This document shows positions 1 through 64,000 of a stretch of DNA of 64,000 bases, one piece after another (the first letter of the stretch is position 1; each line of letters begins with the position of its first letter). The notes beneath the pieces were generated by a model. The model saw only the letters and a program-made list of their open reading frames with translations, was not told where the DNA came from and did no database searches. The position numbers were made by a program, and so were the translations under genes. The DNA is taken from the NCBI RefSeq assembly GCF_025685605.1, contig NZ_JAGTUT010000003.1, positions 1-64,000 on the forward strand. Reading direction: 5' to 3'. The stretch is from Granulicella arctica. GTDB taxonomy: Bacteria > Acidobacteriota > Terriglobia > Terriglobales > Acidobacteriaceae.

Positions 1-502
1 CGAGCAGCATCCCGGCGGTGTGCCCTCCCATGGAGTGCCCGACGACCGCTACGCGGCCGATATCTAGGCGTCCGGCGATGTCTGGAACTGCAGCTTCGAT
101 CTGATCGAGGCGGTCCAGGATGTGCATCATGTCTTCGACGCGAGAGCGCCAAAAAAGCGGCGCGCCCCGAGTCTCTGGGGGGAGACCCAGGGACTTTGAA
201 CTCAAATGAGTGGGTTGTATGACGACAAAGCCGTGAGCAGCCCAAAAGTTGACGACTGGCCCATAGCCATTCAGTGAGGACAGGTGGTTCGATCGTCCCT
301 GGCCGTGCGACAGAAGGATGATCGGCAAGTCTCGTCCGCTGGTCGGTGCGGAAACACGAACTTGCAAATCGACCAAGCGCCCCGGAACGGACAATGTGAT
401 CGGACTGACACTGACGACCGGCGTGGACGGCGAGACGGGTATTTTCCCGGCCTCACCGATCAACGCGTGATCTTGAAGCGCGAGTGGGTTGTTGTCATTC
501 AT
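1..502 (-). CDS. alpha/beta hydrolase, 3' part off the left edge
   Basis: The leftward frame opens with ATG at 502, preceded by an AGGAG ribosome site, and is still open at base 1, giving about 167 residues. Near the truncated end it carries GHSMGG, the nucleophile elbow (G-x-S-x-G) of alpha/beta hydrolases, after a strand reading VAVVG. Upstream is ILLSHGQG, the HG oxyanion-hole turn expected roughly 70 residues earlier. This spacing resembles the chlorophyllase/platelet-activating-factor acetylhydrolase-like group. No signal peptide is visible. The catalytic Asp and His lie outside the window, so substrate cannot be guessed. It lies just downstream of the SDR at 542-1372 on the same strand and may share its transcript. 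Confidence 0.8.
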   Translation of the reverse strand, partial: MNDNNPLALQDHALIGEAGKIPVSPSTPVVSVSPITLSVPGRLVDLQVRVSAPTSGRDLPIILLSHGQGRSNHLSSLNGYGPVVNFWAAHGFVVIQPTHLSSKSLGLPPETRGAPLFWRSRVEDMMHILDRLDQIEAAVPDIAGRLDIGRVAVVGHSMGGHTAGMLL

Positions 503-541
503 GATTTTCTCCTGTGATCGTGAGGCAGTGTGTGAGACCCG

Positions 542-1372
542 CTAAGAGGCTTTGCTTTGGGCAGAGTTGGAGACAGATTCCCAGGCTTCCCATGTCGCCA
601 AGCGTTCTGCATATGCGGCGCGTACCGAAGGCAGGTTGTGGCTACCGAGAAACAGTCTGAGCGGCGGATCTTCCGCATCTACAACTTTGAAAACGGCATC
701 CGGCGTCGCACTCGGGTCGCCACGTTCCATCGTCTTCAAACCGCCGAAAACCTTCTCCTTCAGGTCTGCGTAGATGTCCAGACTGGCTGCGTGTTTCAAC
801 GACGACGGGCTTCCAAACTCGGTGGCATAGGCCCCAGGTTCTACGATCGTGACCTTGATCCCGAAAGTTTTTACTTCTGCAGCTAAACTCTCGTGGATCG
901 CTTCAAACGCCCACTTGGAAGAACAGTAGTAGCCGATCAACGGCATCGAGACATGGCCGAGAGTGCTGGAGATGCCGAGAATGTGTCCACTACCCTGCTC
1001 TCGCAGCAGCGGCAAGACCTCTTGGATCACGGACAATGCCCCGAAGATGTTCGTCTCGTAGAGCGCTCGGACCTCATCAGCGCTGGCTTCCTCAACCGTG
1101 CCGACAAGGGAGTAACCGGCATTGTTCACGACAACATCAAGCCGTCCGAAGTGCGCGTGAGCGTTAGCCACAACCTCTTTCACCTGGTCGCGCCTTGTCA
1201 CATCCAATTCGAGTGTCAAAACGTTGTCGCCGTACTTCTCTTTCAGGTCGGCAATGCTTGCAAGCGTGCGTGCCGTTGCCGCGACCTTATCTCCACGTTC
1301 GAGCGCAGCATCGGCCCAAATTCGCCCGAAGCCTCGAGAACAACCAGTGATAAACCAAACTTTATTGGACAT
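542..1372 (-). CDS. SDR family oxidoreductase
   Basis: A 276-residue classical short-chain dehydrogenase. The Rossmann dinucleotide motif TGCSRGFG is near residue 9-16, NNAG near 88, and the catalytic Tyr-x-x-x-Lys is YYCSSKWAF near 155. The conserved PG after the active site (VEPGAY) is present. Length and the long C-terminal part fit NAD(P)-dependent SDRs of the 'TGCSRGxG' subgroup. It is a cytosolic NAD(P)H-dependent carbonyl/alcohol oxidoreductase; the substrate is unknown. The gene is divergent from the TetR regulator at 1481, and the 108-bp gap holds two palindromes, so repression by that regulator and release by a small ligand is the likely control (inference). Confidence 0.9.
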   Translation of the reverse strand: MSNKVWFITGCSRGFGRIWADAALERGDKVAATARTLASIADLKEKYGDNVLTLELDVTRRDQVKEVVANAHAHFGRLDVVVNNAGYSLVGTVEEASADEVRALYETNIFGALSVIQEVLPLLREQGSGHILGISSTLGHVSMPLIGYYCSSKWAFEAIHESLAAEVKTFGIKVTIVEPGAYATEFGSPSSLKHAASLDIYADLKEKVFGGLKTMERGDPSATPDAVFKVVDAEDPPLRLFLGSHNLPSVRAAYAERLATWEAWESVSNSAQSKAS

Positions 1373-1427
1373 CGAACTCTCCTTGCCGACCTCTGGCTGC
1401 CGCTGCCCTGATATGCTGGAAGCTTAC

Positions 1428-1464
1428 GGAACCATGTTCCATATAATAAGCGGAACGTGGTTCC
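1428..1464. promoter_or_regulatory. paired TetR-type operators flanking a TATAAT box
   Basis: Two 13-bp elements, GGAACCATGTTCC (1428-1440) and GGAACGTGGTTCC (1452-1464), share arms GGAAC/GTTCC around a 3-bp spacer. Their centres are 24 bp apart. A perfect TATAAT lies between them at 1442-1447. This sits in the divergent SDR/TetR intergenic region and ends about 16 bp before the tetR start, the usual layout for autorepression plus control of the divergent gene. Binding itself is inferred. Confidence 0.7.
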
Positions 1465-1480
1465 AAATGCAAGGATGCCT

Positions 1481-2101
1481 ATGAAGAAAGAAACTGAAAA
1501 GCAGAACGATGACCGGACCGAAGGCGTCGCACCTCGCGTCAAGCGCGCAGATGCGCAGCGTAAGATGGCCTCGCTGCTTCAGTCCGCTGCCGAGATCTTC
1601 ACCAAGTCAGGGGTCGATGCCCCCGTGCGGGAGATCGCGGAACATGCGGGCGTAGGTCTTGGAACGGTTTACCGTCATTTTCCGCAGCGTTCCGATCTCA
1701 TCGTAGCGGTGTTTCAGACGCAGGTAGATGGCTGCGCGGAAGCGGCTTCTGCACTCGCCAGCAAGTATGAGCCTGCGGAGGCTCTGGCTCGCTGGCTTCA
1801 TCGGTATGCAGATTTTCTTTCAACAAAACGAGGGCTTGCCGCAGCGCTACATTCGGGTGACCCCGCCTATGCCGCCTTACCGGCCTACTTCGACAAGCGT
1901 CTCCGTCCTGCACTTCAAGGGTTACTCAATACGGCGGTGCTCGCAAAAACTCTGCGAGCTGATATAGAAGCCGAAGACCTCTTGCATGCGGTCGCGAATC
2001 TATGCAGAAGTCGGCGTGACGAGGAACCCGCCTATGCCCGCAGGATGGTCGATCTGCTCGTGGATGGCCTACGCTATCGGGGTCAAAGCAAAACGCACTA
2101 A
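1481..2101 (+). CDS. TetR/AcrR family regulator
   Basis: A protein of about 206 residues whose N-terminal helix-turn-helix reads VREIAEHAGVGLGTVYRHF followed by RSDL, the standard TetR signature. The C-terminal part is a variable all-helical ligand-binding domain. Earlier starts exist (GTG 1457, ATG 1475), but ATG 1481 has AAGGA at 1471-1475 with suitable spacing, while GTG 1457 lies inside an operator, so 1481 is chosen. The C-terminal domain resembles TetR_C SBD-type regulators commonly set divergently to SDRs. It most likely represses itself and the SDR at 542-1372 through the operators at 1428-1464. Confidence 0.88.
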   Translation: MKKETEKQNDDRTEGVAPRVKRADAQRKMASLLQSAAEIFTKSGVDAPVREIAEHAGVGLGTVYRHFPQRSDLIVAVFQTQVDGCAEAASALASKYEPAEALARWLHRYADFLSTKRGLAAALHSGDPAYAALPAYFDKRLRPALQGLLNTAVLAKTLRADIEAEDLLHAVANLCRSRRDEEPAYARRMVDLLVDGLRYRGQSKTH

Positions 2102-2144
2102 ATGGTTAACAGAGACGCCATACGTTACCCGAGATCAGCTCGGT

Positions 2145-2573
2145 TCAGTGTGTTCCGATCCACACTGCCACGGCGAGCGCGATAAGACCGGAACCAAAGG
2201 TTAGCGCAAGTTCCTGAGAGTTCGCGTAATGAGGTGAGGAGTCACCCTGACTGACAGAGTCTTTCCGCTCCGCGTTTCTCCTCCAAAGGCGGTAATGCGC
2301 CGCAACGCAAAGCGGATAAAAAGCGATCAGGACAAACGCGCCGCCCAGAACCCCACGAGCAAGAGACAGAGGTGAGCCAATCATCATCGGTGAAACAATG
2401 ACGAGAGCAATGGTCGCGAAGAGGCTCATGATGTTGAACACGTCTGGAAGAGCTATCACCTCTTGCTTGTGACCGCCCTGCGCGTATATCTCCCGGTTCA
2501 CTGTCCAACCCAAGGCCAAGAGCTGCATGAGGACCACTGGACCGGCAAGGCTGTACACCACTTCAAGCGTCAT
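2145..2573 (-). CDS. small multi-pass membrane protein
   Basis: A 142-residue protein with four hydrophobic stretches: roughly residues 5-22, 45-65, 70-92 and 122-140. Polar loops include an RNxxR-type basic patch after the third segment, suggesting an inside-positive topology. No known catalytic motif is visible. It lies between the TetR gene and the aldo/keto reductase, tail to tail with tetR. The family resembles short conserved membrane proteins of unknown function often found near SDR/AKR genes in Terriglobia, but I do not recognise a named family. Function unknown. Confidence 0.7.
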   Translation of the reverse strand: MTLEVVYSLAGPVVLMQLLALGWTVNREIYAQGGHKQEVIALPDVFNIMSLFATIALVIVSPMMIGSPLSLARGVLGGAFVLIAFYPLCVAAHYRLWRRNAERKDSVSQGDSSPHYANSQELALTFGSGLIALAVAVWIGTH

Positions 2574-2649
2574 AGTCCCTCAGCGTTTCTGATTTATTCG
2601 GGTGAAATTCAAGAGCCGCGTCCGGCGTTTTGAACGCGGCTTCTGGGTG

Positions 2650-3690
2650 TCAGGCAGATATTTTGAAACCTGTTGTGGCCTGTATGGCGCGCGCCAACAT
2701 CGCCGGGTCAGACACGCCTTGATAGTCCATACGGGGTGTGTAGGGCGCCTCCAGCGTCGCAATCTCGTCGGGGGTCAAATTGACCGAAAGAGTTGCAACA
2801 GCATCGTCGATGTGACCGGCTTTTAGAGCGCCCAAAATAGGAGCGGCGACGACCGCCTTGCTACGCAACCATGCTAATGCGATGACTGCCTGGCTCACTC
2901 CACGCTCTTTTGCAATCGCGCTAACCGCCTCGACGATCTTCTGGTCGCTGGCCGCATTAGTCGTATCCTTGTAGCCTGCGGCTGCTTCCGACTCGGATCG
3001 AGCTGTAGTCGATCCCCAGGGCCGGGCCAGAACGCCACGGGCCAGCGGGCTATACACAAGTGTTTGCACGCCTTCGTCTGTGCAGAGCGGCAACATCTCG
3101 CGTTCTTCCTCGCGTGTGACCAAGTTGTAGGTATCCTGCAAAGAAACGAAGCGAGACCATCCATTTTCCTTTTGAAGGTGGAGTGCTTTGCTGAATTCCC
3201 ATGCCTTCATGGACGATGCACCGAGATAGCGGACCTTGCCCATCTTGACCAGATCGTGAAGGGCTTCCAACGTCTCTTCCCAGGGCGTGAGCTGGTCGCG
3301 ACGATGAATCTGGTAAAGGTCCACGTAATCCGTCCCCAGCCGCGTCAGGCTGCGGTCGATCTCCCTCATGATCGACTTACGGGACAAGCCAATGGCGTTC
3401 GGACCGTCGTGCGTGGCCGAGGCGACCTTCGTCGCAATCACCACACTGTCTCGATTCGTGAACTCCTTGAGCGCCTTGCCTACAATTTCTTCGCTGCCGC
3501 CGTTGGAGTACATATTGGCGGTGTCGAAGAAGTTGATCCCTGCCTCAACCGCATGGCGGATCAGCGTCCGGCTGGACTCCTCATCAAGCGACCAGCTCGG
3601 ATAGGCGCGTGAAGGCTCGCCGAACCCCATGCAGCCGATACAGATGGGGGAGATGTCAAGACCTGTGGTGCCAAGCTTCTTATATTGCAT
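2650..3690 (-). CDS. aldo/keto reductase
   Basis: A 346-residue (alpha/beta)8-barrel NADPH-dependent aldo/keto reductase. The catalytic tetrad is readable: Asp in DTANMYSNG with its Tyr, Lys in VIATKVAS, and His in YQIHRRD. The N-terminus KLGTTGLDISPICIGCMGFG matches the AKR pattern (L-G-x-x-G-L-x-V-S-x-x-x-x-G-x-M), close to the yhdN/YajO-like bacterial branch. It reduces carbonyls of aldehydes, ketones or sugars in the cytosol; the true substrate is unknown. It is divergent from the TetR at 3775, with palindromes between them, so it is the likely target of that regulator. Confidence 0.92.
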   Translation of the reverse strand: MQYKKLGTTGLDISPICIGCMGFGEPSRAYPSWSLDEESSRTLIRHAVEAGINFFDTANMYSNGGSEEIVGKALKEFTNRDSVVIATKVASATHDGPNAIGLSRKSIMREIDRSLTRLGTDYVDLYQIHRRDQLTPWEETLEALHDLVKMGKVRYLGASSMKAWEFSKALHLQKENGWSRFVSLQDTYNLVTREEEREMLPLCTDEGVQTLVYSPLARGVLARPWGSTTARSESEAAAGYKDTTNAASDQKIVEAVSAIAKERGVSQAVIALAWLRSKAVVAAPILGALKAGHIDDAVATLSVNLTPDEIATLEAPYTPRMDYQGVSDPAMLARAIQATTGFKISA

Positions 3691-3714
3691 GCAACCTCCG
3701 TGCCGGTGTAAAAA

Positions 3715-3759
3715 GGGATAACTCTCCGGTTAGGATTGAGCGTAGCGGAGAGTTCTCCG
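3715..3759. promoter_or_regulatory. two copies of a 14-bp TetR-type operator
   Basis: CGGAGAGTTCTCCG (3746-3759) is a palindrome with 6-bp arms and a 2-bp centre. A second copy, GGGATAACTCTCCG at 3715-3728, matches its complementary strand at 12 of 14 positions. The pair lies between the divergent aldo/keto reductase (start 3690) and tetR (start 3775), which suggests joint repression of both. Binding is inferred. Confidence 0.65.
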
Positions 3760-3774
3760 CTTCGTCAAGAGGCT

Positions 3775-4338
3775 ATGACTAAAATTGACACGCTGCGCTC
3801 CGATGCGCAGGCAAACAGAGACCGGATACTGGAAGTGGCACGCGATGCGCTCGCGGCTGAGCCGACTACTTCTCTGAACTCGATTGCGAAGGAAGCTGGG
3901 GTAGGAGCTGGCACGTTGTATCGCCACTTCCCCAGCCGTGAGTCACTGGTACTTGGCGTCTACCGCAAAGAGATCGAAACACTTGTGGCCCTCGCACCGG
4001 CGCTGCTTGCGAAGCATCCGCCTCTCCAAGCCTTCAAGATCTGGTGCGACCGGCTGGCAAAGTTCGGAAGGATGAAGTATGGGGTAGCTGACATCGTCCA
4101 TGCTGCGGCGTCGGAGCAAGATGCGCAGAGCTCGTATGGACCCATGCTCACTGTAGTTCGCCAGTTGATGAGCGCCTGCAAGCAGATCGGGGCGATTGAT
4201 CCTGGAGCTGACCCGGAGGACTTCCTGGTACTTGTAGGTCTTTTGTGGCGCATTCCTCCAACTGCCGCTGGCGAGGCGCAGGTAAAGCGGATTCTCGCGA
4301 TGATCTACAAAGGATTAGGGATAAAAGGCTTGACGTAA
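3775..4338 (+). CDS. TetR/AcrR family regulator
   Basis: About 187 residues from ATG 3775. The helix-turn-helix is SLNSIAKEAGVGAGTLYRHF then SRESLVLGVY, a strong TetR match. The C-terminal region with MKYGVADIVHAA and a Leu-rich dimer helix resembles the TetR_C domain seen in regulators of SDR/AKR genes. A TTG at 3736 would extend the protein by 13 residues but falls just before an operator; 3775 follows AAGAGG, although the spacing is short, so the start is moderately certain. It probably autoregulates and represses the divergent aldo/keto reductase. Confidence 0.87.
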   Translation: MTKIDTLRSDAQANRDRILEVARDALAAEPTTSLNSIAKEAGVGAGTLYRHFPSRESLVLGVYRKEIETLVALAPALLAKHPPLQAFKIWCDRLAKFGRMKYGVADIVHAAASEQDAQSSYGPMLTVVRQLMSACKQIGAIDPGADPEDFLVLVGLLWRIPPTAAGEAQVKRILAMIYKGLGIKGLT

Positions 4339-4356
4339 TTACGTCAATACAGAAAG

Positions 4357-4824
4357 CTACTGCCGCCGCGTTCGTCTTGCGGCCGGTAGGTCACCCATTT
4401 CTTTGAAGAGCGACACGTTCTTTGCTTGGGGCGCCGTCGTCGCGAAGCTTAAGGCGCTCTGCTCATGTTCTTCAGGATGTTGCTCTCGCCACAGAACTCG
4501 CAGGAACTCCGGCCAGTCGTCCTGCACGTAGAAGGTGCGCGTCACCTTCGCGTGACACGGCAAGCACAGCGTCAGCATTTTTGCCGGATCGCTGTTCCCC
4601 GCTTCCCTGTGATGTACCGCTACTGAGCGCTTCCCACGCTTCAGAGTTGTGCATCCTGGAACGCGGCAACGGTAGTCGTCACGCTTCAGCACTTCCTCAC
4701 GATGACCACCGAAATATTCCTCATCCTGGCGCTTCAGCGTATAGCACGTCGAGCACAGGCCCTTGGCGAGGACTTTGCCGTTCCCACAGGGGCAATGCAT
4801 CACGATCTGCTTCGGCTTCGTCAT
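4357..4824 (-). CDS. HNH endonuclease-like protein, recombinase-linked (copy 1)
   Basis: A 155-residue protein with two zinc-binding parts. An N-terminal CPCGNGK...GLCSTCY (two CxxC-type knuckles) is followed by the HNH core: EVLKRDDYRCRVPGC, VHHREAG and LCLPCHAKV, i.e. paired cysteines, the general-base HH and a terminal CxxCH. This is the HNH/treble-clef nuclease fold. Its start codon overlaps the stop of the serine recombinase (ATGA at 4821-4824), so the two are translationally coupled. A homologue with the same arrangement lies at 31167-31604, so recombinase plus HNH is a repeated two-gene module. Role in DNA cutting during site-specific recombination or defence is inference. Confidence 0.82.
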   Translation of the reverse strand: MTKPKQIVMHCPCGNGKVLAKGLCSTCYTLKRQDEEYFGGHREEVLKRDDYRCRVPGCTTLKRGKRSVAVHHREAGNSDPAKMLTLCLPCHAKVTRTFYVQDDWPEFLRVLWREQHPEEHEQSALSFATTAPQAKNVSLFKEMGDLPAARRTRRQ

Positions 4825-5527
4825 AAGGAGCCCGAGCCGATCGCTTTCGTTCTATAGCGGTGCAGAGTCATTCGCGAGACCCCAAACTCTCGCGCAAGCA
4901 CCGACGGTTTTTCCCCGGCTTCAAACCTCTGCACGAGCGAAGCGATGACTTCCGCACTCAACGTTTTTGGCCTGCCTTTGTACACGCCACGTTTCTTCGC
5001 CAGCTCAATTCCCTCTCGCTGGCGCTCACGTATCAATTGCCGCTCAAACTCTGCAATGGCTCCCATGACGCTCAACAGCAGATTCGCCATCGGTGAGTCC
5101 TCGCCGGTAAAGATGAGATTTCCTTGCGGAACTCGACGCGTATGCCGCGCTCCGTCAAGCCGAACACCAGCTTGCGAAGATCATCCAGGTTGCGGCCGAG
5201 CCGGTCCATCGAGTGACACACCACTGTGTCTCCCTCGCGGACGAACGAAAGCATCGCTGTGAGTTGGGGTCGTTTTACGTCTTTTCCTGAAACGTGATCC
5301 ACGAAACGACGGTCCACCGTCACGCCTTCGAGCTGGCGATCCTCGCGCTGATCGAGAGTGCTCACTCGGATGTACCCGACGCACTGACCCTTCGCCGGCC
5401 GAGCCGACTTTGCGACGTTTGCCGGCTTCGTGGACCGAGCCGGTTTCGCAGCCTTCGTCGGCTGCGTCTTTCTCGCGCTCTTTTTTGTAACAGTAAGCTC
5501 TTTGACCCGCGCCATTAGCCGTATCAT
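4821..5527 (-). pseudogene. serine recombinase (resolvase/invertase family), one-base frameshift
   Basis: Two leftward frames make one recombinase. The 5' frame (from ATG 5527) has a Lys/Ala/Pro-rich N-terminal tail of about 45 residues, then YIRVSTLDQ with the nucleophilic Ser and HSMDRLGRNLDDL with catalytic arginines, and derails after RVEFRKE. The next frame continues with GEDSPMANLLLSVMGAIAEF, the ERQREGIELAKKRG helix and a C-terminal Hin-like helix-turn-helix (SVLAREFGVSRMTLHRYR). Restoring one base in the short A/T run at about 5117-5123 joins them. The result is a small (about 235-residue) DNA invertase/resolvase. It may be truly inactive or a sequence error. The HNH gene overlaps its stop codon. 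Confidence 0.82.
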
Positions 5528-5653
5528 AAAGGAGAATTCAACCTTTTCGATACGGGATTTCGAGGTGCGCTGTTACGTATCGTTGAGGTATACCCCAACA
5601 CCACGCGGCTGTAGAGATGCGGAGACCTTAGTCACGCCACGGGAACGGTAATT

Positions 5654-6644
5654 ATGGAAAGATCAAACACTTTCGACCGTTGTGTATATACATCCCCTTC
5701 GGGTCTCTGCCCGGGAGTGTCACCACTCCATCCAAAGGAGCATTACTTACCAGCGGGCCTCGGAAACTTCAAAGACGATGTCTTGCACCGAAATTTCATC
5801 TGTTACGAATGCCAAGAACGCTTCAGCAAATGTGAGGCTGTGTTTCTGCAGAACAGCACTGAAGCGTTTTTCCGGAAGATCATTGGCGTTACCGGACGTA
5901 GGAGTCACAAGCAAAAGAACATCTTTACTGAGCCAACGCTAGGTCTACCTCCGCTGACGGTGCGAGCCCTTCATCCGACTCTGGGGTACGAACTTCTTTG
6001 GCAAATGACTTCTCAAGGAGAAGCGTTCCAGCTTAACCAACTAATTGTTTAGGAAAGCAGATGGCACTCTTGAGCATGTCCCTATCCGTGATGGTCTGCT
6101 GGCCAGAGATTTAGCTCGCTTTGGAGAGCAATGGAAGACATGGCAGCTCATTGCCTGCATTGCTGGAGCGGCAAGTGAAGTAGAGCTGCACACCGTTCTG
6201 GTTGCGGCTTTGGTCGGGATGAAAGACGTAGCTGAGGAGGTGCAGCCAGGACATGAGATTGAAGGCGAGATGCGAGCCCAGATCACTCTCCCGTATGTCC
6301 AGGCGATTTGCAAAATAGCATTCCACTCCGTACTCGCTCGTTTTCACTTCACAGGATTCGAGCCTGAGTTTGACACTTTAAAGCGCTACATCTACTCAGG
6401 AGTCGGAACCCAACGAGCACTGATTGCCAACGAACCCCTGCTGCCACAGTTGCTTCCAGCCACCGATGTACTGTCGTTCGACCACGACGACTCCAGCCCA
6501 GGTCGACACGCAGAAAAGTTGATCCGCCGCTCTCTAAGTAAGGCTTCTATGCGAGCGGTTGCTCTTCGAAGCCGATTGCAACAAGTCGTGTTCGAAGACG
6601 GTTCTCCATTTGACTGCCCCTACCGAGTTGTGTTGCTTTCCTGA
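5654..6644 (+). pseudogene. HNH-like zinc-finger protein, frameshifted, chimeric 3' end
   Basis: The first frame (ATG 5654 to stop 6052) starts with CVYTSPSGLCPG, then a His-Glu-His-like LHPKEHYLP and CYECQERFS: the C-x-n-C/EH/CxxC arrangement of HNH-type 'treble clef' proteins that read S/K-EH-LP...C..CN..F. The second frame (from about 6045) continues with ADGTLEHVPIRDGLL and a helical domain. Removing one T from GTTT at 6047-6050 joins them into one protein. Beyond about 6440 the frame runs over DNA that includes 36 bp copied from a flavoprotein gene on the other strand, so the C-terminus is probably not native. I do not recognise the named family; nuclease function is inferred from the finger only. 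Confidence 0.55.
6458..6493 (-). repeat. 36-bp exact copy of flavoprotein-gene sequence
   Basis: These 36 bases are identical to 18645-18680. On the minus strand they encode [11 protein letters not shown], the end of the FAD-binding Rossmann fold of the flavoprotein at 17371-18819. The bases on either side do not match appreciably. It lies inside an open frame of the plus strand that is unrelated to flavoproteins. Confidence 0.85.
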
Positions 6645-7552
6645 AGGAAGAGTGTTGCGTGTGCTACGAAACGCTCTGCGTATTGAAAGATTGCGCCATG
6701 CCCAGCATCTGGGTACATGATCAGCTGGGCGTCAGGCAGCTGTTGGGCCAGCTCAAATGCATTTATGGAAGGCACCATAATGTCCTCGGAGCCGTTCACC
6801 ACCAAAACAGGATGCTTTATCGTCTCTAGCTGTTTCTTGTAGGCACCGAGTGACCCGTGGCCCCAGGCGCCTATAGCGTCTCCCTGTCTCTGCATGGCTT
6901 GCATGTTCGTGGGAATGTCACGATCTTCTCTTCGAAGCAATGTTCGGTCGATAAACGCAGCTCCGGCCTCTTGGCTCGTTTTTGAAGTTGCAAAAAATAA
7001 GAATCCCTTTTCGCGACCTTCGAGCGGGAACTTGGTCGCGACAGCCGTTACATCCGGTGTGTACCCTTGCATGCCATGACCCCCCTGCGGGCCTGTACCC
7101 GCCAGGATCGCACGACGTACAAGTGAAGGCCGATCGAGCAGCACCTGCTGGCCTACAAACCCGCCGAGTGAAAAAGCAAAGAGATCGATCTGCTTCAGCC
7201 CAAGCGCGTCGACAAACACCAATGCGTCGTGCGCCATCGCGGCAACGCTGTCGGGAACCTCTCCACTTGACCGCCCGATCCCGACATTGTCGAAAAGGAT
7301 GACAGTTCGCCCCAGCGCCAGGCCGTCCGTGATCCACGGGTCCCAATCGTCCATAGTGCCACGGAAGTGTTGAAGAAAGAGCAGCGGGGGGCCATCGCCC
7401 TCACCGAACCGCCTATATGCATAACGAACCCCGTTGGCTTCGAGGTATTCGGTAGGCGCTGTCGCATTTGTCGGCGTCGCCGAAACAAGCCTTGCATTTG
7501 GAAGACCCAATTCTAAATGTTTCAATATGTTGGTACTCGCTGCGTAAGGCAT
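6620..7552 (-). CDS. alpha/beta hydrolase
   Basis: A 310-residue alpha/beta-fold hydrolase. LFLQHFRGT is the oxyanion region, FSLGGF (residues about 130-135) the nucleophile elbow with Ser, NGSEDIMVP the acid, and DAGHGAIFQY the catalytic His near 290. The cap region lies between about 165 and 225. No signal peptide; cytosolic. Family members include non-haem haloperoxidase-like and lipase-like esterases; the substrate cannot be inferred. The start at 7552 is preceded by AGGAAGG. Its 3' end overlaps the doubtful C-terminal frame of the gene at 5654-6644. It sits downstream of a flavoprotein remnant (7615-7800). Confidence 0.88.
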   Translation of the reverse strand: MPYAASTNILKHLELGLPNARLVSATPTNATAPTEYLEANGVRYAYRRFGEGDGPPLLFLQHFRGTMDDWDPWITDGLALGRTVILFDNVGIGRSSGEVPDSVAAMAHDALVFVDALGLKQIDLFAFSLGGFVGQQVLLDRPSLVRRAILAGTGPQGGHGMQGYTPDVTAVATKFPLEGREKGFLFFATSKTSQEAGAAFIDRTLLRREDRDIPTNMQAMQRQGDAIGAWGHGSLGAYKKQLETIKHPVLVVNGSEDIMVPSINAFELAQQLPDAQLIMYPDAGHGAIFQYAERFVAHATLFLQESNTTR

Positions 7553-7614
7553 GGTGAACCTTCCTATGGGTTGAAGTGGCTGCGCTATTGAACCAAGATC
7601 GTATTCGTTATCAA

Positions 7615-7800
7615 GCCCGTTTCAGAGCATGGTCGAAGGAGTGACGAGAAAAGCCCGATAAGACCTTTGAGCATCGTGGGATGGTGAACAGCATCGCCAA
7701 CGATGTGTAAGGTAAGCCCTACGCGTTGCGATCTGCACGGCTCCCACGATCTCGCCAGCGCTGACGAAGAAGGTGGTGAAGCCGAGGAGGAGTGCTGCGA
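7615..7800 (-). pseudogene. C-terminal remnant of a pyridine nucleotide-disulfide oxidoreductase
   Basis: Reading leftward, one frame gives LGFTTFFVSAGEIVGAVQIA and the next continues with GDAVHHPTMLKGLIGLFSSL. The same order is seen at the end of the intact flavoprotein at 17371-18819 ([20 protein letters not shown], then [19 protein letters not shown]). The His-Pro-Thr of the dimer interface, which supplies the catalytic His of such enzymes, survives. A frame change around 7715 and absence of the other 400 residues make it a relic. It lies 8 bases from the stop of the SDR at 7808, so the SDR probably replaced its upstream body. Confidence 0.75.
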
Positions 7801-7807
7801 ATCTGCT

Positions 7808-8560
7808 TTAACGAGCTCCGCCCGAAGCATGAATAATTTCGCCGGTAAGCCACCTTGATGCATCCGAAGCCAGAAAGACGGCAACTGGAGCGACGTCATC
7901 TGGTTGACCGAAGCGTCCGAGGGGCGTTTGAGCGATGATGTGCTTTTCGAAATCGCTGCCGATCACTCCCAAGGCGCGAGCACCCTCAGTATCGGTCCCT
8001 CCCGGGTTGATCGAGTTGACACGAATCTTCTTCGGCCCAAGCTCTTTCGACAACACTCGGGTGACTGAATCGACGCCGCTCTTGGTCGCGAGATAAAGGA
8101 CCATGTTTGGAGAGCCAGTCTGGGACGCAGCCGTTCCGATGTTGATAATGCTGCCGCCGCCGCTACCCTTCAGGTGCTTCACCGCCTCCTGAGTGACAGT
8201 GAGCAAACCGAGAACGTTCGTGTTGAACTGACGATGGAACTCTTCCTCCGTTACTAATTCCAATGGGCCAAACGAGTAAACCCCAGCATTGTTCACGAGG
8301 ATATCGAGCGATCCCAGAGCCGTTACTGTCTCCGTGACTAAGCGTTTCGCTTCGCTAGCCTTCGAGATGTCTGCCTGAATCGCGACACCTTTGCCGCCTT
8401 TGCCCATGATTTCAGCAACGACCAGATCGGCACCGGTTTTATCGGAAGCGTAGTTGACCACGACGCTTGCACCCGCCTCTGCCAAACACTTCGCAATTGC
8501 TGCTCCTATGCCCTTTGAAGCGCCGGTAACCAGTGCGTTTTTTCCCTCAAGTACCTTCAT
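7808..8560 (-). CDS. SDR family oxidoreductase (FabG-like)
   Basis: A 250-residue classical SDR. TGASKGIG (residues about 13-20), NNAGVYSFGP, the catalytic Ser in NIGTAAS, Tyr-x-x-x-Lys as YLATKSG, and a C-terminal VAVFLASDASRWLTGEIIHASGG, the typical FabG/3-oxoacyl-ACP-reductase-like ending with a Gly-rich last strand. An ATG at 8596 would add 12 residues, but ATG 8560 is preceded by AAAGGAGGA at ideal spacing and is chosen. It is a cytosolic NAD(P)H-dependent tetrameric oxidoreductase; the substrate is unknown. It is followed at once by a flavoprotein relic. Confidence 0.9.
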   Translation of the reverse strand: MKVLEGKNALVTGASKGIGAAIAKCLAEAGASVVVNYASDKTGADLVVAEIMGKGGKGVAIQADISKASEAKRLVTETVTALGSLDILVNNAGVYSFGPLELVTEEEFHRQFNTNVLGLLTVTQEAVKHLKGSGGGSIINIGTAASQTGSPNMVLYLATKSGVDSVTRVLSKELGPKKIRVNSINPGGTDTEGARALGVIGSDFEKHIIAQTPLGRFGQPDDVAPVAVFLASDASRWLTGEIIHASGGAR

Positions 8561-8615
8561 AAATCCTCCTTTGCGGCTGAAAGCCGTCGTTATCACGTGG
8601 TGTCCACTCAGTTAA

Positions 8616-9485
8616 TTACTGCAAAGAAAAGGGGGTGATTCCGGGATCTACGGAGACAAAGTCCGTGCTCCGGGCGACCGCTTCAGAAGCGGCATATTCC
8701 TGCTGAAGTGTAGCCAACTTCCCCATGATCCCGGCATACGCATCAGTCCCAAGCACAAGGCGGCGTGTCAATGTCTTCTCGTCAACCGCATGGAGAATGG
8801 CAATTGCTGCACGATCTGGATCTCCCGCGATGCTCTCCTCAGGCATCCCTTGTACGTATTGGCGAACTGCACCTGCAGTCTGCAAATAAGCGCTGATGGG
8901 ATCAGAGGTTTTGCCTCGCTGTGCCATGCCGGTTCGAAAGCCACCGAGTTCAACCAGCATTGCCTTTAGGCCAAGGGGTTCGATCTCCTGCCAAAGAGCC
9001 TCAGTAAGCCCTTCCAACGCAAACTTGCTGGCGCTGTAATAGCCCATGCCCATCATTCCGATGAACCCGGCCACCGAAGATACATTGACGATCGTCCCTT
9101 GGCCACGCTCGCGCATTCCCGGCAGGACAGCTCGCGTAAGCGCAGCCGGACCGAAGAAGTTTGCCTCGAACTGCCAGCGAATCTCTTCCTCCTGACCTTC
9201 TTCGACTGCGGCGATGTAACCTACTCCGGCATTGTTCACCAGGACATCAATGGACCCAAAATGCGATTCCGCTATTGTGACGGCTTCGTGGATCTGTTCT
9301 GCTTTCGTGACGTCGAGCGGCAGGACCAAGCTGTTGCCGGGATACCGGGTTGCGAGTGGCTGCAACGTGTCGATTGTTCTTGCGGTGAGGACGACTCGAT
9401 GGCCGGCGGATAGAACGGCTTGGGCCAGGGCGCGCCCGATACCACTAGAGCAGCCTGTAATAAACCAAACTGGGGACTTCACCAT
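8616..9485 (-). CDS. SDR family oxidoreductase
   Basis: A 289-residue SDR of the same subgroup as those at 542 and 18950: TGCSSGIG near residue 10, NNAGVGYIAA, catalytic Ser in NVSSVAGFIG, YYSASKFALEGL (Tyr/Lys), then VELGGFRTGMA, and a long C-terminal extension with DRAAIAILHAV and RRLVLGTDAY. The last motif (L-x-L-G-x-D-A) is characteristic of this 280-300-residue branch, which uses NADP(H) on unknown carbonyls. Start ATG 9485 follows AGGAGAA. Same strand as the next two SDRs; it may share a transcript with the SDR at 9564-10523. Confidence 0.9.
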   Translation of the reverse strand: MVKSPVWFITGCSSGIGRALAQAVLSAGHRVVLTARTIDTLQPLATRYPGNSLVLPLDVTKAEQIHEAVTIAESHFGSIDVLVNNAGVGYIAAVEEGQEEEIRWQFEANFFGPAALTRAVLPGMRERGQGTIVNVSSVAGFIGMMGMGYYSASKFALEGLTEALWQEIEPLGLKAMLVELGGFRTGMAQRGKTSDPISAYLQTAGAVRQYVQGMPEESIAGDPDRAAIAILHAVDEKTLTRRLVLGTDAYAGIMGKLATLQQEYAASEAVARSTDFVSVDPGITPFSLQ

Positions 9486-9563
9486 GATTTCTCCTATGCT
9501 AAAAAGCTTTGTTGTTGATGGCTGTAATTACGAAAACAGCTTCCTTATCGAAGGAAGTGGGCA

Positions 9564-10523
9564 CTACTGCCCGTTCAACCAGGATGTTCCAGATAACTGC
9601 TCTGCCGTCCGCCATAACCGGCTTGCGGCTTCTTCGTCCAGCGCAGGCTTTGGGATTTCCACCGGCACGGGGTCGCCCTTGAGATGGAACATTTTGTCGG
9701 GGGCGTAATAACTTCCGGAGGCCGCGTCTGCCGCGGTGGCTGCCCGCAAAGTCGGTAAAGCTCCGTGAGCTGCATCGTGAGACATGAAGGGGGTCAAGAA
9801 GCTCTCGATCGCATTCAGTTCCCGACCCGGTCCCGACGTCTGGAGGTTTGTTCTCGCGTACCCAGGATGCGCTGCATTGCTTATCAATGGCGATCCTGCC
9901 GTTCTGCCGCGACGGCCCAATTCGATGGAAAACATGAGGTCGGCCAGCTTCGATTGGCAGTACGCCTTCCAGGGGCCGTACGACTTCAAGCCCTGCAGAT
10001 CGTCGAAGTTGATCCGTTTCAACCCCATGTTCGCCGCTCCACTGGACAGGGTTGTCACTCGGGGCGCGTCAGAACGTAAGAGCGATGGCATGAGGAGCAT
10101 CGTTAAGGCGAACGGGCCGACAAAGTTCGTTTCAAACTGCTTTTCGAAACCGTCTTCAGTCAGTTCGCGTGTTGGCACCCGCATCACGCCTGCATTGTTG
10201 ACGAGCAGGTCTATCCTTCCTTCACTGCTAAGGTTCTTGGCAAATGCTCTCACCGATCTCAGACTTGCCAGATCCAGCGCTTCAAACCTGACGCTCGCGC
10301 CGGGTACTTCCTTCCTGATGCGTTCTACCGCGTCAATGCCTTTGGCTGGCGTTCGTGCCGCAACGATCACCTTGCCCCCAGCCCGCGCCAGTTCAAGCGC
10401 GGTATGCCATCCGATTCCACTATTCGCCCCGGTTATTACTGATAGGCGGCCTGCTTGTGAAGGAATGTCTGCTACTGTCCATGCTTTCATCTGTAATACT
10501 CCAGTTGTCTCGCTATTGCTCAT
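9564..10523 (-). CDS. SDR family oxidoreductase (retinol-dehydrogenase-like)
   Basis: About 319 residues. TGANSGIGWHTA, then NNAGVMRVP, catalytic Ser in TTLSSGA and a Tyr-x-x-x-Lys as AYCQSKLADL place it in the light-dependent protochlorophyllide/retinol dehydrogenase-like SDR branch, where an 'NNAGVM' and 'Y-x-x-S-K-L' are usual. The frame extends upstream to 10586, but ATG 10523 has AAGAAGG upstream and gives a normal N-terminus of about 25 residues before the Rossmann fold. Cytosolic NADP(H)-dependent enzyme; the substrate is unknown. Confidence 0.88.
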   Translation of the reverse strand: MSNSETTGVLQMKAWTVADIPSQAGRLSVITGANSGIGWHTALELARAGGKVIVAARTPAKGIDAVERIRKEVPGASVRFEALDLASLRSVRAFAKNLSSEGRIDLLVNNAGVMRVPTRELTEDGFEKQFETNFVGPFALTMLLMPSLLRSDAPRVTTLSSGAANMGLKRINFDDLQGLKSYGPWKAYCQSKLADLMFSIELGRRGRTAGSPLISNAAHPGYARTNLQTSGPGRELNAIESFLTPFMSHDAAHGALPTLRAATAADAASGSYYAPDKMFHLKGDPVPVEIPKPALDEEAASRLWRTAEQLSGTSWLNGQ

Positions 10524-10624
10524 GGGTCGCGAACCTTCTTGTCTCAACTCTAAGTAGCCTATGAGCATCTGACAGACGCAACACAAATACAGCTAGTCAA
10601 AACCTTCATCGCTGTGGACCTGAT

Positions 10625-10697
10625 CCGCTGATCAGAAGATAGGCCTATAGAACTGATCTCCATATCCCTTTACGGTGGATTCTTCAGCCATCAATAA
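10625..10697. repeat. 73-bp dispersed imperfect repeat, copy 1
   Basis: About 86% identical, without gaps, to 20165-20237. It spans the 3' end and stop codon of the enoyl-CoA hydratase-like gene. On the minus strand, in a frame different from that gene, both copies read LLMAEEST(V/I)KGYG(D/H)QF...IF followed by TGA, and several of the differences in this frame are silent. It may be the relic of a shared short C-terminal coding tail, or a small mobile repeat. Confidence 0.65.
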
Positions 10698-11508
10698 GGG
10701 TGACTTCTCGCTGCTCGGCGGATTGACTGGCAAAGATGTTCGAAGGTATGGGTTGGCCCAGGCTGATTGCCTCCACAGCGGTGCGCAGTGCGGACTGAAC
10801 AGCAGTCGTCTCGAAGAGGGGCATGGTAATTTCATACAGTGCAGCGCGAGCGGCAGATGCGCCCTCCTGCTGCCATACCTGCAGTAATGACTTGGTGGCC
10901 GCATAGGCTTGAGGAGAGCCAGATGCCAGCCTTCGAGCCAGCGTCTCTGCCTCTGTTATCAATCGACCTTCGTCGACCACCTTGTTCACAACGTTCCACT
11001 CTGCCATTCGTGTTGCTTCCACCATCTCCGACAGAAGAACCATCTCCATCGCTTTATTACGACCGATTCGCTCCGCCAGCCGGTAGACGCCGCCCTGCAA
11101 GGTTGTGATTCCAAGCAGAGCTTCAGGAAACATGAAGCCTGCCGACGTACTAGCGATGATCAAGTCGCAGCTAAGCGCTAATTCGAATCCGCCCCCCATG
11201 CATCGCCCCTGGACCACTGCGAGCGTTGGAATCGTGAGGGTATCGAGCACGTCAATCGCTTTTGCAAAGACTTCAAGACGGGGTTGCAGTTCCGATGCCC
11301 TAAGACCCGGCCAGTCTCTTATGTCGCCACCCAAACAGAAATCGCGACCCTGAGCCTTTACCAGAAGCACTCGACTATCACTCGTCGCAACCTGCCCAAA
11401 AGCTTCGAGGAGTTCCTCGCGCATTTGAAAGTTTATGCGATTGCCTGCGGGATGATCTAATGTCACGGTTGCAATTTGTTCACTGAATTCGAGGTGGACG
11501 AACTTCAT
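10684..11508 (-). CDS. enoyl-CoA hydratase/isomerase family protein
   Basis: A 274-residue crotonase-fold protein. The first oxyanion-hole strand is FCLGGDIRDW; the second is GRCMGGGFELALSCDLIIAS, followed by FPEALLGITTLQGGVYRLAERIG. These are the two CoA thioester-stabilising motifs of the family. Glu164-type residue is retained in the PEALLGI segment; the first catalytic Glu of true hydratases sits in GGGFELA. Members add water to, isomerise or hydrolyse acyl-CoA esters. The context of SDRs and hydrolases would fit a small acyl-CoA or aromatic degradation set, but this is inference. The 3' end lies within a dispersed repeat. Confidence 0.87.
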   Translation of the reverse strand: MKFVHLEFSEQIATVTLDHPAGNRINFQMREELLEAFGQVATSDSRVLLVKAQGRDFCLGGDIRDWPGLRASELQPRLEVFAKAIDVLDTLTIPTLAVVQGRCMGGGFELALSCDLIIASTSAGFMFPEALLGITTLQGGVYRLAERIGRNKAMEMVLLSEMVEATRMAEWNVVNKVVDEGRLITEAETLARRLASGSPQAYAATKSLLQVWQQEGASAARAALYEITMPLFETTAVQSALRTAVEAISLGQPIPSNIFASQSAEQREVTLIDG

Positions 11509-11701
11509 GGAATTCCTTACTGCTTCTGAGCACTGATGTCAGCTGCGGTTGCGATAGCGAGAGGGCGGACTACGGTTGGGCGTGCTCCCAATCATCCGCG
11601 TTGGTTGTAGCCCGGTTCACTATCTGGGCGAATAGTTCCTGAGGTTATCTGTGGTGGAAGGGTTGGCAAACCCGCCTCCACCAGAGCTTGTCGACAGCAG
11701 A

Positions 11702-12442
11702 CTACCAAGGCAGTTCTTCGTCCATGTGAACAAAGCGGCCACTCGAGCCATCAGGGCCAAGCAGCGCGAGGGTGACGCTAGTCTTCGCCCCGTCCGAGAT
11801 CTCCATGGGAGCCTGGTCTGTTCCGAGTTCCGTCTTTACCCAACCAGGATGTGCCGAGTTCACCTTGATCTTTGTATCCTTTAGCTCGGCGGCGAGATGA
11901 ATGGTGAATGCGTTCAGCGCGGTCTTCGACACGTCATAAGAGAAGGTCTTAATCGAAGCGATCGGACTGTTCGGATCGGCGTGAAGAGTGAGCGAACCCA
12001 AGATGCTCGAGACATTGACGATTCGGCCTGCGTCGCTCTTCTTCAACAACGGAAGGAGAGCGCGTGTTACGGCGATAACGGCAAAGAGGTTTGTAGCGAG
12101 AACAGACTGAAGCTCCTCTTCTGTTGTTTCGATCGTCTTGGAATTGAACATACCTCCGACTGCTCCGACCCCTGCATTGTTGATGAGGATGTCGAGCTTA
12201 CCGAATTGTTCCTCGATCGTTCTCGCAACAGCGATGCGGTCGTTTGCGTCGGTCACTTCCAGCTTCACTGGTACGGCCTTGATGCCTTCGGCCTTCAGTC
12301 TCGCGACGGTGTCCGAGGCAGCTTTCACAGTACGAGCTCCTACCACGACCGTAATGCCTTGCTGACCTAGTTGACGTGCGGTCTCATACCCAATTCCGCG
12401 ATTTGCTCCTGTGACAAGTGCAACTTTCTCTGTGGTCTTCAT
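11702..12442 (-). CDS. SDR family oxidoreductase (carbonyl-reductase-like)
   Basis: A 246-residue SDR: TGANRGIGYETARQLG near the N-terminus, NNAGVGAVGG, catalytic Ser in NVSSILGSL, Tyr in FSYDVSKTALNAFT (Y-x-x-x-K as YDVSK), and AHPGWVKTELG. The 'TGANRGIG...GQQGITVVVGAR' start and 'HPGWVxTxxG' match the plant/bacterial carbonyl reductase (CBR1-like) group, which acts monomerically with NADPH. Start ATG 12442 is followed upstream by AAGGAGAT. It lies 54 bp downstream of the hydrolase at 12497-13462 on the same strand, so they may be co-transcribed. Confidence 0.9.
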   Translation of the reverse strand: MKTTEKVALVTGANRGIGYETARQLGQQGITVVVGARTVKAASDTVARLKAEGIKAVPVKLEVTDANDRIAVARTIEEQFGKLDILINNAGVGAVGGMFNSKTIETTEEELQSVLATNLFAVIAVTRALLPLLKKSDAGRIVNVSSILGSLTLHADPNSPIASIKTFSYDVSKTALNAFTIHLAAELKDTKIKVNSAHPGWVKTELGTDQAPMEISDGAKTSVTLALLGPDGSSGRFVHMDEELPW

Positions 12443-12496
12443 GTGTATCTCCTTTGTGTAAGTTCGAATGTCGGTGCGTCACTGAGTTGCGCTCAG

Positions 12497-13462
12497 CTAG
12501 TGCGCATCGGCTTTTCTAAGGAATTGCTTCATCGCCGATGCAACTTCTTCGGCGTGAGTCTCCAACGCAAAATGACCTGTATCCAAAAACTGCACAGTGG
12601 CATTCGGGTTATCGCGTTTGAAGGCGTCAGCACCAGCGGGGATAAAGAACGGGTCATACCGGCCCCAGACCGCTAGTAGTGGTGGTTTGGCCCGACGGAA
12701 GTACTCCTGAAACGCGGGGTAGAGCTTCACGTTATTGGCATAGTCGAGGAATAGATCCAACTGGATATCCATGTTGCCTGGCCGTTCGATCATCGCTGCG
12801 TCCAAGGTGTACCCGACAGGATCAATCTGCTCTGGATCTGGTACCCCGTCGGTGTACTGAGAGCGCAATCCCGCAGGGTCTAATGCCTTCCTCAAGGTCT
12901 CGCGGTTTCCTTTTGTGGGCTCCCTCCAGTAGCGCTGAATCGGTGCCCACGCATCCCCGAGGCCTTCCTCGTAAGCGTTGCCATTTTGAGAGACGATAGC
13001 AACGACACGCTCAGGATTTGCCATCGCCAAGCGGAAGCCAGTTGGTGCGCCGTAGTCAAAAACGTAGAGGGAATAACGGGTCAGATGGAGGGCGTCGGTA
13101 AACTTCCCTATCGTCTTAGCCAAATTGTCAAACGTGTACTGATAGTTGCGTTCACTGGGAACTTTCGTAAAGCCGAATCCTGGAATGTCTGGCGCGATGA
13201 CCCGGTAGGTGTCGGCAAGCAAGGGAATGAGGTTCCGATATTGACGCGACGACTTTGGAAATCCGTGCAGCAGGATGATTACTGGAGCGTCCACTGCGCC
13301 AGCTTCCCGATAGAAGACGCTGACTCCATCCACTTGCACACGGTGAATGCTGGTGTGCGGCACTTGGCGGAAGCTTTTATCCTTACGGTATCCGCCCTCA
13401 GCAGCTAGGGGTGCTAGGGCGATAAGCCCAGTGCTTTGGGAAAGAAAGCTTCTGCGGGTCAT
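12497..13462 (-). CDS. alpha/beta hydrolase, epoxide-hydrolase/dehalogenase type, exported
   Basis: A 321-residue protein. It starts MTRRSFLSQSTGLIALAPLAA, an RRxFL twin-arginine-type signal. The mature part has HGFPKSSRQYRNL (HGFP oxyanion motif), YVFDYGAPTGFRLA with Asp as nucleophile in place of Ser, and DTGHFALETHAEEV with the catalytic His. An Asp nucleophile with HGFP marks haloalkane dehalogenases and epoxide hydrolases. The expected product is a periplasmic enzyme that opens epoxides or removes halide. It is followed by the SDR at 11702 in the same direction; a hydrolase-oxidoreductase pair would fit sequential oxidation (inference). Confidence 0.88.
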   Translation of the reverse strand: MTRRSFLSQSTGLIALAPLAAEGGYRKDKSFRQVPHTSIHRVQVDGVSVFYREAGAVDAPVIILLHGFPKSSRQYRNLIPLLADTYRVIAPDIPGFGFTKVPSERNYQYTFDNLAKTIGKFTDALHLTRYSLYVFDYGAPTGFRLAMANPERVVAIVSQNGNAYEEGLGDAWAPIQRYWREPTKGNRETLRKALDPAGLRSQYTDGVPDPEQIDPVGYTLDAAMIERPGNMDIQLDLFLDYANNVKLYPAFQEYFRRAKPPLLAVWGRYDPFFIPAGADAFKRDNPNATVQFLDTGHFALETHAEEVASAMKQFLRKADAH

Positions 13463-13516
13463 TGTTTTATCCTCGGGAACTCTACTGTGATGTGGGAACA
13501 GAATGAAACCTTTTGC

Positions 13517-14119
13517 TCAATCGTTGATTTGAGAGACGTAGGTCTTGGCAGCGTCCGCCATCGTCAAGATAGCCGCTCCAAGCATGATGCAATCCTTAAC
13601 GATGAGTCGACCCACCCCTGAAAGGTATGGAAAGCCGTGGTGCGGATCACCCAAGGCGGGCACCCATGCCTCAGGAGTCGTCACCAGGAACGAAAGCGTC
13701 GTAAAGGACATCAGCACGAGAAGAGCACTGCCGATGGCTGAGGCTTGAGGAAGCACGGGGTAAAGGGCGATGAGCAGTCCTAAGCCCACGATAACCACCC
13801 CAAGGCCATAGGACACTGGATAGGTATTGTTGGATCTGTGCCATTCCTGATTCGCCGGCTTGACCTCGCCTTCTTTATTCATGTGAAGGCGGTACTCCGG
13901 AGCGGGGTGGTCGTACAAAAAGCTGGCCAGTGGGCTGTTCGCCACGAGAGGGACAATCCCGTCGGCCTCGTAATTGACAAACTTCAAACCGCCAATCCAA
14001 AGCAGAACGATAACCAAGCCTGCCCTGAGCATGGCCATGCCAAAGCGGTCAAGACCGGCAGCGAAGATGAAGGCCCGAAAGATCCTTGAAGTGGGTCTTG
14101 CTATAGAAGTGCGGTTCAT
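13517..14119 (-). CDS. DUF417 (YkgB-like) membrane protein
   Basis: A 200-residue inner-membrane protein with four hydrophobic helices at about residues 27-45, 110-130, 135-155 and 175-190. The motifs LIVLLWIGGLKFVNYEADGI and PLVANSPL, followed by a YPVLPQASAIGSALL segment and a TTPEAWVP loop, match the DUF417/YkgB family. Family members are often induced by oxidative or chlorine stress; the reaction, if any, is unknown. It is 54 bp upstream of nothing recognisable on its strand and precedes the TAT-hydrolase gene, so they may form one transcript. Confidence 0.85.
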   Translation of the reverse strand: MNRTSIARPTSRIFRAFIFAAGLDRFGMAMLRAGLVIVLLWIGGLKFVNYEADGIVPLVANSPLASFLYDHPAPEYRLHMNKEGEVKPANQEWHRSNNTYPVSYGLGVVIVGLGLLIALYPVLPQASAIGSALLVLMSFTTLSFLVTTPEAWVPALGDPHHGFPYLSGVGRLIVKDCIMLGAAILTMADAAKTYVSQIND

Positions 14120-14212
14120 GGTGTCTCCTTGAAAGTTGCGGAAAGGTCCAGCGAAACAGTGAGCAATACAGGGCCAGGCTAGGACTCAGAGAGACCAGCC
14201 CCTTTCACAGCT

Positions 14213-14893
14213 CTAGTTTCCTGATTGGGAAGCACGCTCTTGCTCTTCGAGCAGAGGTCTCCTCACGACGGTCAGCCCAGTGCTGCCTAAGAGATACGTG
14301 GTGCCGGTCGCAGCATTGGTGAGGCTCTTCTGGACCTGGGCTACCGTGGTTAGGACAGTGGGCGTAAGAGGGTAGGTGGTATCGACAACCTGATTGTCAT
14401 GAATCGCGGTCTCTTCCTTGATGCGAGGCTCGTTGACCATCAAGAGGCCCGTCTCACCAAGGGCCTGCGTATTCGCAGCTTGATGTAAAGAGCTCGTCTT
14501 TGAAACAGTTGGCTGTTTTGCTTTGCGAAAGTCGACCACAGCCGAGCCCTGGTTGTCTCGAAAGCAGACCAGCACGGCGAAAGAACCAAGATCTCGTACA
14601 AAGTCAAAAGGTGCCGTAGTGTCGAGCTTGACCGAACCAACGCTCCTGATGTGACCAGGATCGGTGACGTCTAGAATCACGAGACGGCCAATCTGATGCT
14701 GTTCAATGTAAAGGTAAGAACTACCATTTCCAAGCTCCCGCAGTCTCATCGACTGCCCGGCAATCTGTGCTACTTCAGGGAGATCCTGCGGTTGAAGAAC
14801 AACGATCTCTTTAGAATGAGAGACGATAGCGGCGTGTGCCCGAGGAAGGGCGAACGCAACCAACAATAGTGTGGATGAAATCAGACGGTGCAT
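14213..14893 (-). CDS. secreted protein with one LVIVD-like repeat, unknown function
   Basis: A 226-residue protein with a clear Sec signal peptide (MHRLISSTLLLVAFALPRAHA, cut likely after AHA). The mature part has SYLYIEQHQIGRLVILDVTDPGHI, close to the LVIVD/YVTN type blade seen in beta-propeller 'regulatory' repeats, followed by strands such as FDFVRDLGSFAVLVCF. Only one or two blades can be recognised, too few for a full propeller. No cysteines in pairs or catalytic motif. It is likely exported to the periplasm. It lies upstream of the DUF417 gene on the same strand. I do not recognise a named family. Confidence 0.7.
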   Translation of the reverse strand: MHRLISSTLLLVAFALPRAHAAIVSHSKEIVVLQPQDLPEVAQIAGQSMRLRELGNGSSYLYIEQHQIGRLVILDVTDPGHIRSVGSVKLDTTAPFDFVRDLGSFAVLVCFRDNQGSAVVDFRKAKQPTVSKTSSLHQAANTQALGETGLLMVNEPRIKEETAIHDNQVVDTTYPLTPTVLTTVAQVQKSLTNAATGTTYLLGSTGLTVVRRPLLEEQERASQSGN

Positions 14894-14998
14894 ACAAAAC
14901 TCCCTGTCCTTTGGCGATCGTTAAGCTGAATACGTTGCGAGCTTCTTTCGCGGGTCCGCTTTGCGTCACCCAAGAAGGCGCGAATCCCTAAACCTGAC

Positions 14999-15646
14999 TT
15001 ACTTTGGTGGCTCCGGAAATGGCGAGTTGGCGATCAGATCGCAAAAGTTCGGGCTTTTGTATCCAGGAATGAACCGCTCACAAACATCAGCCTTAACCGT
15101 GCCCCAGGTGCTGGCCGGCTTATGTGCAAACCCGCCGAAGAAAGCTTTGACGATCCCCTGCTTGAAATCAACGCGAGGATATGCCGCGACGATCTCCTCT
15201 CGCACGTCAGCTGGAAAGAGCTCAATACCCTCACCCAGAACGTCCAGTCCCACACCGCTAAAGAGCAGCGCGACCTCTGGCCGCATGTACTGTGTGACAC
15301 CGGGAGTGGTATGCAGAGCGATAGCCTCCCATGCTGTCTGCGCTTTCTCTTCCGGAATGTCATGTGCGACAAGAAACTGTCGGACAGCATTCGCACCGTC
15401 CACTTCAAAGCGCTCTGTTCCGCTTGAATACTCACTCAGAAGGCCCAAGTCGTGAAACGCCGCACTCACGTACAGAAGTTCTGAGTCGAACGCAAGCTTC
15501 GTCTGAAGTCCCTGCTGCACCGCGAACAAGAAGACGCGGTTGGAATGGTTGTAGAGAAGCTCTGTCGAGAACTCACGCAGAATGTCATGCGCTTCTTTTG
15601 CAAGCTTCGTATCGGGGATCGTGGTTGCTATCGAGCTCTTATACAT
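14999..15646 (-). CDS. HD-domain hydrolase (cyanamide-hydratase-like)
   Basis: A 215-residue HD-superfamily protein. The metal site is visible: His34 in YNHSNRVFLFA, His65-Asp66 in SAAFHDLGLL and a later His in AIALHTTPGV. The N-S-R-V-F-x-F start and the AIxxHxTxGV motif match the HD proteins annotated as cyanamide hydratase-like or DUF-type phosphohydrolases found in soil bacteria and fungi. Such enzymes bind one or two divalent metals and hydrolyse phosphoesters or small nitriles; the substrate here is unknown. No signal peptide. It is a single gene on the minus strand. Confidence 0.83.
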   Translation of the reverse strand: MYKSSIATTIPDTKLAKEAHDILREFSTELLYNHSNRVFLFAVQQGLQTKLAFDSELLYVSAAFHDLGLLSEYSSGTERFEVDGANAVRQFLVAHDIPEEKAQTAWEAIALHTTPGVTQYMRPEVALLFSGVGLDVLGEGIELFPADVREEIVAAYPRVDFKQGIVKAFFGGFAHKPASTWGTVKADVCERFIPGYKSPNFCDLIANSPFPEPPK

Positions 15647-15866
15647 TTCTTACCTCACTGGAGTGCGTAACAGGATCAACATTAGGCTATGAACACGGCG
15701 GACACCACGACATCCATACAGCAAATTAGGACACCTCAGAAAGCTTTGTTCGTGATGGACACAACTCTCCCGAAGCGCGAGCAGCAACAGACAACACACC
15801 TATCTCCTGATAGTCATCGCGAAAGCTATACCAGTACCCACGTGGGCACGAGATTCACATTCGCGG

Positions 15867-17321
15867 CTAGTCGGGTTGAGATTCACCAGACGCAAATAGA
15901 GCCAATGCTTGCTGCACCCCCGTGCCGTAATTCGGATCTGCTTGGCTACAGTTAGAAACATGCCGTGCTTTAATTTCTCCATCTGCGTCGCCTAAAGCAC
16001 GTGCAGTATTCCAGAACAACACCTGTTGTTCGGCCACACTCAGCAGCCGAAACAAATTGCCAACTTGGGAGAAATGATCACTGTCCACCAGGCGGTCCCA
16101 ATGATCAGCGGCTCCTGTAATGGCAAGGGGAGGTTCACTAAAGTCTGGCTGTTCGAGCCACTCGCCCTGATTATTTGGCTCGTAGCTTACGGTCCCACCT
16201 AGATTCCCATCGACTCTCATCTGTCCGTCACGGTGGTAGCTGTGGAAGGGACACTTCGGCGCGTTGACCGGTATATGACCGTGATTAACTCCGAGGCGGT
16301 ATCGCTGGGCGTCGCCGTAGGCGAACAAGCGTCCTTGGAGCATCTTGTCAGGGGAAAAACTGATGCCAGGGACGACGTTTGCTGGTGAAAATGCGGCCTG
16401 CTCCGTCTCTGCAAAGTAATTGTCGGGGTTTCTATTAAGTTCGATCGTGCCCACTTGGATCAATGGATAATCGGCGTGGGGCCACACCTTGGTGAGATCG
16501 AATGGATGAATGTGATACGTCTCAGCGTCGCGCTCTTCCATGACCTGAACAAAGAGCGTCCAGCGTGGAAAGGAGCCTTCCTCGATGCTCTCGTAGAGAT
16601 CACGCTGGTGGCTCTCGCGGTCGCGACCGATAAGCTCAGAGGCTTCGGCATCTGTCAGGTTCTCTATACCCTGCATCGTCTTGAACGTGAACTTCACCCA
16701 GTACCGCACGTTATCGGTACTGATGAAGCTGTAAGTATGGCTACCAAAACCGTGCATGTGTCGAAAGGAACGGGGTATACCACGGTCGCTCATGACAATG
16801 GTGACCTGATGCAAGGATTCTGGTAGCCGCGTCCAAAAATCCCAGTTGCTCTGAGCGCTGCGTAACCCGGTTCGTGGGTCACGCTTGATGGCGTGGTTGA
16901 GATCGGGGAAGCGTGTTGGGTCGCGGAAGAAGAACACGGGGGTGTTGTTGCCAACCAGGTCCCAGTTGCCTTCTTCCGTATAGAACTTGAGTGCGAAACC
17001 GCGAATATCCCGCTCCGCATCCGCTGCGCCGCGCTCGCCGGCAACAGTAGAAAAGCGCGCAAACATTGGCGTCTGCTTGCCCACCTCCGAGAAGAGCCCG
17101 GCCCTCGTATATTTCGCGATGTCGTGAGTGACGGTGAAGGTGCCGTGGGCACCCGCTCCCTTGGCATGCATGCGGCGCTCGGGTATTACTTCTCGATCGA
17201 AGTGTGCGAGCTTCTCGAGGAACCATATATCCTGCAGGAGCGCAGGGCCGCGGGGTCCAGCAGTCTGGATGTTGTTGTTATCGACGACCGGCGCACCGAA
17301 GGCTGTAGTTAGTTTCTTCAT
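15867..17321 (-). CDS. katA: monofunctional haem catalase
   Basis: About 484 residues, the normal length of small-subunit catalases. The distal His is in [12 protein letters not shown], distal Asn in [14 protein letters not shown], and the haem-ligating Tyr in [14 protein letters not shown]. It decomposes hydrogen peroxide to water and oxygen in the cytosol. An ATG at 17339 exists, but ATG 17321 has AGGAG seven bases upstream and is chosen. The next gene upstream on the strand is a mercuric-reductase-like flavoprotein, 49 bp away, so peroxide and redox defence may be co-expressed (inference). No OxyR-type regulator gene is next to it. Confidence 0.94.
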
Positions 17322-17370
17322 AATGAGCTCCTGGATCAACGTTCTTTGTAGGGTGACGTGTTCGAGTAGG

Positions 17371-18819
17371 TCAGGCTGCTCTCAGGGTTGGGACTGTGGA
17401 GAACAATGGGATCAATCCCTCCAGCAGAGTGGGGTGTGTAAGAATCGCATCGCGCAGAGCGGTGTAAGGTAAGCCTGCGATCATGGCAATCTGTACAGCG
17501 CCCATGATTTCGCCGGCGTTCACTCCCACGGCGGTGAATCCAATGATCTGGTCGCTATCAGCTGCCACCAATGCTTTTAGGAAACCTTGTGTCTCTGAAA
17601 GAGTGCGCGCCCGCAGGTTTGCACTCATAGGGATCTTGAACACGCGGTAGGCAATGCTTGAGGATCTCGCCTCAGTCTCGCTCAGCCCTATTCGTGCGAA
17701 CTCTGGACTTGTAAACAAGCAGAACGGGACCTGCCGCCCTGTCGTTAGACGCCTCTTCCCTGCGAGATTATCGCGCACGATCCTGAAGTCATCGAAAGCT
17801 ATATGCGTGAATTGAGGGCTACCAGCGACATCTCCGACCGCCCAGACGCCGGTCGCAGTCGTTTCGAGGTACTCATTGACCTTCACAAAGCCAGACTGTG
17901 TAGTTTCGACGCCGGCTAGATCGAGCCCCAGCTCATCTGTATTCGGCGAGCGCCCTACCGCTACCAACAGATGTGACCCGCGCAGACTGCATTCCACTCC
18001 TTCCCGCGAGACAAGAAGCCGGACAAATTCTCCCGATTGGCCGGAAACGCTTTTGACGTCTGTGCTCATTTCGAAATGCACGCCTTCCGCTTCAAGAGCC
18101 AGTCGAAGGCTTTCGGCTACATCGTCATCCTCGTTGTGCAGCAACTTCGCATTCCGAGAAATGACCGTCACATCACTTCCAAATCGACGCATCGCTTGAG
18201 CCAGTTCAAGTCCCACGTATCCGGCTCCTAGCACAATCAGGTGATCAGGCACCTCTCCGAGATCTAGGGCTTCGATGTGTGTCAGCGGCTTGGATTCAGC
18301 GAGTCCTGGCAGAGGCGCTATCGTTGCACGGGTGCCCGTTCCAATAACGACATTTACTCCTCGGAGTATGCGCACGGTTCCATCATTCAATGCAACCTCT
18401 ACTGTTCTCGCCCCAATGAATTGTCCGTTGCCAAGAACCAGTTCAGCCCCACTTTTTTTAAAGTTGTCGATGTGCAGGGCAACCAGGCTCGTGACCATAT
18501 CCCGCTTTCGATCCCGTACCCCTGTCATATCGATGGTCGGTTTGAGTTCCGGGACCCCGAGGTATTCACTGTGACGAAAGAGCGCGGCGGTCCCTGCACT
18601 ATGAATGATGTTCTTACTCGGAAGGCACGCTATGTTCGGGCAGGAGCCACCGATGTACTGTCGTTCGACCACGACGACTCGGAGCCCTTGCTTCGATAGG
18701 GTCCAAGCAAGGTATTTCGAACCTTCACCGCTTCCGATGATTACTAAGTCGTAATCTTCTACGGCGGGAGTTTGCGCACTTGCATCCGGGATGGAACGGG
18801 CGATCTGCTGTTGGTCCAT
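17371..18819 (-). CDS. mercuric-reductase-like pyridine nucleotide-disulfide oxidoreductase
   Basis: A 482-residue flavoprotein. FAD-binding [11 protein letters not shown] is near residue 30, the redox-active pair is [14 protein letters not shown] (Cys60 and Cys65), the NAD(P)-binding [13 protein letters not shown] is near 190, and the C-terminal dimer domain ends with THPTLLEGL, whose His-Glu pair is catalytic. The lack of paired C-terminal cysteines and of an N-terminal heavy-metal domain argues against true mercuric reductase. The C-x4-C group includes lipoamide and glutathione reductase and many uncharacterised soil enzymes. It lies just upstream of catalase on the strand. A 36-bp piece and a C-terminal relic of such a gene occur at 6458 and 7615. 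Confidence 0.92.
18645..18680 (-). repeat. 36-bp segment repeated at 6458-6493
   Basis: The source copy of the exact 36-bp repeat, inside the intact flavoprotein gene where it encodes the second beta strand of the FAD fold before the redox-active Cys. Here it is in its natural reading frame. Confidence 0.85.
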
Positions 18820-18949
18820 ATGTCCTCCTCGTACGTTGGCGTTTCACCATGTCGAGACAAAGCGATGGTCAGGATCTTATATTTCCTTCTGGGCGCGACT
18901 AGATGCAGACACTCGTCAAGGTTGTAGCGGGGAGTTCCGTTTCAACACT

Positions 18950-19804
18950 TCAGACTGGGAAGTCGGTGGAACAACTCAATTCCTTCCACTCGCGATCGCG
19001 CGTAGTCTTCAAGAGATCACTTTTCTCAATCGCTTGAAATGCGTCGCTTCCCAGAAGAAGTCGTAAGGGTGGTTCAGCCAGACTGGCCACATGGAGTATC
19101 GCAGCCGCGGCCTTCTTAGGATCACCTGGCTGTTTGCCGTCGTACTCTTCTTGAAAGCGGGCTGTTGCGCCAACGGTCGTCTCATATTCAGAACGGCCTT
19201 TGCGGATCGCCGTGGATGCACCAGCAAAGTCGGTACGGAATCCACCGGGCTCGATAAGCGTTACCTTTACGCCTAAAGGACCCACTTCTCGAGCTAAAAC
19301 CTCAGAGAAACCTTCTACGCCCCACTTTGCTGCGGCATACGGGCCACGACCGGAAGGCCCGATCCTGCCGCCAACCGAAGAAATTTGGATAATATGTCCG
19401 GACCTTTGTTCACGAAACAGAGGGAGCGCGGCTTTTGTCACGCTGATGACACCAAATAAATTGGTCTCGATCTGAGCACGAAATTCGTCCATTGTCGTGT
19501 CCTCGATAGGCGAAATGTGTCCAAATCCGGCGTTGTTGACGAGGACGTCAAGCCGGCCAAAAGCATCTGTCGCTTGAGCAATGGCGGCCTGTGCCGCCTG
19601 CTCATCGGTGACGTCCAAGGCAATGACTCGTACTCTCTTCCCGAATCGCTCTACGAGGTCTGCGAGGTGTGCTGGATCACGAGCAGTCGCGATGAGACGA
19701 TCACCGCATTCGAGGACCGCTTCGGCGAGGGCACGACCTAACCCTCGAGACGAACCTGTAATCAGCCACACTTTTTGATCTTGCACTTGGTTGGTACTGT
19801 TCAT
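18950..19804 (-). CDS. SDR family oxidoreductase
   Basis: About 284 residues. TGSSRGLGRALAEAV, NNAGFGHISPIEDT, catalytic Ser in QISSVGGRIG, Tyr-x-x-x-Lys as YAAAKWGVEG, then LIEPGGFRTDFAG and a C-terminal RLLLGSDAFQAIE. This is the 280-residue branch shared with 542 and 8616. The frame opens earlier (19885), but ATG 19804 is preceded by AAAGGA at suitable spacing and gives the standard N-terminus. Cytosolic NADP(H)-dependent oxidoreductase of unknown substrate. It is 130 bp from the flavoprotein gene on the same strand; no regulator gene is adjacent. Confidence 0.9.
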   Translation of the reverse strand: MNSTNQVQDQKVWLITGSSRGLGRALAEAVLECGDRLIATARDPAHLADLVERFGKRVRVIALDVTDEQAAQAAIAQATDAFGRLDVLVNNAGFGHISPIEDTTMDEFRAQIETNLFGVISVTKAALPLFREQRSGHIIQISSVGGRIGPSGRGPYAAAKWGVEGFSEVLAREVGPLGVKVTLIEPGGFRTDFAGASTAIRKGRSEYETTVGATARFQEEYDGKQPGDPKKAAAAILHVASLAEPPLRLLLGSDAFQAIEKSDLLKTTRDREWKELSCSTDFPV

Positions 19805-20162
19805 TGTGTATCCTTTCCCTGCTGACATATCGCTCTTTCGTGAAAAGTCGATGGGTGGCCTGGCCCCTATTTGTGCAGCCGGCAAGGGCTCTCTATCTCA
19901 TTTGTGAATGTGGATTGCCTACTATGTAGGAAGGTCGCCGCTAGATCTGCTTGCCCAGCCGCATTCATTCACGAGCAGATAAAACACAAGTGCCTGAAAT
20001 GACAATCGACTCAAAACGGCGAGTTCGAGTTCTGTCGCTGACATCAGTTGAGATACTGGCCTTTCCGGACTCAAAGGATTTGGGGGAGGGTTGGGTGAGA
20101 CGGTATTCAGGACGGAATCAGGATGCATCGTACCTCCTACCCTCAGAACCTAGCGGCGTCTA
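19805..20162. other. intergenic region without a gene
   Basis: About 360 bases upstream of the SDR at 18950-19804. I find no open frame with homology on either strand, no hairpin followed by a T-run and no tRNA. The SDR promoter should lie here. Confidence 0.5.
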
Positions 20163-20164
20163 TT

Positions 20165-20237
20165 CCGCTGATCAAAAGATAGCCCCACGGAATTGATGTC
20201 CATATCCCTTTATGGTGGATTCTTCGGCCATCAATAG
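20165..20237. repeat. 73-bp dispersed imperfect repeat, copy 2
   Basis: Matches 10625-10697 without gaps at about 86% identity. It includes a TGATCA core region and CCATATCCCTTTA(T/C)GGTGG. Here it lies in non-coding DNA past the 3' end of the DoxX-like gene. As in copy 1, the minus strand reads LLMAEESTIKGYGHQF then a stop. Confidence 0.65.
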
Positions 20238-20275
20238 GGATGATTCCGCATTGCTCAGCCTCCAAAAGGATCGAC

Positions 20276-20656
20276 CTACCTGCGTATGGGGGTGCGGCGT
20301 GGTGGACCGCCTAAACGTCGTCTCCCAAAGATCAGAGCATCGAGTGAGTACCCGCCTGGTCCAAGCATGGCGGCGGCAGCGCCATTGAGAACAAGCAAGA
20401 GAAGCCTCAGCTGGTTTGCACAGCCATGCCGTTCCGCACTGCCGAGAGCCAACAGACAAAGGAACCCCCAACAGTATGGTGTTAGCAAGCCGGCCGCGAT
20501 GGCAATTGCTGCTAAGTAGCGGCAAATGAGCATCCAGCCTGCATCCCATCCGGGAGCCATCTGATTTGCCGTAAATGCTGCAGCCACAGATATGCGTAAC
20601 AGCAGAAGAGCCACTCCTGGTATGCCTAGCGGAAACATGGAAAAAAGTCGTTGCAC
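20276..20656 (-). CDS. small DoxX-like membrane protein
   Basis: A 126-residue protein with hydrophobic helices at about 8-27, 45-62, 65-75 and 83-100. MFPLGIPGVALLLLRISVAA and DAGWMLICRYLAAIAIAAGLLTPYCWG resemble the short DoxX/DUF-type four-helix proteins found next to Y_Y_Y-type histidine kinases in Terriglobia. It has no catalytic motif. It is divergent from the sensor kinase at 20754, with about 100 bp between, so the two may be co-regulated. Function unknown. Confidence 0.7.
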   Translation of the reverse strand: MQRLFSMFPLGIPGVALLLLRISVAAAFTANQMAPGWDAGWMLICRYLAAIAIAAGLLTPYCWGFLCLLALGSAERHGCANQLRLLLLVLNGAAAAMLGPGGYSLDALIFGRRRLGGPPRRTPIRR

Positions 20657-20753
20657 CCTAGGATCTTAGGAGACCGCAGACGGTGTACCAACCTCGGAAG
20701 GTTGGTTCGTGCCTCATCCTTTCGAGAGCATTCCCCCGTTGGGTGAGTGTAAA

Positions 20754-23700
20754 ATGGTGCCGACAGGCACGGTATCAACAGTGATGCTAACAAGCCTTAG
20801 GACATCGATAAAGCTGTTCCTAGTGCGCCTGCGTGCGTCTGCGCTGTTCCTTCCTGTGTTTTCCCAAGCACTACATGCTCAGTCGTCTCCTCTCCTCTCG
20901 CAGTACACTCACACCGCATGGAAGATTCAAGACGGGTTCTTTAGCAGCGGTCCTACAGCCATCGCGCAGACCGTTGATGGCTATCTATGGATCGGGACCT
21001 CAGCGGGTATAGAGAGATTTGATGGACTTCATTTCCGAATTCCACCGTTTATCAAGGATTCGCAGATGCCTTCGGTGAGCATCTTTTCGCTGTTAGGAAC
21101 CCGCGATGGCAGCTTGTATGTCGGAACTGAGTCAGGCCTGGTTCAGTGGAAGGACAATCACCTGACCTCTTTCCCAGCCATTCGTGGACGTGTGACGGAC
21201 ATTTCCGAAGACCTTGACGGTAACATCTGGATCGGTCAGTCAAGAGTGGGTAGCTCTCGCATCTCCAGCATCGTGTGCGAAGTCTCTGGAGGCCGCACAA
21301 AGTGTCTCGGACCGGACGATCATATGCCTGCCCTGAGCAATATATTCCCCTTGGCGATCGATCTCGGAGGAACGGTGTGGGTAGGAGACAGTACCAAGAT
21401 CGTGCACTGGTCGCCAGGCTCAACAACTACGTACGAGTATAGAGATCTACAGAACAATCTAGACATGGATGGTGTGACAAGTATTGCTCTCGCGTCTAAC
21501 GGTACAGTGTGGGTCGGTAAGGTTCCGAATCACGCGGGGGCCGGGCTTGTTCGATATGTCGATGGTGTTGCGATGCCATCCCCGGAACTGAGTGAAATAA
21601 GTAAGACGGATCTGAAAGTCACAGCGTTACTCCTTGATCAACGGAATGACCTTTGGATCGGAACTGAGAACGAGGGCTTATTACGGCTCTCAGACGGACG
21701 GGTCCAGCGCTACAACGCCTCGAATGGACTCTCGAGCGATTCCGTTATCCATCTCTTCCAAGATCACGAAGGAACCTTGTGGATTGCAACAACAAAGGGC
21801 TTGGACAAGCTTAGAAGACCTCCCATCATCACCTTTTCGAAGCAAGAAGGCTTAGCCATCGATGAAGTCGACTCTGTGCTCGCCACAAATAAGGGCGAGA
21901 TTCTTGTTGGGACTCCCCTCGGGATCAACATTGTTGACGCAATCAGTGGTGCTGTACGGTCTCCCCCTCACAGTCCGCACACTCAAGTCACCGCTTTGTT
22001 CCAAGACGGTAAGAATCGGATGTGGGAGGGTTTTGACAACAACCTTTTCGTCCAAGAACATGGAAAACTTAGACGACTAGCTGGGATCGGCGGCCAGCCG
22101 ATGGGGCTTGTAACAGGACTATCCGAAGATAACGGCCGCGACATCTGGGGAGAGATCACCGGCGCCGAGCACAAACTTGTACATATCCGGAACGACAACA
22201 TTATCGAAAGCTTCTCGGAATCGCAGGTTCCAGGAGCCCGTTCCCTCGCCCAAGATGCTCGTGGCGGTATTTGGCTCGGTCTTCGAAGCGGTGATATAGC
22301 TCACTTTCGTGATGGTCAAACGACAGTGGAGCGTTTTCAACACGCCGATGCTGAGCGCTCGAACGCGCTGATCGTCGATTCGGGCGGAACAGTGCTGGAC
22401 GGCACGACCTATGGTTTAGCTGGCTTCAAAGCAGGTACGAAACGGATCATGGCGGCGGTCAATGGTCTCCCTTGCGATGAAGTTGATTCTCTCGTCTTTG
22501 ATGACCATCAGAACCTTTGGATGTCGATGCGTTGCGCTTTGGTCGAGCTTTCGGCTGAGCAATTGCAACAATGGTGGGATCATCCGGGCATCCAAGTACG
22601 TGCTCGTGTCTTCGACTACTCCGAAGGCTTTCAACCTGGACTCGCCGCTTTCCACGGAGCAACTCGGTCCAAAGACGGTCGCCTATGGTTTGCAAACGGG
22701 ACCGTGCTTCAAATGATCGACCCCGCTTTAGCCAGCAATCACAGCCAGCCACCGCCTGTCTACCTGGAGCAGGTTATTGCTGACCGGAAGGTCTTCGATG
22801 GAGACCCCCAGTTTCGATTGCCGGCGCTTACGCGACAAATAGAGATCGACTACACGGCTCTAAACTTTATAGCCCCTCAGAAGGTACATTTTCGCTATCA
22901 ACTGATTGGCCATGACACCTTGTGGCAGGACGCGGACACAAGAAGGCAGGCGTTCTACAACGACCTTCCCCCCGGGACATATCACTTTCAGGTGATCGCC
23001 AGCAACGGGGACGGGATTTGGAGCGAGCCCAGAGCCGCCGCCACCATCTTAATCGCTCCCAAGTTTTATCAGACGGCCTGGTTTAAGAGCGTGGCCATTC
23101 TTGGCTCAGTCGTCATGCTCTGGCTGTTGTACCTGTTAAGACTAAAACAGGCTACAGCAGAGGTTCAACTGCGGCTCGGCGAACGAATGATCGAGCGCGA
23201 ACGGATTGCACGCGAGCTGCATGACACTCTACTTCAAGGTTTTCAAGGGCTGATGCTTAAATTCCAAGCGGTGATCATGAACCTAGCAGATCAGGATCTT
23301 GCCCGCACAATGCTGGAAAGTGCTCTTGATCGGGGAGATAAGGTGTTGGTCGAAGGGCGGATGCGGGTGATGGACCTCCGCGATGAAGAATTCATGCCCC
23401 AAGGCTTCCCTGAAGCTCTCCTGATCAAAGGGCAAGAGTTTGCAGAACTATCCTCCTCAATCTTCGGATTGACCGTAATCGGGACGCCGAAGTTGCTCAA
23501 CCCAATACTCCGCGAAGAATTGTTTAGGATCGGCATCGAGGCGATCTCGAATGCTTTTCGCCACGCAAACGCCGCACGAATTGAGGTTGAGATTACCTAT
23601 GGCCCCAATGAGTTCAGGCTGAATGTTCATGACGATGGATGTGGGATGGGCGAGAGACTCCTGAGAGAGGGTCGGACTGGTCATTGGGGTCTTCCGGGGA

Positions 23701-23870
23701 TGCGAGAGAGAGCGGAAAAAGTCGGTGCTAGATTGTCTATCTGGAGTACTCCGAGAGCTGGAACCGAAATGGATGTGGTAGTCCCGGTAACGCTTGCATA
23801 CTTTAACAGAGGATCAGTATCTGCGTGGACACTTCTCAAGCGCGCAGTCAACAGGGGCAAATCGATATGA
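20754..23870 (+). CDS. propeller/Y_Y_Y sensor histidine kinase
   Basis: About 1038 residues. An N-terminal signal (hydrophobic stretch ending SQALHAQ) is followed by a two-component-regulator propeller with blades such as LWIGTSAGIERFDG, IWIGQS, LWIGTENEGLLRLSDG and LWIATTKGLDKL, then a Y_Y_Y domain (FRYQLIGHDTLWQDA, LPPGTYHFQV), one transmembrane helix (VAILGSVVMLWLLYLL), a HisKA_3 domain with phosphorylated His in RERIARELHDTLLQGFQG, and an HATPase domain (EAISNAFRHANA, DDGCGM, HWGLPGMRERAE). It senses a periplasmic ligand, often a polymer, and phosphorylates the NarL-type regulator that overlaps its stop. Start ATG 20754 is preferred to GTG 20709. Confidence 0.92.
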   Translation: MVPTGTVSTVMLTSLRTSIKLFLVRLRASALFLPVFSQALHAQSSPLLSQYTHTAWKIQDGFFSSGPTAIAQTVDGYLWIGTSAGIERFDGLHFRIPPFIKDSQMPSVSIFSLLGTRDGSLYVGTESGLVQWKDNHLTSFPAIRGRVTDISEDLDGNIWIGQSRVGSSRISSIVCEVSGGRTKCLGPDDHMPALSNIFPLAIDLGGTVWVGDSTKIVHWSPGSTTTYEYRDLQNNLDMDGVTSIALASNGTVWVGKVPNHAGAGLVRYVDGVAMPSPELSEISKTDLKVTALLLDQRNDLWIGTENEGLLRLSDGRVQRYNASNGLSSDSVIHLFQDHEGTLWIATTKGLDKLRRPPIITFSKQEGLAIDEVDSVLATNKGEILVGTPLGINIVDAISGAVRSPPHSPHTQVTALFQDGKNRMWEGFDNNLFVQEHGKLRRLAGIGGQPMGLVTGLSEDNGRDIWGEITGAEHKLVHIRNDNIIESFSESQVPGARSLAQDARGGIWLGLRSGDIAHFRDGQTTVERFQHADAERSNALIVDSGGTVLDGTTYGLAGFKAGTKRIMAAVNGLPCDEVDSLVFDDHQNLWMSMRCALVELSAEQLQQWWDHPGIQVRARVFDYSEGFQPGLAAFHGATRSKDGRLWFANGTVLQMIDPALASNHSQPPPVYLEQVIADRKVFDGDPQFRLPALTRQIEIDYTALNFIAPQKVHFRYQLIGHDTLWQDADTRRQAFYNDLPPGTYHFQVIASNGDGIWSEPRAAATILIAPKFYQTAWFKSVAILGSVVMLWLLYLLRLKQATAEVQLRLGERMIERERIARELHDTLLQGFQGLMLKFQAVIMNLADQDLARTMLESALDRGDKVLVEGRMRVMDLRDEEFMPQGFPEALLIKGQEFAELSSSIFGLTVIGTPKLLNPILREELFRIGIEAISNAFRHANAARIEVEITYGPNEFRLNVHDDGCGMGERLLREGRTGHWGLPGMRERAEKVGARLSIWSTPRAGTEMDVVVPVTLAYFNRGSVSAWTLLKRAVNRGKSI

Positions 23871-24496
23871 ACATAGACAAACGCATCCGCGTCCTTATTG
23901 CCGACGACCACCCACTGTTGCGGGAAGGCATTCTCTCAGTCCTCATGAGCGAAGTCGATATCACGGTCGTTGGCGAAGCGACAAATGGCCAGGAGGCAGT
24001 TGAGCTTTTTCGACTCAATCGTCCCGATGTCACCCTTATGGACCTGCAAATGCCCGTTCTCAATGGGATCGACGCAATCTGTGCGATTCGAGATGAGTTT
24101 CCAGACGCCCGCTTTATCGTTCTCACAACCTACCAGGGTGATGTCCAAGCTTTGCGGGCGCTTAAAGCAGGAGCGGCCGGATACTTACTGAAGAGTATGC
24201 TTCGAAGAGAGATGTCGGAAACGATAAGGATAGTCCATTCAGGGCGGAGACGCATCCCTCCGGAAATCGCAGCCGAGTTGGCGGAACACGTGACAGAAGA
24301 CGCTCTTAGCGACCGCGAGGTGCAGGTCCTCAAACAAGTTGCCGTAGGCACGTCAAATAAGATGATTGCTTCCCAGATGTTTGTCTCAGAGGCGACGGTG
24401 AAAAGCCACATGAAGAATATCTTGGCGAAACTGGGAGCTAACGACCGAACTCATGCAGTCACCATCGCACTGAAGAGGGGGATTTTGGAAGGCTGA
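23867..24496 (+). CDS. NarL/FixJ (LuxR) family response regulator
   Basis: About 209 residues. The receiver has acidic DDH near residue 14, the phospho-acceptor Asp in DVTLMDLQMP and Lys in YLLKSML. The C-terminal LuxR helix-turn-helix is LSDREVQVLKQVAVGTSNKMIA then FVSEATVKSHMKNILAKL. The start ATG overlaps the kinase stop (ATGA at 23867-23870), showing translational coupling in a kinase-regulator operon. GTG 23825 would extend it by 14 residues into the kinase gene and is less likely. It should activate or repress target promoters on phosphorylation; targets are not visible. Confidence 0.93.
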   Translation: MNIDKRIRVLIADDHPLLREGILSVLMSEVDITVVGEATNGQEAVELFRLNRPDVTLMDLQMPVLNGIDAICAIRDEFPDARFIVLTTYQGDVQALRALKAGAAGYLLKSMLRREMSETIRIVHSGRRRIPPEIAAELAEHVTEDALSDREVQVLKQVAVGTSNKMIASQMFVSEATVKSHMKNILAKLGANDRTHAVTIALKRGILEG

Positions 24497-24658
24497 CTGC
24501 AAGCATTAAAAAGATCAACGATATACGTCTATGCTTTCGCCCAGACAGGTAGAACACCCCGGTACGGGCTCGGCCTCGAAAAATCTATCATGCGCTACTC
24601 CTCCAAGGTCCCGATAATCTTGCTGCAATCCATCGAAGCACACAGGTCATATCGCTTG

Positions 24659-25618
24659 TCACTCATCAGATGATGTAGGGCTGCGCTTGAAGCGAGATGC
24701 ATAAGCTGCAGCGCTAACGCCGAGAACACGCAGGAACGTACGACGCATCGAATCCGCTGATTGGAAGCCAGAGGTGTCCGCTATCTCCTTCATGCCCATA
24801 GCAGAGCTATCGATTGCTTGCTGCGCGGCCTCAACGCGCATACGATCGACGAACTGCCCTGGATTCATGCGGGTTTCACGTAGACAAACTCGTGTGAACT
24901 GTCGAGCACTCATGCCGAGGCGATCAGCAAGTTTCTCTACAGTGAGATCTTCCCGCAGGTTCTCCAGCATCCACACCTGCAGTTCATGTAACGGCTTTGA
25001 AGAGATCGACTGCCGCAAAAGCATGTGGCTATACTGAGCCTGCCCACCGGGCCGAACCAGGAACATCACCATAAAGCGTGCCACGTCAAGGGCGATATGG
25101 TGTCCATGATCCTCCTCAACAAGTGCAAGGCAAAGATCAATTCCAGCCGTGATGCCTGCTGAGGTGTACACGGACCCACTCTTCAGGAAAATAGGTTCCG
25201 GTCGTACTTCGGCTTTGGGAAATTCCCTCGCGAGTTGGTCACAGAATCTCCAGTGTGTGACCGCCTGCTTGCCATCAAGGAGGCCTGCCGCTCCCAATAG
25301 GAATGCTCCCGTACAAATAGAAGCCACACGTCGAGAGCGGGTAGCCGCCTCTGCGACCCAACTCACGAAAGCATCGTCATACACTCCAGCTTCTGAGCCG
25401 GGTCCGCCGGCGATGATGAGTGTGTCGATTGCTCCATCCAGAGTGGATATCGGAAGAGCACCCGATAGTGAAATACTCCGACTGGTCTGCAGACTATGCT
25501 CATTGGCCAAGCTGCCTAACTGTACTTCATAGCCCGGAGCATTTGAAAACACTTCTAGAGGTCCCGTCACGTCAAGAATCTGAACTGGCGGACACCCGAC
25601 AATGACGATTCTTCTCAT
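24659..25618 (-). CDS. GlxA-type AraC regulator with DJ-1/PfpI domain
   Basis: A 319-residue protein. The N-terminal half is a DJ-1/PfpI (class I glutamine amidotransferase-like) fold with VGCPPVQILDVTGPLEVF and the elbow SICTGAFLLGAAGLLDGKQAVTHW (nucleophile-position Cys in CTGAFLLG). The C-terminal half is an AraC helix-turn-helix pair (LADRLGMSARQFTRVCLRE and IADTSGFQSADSMRRTFLRVLG). This is the GlxA/FtrA-type transcriptional regulator, where the amidotransferase domain senses a small molecule. Cytosolic; targets unknown. It stands alone, tail to tail with the response-regulator gene. Confidence 0.92.
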   Translation of the reverse strand: MRRIVIVGCPPVQILDVTGPLEVFSNAPGYEVQLGSLANEHSLQTSRSISLSGALPISTLDGAIDTLIIAGGPGSEAGVYDDAFVSWVAEAATRSRRVASICTGAFLLGAAGLLDGKQAVTHWRFCDQLAREFPKAEVRPEPIFLKSGSVYTSAGITAGIDLCLALVEEDHGHHIALDVARFMVMFLVRPGGQAQYSHMLLRQSISSKPLHELQVWMLENLREDLTVEKLADRLGMSARQFTRVCLRETRMNPGQFVDRMRVEAAQQAIDSSAMGMKEIADTSGFQSADSMRRTFLRVLGVSAAAYASRFKRSPTSSDE

Positions 25619-25708
25619 TCAGTAATTCTACCGACAGAAATTGCTCAGAGACCTGACACCGCGTCCTTCGTCAGGCGCGTCTTCCTTCAAAAGGAATGGA
25701 GGGTATGA

Positions 25709-26340
25709 GCACCTGCACGCCCGCCTGAGAAGCTGGGCTCCTGGAGTAAGAGAAGCGAATTGATGCTGCTCACCCTGGACGTTGCAAGCGAGGATTCCGT
25801 TTGCTCTGCAATCGCAAATCGCAATTCATATTGCGGGAAGGTCATGATCCTCGTCAATAATGCAGGCGCGGGTCTCGCCGGGCCTCTCGAAGCTGCTCCG
25901 ATGGATGATTTCGAAGAGCCCTTTCAAGTCAACTTGTTCGGTGCAGTCCGAATGATCCAAGCGATCACACCAGTTTTCAGGAATCAAAAACATGGCGTCA
26001 TCGTGAACATTTCTTCTGTTGTAGTGAGGTTTGGGGTTCCGTTCATGTCTCCTTACTGAGCTGGCAAGTTTGCCTTGGAGGGGTTATGCGAATCACTTTA
26101 TTACGAACTGCTGCCATTCGACATTCGCGTTAAACTCGTCGAACCTGGTGGTATAAAGACAAAGTTTAGGCAGATCTTCAGACAGCATGATGCATTTGAT
26201 GCTGATCTTCACGCCGTGAAGACGGTCGTTGAACAGAACCTGGGACCCGCATCTGCTCCCCCTGACCGCGCAGCGTGGCTGAGATCGCCTTCAAGGCCGC
26301 ACCGGATGGAACATAGCGGCTCAGATACCTATCAAGACGC
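25709..26340 (+). pseudogene. broken SDR family gene
   Basis: The open frame lacks the N-terminal TGxxxGIG part. It continues RPPEKLGSW, TLDVASEDSV, LVNNAGAGLAG, VNISSVVVRFG, then reaches a TGA at 26056-26058 right after the catalytic Tyr (SPY), with AGKFALEGLCESLYYEL and the catalytic Lys in the same frame after the stop. A second frame change near 26270 is needed to read VAEIAFKAAPDGT, ending at a TAG. Truncation plus nonsense codon plus frameshift indicates a true pseudogene, not a single sequencing slip. The SDRs at 542 and 18950 are of the same general type. Confidence 0.85.
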
Positions 26341-26476
26341 AGGGTGTGTCACTTCTTCACAGGTTTGCCTGAAAGTCTGTGGCGGTTCGCCATTGCATGA
26401 TCAGTCGGCATTCGCCAATGCGGTGGTCTTGCGAAGGGTCGAAAACTCTTTTCCTACCGCAGACGTATGAGACGTG

Positions 26477-26502
26477 TGTAATGTTTGGTAGAGTGGTGCG
26501 TC
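26477..26502 (+). promoter_or_regulatory. candidate ECF sigma promoter
   Basis: TGTAAT (26477-26482) and CGTC (26499-26502) are separated by 16 bases. ECF sigma factors commonly read a -35 with an AAC-like core and a -10 of CGTC at this spacing. It lies 47 bp before the Cys-rich peptide and ahead of the ECF sigma gene, so autoregulation is possible. The assignment rests on motif and spacing only. Confidence 0.45.
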
Positions 26503-26513
26503 TTTAGAGACGA

Positions 26514-26531
26514 TGCTGCTTGTGAGCAGCA
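26514..26531 (+). other. 7-bp stem-loop in leader of Cys-rich peptide gene
   Basis: TGCTGCT and AGCAGCA pair around a TGTG loop. There is no T-run after it, so it is not a rho-independent terminator. It lies between the candidate ECF promoter and the ATG at 26549 and may shape the 5' leader. Confidence 0.45.
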
Positions 26532-26548
26532 CGGAAAAGGATTAACCC

Positions 26549-26623
26549 ATGACGAAATGCTTTGATTGTTCCTGCGGTCATACCTGCAGTTGCATTGTTT
26601 GCAACTGCGCTAGCCGAAGCTAA
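26549..26623 (+). CDS. 24-residue Cys-rich peptide, metallothionein-like
   Basis: ATG 26549 to TAA 26623 encodes 24 residues with Cys at 4, 7, 9, 13, 15, 18 and 20 and one His (CFDCSCGHTCSCIVCNC). A third of the residues bind soft metals in proteins of this kind. It is preceded by AAAAGG at 26535-26540 (spacing to the ATG about 8), a usable ribosome site. The last 17 residues of the sigma factor encoded 39 bp downstream show the same spacing pattern (CGSCADHACIDCTC). A metal-binding or metal-sensing role coupled to that sigma factor is inferred; no characterised homologue is known to me. Confidence 0.6.
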   Translation: MTKCFDCSCGHTCSCIVCNCASRS

Positions 26624-26661
26624 TCATAACGGGGGTGCGTCAACGTGCCCCCAACCAACCT

Positions 26662-27198
26662 ATGTCTGAAACTTCAATCAGTATGATTCTCGACCACCGA
26701 GAGCAGTTCTTGCGCTTCCTGCAAAGGCGTGTACCCGAGCGTGCGATCGCAGAAGATATTCTGCAAGCTGCGTATCTGCGTGCGCTCCAGCATGACGGAG
26801 AGTTGCGGCAGGACGAGTCTGTCGGAGCTTGGTTCTATCGCGTGCTGCGTAATGCTGTTATCGACTACTACCGGCGCCGGAGCACAGAAGATAGGGCGCT
26901 ACAGTCGTGGGGGCGTGAACTTGAGACTGTCGTTAGACCCAGCTCTGAGGAACACGATGAGATTTGTGGGTGTTTATCAGGTGTGCTCGATACGATTAAG
27001 CCTGCCTACTCCACATTGCTCCGCGCGGTGGACTTGGGCGAACAGCCGCTCACGGAATTCGCTCAGAGCAATAACATATCGACTTCGAACGCTGGCGTGC
27101 GTGCCCACCGCGCTCGGAAGGCTCTAAGGAAACAACTCATCAAAACCTGCGGTAGCTGCGCAGATCACGCCTGTATTGATTGCACCTGTCGCCGTTAG
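26662..27198 (+). CDS. ECF sigma factor with C-terminal Cys-rich tail (CorE-like)
   Basis: About 178 residues. Region 2 is readable as FLRFLQRRVPERAIAEDILQ, YLRAL and GAWFYRVLRNAVIDYYRR (region 2.4-like), region 4 as LDTIKPAYSTLLRAVDLGEQPLTEFAQ then STSNAGVRAHRARKALRKQL. The last 17 residues (TCGSCADHACIDCTCRR) add a CxxC-x-n-CxxCxC tail. CorE-type ECF sigma factors carry such a C-terminal Cys-rich domain that binds copper, zinc or cadmium and sets activity without an anti-sigma factor. Which metal applies here is unknown. ATG 26662 lacks a clear ribosome site; GTG 26635 is the alternative. Confidence 0.82.
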   Translation: MSETSISMILDHREQFLRFLQRRVPERAIAEDILQAAYLRALQHDGELRQDESVGAWFYRVLRNAVIDYYRRRSTEDRALQSWGRELETVVRPSSEEHDEICGCLSGVLDTIKPAYSTLLRAVDLGEQPLTEFAQSNNISTSNAGVRAHRARKALRKQLIKTCGSCADHACIDCTCRR

Positions 27199-27473
27199 GA
27201 ACATCAAGCTACTCCTAATTGTCCTTTGGAGACCAGGATAGGAAGATTCGGTCTGGTCAAGCTGGTAAGTCGAACACATCGCGAACCCGCCAACGATGAC
27301 CAACTCACACAATCGGCTTCCAAGTCGCCGGGAAGATGGGTCCGCATGGTCATGTCGTGCAGCCCCGTGGCTTGATAAGAGTTGGTTTGGGTTCGTGAGC
27401 TTTGGTCAACAGATATCAAGGGGCAACGCAAGTGGAAGCGATCGGTAACCCAAGGCGTTGATAAACTACCTAC

Positions 27474-27941
27474 ATGCTAGCCCACAAAATCGAGCAGCAC
27501 GTGTCGAAGGAACTGCTCGGTGTCGCAGAACGCTTTCGGCAGATGATTAGTCGATGGGTGCGTACGACACGCGATCAGGCTGGAACACCGACTTCGGCAC
27601 AACTTGAAACCTTGAGCCTGCTACAAAACGAGGGTCCCGCAAGCATCGCTGCCTTGGCACGTAGACGCTGGGTGAAACATCAGAGTATGCGTCTGCTTGT
27701 CGAGCAACTTGCGGCTGAAGAGACAATACTAAAGACCTCCGATCCACAAGACCGCAGGAGCCAGATAGTCAGTCTTACAGCTAAGGGGCGATCCCTTTTG
27801 AGGCAAGAGCAACGCGTCCGCGCTCTTTGGATCGCCCAGGTCCTGCAGCAGAATTGCTCCACAGACGACCTGATTCAGGTAGTCGCAGCAATAGATACTC
27901 TGGATCGCGTCTTGCAGACCATCTTATCTAAGCCTGCTTAA
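27474..27941 (+). CDS. MarR family regulator
   Basis: A 155-residue winged-helix protein: TSAQLETLSLLQNEGPASIAALARRRWVKHQSMRLLVEQL is the recognition region, and DPQDRRSQIVSLTAKG is the MarR wing with its conserved DxRxxxxxLT pattern. It acts as a dimer that leaves DNA on binding phenolic or other ligands. It converges with the SnoaL gene at 27928 (14-bp overlap of 3' ends). A roughly 275-bp gap separates it from the ECF sigma gene; nothing recognisable is seen in that gap. Confidence 0.88.
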   Translation: MLAHKIEQHVSKELLGVAERFRQMISRWVRTTRDQAGTPTSAQLETLSLLQNEGPASIAALARRRWVKHQSMRLLVEQLAAEETILKTSDPQDRRSQIVSLTAKGRSLLRQEQRVRALWIAQVLQQNCSTDDLIQVVAAIDTLDRVLQTILSKPA

Positions 27942-28341
27942 GCATCGCGATGACAGAAGCCAGAGAGTTCATTCCCCAATGCTCGGCATAGCGTCCATTC
28001 TCGAGTCTTACAACATCGATTACATCGATGACAACTTGTTTATGAGTTGGCGGAATACCCAACAGTACCCCTTCGTGAATTCCGGTGATCGTCTTGCGAG
28101 TCGTGACCTTATCTCCCTCGGCGATCTGGTCTTGAATCGTCACGCGCAAATCCGACAAAGCAGGCTTTAGTATGTTCTGAAAAGTATGCCACATGCCTTC
28201 GGGACCATTAGAAGCGCCTTCCGGCGCAGAGTGATTGATGAAATTGTGTGCCATCAAGTTGTTAAACGAGGTCTTATTTCCCTCTTGTATGACTTCCAGA
28301 TTGAAGCGACGCACCGCTGCCTTATTTGACTCAATAGACAA
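27928..28341 (-). CDS. SnoaL-like polyketide cyclase-fold protein
   Basis: About 137 residues from a TTG at 28341 that follows AGGAGG; an ATG at 28428 in frame has no ribosome site and crosses an inverted repeat. The SnoaL/NTF2 cone is seen in NKTSFNNLMAHNFINHSAPEGASNGPEGMWHTF, then KVTTRKTITGIHEGVLLGIPPTHKQV, typical of SnoaL-like esters cyclases (ester-cyclase annotation) with the His and Asp of the pocket. The family hydrolyses or cyclises small substrates, but most members are uncharacterised. It shares its 3' end with marR, and the inverted repeat upstream could bind a regulator. Confidence 0.83.
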   Translation of the reverse strand: MSIESNKAAVRRFNLEVIQEGNKTSFNNLMAHNFINHSAPEGASNGPEGMWHTFQNILKPALSDLRVTIQDQIAEGDKVTTRKTITGIHEGVLLGIPPTHKQVVIDVIDVVRLENGRYAEHWGMNSLASVIAMLKQA

Positions 28342-28373
28342 AACAACCTCCTGCAATTTCCTTAAATTGTACA

Positions 28374-28402
28374 GCACGCCTGTATACTGTGCGTAGGCGT
28401 GC
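28374..28402. promoter_or_regulatory. inverted repeat upstream of SnoaL-like gene
   Basis: GCACGCCT (28374-28381) and AGGCGTGC (28395-28402) are exact 8-bp complements 13 bases apart, about 35 bp upstream of the chosen start at 28341. It may be an operator for a dimeric regulator such as the MarR protein, or a hairpin in RNA. No T-run follows. Confidence 0.5.
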
Positions 28403-28758
28403 GGCCGCTTCACAGACCACGGGCACATCGTGTCTCACGCGCACATGGTCTCTATTGATGCCCAACCCGAGATGCGGTCACGACGATCGCGGTAACAAGA
28501 CCCTAGATAGTGCCGGAGCAGGGCACGGCCCCCGCAACAACAAAATATTGCGAGCATTCATGCCGGAAGTTGAAGCCAAGATGATGCGCGATCTTCCCAT
28601 CTTCCACATGTCGCCAGCTCGTTGCCGAGAAAGCGAGATGACCATATAACCCTGGACGACATCTCTTCACTTCCCCGGCTCGGCTCATGGCTAACCTCGC
28701 ATTATGAGGGTTCAGATCGAAGATTCAGACATCAGGGGCTCGTGCGGCCAACTTGGTC
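28403..28758. other. non-coding stretch
   Basis: I see no frame with homology on either strand, and no RNA gene. Its base composition does not stand out. Confidence 0.4.
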
Positions 28759-28992
28759 ATGACCACGGCGCTGAGAGTATTTGTGACGGCTTTCCCAAAT
28801 TATGTAGAAGAAGCGTTCTCAGTGGAAGAAACCGACTACCTGTTGAAGCCGATTGGCCTGGAGCGACTAGGTTAAGCGATTCAAAGAGCGGAGCTGCGAA
28901 AAGCAGAGAGGCTCGCCATACATGCGATGGATTTGTCGCATATGGGAGCCGAGATCCAAGATTGCAGCCATCGGTTGAAGGAGATCTCTTGA
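28759..28992 (+). pseudogene. remnant of a LytTR-type response regulator
   Basis: The frame reads RVFVTAFPNYVEEAF, then SVEETDYLLKPIGLERL, which is the beta4-alpha4-beta5 end of a receiver domain with its conserved Thr/Ala and Lys-Pro dipeptide. A TAA at 28873-28875 follows, and the same frame resumes with AIQRAELRKAERLA, the usual linker helix, until a TGA at 28990. The aspartate half of the receiver and the LytTR DNA-binding domain are missing. A relic. Confidence 0.65.
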
Positions 28993-29315
28993 ATCACTTC
29001 GTCAGCAGTCACTTCCTGGCGTGATATCGATGAGGCATACCGCGCACGTAATTCAAGAAGAGCTCACTTGCAAACACTGACTGATATATACCAAGGCCCT
29101 GATCGTCTACTTGCGGGCGGGGTAACGCATGAGCGATGGACCACGAGTAGTCTATAGGACTATGCTAGGCCTCGAGCCGAGGTGCGAACCTCATATGAGA
29201 GTGCTCAGCAGATTTCCGGACAGCGCCGCTAAGTGCATTAGTCTTGAAGTGTCGGTCGAAGAGCGCGTCGCGGCTTCCAGACATCAACCGATCTCAAAAC
29301 CTGATTCGCGGCTAA
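28993..29315. other. non-coding stretch
   Basis: Longer frames exist here but none resembles a protein I recognise and codon use is irregular. No RNA or repeat was recognised. It separates the receiver relic from the TetR gene. Confidence 0.4.
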
Positions 29316-29951
29316 CTACCGGCGGCGCCTACTTGGTCCGGCTTCCCAATCGGGAGTTCGGATACACAGGAGCGCTTGATCGATCAATTCCCCGCTGTAC
29401 GCTTGTGCTAATAAAGGGTGACCGAGCAGGAGCCGGAAATAAATTGGGGCAACGATCGCATCAAGTAGAAGTTCCGGGTCTGTCCCGGCTCGAAATTCCC
29501 CTGACGCTATACCGCGCTCAATGTCCCCCACGGCAGATGCTCTTCTCGGACGAATGTGGTTCTCGTAGAGTTCTTTCAGGATCGATGGATCTGCTTGGCC
29601 CTCTGCAATCAATTCGGCTACTACCTTTCCGAACAAACCATGGCATTGAGAGACGAGGTGATTGATCCTCGTCCGCAACGCCTCCTCCGCCGAAACCGCT
29701 TCCGGCATTTCAAGAATGGTACTAAAGCGCTCGTGGAACATGGCCATGATGAGAGCGGCTTTTGAAGGCCACCATTTGTAAAGTGTTGGCTTCCCAACAC
29801 CTGCTCGTTGTGCGACGGCGTCCATGGTCAGGTCACGAGCGGGTTTCTCTTTCAGCAGCGCATGGACAGCGTTCATGATCGCAGCATGGGAAGCTGCCGC
29901 TTTGCTGCGCGGTCTTCCTATAGGGATCTGTTTGGATCTAGACTTCAGCAC
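29316..29951 (-). CDS. TetR/AcrR family regulator
   Basis: A 211-residue protein with helix-turn-helix DLTMDAVAQRAGVGKPTLYKWW followed by SKAALIMAMF, the 'K-x-T-x-Y-x-W-W' form of TetR. The C-terminal half with FGKVVAELIAEGQADPSILKELYENHIRPRR and a Gly-x-His-Pro-Leu motif matches TetR_C_33-like domains. It is divergent from the hydrolase gene at 30060 and shares a roughly 110-bp intergenic region with two putative operators, so it probably represses the hydrolase and itself. The ligand is unknown. Confidence 0.9.
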   Translation of the reverse strand: MLKSRSKQIPIGRPRSKAAASHAAIMNAVHALLKEKPARDLTMDAVAQRAGVGKPTLYKWWPSKAALIMAMFHERFSTILEMPEAVSAEEALRTRINHLVSQCHGLFGKVVAELIAEGQADPSILKELYENHIRPRRASAVGDIERGIASGEFRAGTDPELLLDAIVAPIYFRLLLGHPLLAQAYSGELIDQALLCIRTPDWEAGPSRRRR

Positions 29952-29965
29952 ATCTTTAACTTACC

Positions 29966-30019
29966 TGAACGAGACGTAAATAGAAATGAATCTTATCCCT
30001 TTCCTTTACGTCTAGTAAA
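29966..30019. promoter_or_regulatory. two TetR-type operator sites in opposite orientation
   Basis: TTTACGTCTAGTAAA (30005-30019) has TTTAC/GTAAA arms around 5 bases. Its minus-strand partner TTTACGTCTCGTTCA occupies 29966-29980 and matches 11 of 15 positions. The 9-base core AGACGTAAA/TTTACGTCT (29972-29980 and 30005-30013) is exact. Both lie between the divergent TetR and hydrolase genes. Confidence 0.6.
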
Positions 30020-30059
30020 GTGGATTTAGTTGAACAGTCTTAAGAGAAGGGTTACCACA

Positions 30060-31013
30060 ATGACAATATTACGGAAAGATTACAGTGAGACTTCGTGGCT
30101 TTTGCATCATCCATTGACCGCCGAGGATCGTGCGGCCATGGCCTCGATGCGCGCTATCGTGGAGCCAAACAAAGGGAAGCTTCAGGGAATAGCGGCCCGC
30201 CCTCTATTCGATGCAATGATGGAGCGCGTCGCTGTGCCGGCATCCATCGACTACACAGCCGACGAAATCGGCCGCGTACACGGATGGTGGTGTCGGCCGA
30301 CGAATGCCGTGTCTGACCACGCAGTAATTCATATTCATGGCGGTTGGTTTAACTGGGGATCCGCCCAGGCTTTCCGCTACTTGGCGGGCCAGATCGCAGC
30401 GCAGATCGGTGCGGCGGTGTTTGTCCCGGACTACCGTCTTGCTCCAGAGTATCCATTTCCTGCCGCTACCGATGATGTCCGGTCCTGCTATTTTGGCTTA
30501 GTTGAGCGCGGCTACTCGAAGATCGCGATCACAGGCGATTCCGCGGGGGGAAACCTCGCGCTTGGCTTGCTGGTGTACCTTGCGGCAAACAGCGACATCC
30601 GCGGCGAAGCTTTGGTGGGTGGGGTAGCGATTTCACCTGTGACAGATCTGTCCCTATCGGGAGAGAGTTGGTCGACCCGTGCCGAAGCCGACCCTCTCTT
30701 TACTGTGCAGCAAATTGCCGGACTGACTCATTCCTACCTGGCAGAACAGGATCCAGTTGATCCGGTCGCTTCACCACTCTTCGCGGAATTGAAAGGCTTA
30801 GTGCCCATCCGCGTTCATGTGGGTAACGACGAAGTGCTGCTGGCTGATTCCGTCCGGTTTGTGGAGAGCGCGATCGCGGCAGGAGTCGATGCTCGTGTCG
30901 ATGTATGGGAGGGCATGATTCATGGATTCTTGGGGAGCGTGGGACGCCTTACAGCTTCCAGGCAGGCTCTTACGGCCATTGGTGAATTTCTAAATGAACA
31001 ATTCGCAGACTGA
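30060..31013 (+). CDS. HSL-family alpha/beta hydrolase (esterase/lipase)
   Basis: About 317 residues from ATG 30060, which has AGAAGGG upstream; a TTG at 30030 is in frame but weaker. Hormone-sensitive-lipase family marks are HIHGGWFNWG (HGGG-like oxyanion hole), ITGDSAGGNLAL (nucleophile Ser in GDSAG), DPVAS with the acid, and GMIHGFLG with the catalytic His. The expected reaction is hydrolysis of short-chain esters in the cytosol. It is divergent from a TetR gene, its probable repressor. Confidence 0.9.
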   Translation: MTILRKDYSETSWLLHHPLTAEDRAAMASMRAIVEPNKGKLQGIAARPLFDAMMERVAVPASIDYTADEIGRVHGWWCRPTNAVSDHAVIHIHGGWFNWGSAQAFRYLAGQIAAQIGAAVFVPDYRLAPEYPFPAATDDVRSCYFGLVERGYSKIAITGDSAGGNLALGLLVYLAANSDIRGEALVGGVAISPVTDLSLSGESWSTRAEADPLFTVQQIAGLTHSYLAEQDPVDPVASPLFAELKGLVPIRVHVGNDEVLLADSVRFVESAIAAGVDARVDVWEGMIHGFLGSVGRLTASRQALTAIGEFLNEQFAD

Positions 31014-31166
31014 CAGTCCGCACTTTTCCTCAAGTGTGACTCTCTGGATTGACGCAAAGCCAATCATGCACGCATTCGTATCGGGAGACAGCGAGGGATT
31101 AGTACAGCGCCAAAGACGCCCCTCACGACGAAATACCGACCGTCTGGAGTTGTGTGTAGCCCGATT

Positions 31167-31604
31167 TCACTCCTGGGACATCTCAGGCACAAACAAGGGC
31201 ACCGATGCGGCAGCTGGACCTTGAACCTTGAAATTCAGAGTCGTCTGCTCATGGCCTTTTGGATGCTGCTCTCGCCACAACTTAAGCAGTAGCGGAGGCA
31301 TAGCCGACATGACGACCCTTGTGCGATGGACCTTCGCATGACAGCCTGGACATAGCGAGATCATTAGATTCAGAACTGATTTACCCGGAACCCGATGGTG
31401 GACGATTATCGAGCGTTTGTCCCGGCCCGAAGCGTCACACACCCGACAACGCTTCCCGTCGCGCTGAAGAACCGCCTCACGCAAACCGCCGAAGTGCTCA
31501 TCATCTTGCCACTTAAGCGTATAGCAGGTTGAGCAAAGACCCATTGCGAGGATTTTCCGATTCCCGCACGGACAATGCAGCGAGCGTTGTACTGGACCCT
31601 TCAT
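31167..31604 (-). CDS. HNH endonuclease-like protein, recombinase-linked (copy 2)
   Basis: A 145-residue homologue of the HNH protein at 4357-4824: CPCGNRKILAMGLCSTCYTLKW, EAVLQRDGKRCRVC, VHHRVPGKS and LCPGCHAKVHRT keep the same order and spacing, and REQHPKGHEQ matches its counterpart. All metal- and water-binding residues of the HNH core are present. As at copy 1, its start abuts the stop of a serine recombinase fragment (31604). It appears intact even though its partner is truncated, so it may still be made. DNA nicking or mobility role is inferred from the fold. Confidence 0.82.
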   Translation of the reverse strand: MKGPVQRSLHCPCGNRKILAMGLCSTCYTLKWQDDEHFGGLREAVLQRDGKRCRVCDASGRDKRSIIVHHRVPGKSVLNLMISLCPGCHAKVHRTRVVMSAMPPLLLKLWREQHPKGHEQTTLNFKVQGPAAASVPLFVPEMSQE

Positions 31605-31867
31605 TACCGCGCTCTCGATGAGGACCGGGCCCTTTTTGGGATCATTGGCTTCTTGGCAACGGCTGCAGCTTCAATCGCGGCCCAGCCCACATACCGATAG
31701 ATCGTTGCGCGATTGACGCCGAACTCGCGGGCAAGACTCGTTTTCTCTTCTCCTTCGGCCAGACGGCGGCTCAACTCTGCCGTCCGCTCTGGTGAGAACT
31801 TCCGTTTGCGGCCCTTGTATGCCCCCGCTCGCTTTGCAAGTTCGATTCCCTCCCTTTGACGCTCCCG
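31604..31867 (-). pseudogene. C-terminal fragment of a serine recombinase
   Basis: Only the last 87 residues remain: RERQREGIELAKRAGAYKG, then a Hin-like helix-turn-helix (SLAREFGVNRATIYRYVG). They align with the tail of the recombinase at 4821-5527 but the catalytic Ser and Arg domain is gone. Upstream of 31867 the frame is open through 31960 but carries no recombinase similarity, since that DNA is the 5' part of the methyltransferase gene on the opposite strand. The same breakpoint truncates both genes. Confidence 0.8.
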
Positions 31868-34239
31868 GACGCCGCCACCGATCTCCTCAAGCTCGCCCAG
31901 CAGCTTGAACTCGAACGCGCCGCCAGTCCCACACCCCACACCAAGGAAGAAATCGCCCACTTCCTCATCCGCATCGTCTTTTGCCTCTTTGCCGACTCCA
32001 TCGGCCTCATCCCAAACAACGTGTTTCGCAGCCTCGTAGAATCAAGTCGCTCCTCACGCATCAACTTCAATAAGAAATTGCCTATTCTTTTCGAAGCCAT
32101 GAGTCAGGAGGGCAGTTTCTTCGGCGCGGACGACATCCCGTGGTTCAACGGCGGCGTCTTCAATAACGCCCAGACCATCGAACTCAACAATGCCGACTGC
32201 GATATTCTTCGCAAAGCCGCCAAGCACGACTGGTCCCAAATCGAGCCCTCCATCTTCGGCACCCTCTTCGAGCGATCCCTCGACGCCGCTAAGCGCTCCA
32301 TGATCGGCGCGCACTACACCTCGCCCGAAGACATCCTCCTGCTCGTCGATCCCGTCGTTATGACGCCGCTCCGCCGCGATTGGACTCGAACCCGCGCAGC
32401 CATTGAAGAAGCTCTCGCCGCTGAAGAGGAACAAACACAACGCCGCAACCTCCGCGCTAATCGTCCTGCCAGCAAGCTACTCACAGAGTGGGCAGAAAAG
32501 CTCAGCAAGGTTCGCATCCTGGACCCCGCCTGCGGCTCCGGGAATTTCCTCTACATCGCCATGAAGCAGCTTCTTGACCTCTGGCAAGAAGCTCGCGGCT
32601 TTGGCCTAAAACAAGGCCTAATTCTTCCCGTCGAATCCATGCCCACCCCGGCGCAACTCTACGGCATCGAGCTCGACTTCTATGCCCATGAGATTGCGTC
32701 AGCAGTGGTATGGATTGGCCTCCTCCAATGGAAGCGAGACCACAGCTACAACGACCAACCTAAACCCATCCTCCACAAGCTCGCCAACATCGAACACGCT
32801 GACGCAATCCTTCGTTATAACGAGTCGCTGAAATCCGATGATTACCCAAATGGCGAGCCTTACGAACCTGTGTGGCCGACAGCGGAATTTATCGTGGGCA
32901 ATCCCCCATTTCTCCACGGGAGCAAGCTGCGTCGTGAGTTAGGTGACACGCTTGTAGAGGATCTATTTAGCCTTTACCGCGATCGTGTCGCGGGAGCCGC
33001 CGACTTGGTTTGCTACTGGCTTGAAAAAGGCCGCGCTCAGGTCGTTAGCAACGCAACCCAACGCGTCGGATTCATAGCTACGCAGGCCATTCGTGGCGGC
33101 GCTAGTCAAAAAGTTCTTGGACGGATAGAGGACACGGCATCAATTTTCTACGCTTGGAGCGATAGGAATTGGCTGCTAGACGGTGCGACTGTGCACGTAT
33201 CATTCATTGCCTTTGATATAGGCGATGAGCAAAATCACACGCTCAACAACACTCCAGTCAAGAAAATTCACCGGGATCTGAGTGCTGGTTTCGACCTTAC
33301 AACCGCCAAGTCGCTTGGCGAAAACCTCGGTGTTTGGGCTTATGGTTCGCAGACAAAGGCTCCTTTGATATTAGTGATGAGGCTGCGCAAAAGATTTTTC
33401 GTTCCCTCAGCCCTTTTGGACGGGATTACCGAGACGTAGTAAAGGTCGGTTTCAATGGCAAGAACCTTTTAGATCGCAAACCTCGATGGGTGATCGATTT
33501 CGGCGAAGATATGCCAGAAAAAGAGGCTTCGCTTCATGAAGCCCCTTTCGAGTATGTGAAAGAAGTAGTTTGGAAAGAACGTCGCGGACGGCGCGAGGTG
33601 AGACAAACATCGCTCTGGTGGCTCCATGCCCGACCTTCCCCAAAGTACCGACAAATTCTCGCTAAGCAGGCGCGCTATCTTGCGACCGCAGCTACCTCGA
33701 AACATCGAGTTTACGTCTGGCTCACTCCAAGGGTGCTTGTCGATCACGCGATTATTGTTTTTGCCCGCGAAGATGACTACTTCATGGGTGTTATGCAATC
33801 TTGCGTAAATGAGCTTTGGACCCGAGCCCGAGGAACGCAGGTGCGCGAAGCAGAGTCGGGTTTCCGCTACACTCCTACAACGACCTTCGAAACATTCCCA
33901 TTTCCTCTATCACTAGGCAGCGAACCCGCCGAGAACGACTCCCCCGTTGTCCGCGCCATCGCCGACGCTGCCCGCGAACTCGACCGCCTCCGCGAGGCCT
34001 GGCTCAACCCACCCAACGCCTCCGAAGAGGACCTCAAGACCCGCACTCTCACCAAACTCTACAACGCCCGCCCCGAATGGCTCGCCAGCGCCCACCGCAC
34101 TCTGGACCAAGCCGTCTTCGCTGCCTACGGTTGGGCTTCCAACCTCACCGACCAGGACATCCTCGGTCGCCTTCTCGCCCTCAACCACGAGCGCGGGACA
34201 ATGAGACCTCAAGCCTCTTGCTCTAATGTCATTCTCTAA
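31868..34239 (+). pseudogene. MmeI-like (type IIL) DNA methyltransferase, N-truncated and frameshifted
   Basis: SAM-binding motif I is ILDPACGSGNFLYIAMKQL and the catalytic N6-adenine motif is IVGNPPFLHGSKLRRELG. The ADLVCYWLEKGRAQ and RNWLLDGATVHVSFIAFD segments are typical of the large single-chain MmeI-like family. The first frame derails after GSQTK near 33358; adding one base restores SFDISDEAAQKIF and the target-recognition part (LWWLHARPSPKYR, TPTTTFETFPFP, DILGRLLALNHERG). The family's N-terminal nuclease domain (about 170 residues) is missing at the breakpoint with the recombinase fragment. If real, it is inactive for cutting and probably for methylation. Confidence 0.82.
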
Positions 34240-34454
34240 GACCTGGCTGTTTACGACTTCGAAATGGGTTCCGTTAAAGTCTTGTTCACTCAAGTCAACG
34301 AGCTGTGCAAAGACATGATCCATCTTGACTAAGTACTTAGATTTCGAGGTCACCGTAGGAGGCGTCCAGCCATTAAAACTCCTCACCCTGCGTACATAAA
34401 AAGACCGGTTTCTAGGTTGGTCTGAGTGGAAGGACGCAAGTTTACTTTGTACAG

Positions 34455-35044
34455 TTACGGCCACAGTACTGGTCGTTTAAAGTCGGAGTGCGAGAGAAGC
34501 TCCGGGGCGAGCCTCACTTTTGGAGGCTCGATCAAAACGGTTTGCAGTCCAGCTCTTCGTCCATATTTAAGAGCAGGTACACAATCGGTGTCGTTCGAAA
34601 CAAGCACAATACGGTCGATAGATCGGTTTGCGGCGTATGCGGCGATGTCGAGGCCAATCCGCATATCGACGCCCTTTTGCTCAAAATCTGGATTAAAATT
34701 CGCATCTGTCAGAGGGGCGGTAGACGCAACAGGTGTTCTCTTTGGCTTGAAGCCCCGAAACTTCAAAACACCCCTTCGAACCGCAATAAATCTTTCCTAG
34801 AAAGCTCGTGTAACCATGCATCAGACGCTTGGAAGGTAAAGGGTGTTCCCGAGACAGGGAGTTTGACAGTGCCTGTGTACAAAGCACAGTCATAATAGAG
34901 AATTCTAAAAAGGTCCTCATCCCCACCCTTGCAGTTCAGCGCAAATCGCTCGATAAAATCCGGGTCATAGGTCTTGTTGGCTTTTTTAGCCTCCACCCTT
35001 ACGAACCCTCCATCGATGAGAATTACAACCTTCGAATTGGCCAC
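34455..35044 (-). pseudogene. NYN-domain (LabA/DUF88-like) ribonuclease, one-base frameshift
   Basis: The first frame, probably from GTG 35044 (GGGGTGA upstream), gives VVILIDGGFVRVEAKKANKT, the opening beta strand of NYN with its acidic residue. It ends in a stop at 34763. One extra base near 34785 would continue it as DLFAVRRGVLKFRGFKPK and then GVDMRIGLDIAAYA and VLVSNDTDCVPALKYGRRAG, the two Asp clusters of NYN nucleases. All four acidic metal ligands are present across the two frames. NYN proteins cut RNA and often appear in conflict or toxin loci. Frameshift is likely an error or recent loss. Confidence 0.75.
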
Positions 35045-35064
35045 ACTCACCCCAAAATGAATAA

Positions 35065-35080
35065 GCCCCCATTCGGGGGC
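35065..35080 (-). terminator. GC-rich hairpin with T-rich 3' side, leftward
   Basis: GCCCCC and GGGGGC pair with a 4-base loop. On the minus strand the next bases are TTATTCATTTT, a moderate T-rich tail. It sits just upstream of the NYN start, so it could end transcripts arriving from umuC or lie in the NYN leader. Stem is strong, tail is weak. Confidence 0.4.
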
Positions 35081-35360
35081 CATATAGTGCTCGCCTACGA
35101 GCGTAACGGATAGCGTGTTTATAGGCCTTCCACGATCTGAAGTCAAGCTGCGTGGAAGTGTTCAGCTATGTTCATACGCTTCCCCTCCCTTCCATCCTAA
35201 AGACGTGGGGGGGGGGAAGTCTCCCCCAGACTCCAGAGATGCGCCGGCAAGAAGGACCGGCCCATCTCTTTCGCCACCCTCTTGTATGGGATCTTTCGCT
35301 GAAAGTAACTCCCAGCAAAAGAAAGACTTGCGGCTTTTCTCACTATCAGAACACCGTTCC
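35081..35360. other. intergenic region with G10 run
   Basis: No gene is supported. A run of ten G at 35207-35216 followed by AAGTCTCCCCC can fold into a hairpin; such a homopolymer is unusual for the window and error-prone. Confidence 0.4.
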
Positions 35361-36359
35361 CTATGCCCGCGCTATAGGCAGTTCATCCCATCGTGTCGTC
35401 CACCGTGGCGAGCGATGCTCTGCCCTGAGCTTCCAAACGGCCTCCTTCGGCCCTGCACCGAGGATGCGGACTGTATCGCGCCCGAGGGTGACGTTGAGCT
35501 TGTCCATGGCTCTCCAGGCCCGTTCCCGCTTCTCGCGGTCCAGCTCGCCCCACAGGGCCGGTTGGCGGATAGTTTCGGGCATCAGCTCCGTGATCATCAC
35601 ACCGCACTTCGAGTAGCTGAAGCCGTCGCGCCAGAGCCGTTCGCCCAGGCGCACGGCCAGAGCGACCACTTCTCCGGTGTCGTTGGTCGTCTCGGAGAAC
35701 CGCGCCGAGGCTCCATTCGAGTAGAACGGGTCGTTGTTGAAGGTATTCGTGTGCATGAAGACGAAGATGTTCTCGGCGGCCACCTTGTACCGGCGCATCT
35801 TCTCCGCTGCTCGGGTGGCGTAGCTTGCGATGGCCTCGCGCATCTCCTGCCAGGACGTGACCGGAGCCCCGAAGCTGCGTGTCACCGCGATTCCCTTCCT
35901 GGTGGGCTCCATCAGCTCCAGCGGCAGGCAGGAGATCCCACGCAGCTCGTAGACCGTCCGGCCACCCGTCACCGTCAGCAGCGCCCGCGCGTTGTCCGGA
36001 TCGAGGGCGGCGAGATCGGCGGCCGTCTGGACTCCGATCTTGGCTAGCTTTGCGGCTGACGCCGCGCCGATCCCCCAGACTTCATCGACCGGCACAGTGG
36101 ACAGCAGATCGGCCCGCACTTGGTTGGAACGCAGATCGCAGACGCCACGATACTGCGGCCGCTTTTTGGCGATGAAATTGGCGACCTTCGCGAGCGTCTT
36201 TGTCGGCCCGATTCCAACGCAGGTCGGGATGCCAACCCAGCGCAGCACGCGCGCGAGAGGTTCCACTTCCCTTTCGCGGAACTCGCCCAGGTTCAGGAAG
36301 CTTTCATCGATCGAGTAGGTCTCAATCGTCGGCACCATCGAGTCAAGGGTCTGAACCAC
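35361..36359 (-). pseudogene. umuC: umuC-like Y-family polymerase, N-terminus missing
   Basis: The 332-residue frame begins at VQTLDSMVPTIETYSIDESFLNLG, which is about residue 90 of UmuC (palm motif with SIDE acidic pair). It then shows GIGPTKTLAKVANFIAKK, WGIGAASAAKLAKIGVQTAADLA (helix-hairpin-helix) and SVTRSFG-like IAVTRSFGAPVTSWQ (little-finger start), finishing as normal at RWDELPIARA. The palm's first Asp region (residues 1-90) is absent; remnants such as INGDVSHRVV occur upstream but behind stop codons. Without the first catalytic Asp it cannot synthesise DNA. No umuD is present. The breakdown lies next to the TetR operator region at 36561. Confidence 0.85.
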
Positions 36360-36560
36360 TCGATGACTTACGTCGCCGTTTATGTGGAATGGAAATGCAA
36401 GCCCTATTTATGTCTTGCTTCCCAGAACACTCGTCGTCGAAACGGCGGGAGTGTGGGAATCCCAAAGGGATTTCCAAGGGTTGAGGGAAGGGTGGGAGCC
36501 GGTCCTTTGGCTTCCATGCTTTCCTCAACCTGTCACTTCCACGGTCTGCCCGAAAGTAAT

Positions 36561-36624
36561 TTGACCGCGTTCAATAGTTCTTGACCTCTGCGAACTGAGC
36601 GCGCATGATTTGACCATGGTCAAA
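36561..36624 (+). promoter_or_regulatory. tetR promoter with TTGACC operators
   Basis: TTTGACCATGGTCAAA (36609-36624) is a perfect 16-bp palindrome that covers the ATG start codon at 36616. TTGACCGCGTTCAA (36561-36574) is a second, imperfect copy. Between them TTGACC (36581-36586) and CATGAT (36604-36609), 17 bases apart, form a plausible promoter. Repressor bound over the start would block both initiation and translation start; likely autoregulation. Confidence 0.65.
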
Positions 36625-37302
36625 AATGAGCTGGCAACGGATAAAGGTGAGCAAACCCGCAAGCAAATCTTTTCGAGCGCTCTTGAGCTCTTCCGGGAGC
36701 GCGGATTCGATGCCACCACCATGCAAGCCATCGCATCTCATGCCGGCGTCGTGAAGAGCGCCGCCTACTACTACTTCCCCAGCAAAGAAGCTTTGATCCA
36801 GGCTTATTACGAGAATGTTCAGGCCGCGCAGGAGCGTCTTTGCGAAGAACTCTTTGTCACGACCAAAGACTTGAAAACCCGTTTGGTCACAGCTCTGCAT
36901 TCAAAGTTTGACTTGACCAAGGATGATCGCAATCTGCTCGGAGTGGTTTTCAGGTATACCGGTGAGCCCCACCATCCACTCTCCTGCCTCGGTCCTGGCA
37001 CCGCCGAGATTCGCCGTCGTAGCACGCAGGTGTTCCAGGACGCCATCGCAGAGGAGAAGCTGCCTCAGGACCTTCGTGTCCTGCTTCCGCTTGCACTCTG
37101 GGCGTTGCAGATGGGACTGCTGGTGATGTTTCTCTACGACGACTCCGAAAACCAGCAACGAACACGCCGAATGGCGGATGGTGCCCTGAACCTGACATTG
37201 AAGCTGCTTGGGCTTGCAAAACTTGCCATCCTGAAGCCCATCCGGAGGGCGGTTCTCGAGTTGTTGCAACAAGCTGAACTGCTCCCAGGAGATTCCCTAT
37301 GA
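36616..37302 (+). CDS. TetR/AcrR family regulator of the SRPBCC/epimerase operon
   Basis: About 228 residues. The helix-turn-helix is DATTMQAIASHAGVVKSAAYYYF followed by SKEALIQAYY, a normal TetR pattern. The start ATG 36616 lies within a perfect palindrome. The C-terminal domain (FDLTKDDRNLLGVVFRYTGEPHHPLSCLGPGTAEI) is of the TetR_C type found in Terriglobia next to SRPBCC-epimerase operons. Its stop overlaps the next start (ATGA, 37299-37302), so it is the first gene of a translationally coupled five-gene operon, which it probably controls. Confidence 0.9.
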   Translation: MVKNELATDKGEQTRKQIFSSALELFRERGFDATTMQAIASHAGVVKSAAYYYFPSKEALIQAYYENVQAAQERLCEELFVTTKDLKTRLVTALHSKFDLTKDDRNLLGVVFRYTGEPHHPLSCLGPGTAEIRRRSTQVFQDAIAEEKLPQDLRVLLPLALWALQMGLLVMFLYDDSENQQRTRRMADGALNLTLKLLGLAKLAILKPIRRAVLELLQQAELLPGDSL

Positions 37303-37814
37303 TCCAAATCGATGAAACCACTCTCATCCACGCCCCGATTGAGCGCTGCTTCGATCTCTCCCGAAGTGTTGAAGTGCACTTACTCGCAAACGTTCACTCC
37401 GGAGAACAAGCCATGGCCCTCGGCGGTGTCACGTCCGGCCTTGTGGGGCTCTCACAGGAGGTGACGTGGCGGGCGAAACACTTCGGCGTCTGGCAGACCC
37501 TGACCAGCAAGACGACCGCTATGGAGTCGCCTCGATATTTTCAGGTGACGATGGTCCGAGGGATCTTCCGCTTCATGCAGGCCGACCACCTGTTCCGCTC
37601 CGTCAAGCCTGGTATCACCGCAATGACCGATCGCTTCTGTATCGCGGCCCCTCTTCCGGTGCTTGGTCCGATTGCCGAGGCTATCTTCCTGCGCCGCTAC
37701 ATGCTTGCGCTTCTGCGTGAGCGAAACGCTGTCATCAAGCAAGTCGCCGAATCCGCAGACTGGCAGCGGTATCTGCAGAGCGAGCCTGATCAGGAAAGAT
37801 GCTCGTCCTTATGA
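37299..37814 (+). CDS. SRPBCC (START/Bet v1-like) family protein
   Basis: A 171-residue SRPBCC-fold protein: TLIHAPIERCFDLSRSVEVHL (start of helix-grip), MALGGVTSGLVGLSQEVTWRAKHF, YFQVTMVRGIFRFMQADHLF and a C-terminal long helix with LRRYMLALLRERNAVIKQVAE. Members bind hydrophobic ligands in a central pocket. ATGA overlaps link it to tetR upstream and to the epimerase gene downstream (37811-37814). The SRPBCC protein with a TIGR01777 epimerase is a known pairing in Bacteria; a combined role in lipid or isoprenoid handling is inference. Confidence 0.88.
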   Translation: MIQIDETTLIHAPIERCFDLSRSVEVHLLANVHSGEQAMALGGVTSGLVGLSQEVTWRAKHFGVWQTLTSKTTAMESPRYFQVTMVRGIFRFMQADHLFRSVKPGITAMTDRFCIAAPLPVLGPIAEAIFLRRYMLALLRERNAVIKQVAESADWQRYLQSEPDQERCSSL

Positions 37815-38763
37815 AAATTGTCATTCAGGTGGAAGCGGACAGGTCGGCACGATTCTCGCTCGACACTTTCACAACGAGGGCAACCAAGTCTTAGTCCTGA
37901 GCCGGCACGTGCAGAAAACGCCATGGCTTACGCTTCACTGGGACGGTGAAACACTGGGGCCTTGGCTCGCCGACCTAGACGATAGCGATGTCTGGATCAA
38001 TCTTGCAGGCAGAAGTGTGAATTGCCGCTATAACAGGAAGAATCGCAGAGAAATTCTAGATTCACGTGTTCTGTCTACGTCAGTGCTCCATGAAGCCATC
38101 ACACGGCTTGAGAGCCCGCCAGAAGTCTGGCTCAACGCCAGCACCGCGACTATTTATCGTCACGCGCTTGATCGCTCGATGGATGAAGCCAGTGGCGAAT
38201 TGGGTGGAAACGAGCCGGGAGCACCGGATACGTGGAACTTCTCCATCGAAGTCGCAAGAGCCTGGGAAGAGGCGTTCTTCTCCATCAAGACTCCAGGGAC
38301 GCGTCAGGTGGCTCTGCGAAGTGCCATGACCTTCAGTCCCGACCGCGGGGGCGTCTTCGATGTCTTCTCAAAACTGGTTCGTCACGGCCTGGGTGGTACG
38401 AATCTACCCGGAACACAGTTTGTTTCCTGGATCCATGAGGTTGACTTTATTCGGACAGTCGAATTCTTGATCGGCAATCCGGCCATTTCAGGACCTATAA
38501 ACGCTGCGTCTCCTCATCCACTTCCAAACTCGCAGTTTCTCCGTATTCTGCGCAAGGCGTGGGGCGCTCGCTTTGGAGTGCCGACCCTACCGTGGTTGCT
38601 TGAGATCGGTACGTTCCTGCTCCGCACCGAATCCGAGTTGGTTCTGAAGAGTCGCCGCGTTGTGCCGGGTCGACTACTTGATGCAGGGTTTACATTTCGC
38701 TATCCAACATGGCACCAGGCTGCGCCGGACCTCGTTGCCCGCTCGCGGAGGTATGCCCTGTGA
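37811..38763 (+). pseudogene. TIGR01777-type NAD-dependent epimerase, one-base frameshift at N-terminus
   Basis: The start ATG 37811 overlaps the previous stop and reads MKIVI, then shifts frame; the next frame continues GGSGQVGTILARHFHNEGNQVLVLSR, an NAD-binding Rossmann start. One base near 37825 restores MKIVI-x-GGSGQVG. The body has DVWINLAGRSVNCRYN, RVLSTSVLHEAI and NASTATIYRHALDRSMDEAS, the YfcH-type catalytic region, and a C-terminal SQFLRILRKAWGARFGVP. TIGR01777 enzymes are single-domain sugar- or lipid-nucleotide epimerase-like proteins of unknown substrate. A homopolymer T slip could equally explain it. Confidence 0.82.
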
Positions 38764-39668
38764 CCGCAACGTCTGGTCTATACATTGAGATCGACATCCA
38801 AGCTGACATCGATCTAGTTTGGCGCCTCAGCCAGGATCCGGCTTCGCATCAGCGCTGGGACCTGCGCTTCAGCGAGATTGAGTACCTCCCGCGACCGAAT
38901 CCTAACGAACCGCAACGTTTCCTCTACCAGACACGCATAGGCTTCGGTCTTGCTGTCGCTGGCACCGGCGAGAGCATGGGGCAGCGGGACTCTCCAGGAG
39001 GAGATCGAACATCTTCGCTGCGATTTGCGTCGGACGATGGGAAGTCGCTCATCACAACTGGGTCCGGTTATTGGCGCTACCTTCCTAACCAGCGTGGCGT
39101 ACGTTTCCTTACCTGGTACGACTACGAGGTGCGCTTTGGCTCTCTGGGGCGCTGGGTCGACCGCCTGCTCTTCCGGCCCCTGATGGGCTGGGCAACTGCC
39201 TGGAGCTTCGACCGGCTTCGTCTTTGGGCTGAAACCGGACAGACACCCGAATCCACGCTCAGGTTCTCCCTTATCCATGGTGTGGCCCGCATCACTCTGG
39301 CGGCCATCTGGTTCTGGCATGGGCTTATGCCAAAGCTCCTCTTTCACCACGTTGACGAGCAGACAATGCTCGTTCAGGCTGGTTTTTCGATTAGGCTTCT
39401 GCCCTGGCTGGGTGGGCTTGAGATCGTGTTTGCCTTGATCATCTTGGCCAGTTGGAGTTGGCGCTACATCTTCCCCGTCAATATCGTGATCATGGTTTTA
39501 GCCACGCTCGGTGTCGCTCATTCTTCACCGGAGTACATCCGGGCAGCTTTCAATCCTGTAACGCTCAACCTCTCCGTCATCGCGCTCTCTCTTGCGGGCT
39601 GGCTTTCGTCACCCATGCTGGCCTTAGCGAGTCGCTGCCGTCGCAAGCCGGCCAAGGAGCAACCATGA
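38760..39668 (+). CDS. SRPBCC domain fused to DoxX-like membrane domain
   Basis: About 302 residues starting at GTG 38760, overlapping the epimerase stop (GTGA). The N-terminal half is SRPBCC-like (IEIDIQADIDLVWRLSQDPASHQRWDLRFSEIEYL then YRFAS-type strands). The C-terminal half has four hydrophobic helices (IHGVARITLAAIWFWHGLM, LPWLGGLEIVFALIILASW, YIFPVNIVIMVLATL, LSVIALSLAGWLS) matching DoxX-like proteins. A soluble lipid-binding domain tethered to a membrane domain suggests handling of a hydrophobic molecule at the inner membrane (inference). Its stop overlaps the DUF4166 start. Confidence 0.85.
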   Translation: MTATSGLYIEIDIQADIDLVWRLSQDPASHQRWDLRFSEIEYLPRPNPNEPQRFLYQTRIGFGLAVAGTGESMGQRDSPGGDRTSSLRFASDDGKSLITTGSGYWRYLPNQRGVRFLTWYDYEVRFGSLGRWVDRLLFRPLMGWATAWSFDRLRLWAETGQTPESTLRFSLIHGVARITLAAIWFWHGLMPKLLFHHVDEQTMLVQAGFSIRLLPWLGGLEIVFALIILASWSWRYIFPVNIVIMVLATLGVAHSSPEYIRAAFNPVTLNLSVIALSLAGWLSSPMLALASRCRRKPAKEQP

Positions 39669-40342
39669 TCTCCATCTACGAACGCGCTCTTGGTGCCGAT
39701 TTCTCCAGGCTTCATCCCCAGATTCAACGCCGCTTCTCCCTTCATTCACAGTCTGGGATCGGTGCAGTGGGCACCGGAACGATGAAACGGATATGGCACG
39801 GAGCTCCCTATACACTGCCCTTCTTGTACGTCGGCACTTGGAGGAGCATCATGTTTCCTGAACATGGAAAGGATGTTCCATTCAGGATCGAGAACTACGC
39901 CTACATTGATCCTCTCGGTCGGGAAACTGTGAGTTGGGTGCGGACCTTCGCCACGAAACACAAGCGCCGCTTTGACGCCTACATGATCTTCAGCGAAGAA
40001 CGCGGCTGCATCATCGACTACCTCGGGACCCACCAGCACCTGGCGGTGGATATACAGGTGAGCGTTGCTGACAATGGCGGCCTTCGCCTCCGCTCTGGAG
40101 AACAGCGCTTCTACGAAGGACCGGTCGCCTTTCGCTTTCCATGGCTCTTCACTGGAGTAGCAGATGTTTGTGAGTGGTATGACGACGGTCAGGAATGCTT
40201 CTGCATCGATGTGAGTGCCAGAAACCGGATCTGGGGCGCGCTCTTCGGATACCGTGGTCGGTTCACAGTCGATTGGGTCAAGATGTCTCTGGAGCAGGTC
40301 CCGAGCGCGGTTTTGCCCAAGCGGCCGGAAGCGCGAGTGTGA
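39665..40342 (+). CDS. DUF4166 domain protein
   Basis: About 225 residues. The start ATG 39665 overlaps the previous stop (ATGA). DUF4166 marks are YERALGADFSRLHPQIQRRFSL, AVGTGTMKRIWHG, FPEHGKDVPFRIENYAY, WVRTF and the C-terminal GRFTVDW. DUF4166 domains are commonly fused or adjacent to TIGR01777 epimerases, consistent with the operon here. It has no membrane helix. Its biochemical role is unknown; the operon TetR-SRPBCC-epimerase-SRPBCC/DoxX-DUF4166 suggests one pathway. Confidence 0.88.
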   Translation: MISIYERALGADFSRLHPQIQRRFSLHSQSGIGAVGTGTMKRIWHGAPYTLPFLYVGTWRSIMFPEHGKDVPFRIENYAYIDPLGRETVSWVRTFATKHKRRFDAYMIFSEERGCIIDYLGTHQHLAVDIQVSVADNGGLRLRSGEQRFYEGPVAFRFPWLFTGVADVCEWYDDGQECFCIDVSARNRIWGALFGYRGRFTVDWVKMSLEQVPSAVLPKRPEARV

Positions 40343-40726
40343 CACTGCATCAACCTAGCGTGAGGCGCCCCTTAACCCGAAGCCAGGACCGTGACGTGCA
40401 TCGATCCAAGGACCGGAGTGACAGCAAAAAATCCATTATTTCCATTAGCGTTGAGAAAGCTGACGTCAAAGCCTGCGCAAAAGGTACCGTGGCCGCATAT
40501 CTGCAACCGTGATGTTATTTGGAAGCCACTACCGTGAGTCTCGATGAGTGCTTTGGCCTGTTGTCGCCAGTCAAAAAGACCCGCTTCGGATGCTCACCGG
40601 TCGATCGTATGTAATACGGTCCACACGGTGGGGTACGAATGGTGGGGTGGTGGGCTGACATCCTGCGAAACCACATCTCCAGGTGCCGAGATGTGGGGGC
40701 ACCCGGCAGTCTCCGGCGGATCGGAA
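40343..40726. other. intergenic region, no gene supported
   Basis: No frame resembles a known protein and no tRNA or terminator was recognised. It separates the DUF4166 operon from the leftward nuclease-like genes and could hold an attachment site for the island, but I see no matching core sequence. Confidence 0.4.
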
Positions 40727-41482
40727 TTAATGATTCGCCAAGCTGTAGAAATAAGCAATTGGCCTCAACAGCTCCTCTTTGACTCGCCACGGTTGAATGA
40801 CGCGAATTTCGCCGCCCGCGGCCTCATTCCCATTCTTCAGATGGATATTCGTGATAATCGCCAAAGCCATCTGCGCTGAACGCGCCTTGCTAAGTTCAAC
40901 TTCGTTTCTCGTCAGGATGATTTCTTCAGCCTCGCCTTGCGTCGCCTTCACCTCAACCCAAAGACTCACGTTTCCCCGTCCGCAACGTAAATCATACGGT
41001 TTGCCACGTCGCTCCACCACGTATCCCTCTCGGGCGAAGTGTGCCTCCGCGAGTGCCATACCCCGCTCCTCAATTGCTTTCCGGGCAGAAGTCGACAGTA
41101 AGAATCCCCCACTACCAACCGCGAGATGAGTATCGAGATCATTCTGAAACGAGAAGGTCGCACGTTCATGGCGGATTGCTTTGGCGAATCCATACGCATA
41201 ATTCTCAGTAGTGGTGTCGATCTTCAAACCGCCCCTGCGTCTGATCTGATTTACTGACTTCTGTATGGATCTCGGATTGATTTCCGCGAAGTTGGCCATA
41301 AGAAGATCAATGTAGTCGAAGTCGACGCGAAACTTGGATTTAGCGTTGATCGGCTGGAATCGAACTCCTTTTTCATCAATGCTAACGATTGCAAGCTTAG
41401 AGGCATTCTTGCGACTCGCATGACCGCCAGACTGGATTACGTCTCCGACTTTATACAATCCTTGAAACTCGCTGCGATCCAT
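40727..41482 (-). CDS. DUF3883 protein, restriction-nuclease-like
   Basis: About 251 residues from ATG 41482, which has AAGGA upstream; ATG 41554 is in frame but unlikely. The C-terminal half shows AEAHFAREGYVVERRGKPYDLRCGRGNVSLWVEVKAT, i.e. PYD-x-n-W-V-E-V-K-A, the PD-(D/E)xK core of DUF3883 (NO VEIN-like) domains, followed by ILTRNEVELSKA. The N-terminal half has no recognised domain. DUF3883 domains occur in restriction and conflict proteins. It follows the Zn-ribbon nuclease-like gene on the same strand with a 50-bp gap, so the two may be one unit. Confidence 0.75.
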   Translation of the reverse strand: MDRSEFQGLYKVGDVIQSGGHASRKNASKLAIVSIDEKGVRFQPINAKSKFRVDFDYIDLLMANFAEINPRSIQKSVNQIRRRGGLKIDTTTENYAYGFAKAIRHERATFSFQNDLDTHLAVGSGGFLLSTSARKAIEERGMALAEAHFAREGYVVERRGKPYDLRCGRGNVSLWVEVKATQGEAEEIILTRNEVELSKARSAQMALAIITNIHLKNGNEAAGGEIRVIQPWRVKEELLRPIAYFYSLANH

Positions 41483-41531
41483 TAGATTCCTTCTTCCATA
41501 AAGCCTCTCAACCGAGTCTGGCTCACAATCT

Positions 41532-42239
41532 TCATTTGACGAAGGCTGAACCATTCACAAAACCAGCTGTTGATTCGCCGCAATGTGGACAGGATCTAGA
41601 CGTTTTCCTGTTAAGCATCTCCGAGACGATAAAAATGCTCTGACACTTCGGGCACCGCACTGCCACGTTGTTACCGAGCTTATCGATTAGGAAACTGGGA
41701 CACTCCTCCGCCATATTCTGAAGCCGTGTGAACTCGATAGTTCCCGGCTGCGCCCCATCCCTCGGCGCGATCCAGAAGTGATTTTCAAAGTGATCTCTTG
41801 ACCATCGGAGGGCCAGAAATATTTCTCCCTTAGCAATCTGTGCATTCCGTTCAAGATATTTGCTGACGAGAGATTCCAGATCGCCGTCATTGCCTTCGTA
41901 GATAAAGAGCTTAACGTCGCTCTTCACCCCTCGTAACTTGTCAAACGCCCACTCCAATCCATGCAAAGGATCGGTGTCCCACCACCATTGGGACTCACAT
42001 GCGATTCGACAGCCATAGTCAATTTCGAAGAGCATAAAGTCGCAGAGATACTCACCTCGATACGGCTTCTCTTCTGGGAAGATTTTCCAGCCTCTTGCGG
42101 ACGCCACTTCTTGCAAACTCTTGTAGACCGCAGCCGTCCAGGGTCCATTGTTAGGCGAATTATTCGCATGACTCACGATTCTTTCGCAAAAACGAGCCGC
42201 AAACTCTCCGATGTTCTCTTCATTGAATGGGCTGTTCAT
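41532..42239 (-). CDS. Zn-ribbon protein with possible PD-(D/E)xK domain
   Basis: About 235 residues, with ATG 42239 as likely start (MNSPFNEENIGEFAA); ATG 42278 is the alternative. The middle has GEYLCDFMLFEIDYGCRIACESQWWW, an acidic-x-acidic pattern with D...E-x-Q/K-like spacing that could be a PD-(D/E)xK variant. The C-terminus is a zinc ribbon: VRCPKCQSIFIV then SCPHCGESTAGF (two CxxC pairs). The combination suggests a DNA-binding or nuclease protein. It ends 50 bp before the DUF3883 gene start. I do not recognise a named family; nuclease assignment is weak. Confidence 0.55.
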   Translation of the reverse strand: MNSPFNEENIGEFAARFCERIVSHANNSPNNGPWTAAVYKSLQEVASARGWKIFPEEKPYRGEYLCDFMLFEIDYGCRIACESQWWWDTDPLHGLEWAFDKLRGVKSDVKLFIYEGNDGDLESLVSKYLERNAQIAKGEIFLALRWSRDHFENHFWIAPRDGAQPGTIEFTRLQNMAEECPSFLIDKLGNNVAVRCPKCQSIFIVSEMLNRKTSRSCPHCGESTAGFVNGSAFVK

Positions 42240-42597
42240 CCAAACAGTATGCCTTATATGTAGACCATGGCAGATCAAGTTCTTCGGCGGTGTAGGCCAA
42301 TCGTGGCTGACGCTTGGCCCCCATCCGACTCACCACCCAACCTGGGTGCCCGAAGCGTCGAGTCTGTGACGTGGGTCAGCAGGACGGCAAGACTGTAGAC
42401 ACATGGACAACTCGTTCGTCTCAGACCCCGGCGATTGAGCGGTAGTTCGCGGAAAAGTCCCTATGAACGCCGTTCTCATCATTTGTGATCTCGATGAGTG
42501 CTACATCGCCCGTGCGCTCATCCAGCCTACCGGCGTGAACTCTTTTCGGTTGGCGCATAGAGTGTTGGGCATGTCTGCGGCAGAGGAGGCCGCCAGT

Positions 42598-43557
42598 ATG
42601 CCCAAGAGGACCAGAAAGCATGTCGCCCGGAAGACAGTCCTTCGCCTGCCAGACCTCGATCATTCGAAGACCTCAGTATTGAACAGCTTGAGTTCGCCGC
42701 GGTCGCGGCGCAACTACAAGTTTGCGATGGAGCAGTTCATCGACTGGTACTGTTCGGAACCAAGACTAGCCCTGAACCGGATAGTAGTGCTCCGTTTCCG
42801 CCTACACCTCGAATCGATCGGATTAGCCGCAGGAACGATCAATCAGAGGCTTGCGGCGGTCAGAAGGCTGGCCTACGAAGCGGCAGACTCGGGTCTGCTG
42901 AGTCCGGAACTTGCTGCAGGCATACGGCGGGTCAAAGGCGTTAAGCAACTTGGATGCCGTGCGGGTAACTGGCTCAACCAGGATCAGGCTCGGCTGCTAC
43001 TTGAGAAAGCGAATGGGCAAGGCTTACGTCACGTTCGGGATGTCGCTATGATCGCGATCCTGCTCGGCTGCGGTCTACGCCGAGCTGAGCTATCGGGCCT
43101 GCGAAAGGAAGACATCCAAATCCGACAAGGACACTGGGCTATTGTGGACCTTGTCGGCAAGGGCAATCATGTTCGGACAGTTCCGATGCCGATCTGGGTG
43201 AAGTGTGCGGTTGACAGGTGGCTGACAGCTGCATCGGTGACCACGGGACGAGTGTTCAGGGCAGTAAGCCGTCACGGAACACCTTGGGGTACCGGCATTT
43301 CGGAGAACGTCGTCTGGTATGTTGTCCGGAGCTGTGCACTGCGTCTGGAGCTGGACCACCTCGCGCCTCACGATCTTCGGCGAACCTGCGCAAAGCTCTG
43401 CCACGCGAACGGAGGTGAACTCGAACAGATCCAGTTCCTTCTGGGGCACGCCTCCGTCCTGACCACTGAGCGATACCTGGGCTGCAAACAAAATCTGGAA
43501 GAACCCGTTAACGACCGCTTTGGCTGCCTGTTCTCCGGAGGGCTCGAATCGCGATAA
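42598..43557 (+). CDS. tyrosine recombinase / integrase
   Basis: About 319 residues from ATG 42598, which follows GAGGAGG; earlier in-frame ATGs at 42463 and 42571 lack good ribosome sites. The SAM-like N-terminal core is FAMEQFIDWYCSEPRLALN and catalytic residues are Arg in GCGLRRAELSGL, Lys in VGKGNHVRTVP, HxLRR in APHDLRRTCAKL, GH in LLGHASV, and nucleophilic Tyr in TTERYLGC. It is similar in size to XerC/phage-type integrases and would mediate site-specific recombination. It is the most likely carrier of the 31-43.5 kb island, but no att sites were seen. Confidence 0.88.
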   Translation: MPKRTRKHVARKTVLRLPDLDHSKTSVLNSLSSPRSRRNYKFAMEQFIDWYCSEPRLALNRIVVLRFRLHLESIGLAAGTINQRLAAVRRLAYEAADSGLLSPELAAGIRRVKGVKQLGCRAGNWLNQDQARLLLEKANGQGLRHVRDVAMIAILLGCGLRRAELSGLRKEDIQIRQGHWAIVDLVGKGNHVRTVPMPIWVKCAVDRWLTAASVTTGRVFRAVSRHGTPWGTGISENVVWYVVRSCALRLELDHLAPHDLRRTCAKLCHANGGELEQIQFLLGHASVLTTERYLGCKQNLEEPVNDRFGCLFSGGLESR

Positions 43558-43680
43558 GGCCTGTTCTCGCCAACCAAGCTTCGACCAGCCGAAGCTAACT
43601 GCCGACAGCGCGTAGCGGATCGGTCTTCAAACGCCAACTTGCTCCGCAACCTACCGCACGGATTTGGCTGAGCGCGTTCC

Positions 43681-45117
43681 TTAAACCTCCGGCGTCACTG
43701 CTACATTGTGAAATTCGGTGATCCACCAAACCCCATTTTCCTTGACGAGAACCAGCAAGAGTTTATTCCTTAGAATTCCATCTTTGCCGACTGGGAGTCC
43801 GGGGTAGACCTTTTGAAATCCAGTAAGCTCTCCAGCGCAATCGACAACGGCAACGTCTGGTCGAATGAAGCGCAGCTTCGTAATTGAGCCTCTTGCAGTT
43901 GTTCCCTTGAAGAAAGTGTCTGCAATCTCTTTGTGGCGCTTGATGAATTCCTCGCGCCCAAAGCGCACCGTGCCAAAGATGTTGGTGAAGCTTACATCTT
44001 CGGTGACATGATCAGATGGATTCGAATGCACCAACGCCTCAATGGCCTTGACGTCTTCTGAAGAACCCGAGAGAGCTGCGGTCTGAGCGGTAGCTGGCGC
44101 GGTGAGTGCCGCAGGATCAATGGTGGGATCGGGGTGACCGTAGACGGCACCGCCATCGATACCTACATAGGTGGCCTGACGAGCGATCAAGAGCCAACTC
44201 TCGCCAGTCTTCTGCCAGACATCGGTATAGCGGCGCTTGAGCGGTTGGCCCGCCATCGGGCCGTTCGCCATGACGATCTCTTCGTGGCCCATCGTGATGG
44301 CGAGGTCGTTGACGACGAAGAAGGTCTCAGGGAACGCCTTGCCGCTGGTGTACTTGAGTTTTTCCTCGCGCATGGCTGTGAAAACCCCTTCACGGGTGAG
44401 AACGCGGTTGCCTGGGCTGTTGACCACCAAACTGGGCGACCAGAGCTTTTCGAGAGTGGCAAAGTCATTGGTGGCGATGGCACGGCCACAAGCGCGGCCG
44501 TTGGCTTCGATCTGCGCTTGGATCGCGGCTGTCTCGGGTGTGGGTGCGGGGGGAGTGTAGTTTGCTGCGGTGGGGCCGGCCGGAGGGGTAGCGTCGAAGC
44601 CGACAAACGTGGCCTGACGGGCGACGAGAGGCCAGTCGTCGCCGGAGCGCTGGTAGATGTCGGTCGTGCGGCGAACGAGATGCTTCCCGGCCCGGGGACC
44701 GTCGGCCTCGACGAGGTCGTCGTGACCCATCAGGATGGCGGTGCCGTTGGTGACGGTGAAGAACTCTGGGTTTCCCTTCAGGCTGATGTAGTTGAGGCCG
44801 CCGTGGATCGAAGCCCCGATGATCTGCGAGCGGGAGACGATCGTGTTCGTCGGGCCGTTGACGATCAGTGTTGGCGACCAGTACCTGCTCAGGCCAGCCG
44901 CGTCGTGCGTAGCGATCGCTTTTCCAATGGCGACGCGCTCGGCTGTGATCTTGGCCTGGATGGTGGCGTTGTCGGGCGATGTACTCTGCCCGTAAGCCAT
45001 GACTGTTCCGTGAGCGGCCACGATTGCAGCCAGGACAAGGGCGACAATGGCTGTTCTTTTCACAAATGGTGTCTTCTCGAGTCGAGATAATCTGAAAAGG
45101 GATCGGGTACGATTCAT
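43681..45117 (-). CDS. secreted protein with three tandem NTF2-like domains
   Basis: A 478-residue protein. A basic N-terminus and hydrophobic stretch (TAIVALVLAAIVAAHGTVMA) form a signal peptide. Three NTF2/SnoaL-like domains follow, roughly residues 50-175, 195-315 and 360-475, each with an AIxxHDAAGLxxYWSPTL or IATNDFATLEKLWSPSL helix and a final strand set (VWQKTGESWLLIARQATYV). Repeats one and two are closely alike, the third is divergent. NTF2-like domains bind small molecules and often have no enzymatic role. It is divergent from the winged-helix/TPR regulator at 45249, its probable partner. Confidence 0.85.
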   Translation of the reverse strand: MNRTRSLFRLSRLEKTPFVKRTAIVALVLAAIVAAHGTVMAYGQSTSPDNATIQAKITAERVAIGKAIATHDAAGLSRYWSPTLIVNGPTNTIVSRSQIIGASIHGGLNYISLKGNPEFFTVTNGTAILMGHDDLVEADGPRAGKHLVRRTTDIYQRSGDDWPLVARQATFVGFDATPPAGPTAANYTPPAPTPETAAIQAQIEANGRACGRAIATNDFATLEKLWSPSLVVNSPGNRVLTREGVFTAMREEKLKYTSGKAFPETFFVVNDLAITMGHEEIVMANGPMAGQPLKRRYTDVWQKTGESWLLIARQATYVGIDGGAVYGHPDPTIDPAALTAPATAQTAALSGSSEDVKAIEALVHSNPSDHVTEDVSFTNIFGTVRFGREEFIKRHKEIADTFFKGTTARGSITKLRFIRPDVAVVDCAGELTGFQKVYPGLPVGKDGILRNKLLLVLVKENGVWWITEFHNVAVTPEV

Positions 45118-45248
45118 CTGGACAGCCTCCTGCGCTCTGAGCGTGGGGTCATCCTTCCTGATGTCGCTGGAATAGTCGCCTTTTTCCCATGAAGTTCTTC
45201 CTAGGCTTTTCCTAGGCCGTCACGGAGCATCAAAGTCGAGGGTCTCGA

Positions 45249-47681
45249 TTGGTCTATCTCTTTCAAAAGTTTGAACTTGACGACTCAGAGTTCTGTCTCT
45301 TCCATGAGGGTCGGCGAGTCCCGCTTGAGCCCAGGGCGCTGCGAGTTCTGCTGCTCTTCGTCCAAAATCCGGGCAAACTGCTTCAGAAGGACTTCATTCT
45401 TGAGAGCGTTTGGAAGACCACATTTGTAGAGGAAAGCACGCTGACCCGCGCGATCACGATCCTACGCAAGCAGTTGGGAGATGACTCGCGCGCTCCGACC
45501 TATATTGAGACCGTCCCAACTCTAGGCTATCGGTTCATCGCAAAGGTCGAGACCCTGTCGATCGCCGGACCAGGCGAATCTCACCCCGATGCCAAGCTCC
45601 TCGTCAACCAGACTTTGGAACCCCAGCCGCACCCCCTCACGCCGGAAGCAGATCAAGATCGATTCCCTCCAGTGGCCACGGTCAATGAGGTCCTAACCTC
45701 AAATCCTTTGTCTCGAAGAAATGAGGGCCGGTCACTCCATTGGAGGAATTGGTACTTCCTGGCGGTTTTGCTCCCGGTTGCCGGAGGAGCTGCGCTTTGG
45801 TTGAGTTCTCACCATCGGCCAATTCTCGAAGAGAAGAAAGCTGTCGTGCTCAGCGATTTTGAGAACTCTACTGGGGATGCCGTATTCGACGGAACGCTTC
45901 GCGAGGGATTGACCGTTCAACTGGAGCAATCTCCCGTGCTCAGTCTCGTCTCCGAGCCGCGCATTCGGAATACGCTGCGCATGATGAGCCGAAATCCGGA
46001 GACGCGGTTGACGCCGGTGTTGGCTCGGGAGATCTGCCAGCGGACTGACAGTGCCGCGATGCTTGACGGCTCAATTGCCTCGCTGGGAAGCCAATATGTG
46101 GTCACGCTTCATGCAACGAACTGCAACACGGGAGAGGTTCTCTATACGGAGCAGGTCCAAGCCGCCAGAAAAGAGGACGTGCTTCATGCTCTCAGCACCG
46201 TTGCCAGCAACCTCAGAAGCCGTTTGGGTGAATCCATATCATCGATCAGAAGCCTGGACACTCCTCTAGACGAAGCAACCACCTCATCGCTTGACGCCTT
46301 GAAGGCATTCAGCGAATCGGCTCGGGTCGAAAATGAGAGCGGGAGCGCCGCCGCGATTCAGCTCGCGCAGCGCGCTGTTGAACTAGACCCCAAATTTGCA
46401 GTGGCCTGGGCGATCCTGGGCCGCCTGTATGGGGATATCGGACAGGAACAATCCTCCGCGGAGAGCACGGCCAAGGCCTATGAGTTTCGTGACCATGCCA
46501 GCGATCACGAAAGGTTTTTCATCGTGGCTTCGTATGAGATGCAGGTCACTGGAAATCTGGAAAAGGCAGAGGAAACCTGCGAGACGTGGGCCCAGGTTTA
46601 TCCCAATGACGCCGGGAGTTACGGCTTCAGGGCCGGCCTGATCCTCAGGGTGTTCGGCCAGTACGAAAAGGCCGTCGAAAAGGCCGAGCATCTAGTTCTC
46701 ATCCATCCAGACTTCGCCATGGCATACCACTTTGTCGCTCTTAATGACATAGCGCTTGGCCGCTACAGGGACGCTCAGCGCATCGGCGAGCGCGCGTCAG
46801 CAAGGAACTTTATGATTCCTTACTACGCCCTCGACCAGTTCCGCCTGGCTTCTCTTACCGGAGATGAAGCAGCGATGCAGCGAGTCGTCACTATGGCGGC
46901 GAAGATGCCGGGCAGCGAGGACATGATTGCCGGCCAGCAGGCATCTTCCTTCGCCTCCCACGGACAACTGGAAAAGGCTCGTGCGGTCTCGGCTGGCGCA
47001 ATCAACTTTATGGTGCAGTCAGGTAGGCGAGAAGCGGCGGCGAGAGCGGAGAGCGGCTCTGCGCTGCGGGAGGCTTTCTTAGGCAATCCAGATCAGGCAA
47101 AGCGTCTGGCACTCGCCGCGCTGGGCCTTTCGAAGGGGCGGGATGCTCAGTACGGTGCAGCCTTCGCCCTTGCGCTTTCAGGCGATTCAACTAAGGCCGA
47201 GGCGCTGGCGAGTGACCTAGAAAAGCGTTTTCCCGAGGACACGTCAGTGCGTTTTCACTATGTCCCGACGCTTCGCGCGCTGGTCGCGCTCAATCGTCAT
47301 AATGCGACAAAGGCAATTGAGTTGTTACAAGCCAATGTTCCTTATGAGCTAGGGTCTCCGCAAAGCAGCTTCTCCGGTTTCTACGGCGTGCTCTATCCCG
47401 TTTATGTGCGAGGTATGGCTTATCTCATGATGCATCGCGGCAACGACGCGTCTATTGAATTCCGCAAGATTCTAGATCATCCTGGAATTGTTGCGAACGA
47501 CCCAGTAGGAGCGTTGGCTCACTTCCAGCTTGGAAGAGCCTACGTACAGTCGGGGAATCCAGTTGGAGCCCAAGCTGCCTACAAGGACTTTTTTGCTCTG
47601 TGGAATGTTGCCGACCAGGATCTCCCACTCTTGAAACAATCGCAGCTTGATTTCGCTCGCATTGAAGACCGTAATCATTGA
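45249..47681 (+). CDS. CadC-like winged-helix/TPR regulator with one transmembrane helix
   Basis: An 810-residue protein starting at TTG 45249 with GAGGG upstream. Residues 1-100 form an OmpR-type winged helix (FQKFELDDSEFCLFHEGRRV, PLEPRALRVLLLFVQNPGKLL, VWKTTFVEESTLTRAITILRKQLG, GYRFIAKVE). A transmembrane segment (YFLAVLLPVAGGAALWLS) lies near 170. The periplasmic part begins with a tetrameric nucleotide-like 'AVVLSDFENSTGDAVFDGTLREGL' domain and then TPR repeats (AVAWAILGRLYGDIG, AGSYGFRAGLILRVFGQYEKAVEKA, FAMAYHFVAL). Membrane-tethered one-component regulator typical of Terriglobia. Confidence 0.9.
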   Translation: MVYLFQKFELDDSEFCLFHEGRRVPLEPRALRVLLLFVQNPGKLLQKDFILESVWKTTFVEESTLTRAITILRKQLGDDSRAPTYIETVPTLGYRFIAKVETLSIAGPGESHPDAKLLVNQTLEPQPHPLTPEADQDRFPPVATVNEVLTSNPLSRRNEGRSLHWRNWYFLAVLLPVAGGAALWLSSHHRPILEEKKAVVLSDFENSTGDAVFDGTLREGLTVQLEQSPVLSLVSEPRIRNTLRMMSRNPETRLTPVLAREICQRTDSAAMLDGSIASLGSQYVVTLHATNCNTGEVLYTEQVQAARKEDVLHALSTVASNLRSRLGESISSIRSLDTPLDEATTSSLDALKAFSESARVENESGSAAAIQLAQRAVELDPKFAVAWAILGRLYGDIGQEQSSAESTAKAYEFRDHASDHERFFIVASYEMQVTGNLEKAEETCETWAQVYPNDAGSYGFRAGLILRVFGQYEKAVEKAEHLVLIHPDFAMAYHFVALNDIALGRYRDAQRIGERASARNFMIPYYALDQFRLASLTGDEAAMQRVVTMAAKMPGSEDMIAGQQASSFASHGQLEKARAVSAGAINFMVQSGRREAAARAESGSALREAFLGNPDQAKRLALAALGLSKGRDAQYGAAFALALSGDSTKAEALASDLEKRFPEDTSVRFHYVPTLRALVALNRHNATKAIELLQANVPYELGSPQSSFSGFYGVLYPVYVRGMAYLMMHRGNDASIEFRKILDHPGIVANDPVGALAHFQLGRAYVQSGNPVGAQAAYKDFFALWNVADQDLPLLKQSQLDFARIEDRNH

Positions 47682-47798
47682 AGATGACGTCTTTTTACTA
47701 GCGCGATGAAACACGTCTGCGTACGATCTACGAAACGAGGAGCGGCCTGCGAACGAGCAGCGGTTAATGTTCGTTCGTCCGAGCCTCGAAGGAGCCTG

Positions 47799-48635
47799 AT
47801 GCTTACGGTTCAAAGCGCTTCCCCCAATCCCGCACTGTTGACTTACGTTCGGACGTATGTTCAGCGGGAGGCACACCTTGGCACACGAGAGCTTATTGAG
47901 CCTGTGGTCGCGCGACTTGGTGTGATGCTTGAATTTGAATTCGCTGGGTCCTACGAGGTTCGGAACTATGGATCGGAGACGGTGGAAGACCCGAACGTCA
48001 TCTCTGTCATTGGACCTCAGGGATGGCGCCGCTCGCGGCTCATTATCAGGGGAGATATTGAGTCCCTGGTTGTCATGTTTCAACCCTTCGGCTTTCACGC
48101 GCTCTTTGGAGTGCCGACAGCATTGCTATCGAATGCCGGGACTGAGGGGCACTCGCTCCTGGGTCGAAAGGTGTCGCGCCTTCGCGAGCAGCTTGGAAAT
48201 CTACCCACGTTTGCGCAGAGAGCGAAAGCACTCGATACTTTCTTCCTCCGGCAAGTATCAGTCCCGCAGTCGGTCGATCCACTACAGAAAGCGCTTCATC
48301 TGCTCATGGCACCAGGGACAGGTCTGAAAGTTTCCGAGGTAGCCAGACAGACGGGCGTCGGCCTTCGCCAGCTTGAGCGAAGATCCCTCGACTACGCAGG
48401 TATGTCCCCAAAGACCCTGGCCCGCATCGCACGTTTTAGTCATGCTCTTCGCCTCAGAACCGAGCGTTCCTTGAGTTGGACGCGGATCGCCCATGCCGCC
48501 CAATATCACGATCATATGCACATGATTCGGGACTTCCGTGAATTTGCAGGGGAGGCCCCAACGTCTGCGCTACAGGAGATCGAACCGGAGCATCTCATCC
48601 ACTTCGCAATGGAGCCATCGTCCAGTCGCCGGTGA
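47799..48635 (+). CDS. AraC family regulator with DUF6597-type N-terminus (copy 1)
   Basis: About 278 residues from ATG 47799, which has AAGGAG upstream. The N-terminal ligand domain contains PALLTYVRTYVQREAH, VGPQGWRRSRLIIRGDIESLVVMFQPFGFHALFGVP and a G-x-S-L-L-G-R segment, the DUF6597 pattern of AraC regulators. The C-terminal helix-turn-helix pair is SEVARQTGVGLRQLERRSLDYAG and WTRIAHAAQYHDHMHMIRDFREFAGEAPT. It is intact, unlike its two homologues at 50082 and 51480. It lies just after the winged-helix/TPR regulator on the same strand. Confidence 0.88.
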   Translation: MLTVQSASPNPALLTYVRTYVQREAHLGTRELIEPVVARLGVMLEFEFAGSYEVRNYGSETVEDPNVISVIGPQGWRRSRLIIRGDIESLVVMFQPFGFHALFGVPTALLSNAGTEGHSLLGRKVSRLREQLGNLPTFAQRAKALDTFFLRQVSVPQSVDPLQKALHLLMAPGTGLKVSEVARQTGVGLRQLERRSLDYAGMSPKTLARIARFSHALRLRTERSLSWTRIAHAAQYHDHMHMIRDFREFAGEAPTSALQEIEPEHLIHFAMEPSSSRR

Positions 48636-48648
48636 ATCCGGTTCAGGC

Positions 48649-49383
48649 TTACAGCAACCACTTGTCCACAACATAGCGCCAGGCACTTATATGAGGTGCG
48701 AGGACGGCGAATGGCGGCATCGTGGCGATCAGGAGCGGCACGCCCCATCGGTAAGCACGGTGAATAGAACCTCTACTCAACAAATCATAGATTGGACCGG
48801 CGAAATAAAAGCATAATGCAATCCCAAGAGTCAGCGGATTGATCCCGTGCAAGAGCCTGCCGAACGCAGGGAAGAAGAACAGCTGCGTTGACATAAGGAT
48901 CAGCCGCTTGTGCGTCTCTGCATCTCGCCGGAGTCGCAAACCAAAGTAGACGAAGATAGCGAAAAGCGCCATCTGGCCGAAGGAAACTGCCAGGAGACTG
49001 TACCCATCAGGGAAGGGGAAAAACCGCCCTTGACGTGCCTGGCGGAGCGCGATTGCGGATCCAAACACCACGACACCTGAGGCGAGCAGCCCACCAAGGA
49101 TGCCAAGGCTGCGATGAAGCTTCATCTGTCCATACATCGCAAGCAGGTTCTGAAGCAGGTAGAACAGGATCCAACCGGTGAATACTGCTCCATGAACATG
49201 CACCCAGAACGGTATTGCCGGACTGTGGAAGTAAGTCTTTGCATAGTAGGTCTTTATGAAGCCGGCAAACACCCCAGCCGCCATTGCAAAGGCCATCCCT
49301 GTGTAGAAGCGATGATCCACTAGCCGTCTGCGTGCTGTCGGCATAGTGCACTGAGTCCCTAACATTCCCGTTCCGCTTGCCAT
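48649..49383 (-). CDS. seven-helix membrane protein, DUF2306-like
   Basis: A 244-residue protein with about seven hydrophobic helices: GMAFAMAAGVFAGFIK, FWVHVHGAVFTGWILFYLLQN, GILGGLLASGVVVFGSAIAL, LLAVSFGQMALFAIFVYFGL, LILMSTQLFFFPAFGRLL, LGIALCFYFAGPIYDL, VPLLIATMPPFAVLA. His residues in FWVHVHGAVF and ETHKRL are conserved in DUF2306 and similar membrane families. Function unknown. It converges with AraC copy 1 and faces the Tat-NTF2 gene at 49523. Confidence 0.75.
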   Translation of the reverse strand: MASGTGMLGTQCTMPTARRRLVDHRFYTGMAFAMAAGVFAGFIKTYYAKTYFHSPAIPFWVHVHGAVFTGWILFYLLQNLLAMYGQMKLHRSLGILGGLLASGVVVFGSAIALRQARQGRFFPFPDGYSLLAVSFGQMALFAIFVYFGLRLRRDAETHKRLILMSTQLFFFPAFGRLLHGINPLTLGIALCFYFAGPIYDLLSRGSIHRAYRWGVPLLIATMPPFAVLAPHISAWRYVVDKWLL

Positions 49384-49522
49384 TGCTCGCTCTTCCTTTC
49401 AGTCGTTCTGGAAAAAGAGTAGAAGCGCCCTTCAGGCTCGCGATAGTAAGAACGCGACAAACTTCCGCTTCGTGTCGGGTTTGTACTAGGCTCCAACTGA
49501 TCCTGCTCGATACGCTTCGAGC

Positions 49523-50062
49523 ATGAAAACTCCTACGACTTCCCGCCGCACTTTCCTCGTTATCGGGACCGCACTCGCGGCCTCCTCTGCCCTTAGAGGT
49601 GAAGAACCAATCAACCCAGAAGCATCGCGTGCAACGGCCAATTGGTTTCTGAGTAAGTGGATTGAAGCATGGAACCATCACGACGCTCATCAACTCGGCC
49701 TCCTGCAAACCTCCGACGCCAATACTGTCAACCGCTTTGGCACGCTGGTCCAGGGTCGCGCCGCTGTGGAGAAGGCCCTCGGCTTCCTGCACAACCCCGG
49801 CGGGCCGTATCATGACGTCACCGCCCCACCGTTACAGCTGCTCGATGTTCGACAGATTGCGCCGACCGTCATCATTCTGCAGGCAAGCTGGAAGAGTCCG
49901 GTGATGAATCCGGACGGTAAGCTCGACCTGGCGAAGGAGGACGATATGCTTGTGTCGTACACTTTGCTGAAAGCCGGCGGCGAGTGGAAGGGGACTCAGA
50001 TGGACCTGCATAATGTCGAGAAGATGGACCTACCTTACTCGACCCCAGAGCAGAGAAGGTAG
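49523..50062 (+). CDS. exported NTF2-like protein (copy 1)
   Basis: A 179-residue protein with a twin-arginine signal (SRRTFLVIGTALAASSA) and a single NTF2-like domain: SKWIEAWNHHDAHQLGLLQT, FGTLVQGRAAVEKALGFLHNPGGPYHDV, IILQASWKSPVMN. It is the same length as the homologue at 50953, and both keep GRAxxExAxxFLHxPGGPxH. Probably exported to the periplasm; ligand unknown. Directly followed by AraC copy 2, so an NTF2-AraC module. Confidence 0.85.
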   Translation: MKTPTTSRRTFLVIGTALAASSALRGEEPINPEASRATANWFLSKWIEAWNHHDAHQLGLLQTSDANTVNRFGTLVQGRAAVEKALGFLHNPGGPYHDVTAPPLQLLDVRQIAPTVIILQASWKSPVMNPDGKLDLAKEDDMLVSYTLLKAGGEWKGTQMDLHNVEKMDLPYSTPEQRR

Positions 50063-50081
50063 CCATGCTAGTGGAGGCACG

Positions 50082-50887
50082 ATGCTGACAACGCAAAGCG
50101 CAACTCCTGATGCGGTCCTGGAGCCATTTGTCCATTGCTACGTGCAGCGAGTCTCGAAGGCCGGCGAGGTCATTGAACCGGTCTTTCCTCGCATGGCCAC
50201 GATGCTTATCTTTCAGTTCGCGGCGATCTATGAGGTGAAGGAGTACGAGACGGAGCAGCGACGCCGCTCCTGGGTAGCAACGGTTGTCGGGCCTATCGCT
50301 GCACGCAGAACACGTCTAATCTGCGCGATCATGTGGATTCGCTCGATGTTCTGTTTCGGCCGCTGGGAATGTACCGTCTGTTTGGCGTGCCGATTTCGCC
50401 GCTTGTTGGCGGGGGCGCGGAAGGGCATGCGGTATTCGGCCCGCAGATATCGTCTCTCTATCAGCGTCTCGGCAATGCGGAGACCTTTGCCGATCGCGTA
50501 CAACTGCTGGACAGATTTTTCCTTCATCGGCTGCAGCAGTCCCGCCCGCTCGATCCGACCGCTCGCGCCATGCACCGGTTGGCCTCTGGCAGATGCAACG
50601 TAGGGGACGCCGCAAGAATGATCGGGATCAGCGAGCGTCACTTGGAGCGAAGGTCCCAGCAGTGGGCCGGAGTGTCTCCAAAGGCCCTGGCCAGGGTCTC
50701 TCGTTTTCAGCGTGCCATTGCTGAGTACAGGTCAGGCCACGGCAGTTGGATGGACATCGCTCATAAAGTCGGCTACTACGACCAGATGCACATGGTGAGA
50801 GACTTTCATGATCTGGGAGGCGGTGCTCCGACCCAGGTCGTCAGCGAGATCCTGGATGAGCATCTGATCTCGTTCTGTTGTGGATGA
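50082..50887 (+). pseudogene. AraC family regulator (copy 2), one-base frameshift
   Basis: ATG 50082 follows GGAGG. The first frame reads DAVLEPFVHCYVQRVSKAGE and ends near RRTRLI; the next frame (from about 50325) continues RDHVDSLDVLFRPLGMYRLFGVP and helix-turn-helix VGDAARMIGISERHLERRSQQWAG, then MDIAHKVGYYDQMHMVRDF. One base near 50318-50322 restores DUF6597-AraC architecture as in copy 1. The second half could start internally at ATG 50333, but its ligand domain would be incomplete. A sequence error is possible. Confidence 0.8.
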
Positions 50888-50952
50888 CAGAATCCTCCAA
50901 AATGTCGCACTGGTACTATTCCCCAATTGGCCGGGGTACTTATCCTCCCCTC

Positions 50953-51492
50953 ATGACCACTTCAATCTCCAATCGCCGCTCGTTCTTCCTCTCTGCAGTC
51001 TCCCTGGCAGGTGCTGCGGCCACCTCCTCAAACTTAATCGCTCAGCTCACGCCAACCGATCTGACTGCGTTCCTCCGAACCTACGATGAAGCCTGGGTGA
51101 GTCACGATCCGCAAGCGATCGCTATGCTGCACGCCGACGACGTGTTAGTCGTCAATCGCTTTGGCTCCATGCTGGAAGGCCGGGCCGAGCTTGAGACGGC
51201 GATGCAATTCCTCCATGGGCCGGGAGGTCCATTCCATGCGGTAGGTTTCCCTCGCCAGCAGATCCTTCTAGGTCGTATCCTGAACCCCAATATGGCAACA
51301 ATCCACGCCAGCTGGAAAAATCCAACGATGGGTCCCGGCGATCAGCTTGCGCACGGCGGTCAGACGCCATGGGTCGATCTGCTCTCGACTTACCTGCTGA
51401 CCCGCCGTGGCGAAACCTGGCAGATCGCTCAGCACGATCTGCATAGTGTCGATCCCATCAAGTTCCCGTTCAAGACCAAATGGAACGCATAG
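50953..51492 (+). CDS. exported NTF2-like protein (copy 2)
   Basis: A 179-residue protein starting at ATG 50953. NRRSFFLSAVSLAGAAAT is a twin-arginine type signal. The NTF2-like domain has LRTYDEAWVSHDPQAIAMLHADDVLVVNRFG, GRAELETAMQFLHGPGGPFHAV and IHASWKNPTMGPGDQ, close to copy 1. Its stop overlaps the start of AraC copy 3 by 13 bases. A frame extending to 50878 has no ribosome site. The tandem NTF2-AraC arrangement suggests one duplicated module. Confidence 0.83.
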   Translation: MTTSISNRRSFFLSAVSLAGAAATSSNLIAQLTPTDLTAFLRTYDEAWVSHDPQAIAMLHADDVLVVNRFGSMLEGRAELETAMQFLHGPGGPFHAVGFPRQQILLGRILNPNMATIHASWKNPTMGPGDQLAHGGQTPWVDLLSTYLLTRRGETWQIAQHDLHSVDPIKFPFKTKWNA

Positions 51493-52332
51493 ACGTCGAT
51501 CTCGCCACCACCGCGCCGCACCCGGCGCTGCGCCGCTTCGTGCGTTACTATTCGCAGCGCGCATCGTTCCCGGAGACGATCTTCAGGAGCCAGTCACCGC
51601 CCGTCTCGGCGGGCTTCTCGAGTTCCACTTCGCCAGCCTCTATCGCATCCCCATTGTCGGCACTGACCGCTTCGAGTCATGCGCTCCCATGCTCGTGGTG
51701 GGCCCAATCACCTACCGTCGCCTGCACCTTACCGCAACGGCACCGTCGAGTCGCTCACCGTCATGTTCCAACCCTTCGGCCTCTATGAGCTCTTCGGCGT
51801 ACCCACGCAACTCCTCACAGAACACGCCGTCGAAGCCCACTCCCTCCCTGGCCGATCCATCTCGCAGCTCTACGATGCCCTCGGCGAGGCTCGCTCGTTC
51901 CGCAGCCGCGTCTGCCTGCTAAACCAGTTCCTGCTCAAACGGCTCTCCTCCCGCAACCGGATGCGCAACTCCCACTGGACGCAGTCGCTTACCTTCGTTG
52001 CTCAGGACCGCGGAACACACACCGTCCGCGAGCTCGCCGCATCGCTCAACACCAGCCCCCGCCAGCTCGAACGCAGATCTCTCGAACTCGCAGGCATGAC
52101 GCCTCAGACCATGGCCCGCGTCGCCCGATTCGTCCATGCTCTGCGCCTTAAACGAGCCGCAAACGACAAACGCGTCACCTGGACCGAGATCGCCCATGCC
52201 TCCGGCTACTACGACCAGATGCACCTTATCCGCGATTTCCGTCTCATGGGAGGAGCAACACCCACGGTCCTCATCAATCAACTCCAGTCTCACCACGGTG
52301 CGTCGCTTCTGCTTCAGCCAAGCGAAGAATGA
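51480..52332 (+). pseudogene. AraC family regulator (copy 3), two one-base frameshifts
   Basis: The start ATG 51480 lies within the last codons of the NTF2 copy 2 gene. Three frames are needed: RRFVRYYSQR, then VPGDDLQEPVTARLGGLLEF and FHFASLYRIPIVG and GPITYRRLHLT, then NGTVESLTVMFQPFGLYELFGVP and helix-turn-helix VRELAASLNTSPRQLERRSLEL with WTEIAHASGYYDQMHLIRDFRLMGGATPT. Restoring one base near 51557-51562 and one near 51731-51734 gives the same DUF6597-AraC protein as copy 1. Two slips in one gene favour sequence error or advanced decay. Confidence 0.8.
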
Positions 52333-52560
52333 CTTGATCACAGTGGTCGCGTCTCAGGAGCCGCGCACATCGCCAGCGTGACGCTCGATCTCCTGGGTTG
52401 CTGCGAAATCACCGAGTGATTCTTTGAGGCAGACGATGCTGGAAATGCGCTTTGGTTTGTTCTTGTTTTCGAAAGCGTGCCCGTTCAGACTGGCGCACTG
52501 TAGCTGATTTATTCGATGTCAGCATGACGCGCTTTTCGGGTGGCTGGGATCGGGCTGCGA

Positions 52561-53802
52561 TCAAGCCTTGATACCCCCGTGGCCTGAACTGAGTCGAAGC
52601 GAGTCATAGATCGGAGCGACATGCGCCCAGGCGAGATATGGTTCAGCATCCCGGCTTGCAATTTCGAGCCAATCCATCGCGGAATCGTCGCGCCCGAGTG
52701 CAAGCTCAAGCCAGCAAAGTGTGATGGCTGGAACGTATCGATTCTCGCGACTCTGCTTCAGAAATGCCAAAGCAGAAACAGCCTCATCTCGAACGCCGGC
52801 CTTAGCCGCAATGTAGGAATTGAATGCCAACTCGACCGCTTGAAGAGGTCCAGGGCGCCTGGTCTGCAGGTTGAGCTGCAACGCTTCATCGGGCCTGTCG
52901 AGCTCCAGGAGAGCCAGCGAGGTGTAGATGCCGATATACGGATCCGGGCATACTTCCAGCCCCGCCCTGCCTGCGCGAACGCATGCTTCCCACTTGCGGG
53001 CGTAATAGAAGCACATTGTCAAATGCATCTGTGCGCGCGTATGCACCGGGTCGAGGTCTACAGCGGCCAACGCTTCCTGTACCGCCTCGTCGTGCCGCCC
53101 GCGACAGCTCAACAGCTGCGCGCGGATCATGCGCACATGCGGATTATGACGCTCCAGCGCCACAGCTTGCCCGCTTGCCTCCTCGGCTTCGTCCCAACGT
53201 CGCTCGAACGTCCGCAGCATGGCCAGCGTGTTGAACACCATGGCCTCCTTCTGCGGGCAACGCAATCCCTGCTGAAGATAATCGTCTGCCGCCTGCAGCG
53301 CTTCTCGGGGGCACAGATCATCCAACAGGCAACGCAGGATGCAAGTCAGAGCGGCTCCATGGTAGGCAAGCGGATAGAGCGGATCGAGAGCCATTGCTTC
53401 TTTGAAGAAGGCTAGCGACTTCTGCATGGAGTCCGGACTGTGTGGAGAAATGACGTGGTGTCCTTTGAGGTAAGCCGCGACCGCCGCAGGGCGCGGCAGC
53501 GAGCCTATAAAACGATATCCCCGCTTTGGGATCGTCTCAATCCACACCGGCTTGGTCGAGTCATCCTCCAACATCTCTCGTAAGCGGCTAATCGACGTGT
53601 TCAATCCGTTGTCAAAATCCACATAGGTGCTGTTACCCCAGAGGTTCTGGCGGAGCGTATCGCGCGATACCACCTCACCTGGATTGCGCAGAAGCGCAAA
53701 CAGAACCTGGAGCGGCTGCTCGCGTAGCCTCACCTCGACGCCGTCTTTCCACAAGCGCACAGCCTCGGTGTCAGCGACGAACTGCCCAAAGGCGACTCGC
53801 AT
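52561..53802 (-). CDS. winged-helix/TPR regulator, soluble
   Basis: A 413-residue protein. Residues 1-105 are an OmpR-type winged helix (FGQFVADTEAVRLWKDGVEVRL, LQVLFALLRNPGEVV, SRDTLRQNLWGNSTYVDFDNGLNTSISRLREML, GYRFIGSLP). The rest has TPR-like helical pairs (SLAFFKEAMALDPLYPLAYHGAALT, AMVFNTLAMLRTFERRWDEAEEASGQAVAL). Unlike the protein at 45249, no transmembrane helix is seen, so it is cytosolic. It is divergent from the exported hydrolase at 53950, its plausible target. Confidence 0.88.
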   Translation of the reverse strand: MRVAFGQFVADTEAVRLWKDGVEVRLREQPLQVLFALLRNPGEVVSRDTLRQNLWGNSTYVDFDNGLNTSISRLREMLEDDSTKPVWIETIPKRGYRFIGSLPRPAAVAAYLKGHHVISPHSPDSMQKSLAFFKEAMALDPLYPLAYHGAALTCILRCLLDDLCPREALQAADDYLQQGLRCPQKEAMVFNTLAMLRTFERRWDEAEEASGQAVALERHNPHVRMIRAQLLSCRGRHDEAVQEALAAVDLDPVHTRAQMHLTMCFYYARKWEACVRAGRAGLEVCPDPYIGIYTSLALLELDRPDEALQLNLQTRRPGPLQAVELAFNSYIAAKAGVRDEAVSALAFLKQSRENRYVPAITLCWLELALGRDDSAMDWLEIASRDAEPYLAWAHVAPIYDSLRLSSGHGGIKA

Positions 53803-53949
53803 CAGATACCTCCTTCCGCAGTTTACTTGTCAAGGTTTTGTTATGGCACAAATGACGCTGGTTAATGCCAAAGTTCAGTCAGGACAGATCGACGAAAAGT
53901 ACTGCCTGTGTTTGTCGATGCTTTCTAACCCAACTGCCAGGAGAAGGCC

Positions 53950-54972
53950 ATGGCGCAATGGACTCGACGTCAGGTGATCGGTACCACAACAGGAGTTGCG
54001 GTGGCTTCGCTCGCTACGTATGTCTGGAATCTACATCAGCATCTTCCTGCTCGCGACCGAGATGCCGAAGAGAAATTTCTGCGAGCCCAGGACTTGCTCC
54101 TGGCTGGAAACGGTAACAGTGTTCACTCCCGATTTGTACAGATTGCAGAGCCCAGGTTGAGAGTGCAGGTGCTCGAGGGAGGACAAGGAGAACCCGTACT
54201 GCTGCTTCATGGAGGCGACGGCGTTGCCGCGCAGTGGGAACCTCTTCTGAGCCGTCTCAGTTCCCAGTTCCACATCTACGCGCCGGACCGGCCCGGGTGT
54301 GGACTGACGGACATGTTCAACTATCGTGATGTTCACTTACGAGAGCACGCGGTCAGCTTTGTTCGGACTACGATGGATGCGCTCGGACTCAAAAGCGCGA
54401 ATCTCGTTGGAAATTCGATGGGCGGCTATTTCGCCCTGGTATTTGCACTGGCCCACCCGGAGCGGGTAAAGCGTTTGGTGACCGTGGGCGAACCGGCGGG
54501 CAGCTCTGCCACGATCCCGCCAGCTAATCGTGTGCTCGCAATGCGTGGTTTGAACGGCCTAATGTTTGCCACCCTGATGAAGCCCGGCGCTTCCGCCACG
54601 TATGAAGGTTTCAAAAGGATTCTGGTCGCGCACCCAGACCGTCTCTCTCATGCATATCTTGATTGCTGTACGGCCGCTTCGGAGATCCCGGGCGCAACAG
54701 AAAGCTGGCTCACTCTGCTTGAGGACTGTCACATCACGAGCGGCCGATCCACCTTAACGTACAGCCTGAGGCCGGAGCTGCCGAAGCTTCCAATGCCTAC
54801 GCTGCTGATCTGGGGCGACAAGGACAGCTTCGGACCACCATCGCTTGCGGAGGAGATGGCGCAATCCATGCCCCACGGTCGTTCGGAGGTTGTGCCGGAT
54901 GCCGGACATCTGGCATGGCTTGATCAGCCGGATAGGGTTGCAGGTTTAATCGCAAATTTCTTGCGAAGCTGA
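53950..54972 (+). CDS. exported alpha/beta hydrolase
   Basis: A 340-residue protein with a twin-arginine-type signal (WTRRQVIGTTTGVAVASLATYVW). The hydrolase part has LLLHGGDGVAAQWEPL (oxyanion hole), LVGNSMGGYFALVFALAHP (nucleophile Ser), IWGDKDSFGPP (Asp) and DAGHLAWLDQPD (His), the standard catalytic triad. Its N-terminal region up to about residue 65 resembles a periplasmic anchor. Substrate unknown. It is divergent from the soluble winged-helix/TPR regulator at 52561. Confidence 0.88.
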   Translation: MAQWTRRQVIGTTTGVAVASLATYVWNLHQHLPARDRDAEEKFLRAQDLLLAGNGNSVHSRFVQIAEPRLRVQVLEGGQGEPVLLLHGGDGVAAQWEPLLSRLSSQFHIYAPDRPGCGLTDMFNYRDVHLREHAVSFVRTTMDALGLKSANLVGNSMGGYFALVFALAHPERVKRLVTVGEPAGSSATIPPANRVLAMRGLNGLMFATLMKPGASATYEGFKRILVAHPDRLSHAYLDCCTAASEIPGATESWLTLLEDCHITSGRSTLTYSLRPELPKLPMPTLLIWGDKDSFGPPSLAEEMAQSMPHGRSEVVPDAGHLAWLDQPDRVAGLIANFLRS

Positions 54973-55111
54973 GAACTCGCGCTCTGATCTGAGCGGATCG
55001 CGCAAGACGCATGCGCCAGGATAGATTTTCCCTTGAGAAACGCGCATGTAGCCGGAGGATCTTGGCCTGACGCTAAATCGCCTGGTCACTCTCCGACGTG
55101 TGCTGGCTTCA

Positions 55112-55128
55112 AAACGTGCATTGGCCTG
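55112..55128. repeat. 17-bp direct repeat, left copy
   Basis: AAACGTGCATTGGCCTG occurs here and at 56695-56711, on the same strand, enclosing the HxlR/SDR pair. The two copies share further weak similarity about 35-75 bp downstream (AACAAG and GGCTACT). Confidence 0.5.
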
Positions 55129-55164
55129 ATATCACAAGTTGAGATCGCGATTAACAAACAAGGG

Positions 55165-55584
55165 CTACTTTTTTGGCGACTGTGATGGAGGAAGCTTCCT
55201 TTCATGAGAGGTGCTCAATTTGAGGGCTGAATCGAAGCTTCTCTGCGCCTTCTCTATCTCTCGTTGGTGTTTGACGGCCCAATCGTAGAGCGCCAGGAAC
55301 GGTGCCTGCAATTCTCGTCCTAGCGGTGTGATGGAATACTCCACTGCAACTGGCGAAACTGGAATGACTCGCCGCGCCACGAGACCGTTTCTCTCCAGTC
55401 TCCGCAAACTCTCGGTTAACGCCTTCTGGGTAATGCCGTCCAGCCGACGTTTGAGTGCGTTGAAGCGCTTCGGTTGTTCACAGAGGAAGGTGAGGATCAA
55501 GATCGACCACTTGTTTGCGATCTGCTCAAGAATCGGACGAATTCCGGGCAGCGTGGCGAGAACTTGTTCTTCCGTGTAGGGCAT
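55165..55584 (-). CDS. HxlR family regulator
   Basis: A 139-residue winged-helix HxlR protein: KWSILILTFLCEQPKRFNALKRRLDGITQKALTESLRRLERNG carries the family's 'K-W-x-x-x-I-L...G-I-S/T-x-K-x-L-x-x-x-L-R-x-L-E' pattern, followed by RRVIPVSPVAVEYSITPLGREL. HxlR proteins bind as dimers and often control a divergent oxidoreductase. Here the SDR at 55700 is divergent with a 115-bp gap holding GTATAC-type repeats. Confidence 0.92.
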   Translation of the reverse strand: MPYTEEQVLATLPGIRPILEQIANKWSILILTFLCEQPKRFNALKRRLDGITQKALTESLRRLERNGLVARRVIPVSPVAVEYSITPLGRELQAPFLALYDWAVKHQREIEKAQRSFDSALKLSTSHERKLPPSQSPKK

Positions 55585-55597
55585 GTGGTTTCCTCGA

Positions 55598-55651
55598 GTA
55601 TACCTAGGCTAGAAGAAGTACCTAATTGACATCAAGTATATTCCGTATACC
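55598..55651. promoter_or_regulatory. GTATAC-type sites between hxlR and SDR
   Basis: GTATACC occurs at 55598-55604 and again at 55645-55651, and GTATATTCCGTATAC (55636-55650) is a palindrome with GTATA/TATAC arms. The GTAC-like character and position between the divergent HxlR and SDR genes suggest HxlR binding sites. Confidence 0.55.
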
Positions 55652-55699
55652 TTTTAGGAAGCGATTGAACGCAACTCACTCGCCCAGAAGGAGACACCT

Positions 55700-56512
55700 T
55701 TGAGCAATTCTCATCCGCATAAACTCGGCACCGCTATCGTCACCGGAGCCTCGTCCGGCATCGGCAAGGTCTACGCCGACCGCCTCGCCGCACGCGGCTA
55801 TGATCTGGTTCTTGTGGCTCGTCGCGCGGACCGGTTGAACCAGATTGCCGATGACCTGGAGAAGCGCTTCTCGATTCGCGCGGAAGTTCTCGTTGCCGAT
55901 CTGGCTGAACCAGCCGGGCTTTCCGCAACGATTGAGAGAATCTCCAGCGATCCTTCCGTGTCATTGCTGGTGAACAACGCTGGCTATTCCATATTGAAGA
56001 CTCTGGCGGAGACACCGGACGACTTGTTTACGAATATGATTGCGCTGAACATTACTGCACTCACGGCCCTTTCAAAGGCAGCGCTTGGTCGTTTTCAGCA
56101 GAATGGTTCGGGAACGATCGTCAACGTCGGTTCGGGCGTTGGGTTTGCGCCTCTCTCCATGGTGCCTATCTACGGTCCTACGAAAGCCTACGTGCTTCAG
56201 TTCACGCAGATCCTGCAACAACAGGTTGCGGGCACAGGAATTCGGGTTCAGCTCGTTGTGCCCGGCGCAGTAGTTTCCGAGGGCTGGGATGTTGCCGGAG
56301 GAGCCTCCCTTGATGCACTCGACCCGAGCATCGTCATGACGACGGAGGATTGCGTCGACGCAGCGCTTGCTGGTCTGGATGACGGCGAGCTGATAACTGC
56401 TCCCTCGCTTCAAGACGAGACGCTCTTAAGGAACTACGAGGCTGCCTCTGGGTTGCTGCTGCAAGGGATGTTCGCCGGGAAGCCCGCCGACCGCTACGGA
56501 ATAAAGAGGTAG
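55700..56512 (+). CDS. SDR family oxidoreductase
   Basis: A 270-residue SDR beginning at TTG 55700, with AAGGAG at 55688-55693. TGASSGIGKVYADRLAARG, NNAGYSILKTL, catalytic Ser in NVGSGVGFAPL, Tyr-x-x-x-Lys as YGPTKAYVLQF and VVPGAVVSEGW are present. The form fits the bacterial short-chain group often annotated as 'SDR family NAD(P)-dependent oxidoreductase' and controlled by HxlR. It catalyses NAD(P)-linked oxidoreduction of an unknown carbonyl. Divergent HxlR is the likely repressor. Confidence 0.9.
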   Translation: MSNSHPHKLGTAIVTGASSGIGKVYADRLAARGYDLVLVARRADRLNQIADDLEKRFSIRAEVLVADLAEPAGLSATIERISSDPSVSLLVNNAGYSILKTLAETPDDLFTNMIALNITALTALSKAALGRFQQNGSGTIVNVGSGVGFAPLSMVPIYGPTKAYVLQFTQILQQQVAGTGIRVQLVVPGAVVSEGWDVAGGASLDALDPSIVMTTEDCVDAALAGLDDGELITAPSLQDETLLRNYEAASGLLLQGMFAGKPADRYGIKR

Positions 56513-56910
56513 TCTTAGGTTGGTCAATCCGACACATGATGCGCGCTGTACCGCGAAACCCTTGCGTGGCTGAAAGTCCGCTTCTCCGCTTGTGAATCGC
56601 CCTGTCCCTAGAAGCGCTTGATGTCACCTATCACAAATGGTCGGCAACTCTGCGAGTGAGATCGCCATTGCGCTCACCTGGTAAATTAATCTAGAAACGT
56701 GCATTGGCCTGTACTCGTCAACTGAGGACGGATTGATGACGATAAGCCGACATATCATTACCGAACAAGCGCGGCTACTGGTGTCCAGCAGCGCAACTCG
56801 GGGAGGACTGAGGCTGCGAAGACCCACCCAGCAAGAAAGTACGTAATGGATACGAGCCGAAGCGACACAGACCGCACCCGGATAGAGCTGAATGTGTCAG
56901 GGCCAATCGA
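56513..56910. other. intergenic region, no gene
   Basis: No frame has homology. It contains the right copy of the 17-bp repeat at 56695-56711 and separates the SDR gene from the leftward cyclase operon. Confidence 0.4.
56695..56711. repeat. 17-bp direct repeat, right copy
   Basis: Same AAACGTGCATTGGCCTG as at 55112-55128. The pair encloses 1.6 kb with the HxlR and SDR genes; no target-site or recombinase context is seen next to it. Confidence 0.5.
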
Positions 56911-57489
56911 TCACCCAAGAGCTCGTCTCCTTATTGCCTCAACCTCCGCAGTTATCCATATCTTGAGCTTGTGACGCCTCAATGGCACACCACGCTTTCT
57001 CAATTCCTTTTCACCGTCAGCAATGTTATTGAGTCCTCGCGACACTACGTAGACTGCGCCAACCAATGAAGCCCATTGCGCCAACATCGCTTCTTGGACT
57101 AATAGCCCTCGGGACAAACGAAATGCCGACGCAACTCCGAAAATAATTTCGAATAGACCATAGTTTATTTGGCTCTTCTTCTTGAACCAGAACGCCAACA
57201 TCCCAAGCGTCAGCGTAATACCTGCCACGAAGAATTGAGAATGACGCTGCTGCAGTACATGAACCGCCGCCCTTTTCAATAATGGCTCGTTCCAGGAGAT
57301 GAGAAGCAAGATTGGAAGAGTGAGTACGCCGAAAAGCGCTCGCTTCCATTCTGAGTCGTGGAAGGCTGCTCTTAAACGACCATGCCAGGGCAGAGTCTTG
57401 TCCGTCTCCGACTTGTATCGATGGCAGACTTCCGGTCCGGAAGACAGAAAAAACATGAGGACAAGAAGGAGGATTTGCCAACTCTTCAT
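56911..57489 (-). CDS. multi-pass membrane protein, last gene of the cyclase/E2 operon
   Basis: About 192 residues from ATG 57489 (ATG 57498 and 57570 are alternatives). Hydrophobic segments: 5-16, 55-67 (FGVLTLPILLLIS), 90-103 (FFVAGITLTLGMLAFWF), 110-125 (YGLFEIIFGVASAF) and 139-150 (WASLVGAVYVVSRG). It ends in a basic cytosolic tail (RKRGVPLRRHKLKIW). It lacks enzyme motifs. Its place after cyclase and E2-like genes is the position of membrane effectors in cyclic-nucleotide conflict systems such as Pycsar. That role is inferred; no sequence relation to a known effector was established. Confidence 0.75.
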   Translation of the reverse strand: MKSWQILLLVLMFFLSSGPEVCHRYKSETDKTLPWHGRLRAAFHDSEWKRALFGVLTLPILLLISWNEPLLKRAAVHVLQQRHSQFFVAGITLTLGMLAFWFKKKSQINYGLFEIIFGVASAFRLSRGLLVQEAMLAQWASLVGAVYVVSRGLNNIADGEKELRKRGVPLRRHKLKIWITAEVEAIRRRALG

Positions 57490-57511
57490 TAAATGCATGG
57501 GTTGACCGTGT

Positions 57512-57730
57512 CTATCGCGATTTTCGCTTCGGCCCAAACATGTGACGGAACTTATCTGGACCGCCATCATCCGTGGTCCTCACGCGAGCGGCAACAACAT
57601 GGTCATTGGGTCTGAGGTCGTGTGCTTTTTCACCTGCCGCGAGCTGCGTGTCTCCTCTTGCGATAACGCGCTTGTTCTGAATCGCTGCAAAGGTTCCACC
57701 CTCTTCTGGTTCAACGATGATGTTTGGCAT
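57512..57730 (-). CDS. small protein, DUF2188-like
   Basis: A 72-residue protein (ATG 57730, GAGGAAG upstream): MPNIIVEPEEGGTFAAIQNKRVI, then TQLAAGEKAHDLRPNDHVVAARVR. The beta-beta-alpha-like layout, with a central 'W/T-x-V-x-x-x-x-A...T-x-x-A' spacing, resembles DUF2188 domains, and the Asp/Arg-rich C-terminus is basic. It lies between the E2-like protein and the membrane protein in one direction with gaps of under 50 bp. The role is unknown. A ubiquitin-like target partner for the E2 protein would be attractive, but it has no Gly-Gly terminus and this is not supported. Confidence 0.55.
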   Translation of the reverse strand: MPNIIVEPEEGGTFAAIQNKRVIARGDTQLAAGEKAHDLRPNDHVVAARVRTTDDGGPDKFRHMFGPKRKSR

Positions 57731-57772
57731 TTACTTCCTCTCAGTTGCGGATTTGGATACAGTTTGAATTCG

Positions 57773-58537
57773 TTAAGTCGCAGCCGGACTCTGAAGATGC
57801 TCTCCTGTGACATGTCGGGGCTTTGGCTTGTCGTAGAGCCTCTTTAGCGTACCGTGACCGATCTTAGATGTGATCTCAGCGACCGCATCAGCATGACAAC
57901 GCTTGTACTTCCTCTGGCTTCCGCAGGGGCAACGTTCATTGCGCCCAAGATGAATTCGCCCGACGATTACCGGAAACAGCGAGGTGAAGTGTGACTGATT
58001 GCCGTCGAGTCGTGCAAGCATGAACTCTTCATAACCATCAGCCCCGTGTTTGTACTCATCACCAGGCCAAATACCGGTCACATCAAAGATCATCTGCCGT
58101 TCCAGAAAGACCGTCACCTCATCCAGAAAGCGGACGAGGCGGTTCGGGTCGTTTTTGTCCCAAGGCGAGCAGGGCGGGAGCCAAAGACAAAACTGGCCAT
58201 CCCAAATGATGTGCCGGTCTACCAGCGCCGGAAACCTGCCAGCTGCGTCGAAGGCAACTGGCTCCGAATTCGGATAATTGCGAGGAAACTCAATACGAAT
58301 GGCGATCGAGGTAGAGACACCGCAGTCGGTCTGCAGAACGAAGTCACCCTCAAGATTCATCTTGCCGGCATCAGTATCCACGCAGAACCGCAAGAGAGGG
58401 TATAGCTCCTTCATCAGAGCTTCTTCGGCACGCAGGACGCGTCCATCTGCGCGCTCGAACCATGCCTTCGGCTTACTCCGCGAACGAACTCGACGGTACA
58501 AAAGAACGGCTCCCTGCAGTCGCTTGACTGCTAACAT
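57773..58537 (-). CDS. bacterial E2-like (ubiquitin-conjugating-fold) protein with SEC-C tail
   Basis: About 254 residues from ATG 58537, which has AGGG upstream and lies inside the 3' end of the cyclase gene. The E2-like fold is suggested by FPRNYPNSEP (conserved FP..YP..P strand), VDRHIIWDGQFCLW with the putative catalytic Cys at about residue 117, LVRFLDEVTVFLERQMI and TGIWPGDEYKHG, the W-P/G-x-n-H motif of bacterial E2s. The C-terminus has an SEC-C zinc motif (RNERCPCGSQRKYKRCH). E2-like proteins in CBASS-type systems conjugate or activate the cyclase. No E1 or JAB gene is seen nearby, so here its partner is likely the tandem cyclase (inference). Confidence 0.75.
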   Translation of the reverse strand: MLAVKRLQGAVLLYRRVRSRSKPKAWFERADGRVLRAEEALMKELYPLLRFCVDTDAGKMNLEGDFVLQTDCGVSTSIAIRIEFPRNYPNSEPVAFDAAGRFPALVDRHIIWDGQFCLWLPPCSPWDKNDPNRLVRFLDEVTVFLERQMIFDVTGIWPGDEYKHGADGYEEFMLARLDGNQSHFTSLFPVIVGRIHLGRNERCPCGSQRKYKRCHADAVAEITSKIGHGTLKRLYDKPKPRHVTGEHLQSPAAT

Positions 58538-60020
58538 AAATACCCTGAGCACCAGACGCCACGTGCACGGCTTGCTTGAACATGGATGCCTTGCGCGCTC
58601 GCTCGACCTTATCCTGCGTCAGGCTGGTCGCGATATAAAGGGCGCGCTCTTCGTTCCAGACGAACAACTTCTGGAGGTCTTCGTCTAAGTTAGCGTGAAT
58701 CTGTGCCGGAATGGCGATTTGTCCACCGGCGGAGCCTTCCTGGTAGGTCGCGGCATCTTCCACGGAATCGCCGATGCAGACGCGGTCGCGGTTGCCGTGC
58801 GTGCCCAGTTTTGAGACGAGGGTTACTCCCACCGAAGATCCCACCGCCATTCCTAGTTCCGACGCCTCTGGCAACACCTTCTTAATGACCAGCTCCATCG
58901 CAGACTGCAGGGCCACGGCTGTGTCAACAGCGCGAGCTGCGATACGCTTCTCATCGCCCTTCGGCAGATGAAAGAGCGCCTGAACGCGATCGCCCTGAAA
59001 TTGAACTCGGATGCCTGCGAAATCGTGCTTGACGATGGACGCCATCTCCTTACGAATCGCATGCAGCACTCGGAGCGCCGCCTTGGCGTTGTTCTCCTCT
59101 GCGGCCTTGTCGATGTATGCCGTGAAGCCAGACACATCACCGAAAACCGACGCCGCCAAGACACGTTTGTTATTACGGATGCCGAGACTGTCCATATCGA
59201 TCGAGACTTCCGCGTCGCTATATTCAATCTTGTTCAGAGGAAAGTTGGCCTTGTCGTCTTTGATCCGCTGAAGTGATGCTGCGCGATCCCAGCTGATCCC
59301 GTAGGTCTGCAGCAGTGCGTCGAGGTCTTCCAGAGAGATAGAACCCATGTCGTAGACCGTGATGCCCATGCGGTCATCTTCAAGCGCGACAAAGTAGTCC
59401 TGCAGGCTTTCCGGCAAGGCATCGTACACATCCGTCGTGATCCGCAAGGTGTCGGTGCCAGTCATAATCTTTGCCGCGTAGTTCGCCGGCGCGCCGAGGA
59501 ACAGCAGTTCGCGGTCACCGCGGTGGCCATTCTTCGTGCCGATCGCATTTCCCAGTGCGGCGCCACCGGAGACGGAGAGGTTAGGCAGTTTTGGAAACTC
59601 CGGGTTGAAGATGCAGCAAACAAAGTGCCGAACAACCGCTTGCAGCAGAACAGCACGGGCTGCAATCTTTTCACTGTCGTCAATCGGACGAAAGAACAGG
59701 GCGTGGAGCTTTGCACCCTGGAAGTGAATCCGTACGCCGTCGAAGACCTCTTCCTCGACCAAACGGGCTACTTCCCGTTCGTAGATGTGCAGTGCCTGGA
59801 TAACACGGCGATAGTCCTCACCTTCCGTAGTCAAGGTGGCGAGATCGGCAAAGTTGGGAATATCGACATAAACGTGCGCTCCGTAGATGTCACGGCAGCA
59901 GGTTTCGGACAGCAAGTTATGAAGGTCTGCGTCGCGGACCAGCTTTTCGACCTCGATCTCACCCATGTTCTGCAGATGCGTCTCGACGCGATTCAAACTC
60001 GTGTTGTAATCCCAGCTCAT
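58473..60020 (-). CDS. tandem class III nucleotidyl cyclase, one half degenerate
   Basis: A 515-residue cytosolic protein with two class III cyclase domains. Domain 1 (about 45-235): HVYVDIPNFADL keeps the first metal Asp (53), but the second lies in FQGAKLHALFF where Ala103 replaces Asp. Domain 2 (about 285-450): SVFGDVSGFTAY has Asp295 and FQGDRVQALFH has Asp344. So only the second half keeps both metal ligands, a pseudo-dimer arrangement. The GVRIHFQGAK and LFLGAPANYAAKI motifs resemble Pycsar-type cyclases that make cCMP or cUMP. The product here is unknown. It is followed by E2-like and membrane genes and overlaps the former by 65 bp. Confidence 0.82.
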   Translation of the reverse strand: MSWDYNTSLNRVETHLQNMGEIEVEKLVRDADLHNLLSETCCRDIYGAHVYVDIPNFADLATLTTEGEDYRRVIQALHIYEREVARLVEEEVFDGVRIHFQGAKLHALFFRPIDDSEKIAARAVLLQAVVRHFVCCIFNPEFPKLPNLSVSGGAALGNAIGTKNGHRGDRELLFLGAPANYAAKIMTGTDTLRITTDVYDALPESLQDYFVALEDDRMGITVYDMGSISLEDLDALLQTYGISWDRAASLQRIKDDKANFPLNKIEYSDAEVSIDMDSLGIRNNKRVLAASVFGDVSGFTAYIDKAAEENNAKAALRVLHAIRKEMASIVKHDFAGIRVQFQGDRVQALFHLPKGDEKRIAARAVDTAVALQSAMELVIKKVLPEASELGMAVGSSVGVTLVSKLGTHGNRDRVCIGDSVEDAATYQEGSAGGQIAIPAQIHANLDEDLQKLFVWNEERALYIATSLTQDKVERARKASMFKQAVHVASGAQGIYVSSQATAGSRSFVPSSSFAE

Positions 60021-60062
60021 ATCGATCTCCTTGTTGCTTTCCTCTATTGCAGGCCCTCGTTC

Positions 60063-61151
60063 TTAAAACGTGTACAAACAGACATCACCAATACCCTTGA
60101 GCAGTACACCCGAGTGGGCGGTCAGTTCTGCGGCTTCTGCGGGGCTCAGCTGTGCATGAGCGTCCTCTGCAACCACGATCGAGGCTTCCAACTCTTTGCA
60201 GGCACTCTCGCAGCGCGCGGCCAAATTGACGGTGGGACCGAGAACGGTGAACTGCCTCTTGAGATCGCTGCCGACATTCCCGCAGAAGATAGAACCCGCG
60301 CTCAAACCGACTCCAATGCGGACAGGCTTCCCGCCAATCGTCTTGGTTCCAGCACGAGCGACCATCTGCTTGGCGCAGGCGAATGCTTCAGACATCTGGC
60401 GAGAGGATTCGAGTGGAAATCCCCACACACCCATAACAGCGTCACCGATGAACTTGTCTACAAGGGCGTGATGCGCGTGCAGAATAGTGACCATCTCATC
60501 TAGGTATTCGCCGAGCTGTTGCGCGAGTTCCATCGGCGGGAGCTGGAGACTTGTCTGGGTAAATCCACGAACGTCAGCAAACAGCACAACGCCGTTGATC
60601 AGCCGGGGCCTGCCATAGTCGTCACCCTGTGCCAACAGCCTGGAGGTGACGTCTGGCGCCAAGTGGGAGCTGAATGCGGCCATCAGTCGGCTCTCGTTCC
60701 GATAACGAAATCCACGCTCTGAAGTAGCTTCCGCCAGTTTGGCTGAAACAATTCCCAGCAAGTTCTGTGTGAAGCGAGGACTGACCTCTAGCCGCCGGAT
60801 GACCTCGGTGTGCGGAATTCTAAGTACCTTCACAGTACCTCGTGCGATCGCATCAGCTGTTCTGCATGAACCAGAGTTCAGGTAGCCCTGTTCGCCGATA
60901 ACATCTGGCGCCCTTCGGCTCACCAAAAAAGAATCCTCGGAGAGGATCGCGACTTCTCCGTGAAGGATTACGATCATGCATTCGGCCGGAGCGCCCTTAA
61001 GGCAGATGGACTCCCCATCGCGGTAGAAATGCAGCCACTCCTGCAAATCTGCCGTAACCGCAAGATCCTCTATCCCCGCGAAAAGCGGGATATGGGAGAG
61101 ATCGATTTTTGTCTGCTCTAGGGAGGGCATCGGCTGCTCATAATCGCGCAT
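60063..61151 (-). CDS. adenylate cyclase with N-terminal cNMP-binding domain
   Basis: A 362-residue protein. Residues 20-120 form a cyclic-nucleotide-binding (CRP-type) domain with a phosphate-binding cassette GEQGYLNSGSCRTADA (Arg near 97). Residues 185-360 are a canonical class III cyclase: FADVRGFT (Asp193), DKFIGDAVMGVWG (Asp237), VGSDLKRQFTVLGPTVNLAAR. All residues for ATP-metal catalysis are present. It likely senses cAMP or cGMP to modulate its own cyclase activity. It is the first gene of the leftward operon and lies 42 bp upstream of the tandem cyclase. Confidence 0.9.
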   Translation of the reverse strand: MRDYEQPMPSLEQTKIDLSHIPLFAGIEDLAVTADLQEWLHFYRDGESICLKGAPAECMIVILHGEVAILSEDSFLVSRRAPDVIGEQGYLNSGSCRTADAIARGTVKVLRIPHTEVIRRLEVSPRFTQNLLGIVSAKLAEATSERGFRYRNESRLMAAFSSHLAPDVTSRLLAQGDDYGRPRLINGVVLFADVRGFTQTSLQLPPMELAQQLGEYLDEMVTILHAHHALVDKFIGDAVMGVWGFPLESSRQMSEAFACAKQMVARAGTKTIGGKPVRIGVGLSAGSIFCGNVGSDLKRQFTVLGPTVNLAARCESACKELEASIVVAEDAHAQLSPAEAAELTAHSGVLLKGIGDVCLYTF

Positions 61152-61302
61152 AGTACCAATCTAGGTGGTTCGCAATACAGTATAGCACGTTGATATTTAG
61201 ACCATAAGTTCGCAGCATTGCGCGAATAATTTGTTGACATGTGATCGTGGTGAGGGTTAGGGTGAAACTAATGAATTTACTGGTTACTGTGGTCTGGTGC
61301 CT

Positions 61303-61710
61303 ATGCCTACGGTAGGAGAGCGTATCCGCGATATCCGCCTCGACCTCGGTCTGAACCAAGAACAACTGGCGGAGCAGGCGGGCCTAAGCAAGGGCTTTCT
61401 CAGTGACGTTGAGAACAGTAAACGGAATATCGGCTCCGAAAATCTCCTCAAAATAGCCAATGTTCTAGGTGCTTCGGTCGATTACCTGCTTCGAGGCGAA
61501 ACATCGGAGTTGGTCACGGCCCAGCCGACCGTTATTCCTCCAGAACTATCCCAAGCCGCAGAGGAACTTGAACTGTCCTATGCCGCCACGGTCGAGCTCC
61601 TTGATGCACATCGCTCAGTGATCGCGCGCCGGAGCAACAAAGGGCTGCGAACGTTCTCCGTCGACGATTGGAAGAAGCTTCACGATGCCATTAAGAAGGT
61701 ATTCGGCTGA
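61303..61710 (+). CDS. XRE family transcriptional regulator
   Basis: About 135 residues from ATG 61303 (GTG 61297 is the alternative). The N-terminal XRE helix-turn-helix is GERIRDIRLDLGLNQEQLAEQAGLSKGFLSDVENSKRNI with the typical LRxxxGLxQxxLAxxxGxSxxxxSxxE pattern. The C-terminal helical tail is short. Its stop and the next start overlap (TGATG at 61708-61712), so it forms an operon with the ImmA/IrrE-like gene and may be cleaved by it in the manner of ImmR/ImmA pairs. It is divergent from the cyclase operon, and may control it. Confidence 0.9.
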   Translation: MPTVGERIRDIRLDLGLNQEQLAEQAGLSKGFLSDVENSKRNIGSENLLKIANVLGASVDYLLRGETSELVTAQPTVIPPELSQAAEELELSYAATVELLDAHRSVIARRSNKGLRTFSVDDWKKLHDAIKKVFG

Positions 61711-62741
61711 TGCCGCCCACCAGCCTCAAACGAAGTCATAAGATTCACTCCCTCGCCTCCGATCTTGGGATCAGGACCTCCACAGATCCTGTGCGTGACA
61801 TCGTTCGTTTCTGTGAAAAGCGAGTAGCGCGATTCCTTAAAGATTTTCCGGACTGCAGAACCCTCTCTCAACTCCTGGATATCAGTGCCTCCAAACTGGG
61901 TACAAAGTTTGAGGAAATACACTCTGACGATCAGCTGAACGACGTGCGCACTCGATACCTGCAGTGTGGAGAAAGATCCTTCGCCAGCCTGCATGAGGAG
62001 TTGGCACCGGATGTCTTTGGGATCACGTTCAAGCGGCTTAGCCGAAAACCATGGGAACTACCCTATGTGTCGGTTATCGATTGTCGCTTGGATAAGAAAT
62101 ATCGCTCTTATTACACCAAGTGGCACGAGCTTGGACATCTGTTAATTTTGACCGATCAGATGCGTCTTGCATTTCGGCGAACTCATTTCGGGCTGGACGA
62201 AAAAGACCCAGAGGAATCATTGGTTGACGTCATCGCCGGCGCATTCGGATTCCTCCCTGATCTCATCAAGCCTGTTGCCAAAGGCCGGCCTTCTTTTGAA
62301 GGGATCGAATCAATTCGCTTGCAACTCTGCCCAGAAGCGAGCCAGCAGGCATCGATCATCGGCATTTCCAGAGCGTGGCCTACGCCTTGCATCTTGTTGC
62401 AGGCTCAGTTGGGCTTGAAGCGTGGGGAGCGCAAAGACATCGCCCAAGGTGATCTTGGTTTTCACGACAGGCCAATCGAAGTTCTGCGGGCTACTCAGGT
62501 GAGCCCAAACGATGCGGCTCGCGCTTCCAGCCTTGTTATCTTCCCCAACATGCGCGTTCCAGATCGATCGATCATTCATAAGGTTTTCACCGGCAGCGCC
62601 ATGGATGGGCAGGCAGTAGAAGACCTCGCATGGTGGGAATCGAGTGACGGAAGTCGATTGCCGAGCGCCAAGGTTCTCGTTGAGACCCGCTCCAGCAGGG
62701 ATGGGGTTCGTGCGATCATCACACCCCAAACGCAAACTTAG
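61710..62741 (+). CDS. ImmA/IrrE family metallo-endopeptidase
   Basis: A 343-residue protein. The zinc site is KWHELGHLLILT, an HExxH in the typical ImmA/IrrE surrounding, preceded by VIDCRLDKKYRSYYT and followed by ESLVDVIAGAFGFLPDLIK (third ligand Glu/Asp region). The C-terminal 150 residues are a variable domain. ImmA/IrrE proteases cut their cognate XRE repressor after DNA damage or another signal. It is coupled to the XRE gene by a TGATG overlap. In this context, the pair may release the divergent cyclase operon (inference). Confidence 0.88.
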   Translation: MPPTSLKRSHKIHSLASDLGIRTSTDPVRDIVRFCEKRVARFLKDFPDCRTLSQLLDISASKLGTKFEEIHSDDQLNDVRTRYLQCGERSFASLHEELAPDVFGITFKRLSRKPWELPYVSVIDCRLDKKYRSYYTKWHELGHLLILTDQMRLAFRRTHFGLDEKDPEESLVDVIAGAFGFLPDLIKPVAKGRPSFEGIESIRLQLCPEASQQASIIGISRAWPTPCILLQAQLGLKRGERKDIAQGDLGFHDRPIEVLRATQVSPNDAARASSLVIFPNMRVPDRSIIHKVFTGSAMDGQAVEDLAWWESSDGSRLPSAKVLVETRSSRDGVRAIITPQTQT

Positions 62742-63051
62742 AAGGTGCGGTCGGCCTTTAGGTCATAACGGGCGCGAAGATCAAACTTCCCAGTATCGAC
62801 AGAGGTGTGACTGCTCTGGTAGGACAGTAGGCCAAGGAACACGTTGATCAGTTCGAGCGGCCCCCTTTGGATCTATCCTCAAAAGCCCTTCTGTCACGCC
62901 ATAGGCCTTAGAGGCTACCGAGAAATTAGCAACGACGAACGCTCTTGTCGTCAGTTGGCGCATAATCACCAATGCACTCACCGAACGAGCTCGATGCCAT
63001 TCTGTCTGAGACTGAAACGCAGTGGCCATGAGTGTGCTTCTCTGGACTGCG
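62742..63051. other. intergenic region, no supported gene
   Basis: A leftward frame just past the ImmA stop ends with RARYDLKADRTF, but it is short and I cannot assign it. No RNA gene or terminator was recognised. Confidence 0.35.
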
Positions 63052-63756
63052 CTAAAAGAGCATCAACGCGGGCGGTGGTGCTTCCGGGAGTGGATCTAAG
63101 AGATGAGGTCCGTTCCCAATCAACTTCGCTATCTTCCACGCCTTCATTCCTTCGGCGGGATAGGTTCGCACAAGATCGATTGGCAGCTGCGAGGGTTCCA
63201 CGTCCGCAAGCCAACGGTCATAGTCGCTGGGCTCAATCACCAGGGGTGTCCGGTCATGGAAGGCTTCCATGGTCCCGTTTGGATCACACGTGATCATGGC
63301 GAAGCTCTCGATGATGTGCCCTCTATCGTGGTCTTTCCATCGATCCCAGACCCCGCCAAAGGAAAATAGTCGGTCATCCTTCAGAGCGACCGCATAAGGC
63401 TGCTTCCTCTTTTTATCGATCTGCTCCCACTCGTAAAAGAATTCACCGGGGATCAGACAATGACGCCGTTGAAACGGCTCACGCCATGCACTGCTGGTCA
63501 GAAGATTGTCTGCCCTGGCATTGATGCTCTCAAACGGAGGCTTCGGGGTCTTCGACCAGAAGGGTACGAGCCGCCACTTTAGGAACGCGAGTTCCCGTTC
63601 GCCGGAATCTTTGCTCAGCCGGATCACCGGCTGCACGGAGTCGGGAGTGATGTTCCAGTCTGGCGCTGCCTCGAGCGGCACGTCTCTCAGGTCGCCCAGA
63701 CGGTAATGCTCCGCAATGTATTGCTTGTCGGACCGGCGTCCGTAGCGTCCACACAT
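63052..63756 (-). CDS. yedK: SRAP (YedK/HMCES-type) abasic-site protein
   Basis: A 234-residue protein beginning MCGRYG, whose Cys2 forms the thiazolidine crosslink with abasic DNA after Met removal. Further family marks are PDWNITPDSVQPVIRL, KWRLVPFWSK, NARADNL, HCLIPGEFFYEW and HDRTPLVIEP, including the active-site Glu and His. It protects single-stranded DNA at abasic sites and acts in the SOS-linked response. It is a single gene in the minus direction, about 300 bp from the ImmA gene. Confidence 0.93.
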   Translation of the reverse strand: MCGRYGRRSDKQYIAEHYRLGDLRDVPLEAAPDWNITPDSVQPVIRLSKDSGERELAFLKWRLVPFWSKTPKPPFESINARADNLLTSSAWREPFQRRHCLIPGEFFYEWEQIDKKRKQPYAVALKDDRLFSFGGVWDRWKDHDRGHIIESFAMITCDPNGTMEAFHDRTPLVIEPSDYDRWLADVEPSQLPIDLVRTYPAEGMKAWKIAKLIGNGPHLLDPLPEAPPPALMLF

Positions 63757-63811
63757 GCAGACATCTTAGCGCGCAAGAAGGGTTGATGAGGTTCGCAGAG
63801 CCCTCCACGGA

Positions 63812-64000
63812 CTACCTTCCCGGCTTCGGACGTTCGAGCAAAGCGAGTTGAGGGTGCGAGAGTTCCAGATAGAGGCCTCCCCTGCCCATGCGGATAGCCT
63901 GTTCCAGAGCCTGCTTATCGGCCAGGCTCTTGAGAGCTCCACCACGTTGAGCCATCGCTTCGATCTTGTCTTCCGATTGAAATAGGAGGGTTCTCGGGAG
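63812..64000 (-). CDS. C-terminal part of an unidentified gene, 5' end off the right edge
   Basis: A leftward open frame enters at the right edge and stops with TAG at 63812-63814. The visible 62 residues are hydrophilic and helical: KIEAMAQRGGALKSLADK, LEQAIRMGRGGLYLELSH, ending LERPKPGR. No motif is recognised. It may continue as a larger gene outside the window. Confidence 0.45.
   Translation of the reverse strand, partial: LPRTLLFQSEDKIEAMAQRGGALKSLADKQALEQAIRMGRGGLYLELSHPQLALLERPKPGR

Follow-up and report, generated by a model that had tools for sequence, protein, structure and literature searches.

A Cys-rich peptide gene and an ECF sigma factor gene behind one promoter

The window, by which we mean the whole 64,000-nt stretch of Granulicella arctica DNA analysed here, carries on its plus strand an ECF-type promoter, then a very short gene for a Cys-rich peptide and then a gene for an ECF sigma factor, with a hairpin between the two reading frames (Table 1). 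A sequence-only reading of this DNA had placed promoter, peptide and sigma gene at these same positions. The GTG at 26635 from which the sigma frame was called mechanically is probably not used, because the alignment with homologues begins at the ATG at 26662. In a family scan, the neighbours of the sigma gene comprised a MarR regulator downstream, pieces of an SDR gene upstream, and a DJ-1/AraC regulator. An in-frame stop near 26060 breaks up the SDR-like gene 5′ of the promoter (25760-26470, plus strand).

Table 1. Features of the peptide-sigma locus, in positions of the window.
Feature	Position	Strand	Remark
ECF-type promoter, TGTAAT-N16-CGTC	26477..26502	+	Dyad and spacing match those ahead of Cys-rich ORFs in related loci
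Peptide Shine-Dalgarno sequence, AAAAGGA	26535..26541	+	Matches of at least 5 bases in 33/41 co-directional loci
Gene for 24-aa, 7-Cys peptide, proposed micro-metallothionein	26549..26623	+	Conserved Cys codons
Intercistronic hairpin	26631..26652	+	Stem 9 bp, loop 4 nt
CorE-like ECF sigma gene, 178 aa, ATG start	26662..27198 (stop 27198)	+	
Sigma linker CXC (C102, C104)	26965..26973	+	Cys conserved in sigma alignments
Sigma Cys-rich tail, C163-C166-C171-C174-C176	27148..27189	+	Cys conserved in sigma alignments

The sigma factor carries the CorE signature

The window sigma matches Sigma70_r2 (E 9e-13) above the Pfam cut-off and TIGR02937 (sigma70-ECF) above its own; we scored it as an ECF sigma factor with regions 2 and 4, its Sigma70_r4_2 match lying below the Pfam cut-off. 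Like CorE of Myxococcus xanthus, it consists of sigma2, a linker CXC, sigma4 and a Cys-rich tail. That tail, CGSCADHACIDCTCRR, has the pattern C-x2-C-x4-C-x2-C-x-C, which is the five-Cys spacing reported for CorE. According to the CorE paper, the tail Cys of CorE lie at 181, 184, 189, 192, 194 and 206, and four of them are invariant across 21 relatives that include four Acidobacteria and Candidatus Nitrospira defluvii. The invariant four (181, 184, 192, 194) correspond to C163, C166, C174 and C176 of the window sigma, and C171 aligns with C189, described there as the main residue for copper activation; C206 is missing from the window sigma. A review calls the linker CXC essential in CorE-like sigma factors. 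The group, formerly ECF44, is reported to be ECF238 in the newer scheme, in which CorE itself is unclassified.

These Cys are strongly conserved. The linker CXC is found in 57 of 58 aligned sigma factors, the remaining row being truncated, and each tail column has Cys in 55 or 56 of the 58, the non-Cys rows being gaps except for L079, which lacks one Cys. All seven signature Cys, linker plus tail, are invariant in a 64-row alignment of the window sigma and rows chosen from named loci. Together with the family matches, the linker CXC and the tail spacing support the assignment as a CorE-like sigma factor with a Cys-rich tail that the sequence-only reading had made. Within its own genome, the sigma factor has no paralogue closer than one with 37% identity, and that over part of its length only. 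No linked anti-sigma gene was seen among the scanned neighbours in the window nor, judged by eye, among the recurrent neighbours of relatives; the CorE paper likewise gives none for CorE. A structure prediction of the sigma factor (mean pLDDT 71.6, pTM 0.41, tail below 50) is uninformative on a metal site.

A Cys-rich ORF accompanies the sigma gene in many relatives

The peptide, MTKCFDCSCGHTCSCIVCNCASRS, has the small size and the abundance of CXC and CXXC pairs that we would ask of a metallothionein. Its Cys spacing had been read as nearly that of the sigma tail. This holds for the pieces C-x2-C and C-x2-C-x-C, which are the only ones common to both; the overall steps differ (3,2,4,2,3,2 in the peptide vs 3,5,3,2 in the tail). 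Profile scans returned no family match for the peptide, and the best solved chain, the EC protein, which we take to be from wheat, was not significant (E 1.1).

Relatives were gathered by sigma similarity alone. A class-wide search gave matches at E 1e-20 or better in 50 of 299 genomes (58 places), and from these we retrieved 57 regions, none longer than 12.6 kb. With an alignment of 26 sigma factors we searched contigs and took the best 80 of 358 confirmed loci, a choice that under-samples distant relatives; represented among these best 80 are Acidicapsa, Granulicella, Terriglobus, Terracidiphilus, Edaphobacter, Bryobacteraceae, Nitrospira, Myxococcus and others. Together, 138 loci yielded 115 distinct sigma genes. 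A locus counted as a peptide locus if it had TGTAA[GT]-N16-CGTN and, 35-100 nt further on, an ATG that opens an ORF of 18-75 aa containing five or more Cys.

With equal whole-locus windows, motif and Cys-rich ORF were found in 72 of the 115 loci, the ORF lying before the sigma gene in 42, divergent from it in 26 and downstream in four. All but one of these ORFs are near the sigma gene (71/115; 42 co-directional upstream, 26 divergent, three downstream), the 72nd (L140) being 5.3 kb downstream; the co-directional ORF of L045 stands 1.4 kb upstream. Resampled sequence (first-order Markov) produced the combination in 0/115 loci in each of ten rounds, and we regard the peptide, as had been suggested, as a real conserved gene, whose frame is kept in other genomes with the promoter in place. 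Across relatives, the Cys-rich ORFs measure 22-61 aa. None of the ten tested reached a Pfam family at cut-off, and two matched metallothionein models below it.

Codon changes show what is retained in these peptides. In 78 peptide pairs of at least 60% identity, which are not independent of one another, Cys codons differed synonymously 171 times and otherwise three times, as compared to 548 synonymous and 790 other differences at the remaining codons. Since changes at Cys are nearly all synonymous, with both TGC (513) and TGT (145) in use, selection holds the Cys and little else.

Eighteen of the 115 loci have neither a Cys-rich ORF nor a copper gene. Four same-genus paralogues (L070, L071, L078, L088), which form a supported clade, lack the motif as well. 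L092 and L093 have a broken sigma gene, with promoter and peptide intact.

An extended promoter consensus

Across 70 distinct sites, the motif extends to a purine (A/G) at both −3 and −2, C/G at −1, GTTT behind the hexamer, a T two positions before CGT, and C-A/T-G-C after CGT, giving the consensus RRSTGTAAKGTTT...TSCGTCWGC. In all 24 divergent loci examined, dyad and Cys-rich ORF share a strand. The motif stands 61-90 nt from the ATG in 64 of 71 loci and 35-49 nt from it in the others; in several of these, a second ATG further into the frame is the usual distance away. In 1.46 Mb of loci, which include some duplicates, TGTAA-N17-CGTC occurs 115 times vs 11 expected with equal base use. The strict motif is present in 55 of 71 peptide loci, the remaining ones ending in CGTT or CGTG, and in 24 of 26 copper-gene loci vs 2 of 18 loci with neither target; L104 has the peptide without the strict motif. 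This recurrence in the loci of relatives supports the earlier call of TGTAAT-N16-CGTC as an ECF-type promoter.

Within the window's genome, the motif is not enriched (nine strict sites vs 20 in a reversed control). It is absent from the seven other ECF loci, one of which (L006) has a stray Cys-containing ORF, and from the loci of both Cu-ATPase genes. We rejected a genome-wide regulon there, the site in the window being the only one with a plausible target behind it. Hits to the extended consensus in four Acidobacteriaceae genomes were at control level and thus uninformative. In N. defluvii, the full 18-base consensus occurs without mismatch once, at a metallothionein-like gene.

Copper genes take the place of the Cys-rich ORF in some loci

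A Cu-ATPase or multicopper oxidase (MCO) match was found in 26 of the 115 sigma loci. With the sole exception of L140, which has both, the copper gene stands in place of the Cys-rich ORF (25 loci). Of the 24 loci with an ATPase match, 18 have the motif 449-731 nt before that match on the same strand. Among the plasmid relatives examined, those in Manganitrophus lie near a copper-translocating ATPase and those in Croceicoccus near a heavy-metal ATPase; no such ATPase was found near the sigma gene in Sulfitobacter.

On a tree of 113 sigma proteins, built by a quick method and with many weak forks, the arrangements are clustered: five labels require 18 changes as compared to a shuffled mean of 60.8, and none of 200 shuffles came as low as 18. 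An ATPase-type clade of eight rows (support 100) sits amid peptide-type rows. On the same tree, L141, labelled Comamonas, nests in Myxococcota, and L164, labelled Bryobacterales, nests in Nitrospira; these two records are probably mislabelled or contaminated.

M. xanthus allows a comparison with reported targets. We take the sigma factor of L143 (M. xanthus AM003) to be CorE because it has all six CorE Cys at CorE spacing and an MCO gene precedes it. TGTAAK-N16-CGTC occurs five times in the M. xanthus genome vs 13 times in the reversed control, and four of the five sites fall within 7.5 kb around corE. They head copA (at 66 nt), a cupredoxin-like gene, an operon of efflux protein, MCO and corE, and the gene of a 74-aa HMA protein. 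CorE dependence has been reported for cuoB, copB and the HMA-protein gene, and is unclear for copA. With transcription units recognised by gene content and order rather than locus tag, two of the four sites, those of the operon and of the HMA-protein gene, head genes reported to depend on CorE; the window promoter thus shares its dyad with two CorE-dependent units. No Cu-ATPase match lies in the 5.5 kb read at the fifth site, so copB was not recovered as a motif target. The window differs from CorE in what stands behind the motif. CorE is reported to target an MCO, ATPases and an HMA protein, and its locus has no motif-driven Cys-rich ORF.

A hairpin precedes the sigma gene

Of 40 co-directional loci (L045, too far, and L077, too short, being omitted), 35 have a stem of at least 8 bp in the gap that separates the peptide stop codon from the sigma gene, as compared to 10% in resampled sequence. 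Ahead of the sigma gene in the other arrangements, such a stem is present in 2 of 26 divergent loci and 4 of 26 copper-type loci. The hairpin arms are only 42% identical, with pairing retained. A U-rich tail follows just one of 36 hairpins, and antiterminator pairing shows no excess (6.9 vs 6.7 bp), on which grounds we rejected a classical attenuator. In L039, which has lost promoter and peptide, a hairpin that by eye resembles that of its sister L098 still stands before the sigma gene.

Shine-Dalgarno matches of at least five bases are also common ahead of the Cys-rich ORF in divergent loci (22/26, beside the 33/41 of Table 1), and rare ahead of the sigma gene, where such a match is present in only 4/40, 2/25 and 5/23. 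From these features we infer that the hairpin may be a device that holds the peptide above the sigma factor, perhaps by translation coupling.

The peptide as the proposed output of a metal switch

The peptide is best read, on these comparisons, as a micro-metallothionein and the main target of the sigma factor rather than as an accessory of the sigma tail. It behaves as an output gene, since the same promoter drives divergent and downstream Cys-rich genes and copper ATPase genes replace it elsewhere; the earlier proposal, that the peptide donates metal to the tail or competes with it, is accordingly not the reading we prefer, although competition with the tail would arise from it as negative feedback. 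We consider it likely that a metal-activated ECF sigma factor of the CorE type has a micro-metallothionein of its own under its control, with copper, or possibly another soft metal, as the signal. A rise of that metal in the cytosol would be met by binding to the linker CXC and the Cys tail, and the metal-bound sigma factor would become active and transcribe from TGTAAK-N16-CGTC. In the window, where the transcript would run through the peptide and then the sigma gene, the sigma factor would amplify itself. The abundant thiol peptide would then take up the metal and shut the response off, a negative feedback, while the strong Shine-Dalgarno sequence of the peptide and the hairpin before the sigma gene would keep the peptide well above the sigma factor.

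More tentatively, and with somewhat less than even confidence, we suggest that the CorE-like sigma factors of Acidobacteria and Nitrospira could be self-contained metal switches with essentially one target, in which the peptide sets the free-metal threshold for turning off its own sigma factor and the hairpin fixes the ratio of the two. If so, sigma factor and micro-metallothionein would share the same thiol chemistry, and the peptides would rank among the smallest bacterial metallothioneins.

The same circuit might answer zinc or cadmium rather than copper. CorE2, another CorE-like sigma factor, responds to Cd and Zn according to the review, and small metallothioneins can bind either metal. 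We nonetheless hold this unlikely, as all five spaced tail Cys of CorE are present, including the match to C189, and the genes that replace the Cys-rich ORF in 25 loci are copper genes.

Rather improbable, in our view, is that the peptide is a regulatory upstream ORF whose translation senses copper or cysteine and controls the sigma gene through the hairpin, in the manner of CruR or of cysteine attenuation. Its position directly before the sigma gene in 41 loci, with a hairpin between in the 35 of 40 measured, would suit such a role, and CruR (DUF2946) of Bordetella pertussis, a Cys-bearing ORF at the head of a copper-related operon, is a precedent for an upstream ORF that responds to copper. 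However, a leader role is impossible in the 30 loci with a divergent or downstream ORF and in the one where it is 1.4 kb upstream. Moreover, the peptide has spaced CXC and CXXC pairs instead of Cys runs, 35 of 36 hairpins lack a U-rich tail, and antiterminator pairing is not in excess. CruR is reported to act by translation arrest and Rho termination, not scavenging; the peptide gave no DUF2946 match and has no RAPP motif in its 24 residues.

We regard as very unlikely that the peptide acts on the sigma tail as a partner protein, handing over metal or blocking the tail like an anti-sigma factor. The two do share an operon and the C-x2-C and C-x2-C-x-C pieces, yet many relatives, CorE included, have no such ORF nearby, the scarce constraint outside Cys argues against a specific interface, and the peptide persists where the sigma gene is broken (L092, L093). 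That it is a RiPP precursor or a chance ORF can scarcely be entertained: frames as short as this one are often called in error, but the combination was never met in resampled sequence, the ORF has conserved Cys codons and a Shine-Dalgarno sequence, and by eye no modification enzyme is among the recurrent neighbours (13 cluster representatives).

Relation to known systems

A micro-metallothionein under a CorE-like sigma factor would have partial counterparts. The copper metallothioneins of Neurospora crassa and Agaricus bisporus have seven Cys and a length similar to that of the window peptide, and MymT of Mycobacterium tuberculosis is larger. The fungal proteins, reported to hold about six Cu(I), are under other control, with no sequence relation to the window peptide shown. 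MymT, likened here by description rather than sequence, is reported as a bacterial copper metallothionein under a copper-responsive regulator, which is RicR and not a sigma factor.

In the open-access literature we found nothing published that connects CorE-like sigma factors with metallothioneins, nor did we meet there the sigma-peptide pairing, the hairpin or the promoter code that the pairing shows in two phyla. Few CorE-like sigma factors have been studied experimentally, and those have so far been tied to oxidases, exporters and HMA proteins. The promoter code predicts a family of Cys-rich proteins of 22-61 residues in Acidobacteria and Nitrospira, without a Pfam name as tested, and makes the promoter of the whole CorE-like group testable. 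It also gives metal chemists very small candidate metallothioneins to work with and, with one sigma gene and one micro-gene, a potentially compact natural metal sensor.

Finally, eight loci (L049, L058, L060, L063, L065, L074, L092, L093) have 3′ of the sigma gene a large gene that by eye encodes an Orn/Lys/Arg decarboxylase, which is probably plain synteny.
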